Below, one piece after another: positions 1 through 11,617 of a stretch of DNA of 11,617 nucleotides. How positions within the stretch are numbered: the stretch's first letter is position 1; every line of letters begins with the position of its first letter. The notes beneath the pieces were generated by a model that did no database searches, was not told the DNA's origin, and was given only the letters and a program-made list of their open reading frames with translations. The stretch is from Planctomycetota bacterium (GTDB taxonomy: Bacteria > Planctomycetota > PUPC01 > DSUN01), in the NCBI GenBank assembly GCA_016872875.1, contig VGYW01000270.1, positions 1-11,617 of the forward strand. The letters are read 5' to 3'. Position numbers and translations under genes: made by a program.

Positions 1-1
1 C

Positions 2-331
2 CTCGGCTTCGGGAAGACCCTCGGCCACAACCTCGAGATATTGCGGCGGCTGGGCGAGCTGCGCAGCCTGGGCCGGCCAATCCTCATCGGGCCGTCCCGC
101 AAGAGCATGATCGGCAAGGTGTTGGGGGCGCCGATGGGCCAGAGAGCGTTCGGCACCGCGGCCGCCGTCGCCTACGGCATCGCACGCGGAGCGCACATCG
201 TCAGGGTCCACGACGTCGCCGAGATGCGCCAGGCCGCCCGCATGACCGACGCCTTAGTGACAGGCGAACCGGAAAACCCGAAATCCGAAGCACGAAACCC
301 GAAGGAAACCCAAGGTCCGAAATCCCAATGA
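2..331 (+). CDS. folP: Dihydropteroate synthase, C-terminal part (5' end outside window)
   Basis: Dihydropteroate synthase condenses p-aminobenzoate with a pterin pyrophosphate in cytosolic folate synthesis. Reading frame 2 is open from the window edge and gives 109 residues. Visible family signatures are GFGKTLGHNLEIL near the edge, GRPILIGPSRKSMIG (the loop with the conserved Ser-Arg-Lys) and GTAAAVAYGIARGAHIVRVHDV, followed by a helix ending RMTDALV. The family normally ends about there. The last roughly 22 residues (GEPENPKSEARNPKETQ...) are encoded by a CCGAAATCC-type repeat that begins near 272, so the natural stop seems to have been replaced by read-through into a repeat. The gene converges on the LolA-like gene. 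The identification is firm; the tail as repeat-derived is inferred from base composition and word repetition. Confidence 0.93.
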   Translation, partial: LGFGKTLGHNLEILRRLGELRSLGRPILIGPSRKSMIGKVLGAPMGQRAFGTAAAVAYGIARGAHIVRVHDVAEMRQAARMTDALVTGEPENPKSEARNPKETQGPKSQ

Positions 332-427
332 TGAAAACACGAGGGTCAGGCCACCGCGCGTTTCCCGAGCCGCTTCGGGAATTGGTGCTTTGGTGTTCTT
401 TCGGATTTCGGATTTGGGATTTCGGAG
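272..427. repeat. Degenerate CCGAAATCC repeats in both orientations
   Basis: Words of the type CCGAAATCC, CGAAACCC and CCGAAATCCCAAT recur at about 277-330 on the plus strand. Their reverse complements (ATTGGTGCTTTGG, TTTCGGATTTCGGATTTGGGATTTCGG) lie at about 380-427, so the two halves form an imperfect inverted repeat around roughly 350. The left half is translated as the end of folP. The region up to 453 contains no other gene. It may belong to a dispersed repeat family of the host genome; that needs a genome-wide count. Confidence 0.7.
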
Positions 428-429
428 TT

Positions 430-453
430 CCCGCATCCCGCCAGGGATGCGGG
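430..453. terminator. Perfect 10-bp hairpin between convergent genes
   Basis: CCCGCATCCC (430-439) and GGGATGCGGG (444-453) pair perfectly around a GCCA loop. The hairpin abuts the stop codon of the LolA-like gene (454-456, minus strand) and lies between two convergent genes, which fits a bidirectional terminator. There is no T-run on either side, so a classic Rho-independent terminator is not proven and it may just be a repeat. Confidence 0.45.
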
Positions 454-1989
454 CTAGGGCTTCTCGGTGGCGGCGTAGGCGGCGTTCATGTCGGTGACCT
501 CCACGCCGGCGGGGGGCTTGAAGGCGAAGGCGTCGGGCGGGAGGGGGGCATCGAACGACAGGTCGGCACAGTCGAGGACCGCGATGGCCTGGTCGCGTTC
601 GTCGTAGACCTGCATCCTGAGCTGGAAGGCGCTGGCCTTGCCAATCCAGAAGCGGACGCGTCGCCCGAGTGCCTTGCCGAGGAGCTCCCCGGTGAGCGGG
701 CCGCTGAGGAGGGCCTCGTGCTTCTTGCCGGGCCGGACCTCGAAGACGTATGCCTCCTCGCGGTCGAGGCGTTCGGCGCCCAGGAAGACGAGGTCATCGG
801 CGAACACGCGCCAGGCCCGAGCCGGATTGGCGACGGATGCGAAATCCACCTCGGGCCTGCCCTCCAACGTGTGCCACTCCTTCTTCGTGGCGGCGACGGT
901 CCAGCGCCGCACGGTGTCGCCGACGCCCTGGGCCGTGGTGTGAATCCAGAGGTGCGCGCCGTCGAAGACCCGCTGCTCCTTGATGGCGCGGTCGGTGCCG
1001 GGGTGGAGGTTTCGCTCGATGGCGAACTTGCCGTCGCGTGCGAGGCAGAGGGTTCCGGAGACCTCCTGGCGGCGCTCGTCGCGCCCCGTGGCCTCGGTGA
1101 AGGAGGCGCGGACGGGTGGGGCGGAGGCGGCGGCCTTCCGGAAGGCGGCGATGAGGTCGGGCGCGGGCTTGCCGGCCGGCGGCCCGGCCACGATGGCGGC
1201 GGCTGGCTCGCCAGCGGACGACTTGGCGGGCGGGGGCGCCGGCGGGCGCTCCTCGATGATCTTCTTCCGGCGCTCCCCTTCTTTCCTGGCCCGCTCGAGG
1301 AGCTCGTCGAGCTTCTTCTGGAGCTTGGCGGGGTCCTCGGGCGCCTCCTCGGCGCGGTCGGCCAGGCTGATCTCTTCGAGCGCCCACTCCTCGGGGAGGT
1401 ACTTGAGCTCCTTGCCGGCGCGCCACTGGCTTGAGACCTGTTCGTATCTGAGGAGGAGGACGCGTTCGCGGAACTTGCGGCCCTTCTCGTCGCGTCCGAG
1501 CGGGCGGAGCTCGGCCAGGCCGCGGACCGAGACGACCATCTTGTCGAAGTCTGGGGCCTCGCGTCCGACGGAGAAGATGGCGATGCCTTCGCGGCTCTCG
1601 CCCGGCTTGAGGGGCTGCTCGCGCAGCTCGGCCCAGTTGCAGACCTTGCGTTCGAGGACCTTCTTCTCGATGTGCGTCTCGGCCACGCGGTCGAAGCCGT
1701 CCTCGAAGTCGCTCACCTGCTTTTCGAGGGAGAGGCGTATGGAGAGGCGCAGGTGGGCGGGGAGGGGCTTTTCCTCGGGGTTCGTGACGCGGTAGACGAC
1801 GTACCAGAAGAAGCGGAGCTTGCCCCCGGGGTCGTCGAGGACGAGTTGCTTGGGCGTGTCGTTCTCGAAGGCGAGTGCCCAGAAGGGCGTGGGGGGCAGT
1901 TGCGCGGAAGGGGGGCCGTCGCCTGCGAGGGCGGGGAGGGCGAGGGCCAGGAGAGCCAGGAGCGACAAGGCGGCCGTGCGGATTCTCAT
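454..1989 (-). CDS. Secreted two-domain protein with C-terminal LolA-like domain
   Basis: The chosen ATG at 1989 gives 511 residues and starts directly with a signal peptide (MRIRTAALSLLALLALALPA, probable cleavage after ALA near residue 22). An upstream in-frame start at 2055 would put the signal peptide internal and overlap rnfA. Residues 35-205 form a beta-rich domain I do not recognise (begins FWALAFEND). Residues 210-255 are a charged probable coiled coil, followed by a Pro/Ala linker. Residues 287-505 resemble the LolA/outer-membrane-lipoprotein-sorting fold: ASFTEATGRDERRQEVSGTL, then LARDGKFAIE, and a typical ending DAFAFKPPAGVEVTDMNA. It starts 4 nt after the rnfA stop, so it is probably co-transcribed with rnfEA. 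The fold assignment is by pattern; what it carries or binds is unknown. True LolA is about 200 residues, so this is an enlarged version. Confidence 0.72.
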   Translation of the reverse strand: MRIRTAALSLLALLALALPALAGDGPPSAQLPPTPFWALAFENDTPKQLVLDDPGGKLRFFWYVVYRVTNPEEKPLPAHLRLSIRLSLEKQVSDFEDGFDRVAETHIEKKVLERKVCNWAELREQPLKPGESREGIAIFSVGREAPDFDKMVVSVRGLAELRPLGRDEKGRKFRERVLLLRYEQVSSQWRAGKELKYLPEEWALEEISLADRAEEAPEDPAKLQKKLDELLERARKEGERRKKIIEERPPAPPPAKSSAGEPAAAIVAGPPAGKPAPDLIAAFRKAAASAPPVRASFTEATGRDERRQEVSGTLCLARDGKFAIERNLHPGTDRAIKEQRVFDGAHLWIHTTAQGVGDTVRRWTVAATKKEWHTLEGRPEVDFASVANPARAWRVFADDLVFLGAERLDREEAYVFEVRPGKKHEALLSGPLTGELLGKALGRRVRFWIGKASAFQLRMQVYDERDQAIAVLDCADLSFDAPLPPDAFAFKPPAGVEVTDMNAAYAATEKP

Positions 1990-1993
1990 GGGG

Positions 1994-2641
1994 TCATGCC
2001 ATCCCAGTAAAGCCGAGGAACGCCAGGGCCATGAGGCCCGTGCACACGAAGGCAATGGGCATGCCGCGCATGGGCGCGGGGAGGTCCAGCAGCTCGATGC
2101 GCTCGCGGATGCCCGACATGAGGAGCATGGCCATCGTGAAGCCGAGGCCGGCGAAGGCGCCCTGGATGACCGCCTCGGGCAGGGTGAGGGCCTGCCGCGG
2201 GTCGTCGGGCGTGTTGAGGAGCGCCACGCCGAGCACCGTGCAGTTCGTCGTTATCAGCGGCAGGTAGATGCCCAGGGCGCGGTAGAGGGCGGGGACGTTT
2301 TTCTTGAGGAACATCTCGACGAGCTGGACGAATGCGGCGATGGTGAGGATGTAGACGAGGGTGCGGAGGACCGCCTGCAAGCCGTCTTTGGCCAACTGGC
2401 CGTCGGCGCCGCCGAGCCAGACGAGCAGGGGCGCCTGCGGCTTCAGAATGTAGGTGTCGATCGTGTGGGTGAGCAGCGACGCCATCGCCATGACGAAGGT
2501 GACGGCGACGCCCATGCCGAAGGCGTCGGAGGTCCGCTTCGAGCAGCCGACGAAGGGGCAGAGGCCCAGGAAGCGCGCGAGCACGAAGTTGCTCACGAAC
2601 AGGTTGCCGATGACGATGAAGACGATGCGTTCGACGTTCAC
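1994..2641 (-). CDS. rnfA: Rnf electron-transport complex subunit A (RnfA/NqrE family)
   Basis: An integral-membrane subunit of the Rnf complex, which couples ferredoxin:NAD+ electron transfer to Na+ or H+ translocation. The 215 residues carry six hydrophobic segments and the family signatures NNFVLxxFLGLCPF-like (NFVLARFLGLCPFVGCS, Cys28), ALYRALGIYLPLITTNCTVLGVALLN (Cys134) and a C-terminal IAFVCTGLMALAFLGFTG. Cys28 and Cys134 match the positions that bind the intramembrane iron centre in RnfA/NqrE. GTG at 2641 is chosen because it overlaps the rnfE stop as GTGA and because the protein then starts at the usual place; the longer GTG start at 2671 would lie inside rnfE. I prefer Rnf over Nqr from the wording of the core motifs. 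The other Rnf genes are not adjacent. Confidence 0.95.
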   Translation of the reverse strand: MNVERIVFIVIGNLFVSNFVLARFLGLCPFVGCSKRTSDAFGMGVAVTFVMAMASLLTHTIDTYILKPQAPLLVWLGGADGQLAKDGLQAVLRTLVYILTIAAFVQLVEMFLKKNVPALYRALGIYLPLITTNCTVLGVALLNTPDDPRQALTLPEAVIQGAFAGLGFTMAMLLMSGIRERIELLDLPAPMRGMPIAFVCTGLMALAFLGFTGMA

Positions 2642-3246
2642 TTCGCAGCGGCCTTTCTGAGCTGGAGCCACTTGAAGATGCCCAGGAGCAGGCCGAGGAG
2701 GAGGAACGCCCCTGGGGGGCTGACCATGACGCCCATGGGGTTATAGCCCGGGAGGAGCTTGTTGCCGAAGAGGCTCCCCCTGCCGCTGAGCTCGCGGATG
2801 GTGCCCATCAGCAGGAGCGCCATCGTGTAGCCCAGGCCCATCCCGATGCCGTCGAGGAGCGAGTTGGCCACCGTGTTCTTGCACGCGTATGCCTCGGCCC
2901 GCCCCAGCATGATGCAGTTCACCACGATCAGCGGGATGAAGATGCCAATCGTGTCGCTGATGATCTTGAACTTCGCCTTGAGGACCAGGTCGGTGATCGT
3001 CACGAACGTGGAGATGATGACGATGTAGCAGGCGATGCGGACGCCGCCGGGCACGATCTTGCGGATGAGCGAGATGAAGACGTTGCTGCCGACGCAGACG
3101 AACGTGGCGGCGATGCCCATCGCCAGCGCGGTGTCGAGCGAGCCACTGGTCGCCAGGCTCGGGCACACGCCCAGCACGATCACGAACAGCGGGTTCTCCT
3201 TGAAGAACCCCTTCGTCAACTCGCGGATGTCCACGGCTCGTTGCAC
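2638..3246 (-). CDS. rnfE: Rnf electron-transport complex subunit E (RnfE/NqrD family)
   Basis: A membrane subunit that pairs with RnfA in the Rnf complex. The 202 residues show several hydrophobic segments plus family motifs: ELTKGFFKENPLFVIVLGVCPSLA (Cys28), GIFIPLIVVNCIMLGRAEAYA (Cys111), LLDGIGMGLGYTMAL, IRELSGRGSLFG and a final SPPGAFLLLGLLLG. The two cysteines mirror those in RnfA and are the expected iron ligands. The start is uncertain: GTG 3246 has AGGA only 4 nt upstream, while GTG 3234 gives a protein starting at DIRELTKGF, closer to the usual family length; I keep the longer one. It is the first gene after a strong promoter and overlaps rnfA by GTGA, which implies translational coupling. 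Common rnf clusters place rnfG or rnfD upstream; here uvrA is upstream. Confidence 0.94.
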   Translation of the reverse strand: MQRAVDIRELTKGFFKENPLFVIVLGVCPSLATSGSLDTALAMGIAATFVCVGSNVFISLIRKIVPGGVRIACYIVIISTFVTITDLVLKAKFKIISDTIGIFIPLIVVNCIMLGRAEAYACKNTVANSLLDGIGMGLGYTMALLLMGTIRELSGRGSLFGNKLLPGYNPMGVMVSPPGAFLLLGLLLGIFKWLQLRKAAAK

Positions 3247-3282
3247 CCTTTCCTGTAGTCGGTCCGTATCTGCTCATATCGC

Positions 3283-3310
3283 ATTATAGTTACGCCCGAA
3301 GTCCTGTCAA
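3283..3310 (-). promoter_or_regulatory. Consensus sigma-70 promoter of the rnfE-rnfA operon
   Basis: On the minus strand TTGACA (3305-3310) and TATAAT (3283-3288) are separated by 16 bp; both hexamers match the consensus exactly. The expected transcription start is near 3276, leaving a short leader of about 30 nt before GTG 3246. The -35 hexamer contains the uvrA stop codon (TGA, 3307-3309), so the operon can be transcribed independently of uvrA although it follows on the same strand. Confidence 0.82.
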
Positions 3311-6264
3311 GTCCATTCGGCGGGATGAAGGTAGCGGGCGAGGACCTGGCCAGTGTAGGAGGCGGGGTCGGCGGCGACGGACTCGGGGGGGCCTTGGGCG
3401 ACGATGCGGCCGCCCGCGTCGCCTCCCTCGGGACCGAGGTCAATGATCCAGTCGGCACACTTGATCACGTCGGGGTTGTGCTCGATGACCAGAAGCGTGT
3501 TGCCGCGGTCGGCCAGGCGGTGCAACACGTCGAGGAGGCGCGAGATGTCGGCGAAGTGCAACCCGGTGGTCGGCTCGTCGAGAATGTAGAGGGTGTTGCC
3601 GGTGGCGACCTTGGCGAGCTCGGTGGAGAGCTTGACTCGCTGCGCCTCGCCGCCGGAGAGGGTGGTGGAGGACTGGCCGAGGGCCATGTAGTCGAGCCCG
3701 ACGTCGTGGAGGGTCTGGAGGATGCGCTTGACGCGGGGGAAGGGGCTGAAGAAGGTGAGTGCTTCGGCGATCTGCATGTCGAGCACGTCGGCGATGGAGC
3801 GGCCGCGGTAGCGGATGTCGAGCGTCTCGCGGTTGTAGCGGCGGCCGCGGCAGGCCTCGCAGGTCACGTAGATGTCGGGCAGGAAGTGCATCTCGATCCG
3901 CTTGGTGCCCTGGCCTTCGCAGGCTTCGCAGCGGCCGCCCTTGACGTTGAAGCTGAAGCGCCCGGGGGAGTAGCCGCGGACCTTCGCGTCCTTGAGCGAC
4001 GCGAAGATGCGGCGGATGTCGTCGAACACCCCCGTGTAGGTGGCGGGGTTGGAGCGTGGGGTGCGGCCGATGGGGGACTGGTCAATGATGATCACTTTGT
4101 CAATCAGCTCCACGCCCTCCAGGGCGCGGTGGTCGCCGGGCTTGGTGCGGCTGGCGTAGAAGTGGCGCATCAGGGCGCGGTGGAGGATGTCGTTGACGAG
4201 CGTGCTCTTGCCGGAGCCGCTGACGCCGGTGACGCAGACGATGCCGCCGAGTGGGATCGCGGCGTCAATGGCCTTGAGGTTGTTGGCGGCGGCGCCGCGG
4301 ACGACGATTGCCCTGGCCGGCGACACGGGGCGGCGGGCCGCCGGGGTGGGAATGGCCAGGCGGCCCGCCAGATACTTGCCCGTGAGGGAGGCCGGGGCCG
4401 CGAGGATGTCGTAGAGCGTGCCCTCGGCCACCACGTGGCCGCCCTGCTCGCCAGCGCCCGGCCCGAGGTCAATGATGTAGTCGGCGCTCCGAATCGTCTG
4501 CTCGTCGTGCTCGACGACGATGACGGTGTTGCCTAGGCCCTGGAGGCGGCGGAGCGTGGCTATCAGGCGGGCGTTGTCGCGCTGGTGCAGCCCGATCGTC
4601 GGCTCGTCGAGGACGTAGCAGACGCCGACGAGGCCAGAGCCGACCTGGGTTGCGAGGCGGATGCGTTGGGCCTCGCCGCCCGACAGGCTCCCGCTCGGAC
4701 GGTCGAGCGTGAGGTAGCCGATCCCGACGTCGATCATGAATTGGAGGCGTTGGCCTGCCTCCTTGAGGATGGGCTGAGCGATGGCCGCCTTCTCGGGGGA
4801 GAAGCGCACGCCGCTGAGGAAGCGATGGGCGTCCACAATGGAGAGCGTGGCCAGCTCGTGGATGGGCTTTCCGCCGATGGTGACGGCGCGAGCCTCTGGC
4901 CGCAGCCTGGCCCCCTTGCACGCCGTGCAGGGCAGCTCGCTCATGTAGCCCATCAGGCGGGCCTTCAGCGAATCGCTCTCGGTCTTGCGGAAGCGCTCGG
5001 CCAGTTCGGGGATCACGCCCTTGAACGACCCGGTGGCACAGGCATCTTGCCTGTGGCCCACAGGCGGGACGCCTGTGCCACCAGTTCCCTCTCCGGAGCC
5101 GTGGAGGAGGACGTGGCGGACGTGCGGGGGAAGCTTCTGGTAGGGGGTGGCCATCGAGACGCCGAAGTCGCGGCAGAAGCGTTCCAGGGCGCGATTGTAC
5201 CAGGAGGCGAGCAGCTCGCCGCGCCGCCAGGCGTGGATGGCGCCCTTGGCAAGGCTCAGCGACGGCTCGGGCACGATGAGGTCGGGGTCGAACTCCATGC
5301 ACGCGCCGAGGCCACTGCACGTCGTGCACGCGCCGTAGGGGCTGTTGAACGAGAAGAGCCTGGGGGCCAGCTCCTCGATGCTCACGCCGCACTCCGGGCA
5401 GCCGTAGTGCTGGCTGTAAAGCACATCATCCCAGCGGGTGGATGGTGACTTGGGAGAGGATGAATGGATGGGTGGATGGCTGGATGATTGAACGGGCGGC
5501 CGTTTTCTTCCATCCATCCATTCATCCATTCCTCCACCCATCCCCCTCGATACGACGACTAGCCCCTCGCCCAACGCGAGCGCTACCTCGATGGAATCAT
5601 GCAGCCTTGAGCGCTGCCCGGTGTCCACGGCCAGGCGGTCCACGACGGCCTCGACGGTGTGGAGCCTCCGCTTGTCGAGCTTCGGCGTCTCCTCCACCGG
5701 ATACACCTGGCCGTCCACGCGGACGCGGACGAGTCCCTCGCGCGCGATGCGGTCGAGAATCTCCTTGTGCTCGCCCTTGCGTCCGCGCACCATCGGGGCG
5801 AGGACCATGGTGCGGATGCCCTTGGGGAGCGCGAGGACGGCCTCGACGATTTGCTCGGGCGACTGCTGGCGGATTGGGCGGCCGCACAGGTGGCAGTGGG
5901 GCTCGCCCGCGCGGGCGTAGAGGAGGCGGAGGTAGTCGTAGACCTCGGTCGTCGTCGCCACGGTGGAGCGTGGGCTGGCGATGCCGGTCCGCTGCTCGAT
6001 GGAGATCGTGGGCGGCAGCCCCTCCACGCTCTCCACCTCCGGCTTCTCCATCTGTTCGAGGAACTGTCGGGCGTAGGACGACAGGCTCTCCACGTAGCGG
6101 CGCTGCCCCTCGGCGAAAATCGTGTCGAAGGCCAGCGAGCTCTTCCCCGACCCGCTCAGCCCCGTTATGACCACCAGCTTGTCGCGGGGGATGCGCAGGT
6201 CGAGGCGTTTGAGGTTGTGCGCCGCCGCGCCCTTGATGACGATGCACTTGTCGTTGCCTTGCAT
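3307..6264 (-). CDS. uvrA: UvrABC excinuclease subunit A, with two in-frame repeat insertions
   Basis: UvrA is the damage-sensing ABC ATPase of nucleotide excision repair. The 985 residues contain the whole family layout: Walker A GLSGSGKSS (35-43), zinc ligands C289/C292/C313/C316, signature LSGGE (527-531), Walker B VLDEP (551-555), second Walker A GVSGSGKST (680-688), second zinc module C779/C782/C802/C805, LSGGE (869-873) and ILDEP (894-898). ATG 6264 is chosen because the protein then begins just before IKGAAAHNLKRLDL and because the in-frame ATG at 6381 lies upstream of the -10 box. Two stretches are foreign to the family: residues about 241-277, just before the first zinc ligands, and residues 395-411, in the variable segment before GSFKGVIPEL. 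Both are repeat-derived and keep the frame, and all catalytic motifs remain, so the protein is probably functional. No clear terminator follows it. Confidence 0.98.
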   Translation of the reverse strand: MQGNDKCIVIKGAAAHNLKRLDLRIPRDKLVVITGLSGSGKSSLAFDTIFAEGQRRYVESLSSYARQFLEQMEKPEVESVEGLPPTISIEQRTGIASPRSTVATTTEVYDYLRLLYARAGEPHCHLCGRPIRQQSPEQIVEAVLALPKGIRTMVLAPMVRGRKGEHKEILDRIAREGLVRVRVDGQVYPVEETPKLDKRRLHTVEAVVDRLAVDTGQRSRLHDSIEVALALGEGLVVVSRGMGGGMDEWMDGRKRPPVQSSSHPPIHSSSPKSPSTRWDDVLYSQHYGCPECGVSIEELAPRLFSFNSPYGACTTCSGLGACMEFDPDLIVPEPSLSLAKGAIHAWRRGELLASWYNRALERFCRDFGVSMATPYQKLPPHVRHVLLHGSGEGTGGTGVPPVGHRQDACATGSFKGVIPELAERFRKTESDSLKARLMGYMSELPCTACKGARLRPEARAVTIGGKPIHELATLSIVDAHRFLSGVRFSPEKAAIAQPILKEAGQRLQFMIDVGIGYLTLDRPSGSLSGGEAQRIRLATQVGSGLVGVCYVLDEPTIGLHQRDNARLIATLRRLQGLGNTVIVVEHDEQTIRSADYIIDLGPGAGEQGGHVVAEGTLYDILAAPASLTGKYLAGRLAIPTPAARRPVSPARAIVVRGAAANNLKAIDAAIPLGGIVCVTGVSGSGKSTLVNDILHRALMRHFYASRTKPGDHRALEGVELIDKVIIIDQSPIGRTPRSNPATYTGVFDDIRRIFASLKDAKVRGYSPGRFSFNVKGGRCEACEGQGTKRIEMHFLPDIYVTCEACRGRRYNRETLDIRYRGRSIADVLDMQIAEALTFFSPFPRVKRILQTLHDVGLDYMALGQSSTTLSGGEAQRVKLSTELAKVATGNTLYILDEPTTGLHFADISRLLDVLHRLADRGNTLLVIEHNPDVIKCADWIIDLGPEGGDAGGRIVAQGPPESVAADPASYTGQVLARYLHPAEWT
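5032..5082. repeat. 51-nt palindromic element inserted in frame in uvrA
   Basis: The arms 5032-5056 and 5058-5082 pair at 22 of 25 positions around a single central base. The outer 12 bp (GGTGGCACAGGC/GCCTGTGCCACC) and the inner 8 bp (GCCTGTGG/CCACAGGC) pair perfectly. The element is exactly 17 codons and in phase, encoding GGTGVPPVGHRQDACAT as UvrA residues 395-411. I recall this peptide wording as a dispersed repeat signature in planctomycete, verrucomicrobial and cyanobacterial genomes, from memory only. Confidence 0.9.
5434..5545. repeat. TGGA-type inverted repeat inserted in frame in uvrA
   Basis: GGATGAATGGATGGGTGG (5458-5475) pairs with CCATCCATCCATTCATCC (5510-5527) at 17 of 18 positions across a 34-nt loop. 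Further GGATGG/CCATCC words extend on both outer sides (GGGTGGATGG at 5436-5445, CCACCCATCC at 5534-5543). On the minus strand it is read as Met/Trp/Asp/Gly- then Ser/Pro/His-rich residues, about 241-277 of UvrA. Exact borders cannot be set without homologues. Confidence 0.8.
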
Positions 6265-6369
6265 TTGCACTTCCCGAAGTCGCGGCTCAGCGAGGCGTCG
6301 GCGTTTCCGGTTCGGGGGGCGGCTGAGGCCAAGGCCATCCGCTGCTCCTCGAACCGTCGAGCTCCCATG

Positions 6370-6397
6370 ATTGTACCTCACGGCGCTCCTCAGTCAA
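6370..6397 (-). promoter_or_regulatory. Sigma-70 promoter of uvrA
   Basis: On the minus strand TTGACT (6392-6397) and TACAAT (6370-6375) are 16 bp apart, one mismatch each from consensus. The start of transcription would be near 6363, giving a leader of about 100 nt to ATG 6264. I saw no clear LexA-type CTGT...ACAG operator near it. Confidence 0.68.
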
Positions 6398-6475
6398 TAC
6401 CATCTGGTGAGAGGGGTACAGTGACGCATCTGCGCTGTCCCGAAGCACCCGGCAACGACGCAGCCACGCGGAAGA

Positions 6476-6558
6476 CACGGACAAACGAGTTTGTCCGTGG
6501 CACCCCCTCTTGCTTGGAGGAGAATCGTGGGTGCCACGCCCAAACTTGTTTGGGCGTG
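6476..6558. repeat. Twin hairpins of the same design upstream of uvrA
   Basis: Two perfect 11-bp stems with 2-nt loops: CACGGACAAAC/GTTTGTCCGTG (6476-6486, 6489-6499) and CACGCCCAAAC/GTTTGGGCGTG (6535-6545, 6548-6558). Both follow the plan CACG-N3-AAAC-NN-GTTT-N3-CGTG. They face each other through an outer inverted pair GGCACC/GGTGCC separated by about 30 nt. The stretch 6398-6623 between the uvrA promoter and the next ORF otherwise shows no gene. Confidence 0.8.
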
Positions 6559-6623
6559 TTCGGAGAACCGCTGTCCGCAACAGAAACCAATCCTCTCTCG
6601 TGGGAACGACTGGAGGGAAGGGC

Positions 6624-6830
6624 ATGTCGAAGCAGAGTCTGGTGGCCTGTGCCATGGCTGCCCTCGGCTGCCTCGCCGTCTCGAATGGCGGGGCGCCCAG
6701 GAGCCCGACCCGGTGGACTCCTTCATCCGGGCGGTGAAGGAGAAGGACCGGTTCGCAGTGCAGATGGCCGCGTTGCCGTTGACTCCCCGCATGCTGGCCG
6801 GTATACTCTTGCGGGCCGCCGGGCACTCAG
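6624..6830 (+). pseudogene. Remnant of a secreted protein gene, frameshifted at a G run
   Basis: ATG 6624 has a good ribosome site (GGAGGG, 6612-6617) and opens with a signal-peptide-like sequence (MSKQSLVACAMAALGCLAVS). The frame closes after 37 residues. From about 6693 a second frame continues plausibly as AQEPDPVDSFIRAVKEKDRF and on through MAALPLTPRMLAGILLRAAG. The switch falls at GGGG (about 6690-6693); one more G would join the two frames. The 3' limit is undefined, because the second frame would run into the aminotransferase gene and the promoter of that gene lies inside this remnant. I do not recognise the product. A real mutation, a sequencing error or an accidental open frame are all possible. 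Confidence 0.4.
6779..6807 (+). promoter_or_regulatory. Sigma-70 promoter of the aminotransferase gene
   Basis: TTGACT (6779-6784), 17-bp spacer, TATACT (6802-6807). Transcription would start near 6814, about 68 nt before ATG 6882, and a GAGGAG ribosome site lies at 6872-6877. Confidence 0.68.
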
Positions 6831-6881
6831 GCGGCGGCCAGGTTTCCCCGGGATTCCCCCATCGTAGAAACGAGGAGCGAA

Positions 6882-8228
6882 ATGGAGTTCGAGGCACTGA
6901 AGAAGTCGGGCATCACCAACCTGTTGTCGGCCTTCGGGCGGAGCATCTGGCTGCCGCAGGGCATCTTCTACTGGACGGGCCGCGCGAAGAAGGAGGCGAC
7001 GATTGACGCGACAATCGGGAGCGCGCAAGGCCCCGAGAGCGAAATCGTAGAGGGCGCGCCTGACAAGGCGGTGACCTTTTACATCCCGTCGGTCACGCGC
7101 TGCTTCGCGGGGCTGAGGAGCGAGGAGGCAGTGCCCTACGCGCCGATGCTGGGCCTGCCAGACCTGCGGAATGCCTGGCGCGACTGGATTCTCCGCAAGC
7201 TGGCCGACGTCCGCGACCGCGTCGAGCCCTGCCTCACCCTCCCCGCCGCCACGCCCGGCGTGACCGGCGGCATCTTCATGGCCGCGAAGCTCTTCGTGGA
7301 CAAGGATGAGGTGGTCGTCTCGCCCGACCGGCTGTGGGAGAACTACAGCAACGTCGTGGAGCGGCACATCGGCGGGCGGATCGAGACGTTTCCCTTCTTC
7401 GACGGCGACCGCCTCAACCTCAAGGGGATGCAGCGGAAGCTCCTCGACACCCTGGCCGCGCAGCCCAAGGCCGTCCTGATGCTGAACTTCCCCAACAACC
7501 CCGTGGGCTACAATCCGCCGAGGAGCCTCGTGCCCGAGATCGTGGACACCCTGGTCGAGGTCGTCGAGCAGGCGGGCAAGCCGGTCATCGTGCTGTGCGA
7601 CGATGCCTACGAGGGCTACGTCTACGACCCCGACGCCCTCCAGCGCTCGATCTTCGGCGACCTCTGCGACGCCCACCGCCGAATCCTGCCGATCAAGCTC
7701 GACGGCGCGTCAAAGGAGTTCCTCTTCTACGGCGGGCGCCTCGGCTTCATCACCTTCGGCCTCCCATCGGGCCTCGACGTTGACCGCAAGGCCCTTCAGG
7801 AGGAGCTCGACAACAAGCTGGGCGGCGTCATCCGCAGCACCGTGTCCAACTGCGCCCGCCCCGTCCAATCGGCCGTGCTCAAGGGCCTGGGGCAGATGGA
7901 CACCATTCTGGCCGAGCGAAAGCGCGTGGTGGACGTGCTAGCCCGCCGCGCGGTGCGGCTGAAGGAGGAGTTTGCGAAGGTGGACCTGCCACAGCTCAAG
8001 CCGCTCCCCTTCAACGCCGGCTTCTTCTGCTTCTGCGACATCGAGGGCGTGCCCGCCAACAAGCTCGCCGAGCATCTCATCTCGAAGTACAAGGTCGGCG
8101 TCGTCCCCAGCGAGGGCGGCAAGATCAACGGCATCCGCATCGCCTTCTGCTCCGTGCCTGAGAAGGACATTCCGACCCTCGTCGCGCACGTCGTGAGCGC
8201 CATCAAGGACCTGGCGGGCAGCGCCTGA
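6882..8228 (+). CDS. Class I/II PLP-dependent aminotransferase
   Basis: A cytosolic fold-type I pyridoxal-phosphate enzyme of 448 residues, likely an amino-acid transaminase. Family landmarks are LNFPNNPVGY (conserved Asn206 of the NNP motif), CDDAYEGY (Asp240 for the pyridine nitrogen, Tyr243), GASKEFLFYGGRLGF with the Schiff-base Lys278 and Arg286, and a C-terminal GIRIAF in which Arg419 should bind the substrate carboxylate. ATG 6882 is supported by GAGGAG a few bases upstream. The length is somewhat above the usual roughly 400 residues, with an extended N-terminal part (residues 1-70) before the PYAPMLGLPDLR region. It has its own promoter and no operon partner. The substrate cannot be fixed from sequence; aromatic or aspartate-type substrates are possible but unproven. 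Confidence 0.9.
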   Translation: MEFEALKKSGITNLLSAFGRSIWLPQGIFYWTGRAKKEATIDATIGSAQGPESEIVEGAPDKAVTFYIPSVTRCFAGLRSEEAVPYAPMLGLPDLRNAWRDWILRKLADVRDRVEPCLTLPAATPGVTGGIFMAAKLFVDKDEVVVSPDRLWENYSNVVERHIGGRIETFPFFDGDRLNLKGMQRKLLDTLAAQPKAVLMLNFPNNPVGYNPPRSLVPEIVDTLVEVVEQAGKPVIVLCDDAYEGYVYDPDALQRSIFGDLCDAHRRILPIKLDGASKEFLFYGGRLGFITFGLPSGLDVDRKALQEELDNKLGGVIRSTVSNCARPVQSAVLKGLGQMDTILAERKRVVDVLARRAVRLKEEFAKVDLPQLKPLPFNAGFFCFCDIEGVPANKLAEHLISKYKVGVVPSEGGKINGIRIAFCSVPEKDIPTLVAHVVSAIKDLAGSA

Positions 8229-8246
8229 GGACCATGTGCTTCCGTT

Positions 8247-8296
8247 ACCTCTCCCCTGGGGAGAGGTCGCCCGCCGACGCTCTTGTGGCGGCGGGC
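8247..8296. terminator. Two consecutive hairpins after the aminotransferase gene
   Basis: ACCTCTCCCC (8247-8256) pairs perfectly with GGGGAGAGGT (8258-8267), and GCCCGCCG (8269-8276) pairs with CGGCGGGC (8289-8296) over a 12-nt loop. They lie 18 nt after the stop codon and could end transcription, but no T-run follows. The first hairpin uses the same CCTCTCCCC wording as the one at 8463-8483, so it may equally be a dispersed repeat. Confidence 0.5.
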
Positions 8297-8459
8297 GGGT
8301 GAGGGTGCCTTCCGCCCGCCACGCAAAGAGCCTGTGAAAAAATGACACGGACCTACACGGACGGACACGGACGGACGCCCATCGCCGAGGAATCTGCCCG
8401 TCCGTGCTTGTCCGTGAGCGTCCGTGTGATTTCCTCACAAGCTCAAAGCACCCTCACCC
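8297..8459. repeat. 163-nt composite inverted repeat
   Basis: The ends GGGTGAGGGTGC (8297-8308) and GCACCCTCACCC (8448-8459) are perfectly complementary. Inside, 8328-8350 and 8422-8444 pair at 19 of 23 positions, and the core arms 8345-8374 and 8398-8427, built of CACGGAC/GTCCGTG words, pair at 24 of 30 positions around a 23-nt loop. The left arm has about 15 extra nt. No open frame of interest lies inside; the element fills the gap between the aminotransferase and oxidoreductase genes. Confidence 0.85.
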
Positions 8460-8462
8460 CAG

Positions 8463-8483
8463 CCCTCTCCCCGAGGGAGAGGG
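8463..8483. repeat. CCCTCTCC/GGAGAGGG hairpin
   Basis: CCCTCTCC (8463-8470) pairs with GGAGAGGG (8476-8483) around CCGAG, directly after the composite repeat. Together with CACCCTCACCCCAG in front of it, it forms a wording that I recall as a widespread intergenic repeat, and it mirrors the hairpin at 8247-8267. Confidence 0.7.
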
Positions 8484-8556
8484 GGAAAGGCTGACGCTTG
8501 TGCGAGAAGCGGCACACTGAACGCAAGCGGGGGGCCAACAAGGAGGCGACATCCCA

Positions 8557-9624
8557 ATGCCGAAGTACCGCCTCGCCGTGATCGGCACCGGCGGCATCTC
8601 GCGCTATCACATGGGCGGCTGGCTCAAGAGCGGCCTCGGCCAGCTCGTCGCCGCCTGCGACGTCCAGCCCGCCAACCTGGAGGGCTTCGTCAGGGAGTTC
8701 GGCGTCGCCCCCGAGCACGCCTACTCGGACGCGCGCGAGATGCTGCGGCGCGAGAGGCCCGAGGCCGTGAGCATCTGTGCCTGGGCGCAGCACCACGCCG
8801 CCCTCGTCGTCGCCGCGTGCAAGGCGGGGGTAAGAGGCATCCTGTGCGAGAAGCCGATGGCCTACTCCAACGCCGAGGCCGAGGCGATGGCCAAGGCGGC
8901 GGAGGTTAGCGGCGCAAAGGTCATGATCACCCACCAGCGCCGCTACAGCCGCCGCATCGCAAAGGCCCGCCAGCTCATCGCCAAGGGCGCGATAGGCCAA
9001 GTCCACACCCTCGTCGCCCGCGGCGGCGGCGGACTCACCAACACCCATTCGCACTCAATCGACATGCTGCGCTACGTGCTCGGCGACCCCAAGGCCGAAT
9101 GGGTCCTCGCCCAGGCCGAGCGCTCCACCAACCGCTGGGAGCGCTGCCACCCGGTGGAGGACTGCCTCGTCGGCCTCATCGGCTTCGAGGGCGGCGCGCA
9201 CGGCATCCTTGATTCCGACACGCCGCTCGACGGCGCGGCCAAAGGCGGCCTCTGGGTCTACGGCACGAAGGGCGCGATTGACCTCTTCGGCGGCCCGCTC
9301 CTGATGAACGCCTCGACCGGCGGCAAGTGGAAGCCCATCGAGACGAAGGGGGAGATCGATCTTCCCATCCAATACGTCCGCGGGCTCATTGCCTGGATGA
9401 ATGGCGGCCCCGAGCCGCCGCTCTCGCTCGCCAGGGCTTTGGGCACCCACGAGATCATCATGGGCTTCTACGAATCCGCCCGCACACGTGCTCGCGTCAG
9501 CCTCCCCGTCCGCAACCGCCGCCGCATCCTCGCCCAGATGATCGCCGACGGCACTTTCCACCTCAAGACCCGCAAGCCCTACGACATCCGCACCCCCGAT
9601 GCCTTCAAGGCCGGCTACCGCTGA
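8557..9624 (+). CDS. Gfo/Idh/MocA-family oxidoreductase
   Basis: An NAD(P)-dependent dehydrogenase-like enzyme of 355 residues, the usual family length, probably acting on a sugar, inositol or related polyol. The N-terminal Rossmann domain begins YRLAVIGTGGIS (glycine motif at residues 10-15), and the family hallmark CEKPMAYS puts the catalytic-region Lys at 99. The second domain holds HQRRYSRR (about 126-133) and NTHSHSIDMLRYVLGD (162-177), whose His/Asp pattern is the usual active-site segment. There is no signal peptide, so it is cytosolic. AAGGAGG at 8540-8546 with a 10-nt spacing supports the start. It stands alone between repeats, with no transporter or sugar enzyme nearby to hint at the substrate. 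Some family members are not dehydrogenases, so the exact reaction stays open. Confidence 0.93.
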   Translation: MPKYRLAVIGTGGISRYHMGGWLKSGLGQLVAACDVQPANLEGFVREFGVAPEHAYSDAREMLRRERPEAVSICAWAQHHAALVVAACKAGVRGILCEKPMAYSNAEAEAMAKAAEVSGAKVMITHQRRYSRRIAKARQLIAKGAIGQVHTLVARGGGGLTNTHSHSIDMLRYVLGDPKAEWVLAQAERSTNRWERCHPVEDCLVGLIGFEGGAHGILDSDTPLDGAAKGGLWVYGTKGAIDLFGGPLLMNASTGGKWKPIETKGEIDLPIQYVRGLIAWMNGGPEPPLSLARALGTHEIIMGFYESARTRARVSLPVRNRRRILAQMIADGTFHLKTRKPYDIRTPDAFKAGYR

Positions 9625-9719
9625 GGCGCACCATCAGCCACGAGGAGATGGGGCGCAGGATCAAGACGTGGCGAAGATGACACACCCAACACCTGTCTTC
9701 CCTTGCTCTGCCCCCGCCC

Positions 9720-9748
9720 TTGATTCCTTTGACGGAATGCCGTAGACT
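9720..9748 (+). promoter_or_regulatory. Probable promoter of the MNT nucleotidyltransferase gene
   Basis: TTGATT (9720-9725), 17-bp spacer, TAGACT (9743-9748). Transcription from about 9755 would begin at the ribosome site AGGAAGGAAG (9755-9764), so the leader would be very short. The layout closely matches the promoter at 10395-10423. Confidence 0.5.
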
Positions 9749-9772
9749 ATGCTGAGGAAGGAAGACTCGACC

Positions 9773-10093
9773 ATGGTCGAGACCGAGAGCCAGATCCTGC
9801 GCCGCCTCAAGAGGCTTCTGCTCAAGCGAGTGTCTCTCCATCGCTTCGTCCTGTTCGGCTCCCGGGCGCGAGGGGACTCCGACCCTGCCTCCGATATGGA
9901 CGTCCTGGTCGTAGTGGATGGGGAGGCCGGGGACGACATCCGCGACTTCATCAGCGACTGCGCCTGGGAAGCAGGTTACGAGGATGGCATCCTCGTCGTC
10001 CCCGTCGTCTTCTCCCGTGACGAATGGGAGAACGGCCCCGAACGCAACTCTCTCCTCGCCCAGGCCGTTGCCCTCGAAGGGGTGCCCGTGTGA
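9773..10093 (+). CDS. MNT-type nucleotidyltransferase (MntA-like)
   Basis: A 106-residue minimal nucleotidyltransferase. The core reads FVLFGSRARGDSDPASDMDVLVVV: GSRARG at 29-34 and the metal-binding pair Asp41/Asp43. These proteins commonly pair with a HEPN protein and act as the antitoxin by nucleotidylating the HEPN toxin. ATG 9773 is preferred over ATG 9749 because AGGAAGGAAG sits 8 nt before it. The region where a third acidic metal ligand is expected reads ILVVPVVFS without an aspartate, which may be a subfamily trait rather than loss of function. It overlaps the next small gene by GTGA, the expected arrangement for an MNT/HEPN pair. It sits in a repeat-rich accessory region. Confidence 0.88.
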   Translation: MVETESQILRRLKRLLLKRVSLHRFVLFGSRARGDSDPASDMDVLVVVDGEAGDDIRDFISDCAWEAGYEDGILVVPVVFSRDEWENGPERNSLLAQAVALEGVPV

Positions 10094-10224
10094 AACTCCG
10101 CCAGGTCTCCGACTACAAAGTCAGCCAACTCCTCACCCGCGCCAAAGCCGAGGAAGCGTTGGCCAACGCCACCCGCTTCGTGGAGGCGATCACGAACTAC
10201 TTGGCAGCAAGCCCTTCGGATTGA
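10090..10224 (+). pseudogene. Short gene after MNT, probably a truncated HEPN partner
   Basis: GTG 10090 overlaps the MNT stop as GTGA and opens 44 residues. The sequence is helical in character: LLTRAKAEEALANATRFVEA and then NYLAAS before an early stop. The spacing of RAxxALxxA and the ending AAS recall the first helix and start of the second helix of HEPN proteins, which usually continue AASRAYYA and run to 110-140 residues. If so, it lost most of the domain, including the catalytic R-x4-H motif of HEPN RNases. It could instead be a complete small protein. The HEPN link rests mainly on position next to MNT and is inference. Confidence 0.4.
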
Positions 10225-10265
10225 CACTGCCGCCTGCCTGCTGCCCACGTTCCTCGGCCCTGCTA

Positions 10266-10357
10266 CCCCGAACACCCATCACCAAACACCGATAACCTGC
10301 TTTCTCTTCCTCTGCCCTCCGCCCTCTGCCGTCTGTTCCCCCCTCCCGCCCCCTACT
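10266..10357. repeat. 32-nt direct repeat copy 1 plus pyrimidine-rich tract
   Basis: The 32 nt at 10266-10297 (starts CCCCGAACACCC, ends CACCGATAACC) recur at 11349-11380 with 2 mismatches. They are followed by about 60 nt that are almost all C and T (words CTCTGCCCTC, CCGCCCTCTGCC) up to 10357. A similar C/T-rich tract follows the second copy. The stretch 10225-10394 has no gene otherwise. Confidence 0.8.
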
Positions 10358-10394
10358 TGCTGAACTCCCCCGAGTAGTACCTCCACTATGGCAC

Positions 10395-10423
10395 TTGATT
10401 GCTCCGTCTGGATGCACTAGAAT
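10395..10423 (+). promoter_or_regulatory. Promoter of the UPF0175 gene
   Basis: TTGATT (10395-10400), 17-bp spacer, TAGAAT (10418-10423). AAGGAGG (10435-10441) and ATG 10450 follow at ideal distances, so leader length would be about 20 nt. Confidence 0.65.
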
Positions 10424-10449
10424 ATGGAATGGAGAAGGAGGACCCAACC

Positions 10450-10713
10450 ATGCGAACCGTGACGATCGACGTCTCGGATGAGTTGTCTGCGGAACTGGAA
10501 CCCTATCGCGACAGGCTGGGCGATCTTCTCTCCATCGCGTTGCGGGACGTCCGCATGGCCGAAGGTCTCGCCCTCTTTCAACAGGGCGCAACATCCCTCT
10601 GGAAAGCCGCTCGCACGGCCGGGGTCTCCCTCCGCGAGATGACCCAGTACGCCGTTGCCCACGGCGTCCGAGCGCCCGTTGACGAGGAAACCCTCCAGGA
10701 AGAGCTGGCGTGA
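10450..10713 (+). CDS. UPF0175 family (antitoxin-like, helix-turn-helix)
   Basis: The 87 residues match the UPF0175 pattern: MRTVTIDVSDEL, then LEPYRDRLGDLLSIALRDVRM, a helical part with ALFQQGATSLWKAARTAGVS and LREMTQYAVAHGVR, ending DEETLQEELA. Residues about 35-70 form the predicted helix-turn-helix. These proteins usually precede a PIN-like DUF3368 gene and are regarded as antitoxins that repress their own promoter. Here a perfect AAGGAGG lies 8 nt before ATG 10450; an earlier in-frame start at 10399 would precede the -10 box. The following gene starts by GTGA overlap but is only a remnant, so this appears to be an orphan antitoxin. Confidence 0.87.
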   Translation: MRTVTIDVSDELSAELEPYRDRLGDLLSIALRDVRMAEGLALFQQGATSLWKAARTAGVSLREMTQYAVAHGVRAPVDEETLQEELA

Positions 10714-10763
10714 AGGCCGTCTGCGAAGAGGCCCCCCGCAAGGCCCGGGGGCTGGGGCCCTAG
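10710..10763 (+). pseudogene. Start of a lost toxin gene after UPF0175
   Basis: GTG 10710 overlaps the UPF0175 stop as GTGA and reads VKAVCEEAPRKARGLGP before TAG 10761. A start of the type (M/V)KAVC fits PIN-like partners of UPF0175, which usually continue with a nucleotide-binding-like NxxPLI motif; here the sequence turns into GC-rich non-conserved text after five residues. I infer that the body of the partner gene was deleted or replaced by repeat DNA. The evidence is only position and five residues. Confidence 0.35.
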
Positions 10764-10776
10764 TCGCCCCTTGCGG
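10736..10776. repeat. CCGCAAGG/CCTTGCGG inverted repeat
   Basis: CCGCAAGG (10736-10743) pairs perfectly with CCTTGCGG (10769-10776). The 25-nt loop is G/C-rich and can pair further (GGGGC/GCCC). It lies just after the UPF0175 unit, where a terminator could sit, but no T-run follows. Confidence 0.5.
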
Positions 10777-10857
10777 CGAGGCCAACAACTGCCTCGTCTA
10801 CCCTTGCCCTCCACCGTCCGCCCACCGCCCACTGTCTACCGTCCACTGCCCTCCGCC

Positions 10858-10936
10858 TCACTCCGTCCAATCCACCTTGCACCCCTGCCTCTCCAGCTCC
10901 TCCACCACCTTCAGCGACTCCGCGGTGAGTTGGTTC
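10858..10936 (-). pseudogene. C-terminal coding segment, copy A of a 76-nt direct repeat
   Basis: 10861-10936 matches 11419-11494 at 68 of 76 positions. On the minus strand it reads NQLTAESLKVVEELERQG, continuing CKVDWTE and stop at 10858. A TAG lies in frame 13 codons upstream of the shared part, so no complete gene remains; the segment looks like the tail of a lost gene. I do not recognise the family. The ORF6N promoter lies just beyond it on the other strand. Between 10777 and 10857 I see only C/T-rich low-complexity sequence. Confidence 0.55.
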
Positions 10937-10949
10937 TTTGGGGACACCC

Positions 10950-10978
10950 TTGACCCGCAAAGCGCTGCGCACTATACT
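10950..10978 (+). promoter_or_regulatory. Sigma-70 promoter of the ORF6N gene
   Basis: TTGACC (10950-10955), 17-bp spacer, TATACT (10973-10978). Transcription would start near 10985, about 28 nt before TTG 11013; GAGAGG at 11002-11007 serves as the ribosome site. Confidence 0.68.
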
Positions 10979-11012
10979 GGCCTTGGCTGAGGGCCTCGTT
11001 TGAGAGGCGGAT

Positions 11013-11335
11013 TTGGTCTTGCCAAGTGAGTATGCAGTCATACCGGCCGAGCGCATCGAGGCGGCGATCTTCCTGATCCGCGGCCACAAGGTCATGTTGA
11101 GCCATCACCTGGCCGAGCTATACGGCGTCGAACCCCGCGTACTGGTCCAGGCCGTCAAGCGCAACACCCAGCGCTTCCCGCCCGACTTCATGTTCCAACT
11201 CAGCAAGGACGAGTTCGCCATCTTGAAATCACAAATTGTGATTTCAAGAAGTTCGCCATCGTCTTCAAGGCCATCCGCCGCCTCATGCAGCCCGAACGCC
11301 GCAAGCCAGTAACCCTCATCGGATTCCACAAGTAG
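11013..11335 (+). pseudogene. ORF6N-domain protein, internally deleted and frameshifted
   Basis: ORF6N is a phage- and mobile-element-associated DNA-binding domain. Frame 1 gives the nearly complete N-terminal domain: [65 protein letters not shown]. The frame then becomes Ser/Pro/Ala-rich and stops at 11310-11312. In another frame 11246-11335 reads [20 protein letters not shown] and ends LIGFHK, which is the typical C-terminus of full-length ORF6N proteins (LMxPPxxKRRxIGF). Thus the GGRRYxPxAFTEQGVAML core and the coiled middle, on the order of 100 residues, are missing. Start codon is TTG 11013 (GAGAGG 5 nt upstream) or TTG 11019. The loss is placed at a perfect palindrome. Confidence 0.87.
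11222..11248. repeat. Perfect palindrome at the ORF6N deletion scar
   Basis: CTTGAAATCACAA (11222-11234) and TTGTGATTTCAAG (11236-11248) are exact reverse complements around one A. The 11-nt direct repeat AGTTCGCCATC flanks the palindrome at 11212-11222 and 11250-11260. The palindrome encodes ILKSQIVIS, the last intact part of the domain. Confidence 0.9.
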
Positions 11336-11348
11336 TCCTGCACCCCGA

Positions 11349-11380
11349 CCCCGAACACCCAACACCGAACACCGATAACC
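11349..11380. repeat. 32-nt direct repeat, copy 2
   Basis: It matches 10266-10297 at 30 of 32 positions and begins 14 nt after the stop of the ORF6N remnant. A C/T-rich tract (11381-11415, words CTGCCATCTGCC) follows, as after copy 1. Confidence 0.8.
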
Positions 11381-11415
11381 CTTCCTCGACTGCCATCTGC
11401 CTCCTGCCGACTGGT

Positions 11416-11595
11416 CTACTCCGTCCAATTCACCTTGCACCCCTGCCTCTCCACCTCCTCGGCCACCTTCAGCCACTCCGCCGTGAGCTGCTTCCTCGCC
11501 GGAGGCCAGAACTCTATCAGGTCAAGCAAAAAGTAGAAAATTGAGGCTTGACCCCGCCGTCCCCGCCGCCGCCCCGCCGCCTCGGGCTTGCTCAT
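11416..11595 (-). CDS. Small hypothetical protein, 59 residues, unrecognised
   Basis: ATG 11595 opens 59 residues: an Arg/Gly-rich start (MSKPEAAGRRRGRRG), a hydrophobic middle (SIFYFLLDLIEFW) and a charged helical end (QLTAEWLKVAEEVERQG, then CKVNWTE). The end is shared with the decayed copy at 10858-10936, including the stop position. The hydrophobic middle is encoded by an AT-rich inverted repeat (11520-11553), so the original gene was probably longer or different upstream and was joined to this tail through repeat insertion. No good ribosome site is visible. It may be a gene remnant rather than an expressed protein; function unknown. Confidence 0.35.
   Translation of the reverse strand: MSKPEAAGRRRGRRGQASIFYFLLDLIEFWPPARKQLTAEWLKVAEEVERQGCKVNWTE
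11520..11553. repeat. AT-rich inverted repeat GGTCAAGC...GCTTGACC
   Basis: GGTCAAGC (11520-11527) pairs perfectly with GCTTGACC (11546-11553). The 18-nt loop (AAAAAGTAGAAAATTGAG) is strongly AT-rich against a GC-rich background, which marks it as inserted DNA. Confidence 0.78.
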
Positions 11596-11617
11596 AGATG
11601 GCCCCCGAACCAGGGCC

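Follow-up and report, generated by a model that had tools for sequence, protein, structure and literature searches.

REPs of the GTAG superfamily are short palindromes with an unpaired 5′ tag that can be arranged as head-to-head dimers (Di Nocera et al. 2013, PMC3733652). In that account they are mostly intergenic, and intragenic copies are described as well, including those located inside uvrA in Opitutus terrae and Thioalkalivibrio; it is also suggested there that the hits of REPs on repair genes are not due to chance. REPINs, as presented by Bertels and Rainey (2011, PMC3116915), are inverted REP doublets that form a single hairpin, behave as mobile units, are extragenic, and are linked to RAYTs. 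Rickettsia palindromic elements (RPE), which are 100–150 bp long and found in Rickettsia or Wolbachia, are described as palindromes that lie within open reading frames, keep the frame, and fall in solvent-exposed parts of the proteins (PMC3767692, PMC2229807). Since RPE-4 and RPE-6 are equated with CGTC-tagged REPs in PMC3733652, RPE and REPs can be considered kin in a broad sense.

The window, i.e., the complete 11,617-nt stretch of planctomycete DNA analyzed here, contains a uvrA gene with a palindrome that a previous sequence-only reading had described as a 51-nt element located in a variable loop of the protein and adding exactly 17 codons in phase. This description was confirmed. The element has the sequence GGTGGCACAGGCATCTTGCCTGTGG-C-CCACAGGCGGGACGCCTGTGCCACC, pairs at 22 of 25 positions about the single central base, and is translated in phase as GGTGVPPVGHRQDACAT. 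It consists of two inverted REP units within one hairpin, as expected of a REPIN (Table 1). Each arm has in addition its own hairpin, ACAGGC-N5-GCCTGT, at positions 5038–5054 and 5060–5076 (on the plus strand, ACAGGC-ATCTT-GCCTGT and ACAGGC-GGGAC-GCCTGT), and these arms are the only two exact matches to this pattern in the window. The 6-bp stem and the 5-nt loop, the ends of which can often pair, are within the dimensions of REPs (stem of 5 to 13 bp, small loop). The calculated fold of the element was very stable both as RNA (−43 kcal/mol, z −7.15) and as DNA (−24.6 kcal/mol, z −7.42), and in neither case was it equaled by any of 200 dinucleotide shuffles. Inspection by eye of the flanks in the window itself, GACCC and AGTTC, showed no direct repeat of the kind expected from a MITE-type target-site duplication. 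The element and its flanks had no match in the plasmid collection.

Table 1. Coordinates of the uvrA gene, its two palindromic inserts and the REP units in the window.
Feature	Positions	Strand	Description
uvrA, host of the element	3307..6264	-	P0001, 985 aa
Head-to-head REP dimer (REPIN-like)	5032..5082		51 nt; minus-strand reading is UvrA residues 395-411
REP unit 1	5032..5055	+	GGTGGC head, ACAGGC-ATCTT-GCCTGT hairpin, G; uvrA reading HRQDACAT, reverse unit with respect to the coding strand
REP unit 2	5059..5082	-	GGTGGC head, ACAGGC-GTCCC-GCCTGT hairpin, G; uvrA reading GGTGVPPV, forward unit
Second palindromic insert, in frame, same UvrA	5440..5535	-	Residues 244-275; different repeat family, GGATGAATGGATGG / CCATCCATTCATCC arms

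Comparison with other UvrA proteins showed that the added residues, which Pfam places within the UvrA DNA-binding domain, are in a region of variable length, as had been proposed. The segment between conserved anchors is 41 residues long in the window's protein (P0001), 25 in P0003–P0007 and 21 in P0002, with a mode of 29 residues in 94 of 114 aligned UvrAs. The closest database proteins, P0002–P0007, which share 82–87% identity with P0001, lack residues 395–411, in agreement with the expectation that relatives would be devoid of them. The uvrA gene of G001, a lake planctomycete MAG of unstated completeness related to the window's genome, gave the same result at the DNA level. Its alignment with the window (88% identity) is gap-free to position 5025 and resumes at 5098 in one run, leaving 72 nt in the window against 12 nt in G001, or at 5091 when larger words were used, leaving 65 nt against 6 nt. 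In the best solved match, the UvrA structure 9gxk, the equivalent segment is occupied by another stretch of comparable length. The element may have been gained by this uvrA after the split from G001, or lost in G001.

The family to which the element belongs was counted in G001, where 94 exact cores were found and none with the reversed control. Ninety-one of them were present in a sample of 69 stretches comprising 299,728 bases, one of which was the uvrA contig; the three left out were near contig ends. Eighty of the 91 cores, grouped in 58 clusters, have the structure GGTGGC-ACAGGC-loop-GCCTGT-G with the loop consensus NTCYN, and the other 11, in 11 clusters, represent a second, GTAG-tagged family that was excluded from the GTGG analysis. 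Removal of L083, an apparent duplicate of L060, brought the number of clusters to 57. The stretches contained 15 head-to-head GTGG pairs with the heads outside (one 53-nt pair being an apparent duplicate), with lengths of 50 (2 pairs), 51 (2), 53 (7), 57 (1), 59 (2), and 68 nt (1), and seven further pairs with the heads inside. The family is thus present in many copies in this genome, as is characteristic of REPs. A strict dimer pattern detected three stretches in the genome contig collection, all of them from G001. A relaxed version of the unit was found in 37 of 392 planctomycete genomes, with the reversed control at zero throughout, and was most abundant in G166 (104 units), G111 (98), G174 (85), G001 (73), G319 (57), and G277 (40). 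The exact core was present in 5 of the 294 genomes of a phylum sample, and the strict GTGG unit was found in one of nine genomes searched from the class of G001, namely G001 itself. The tag in the unit profile is GTGG (GGTGGC) rather than GTAG. The family has the anatomy of REPs with a GTGG tag and is arranged as REPINs.

The location of the copies with respect to genes was determined with a codon model for which the G001 stretches served as training DNA, and a copy was called intragenic when both flanks were coding in one continuous frame. By this definition 27 of the 57 clusters were intragenic, compared with 215 of 353 random points taken in the same stretches, so that any depletion of the GTGG element in genes is mild at most (Fisher p 0.06). 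The intragenic fraction was 10 of 118 clusters in 30 other planctomycete genomes (Fisher p 1e-8 versus G001), a rough comparison with less training DNA, shorter flanks, and only the first listed places of each genome; the 118 clusters result from exact grouping (123 by coarse grouping), and G166, the genome richest in units, was outside this sample. The mostly intergenic location typical of REPs was then observed in the 30 genomes and not in G001, which was not taken to exclude a REP because intragenic REPs are already part of the published picture. In a Pfam scan of 50 of the 58 spanning frames (all except L062, L091, L093, L095, L096, and the short L077, L083, and L088), there were 13 in which the element fell inside a domain, in the gap between two, or immediately ahead of one. 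The hosts were a glycosyltransferase, a CxxCxxCC protein, a sigma-54 activator, an FGE-sulfatase protein, a kinase, two radical-SAM proteins, a MutS-domain-V protein, a D-Ala-D-Ala-ligase/GNAT protein, a GH123 protein, a sulfatase, an AMP-binding enzyme, and CarA. In three others (SHMT, MraW, and CpsB/CapC) the element was at the 3′ end of the gene. The 27 intragenic loci had no protein similarity in common, and one pair shared a 39-nt match.

Exact forward units inside the G001 genes were read in a single frame. At the 27 intragenic G001 loci, all 19 exact forward units, counted once per cluster, were translated as GGT-GGC-ACA-GGC (GGTGxxPV; p 9e-10 against an expectation of one third), and this result was stable at the six thresholds tried (24/24 to 14/14). 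Unit 2 of the window's element, which is read in this same frame, is one more case. Reverse units were found in all three frames, TGxxPVPP (12), HRxxACAT (4), and QAxxLCH (3). Among the mutated forward units, one more fits the GGTGxxPV frame and one, located in CarA and common to its relatives, is in another; in the other genomes, five of six intragenic forward units were in the GGTGxxPV frame and one in a different frame. The context of insertion was ruled out as the source of the bias because GGTGGC sequences outside REPs, taken from 137 confident ORFs, were in the GGTGxxPV frame in only 20 of 140 cases (14%), while 104 of 140 were in the G-GTG-GC frame. The frequent frames produce peptides rich in Gly, Thr, Pro, and Val, and in the products of the rare frames Cys, Trp, His, or hydrophobic residues abound. 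In the commonest dimer (53 nt with a 7-nt spacer, 7 of the 15 pairs) both halves are in tolerated frames (GGTGxxPV ... TGxxPVPP). The simplest reading of these results would be that the peptide is under purifying selection and that the frame restriction is its outcome. In the literature searched, REPs were nowhere described as biased in reading frame, and the peptide and core strings were not found.

The proposal that the family is under selection to be translatable was in consequence upheld in part. The restriction to one forward frame agrees with it, while two other properties that could have been signs of such selection were rejected. The 51 nt of the uvrA element are a multiple of three, but the dimer lengths across the family are not restricted to such values. 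The absence of stop codons in the frame used, also pointed out in the sequence-only reading, is real and extends to all six frames; nevertheless, six open frames are not special, since 2073 of 8030 51-mers sampled from the G001 stretches were equally open.

Insertion of a REPIN into uvrA, followed by selection for loop peptides that are tolerated, is probably the best explanation for these findings. The uvrA element would be a short non-autonomous mobile palindrome, a head-to-head dimer of the GTGG-tagged REP unit. It would persist because its 17 residues make up a disordered and presumably exposed loop without touching the ATPase core and, at the level of the family, the copies borne by genes would survive mainly if the frame is kept and the reading is rich in Gly, Thr, Pro, and Val (GGTGxxPV, TGxxPVPP). 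The insert itself is by default considered to be neutrally tolerated.

A plausible agent for the spread of the GTGG-REPs would be a RAYT-type HUH tyrosine transposase. G001 has 19 Y1_Tnp matches. Of eight of these proteins that were scanned, four matched IS200 above the cut-off, and the other four had REP_Tyr_transpos as their best match, at 48.9–59.7 bits and below the 80-bit cut-off. No exact GTGG core was found within 1.5 kb at the 12 of the 19 Y1_Tnp loci covered. The RAYT-like genes of G001 count in favor of the insertion of a REPIN; their scores below the cut-off, the Y1_Tnp loci without a nearby core, and the flanks without a direct repeat are points against it. Further points against it are the off-frame units in CarA and elsewhere (1/6), the distribution of reverse units over three frames, and the replacement of linkers in CarA and a radical-SAM protein, which differs from a simple insertion.

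In the TIGR03960 radical-SAM protein of G001 (L065, P0121), the REP peptide occupies the place where relatives have a native linker, and the anchored segment is 46 residues long compared with 45 in 114 of 118 proteins. This linker contains a tandem of two dimers in P0123 (80% identity), both translated in the same frames as in P0121, and no dimer in P0122 (88%). In CarA, a REP peptide was found in the interdomain linker of 5 of 120 listed proteins (four by pattern and P0251 by eye), the segment having 60 residues in G001 compared with a mode of 55 (97 of 119). In both proteins, the native linker was either trimmed once the dimer had been inserted or replaced by a recombination-like step. The latter would be an instance of a different route in which REPs spread by recombination, gene conversion, or template switching between hairpins, with the dimers taking the place of native linkers. 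We regard this route as possible although unlikely. The near-constant length of both linkers, the tandem dimers of P0123, the loop residues at the CarA site, which vary between species in the manner of REP loop variants, and the Y1_Tnp loci free of nearby GTGG cores all speak in its favor. However, the same picture would result if a dimer were inserted and the old linker then trimmed, and the 27 intragenic loci are unrelated and have no common flanks other than the single 39-nt match. An even more tentative idea, to which we give somewhat less credence, is that in this lineage GTGG-REPs act as a ready-made supply of linkers, the repeat itself being selected for its readability as a flexible peptide and taking the place of loops and interdomain linkers that are native to housekeeping proteins, in the case of one radical-SAM linker in two lineages.

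The stability of the RNA fold would be expected if the hairpin acted in the uvrA mRNA or DNA, e.g., by pausing the ribosome or the polymerase, and had been kept for regulation. This role seems very improbable: the stability does not depend on the frame and consequently leaves the frame restriction unexplained, the uvrA genes of close relatives lack the element, and similar elements are found in many unrelated genes. That the segment is an ordinary diverged loop, palindromic by chance, the case that had been named as the one speaking against a mobile repeat, draws on the variable length of this loop among UvrAs and is contradicted by a fold z of about −7, the 94 exact G001 cores against none in the reversed control, and the empty relatives, so that it hardly deserves consideration.

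Within the explanation based on REPIN insertion, the properties of the UvrA protein point to tolerance. The same UvrA has a second palindromic insert (Table 1), whose GGATGAATGGATGG/CCATCCATTCATCC family has 220 matches in G001 at one mismatch or fewer, with zero in the reversed control. This second insert is probably older, because it is also present in the G001 uvrA. An AlphaFold model of UvrA obtained with an alignment of 40 sequences (mean pLDDT 82.6) had runs with pLDDT below 50 at residues 1–4, 245–274, 393–410, 791–798, and 983–985, of which 245–274 and 393–410 correspond to the two inserts; both are predicted to be disordered. Recurrent indel sites were identified among other planctomycete UvrAs at positions 363 and 244 of P0003. 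The location of the two inserts at two recurrent indel sites favors tolerance over targeting. Preferential targeting of uvrA was also considered using 19 further genomes that have related units; a uvrA match was present in 18 of them, at 26 loci (some being parts of one gene). At none of these loci did the gene contain an exact relaxed unit, a search that decayed copies escape, and this result argues against targeting. In G365, one unit overlaps the 3′ end of the uvrA match, close to a contig end.

REPs are usually treated as extragenic. With about half of its clusters intragenic and its forward units using one frame, G001 constitutes a natural experiment on tolerated peptide insertions. This case also makes it easier to test why palindromic inserts are present in uvrA and other repair genes. 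The sections of PMC3733652 compared here give neither a reading-frame bias nor a replacement of linkers. Both the use of one forward frame and the replacement of linkers look new, with an earlier mention in supplementary lists being possible.

The GTAG-superfamily REPs, especially O. terrae GTAG-20, are the closest described elements. The short palindrome and the head-to-head dimers are shared. The unpaired 5′ tag, mutated to GTGG in most GTAG-20 elements according to PMC3733652, may correspond to the GTGG tag seen here, a likeness drawn from the published description. The doubly decorated UvrA of the window resembles the uvrA genes described in O. terrae and Thioalkalivibrio, while the intragenic location of nearly half of the G001 clusters differs from the mostly intergenic distribution given for the superfamily. 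As for REPINs, as characterized in PMC3116915, the inverted doublet and the single hairpin are shared, as the behavior as a mobile unit probably is, and the G001 elements differ in being largely intragenic and in that no RAYT link was found at the 12 loci covered. The resemblance to RPE advanced in the sequence-only reading, which assigned the element to a different family, holds for the way in which it works, since it is a palindrome inserted in frame in an ORF; the size, the GC-rich composition, and the planctomycete host set it apart, and its nearest kin are the head-to-head REP dimers. The uvrA insert is accordingly of a known kind, an intragenic REP dimer that is RPE-like in its working but is not an RPE.

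An interdomain linker derived from the REP, the short GTGG-tagged palindromic unit that is read in frame within genes, is common to the CarA proteins P0242, P0243, P0244 and P0251. Since these proteins have this linker in common at 74-85% identity, a translated REP can persist across the divergence of species.

The UvrA of the window also contains a second insert that is palindromic and translated, and the pattern of its family was matched 220 times in G001, the genome of a related lake planctomycete. The loop that holds this second insert is occupied in another UvrA, P0081, by an insert of 35 amino acids (ESGSGIRDSGRNDKE...) that resembles a further translated repeat. UvrA-like open frames of great length were also observed: the homologues P0010, P0019 and P0035 have 1617-1644 amino acids, and a single frame of 2259 amino acids with two UvrA matches was found in another planctomycete genome (G131:C154; L272 and L278).

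Three further long inverted repeats of the window apparently belong to other repeat families. In three G001 stretches (L097, L101 and L102), IS200-like genes have hairpins of other kinds on their flanks, for example CCACGGGC-GTGA-GCCCGTGG and CCGGCGGC-TTAC-GCCGCCGG, which stand in arrays with near-regular spacing, and in a stretch of a further planctomycete genome (L247, G111:C14) the unit GTGGGACAGGCGTCCCGCCTGT occurs in runs, spaced about 120-130 nt.

Repeat features of the window
Feature	Position	Remarks
Second palindromic, translated insert in UvrA (P0001)	5440-5535	GGATGAATGGATGG family
Long inverted repeat	270-433	
Long inverted repeat	6475-6559	
Long inverted repeat	8328-8444	
Direct repeat, 125 nt	10812-10936 and 11370-11494	copies 75% identical; close to right end
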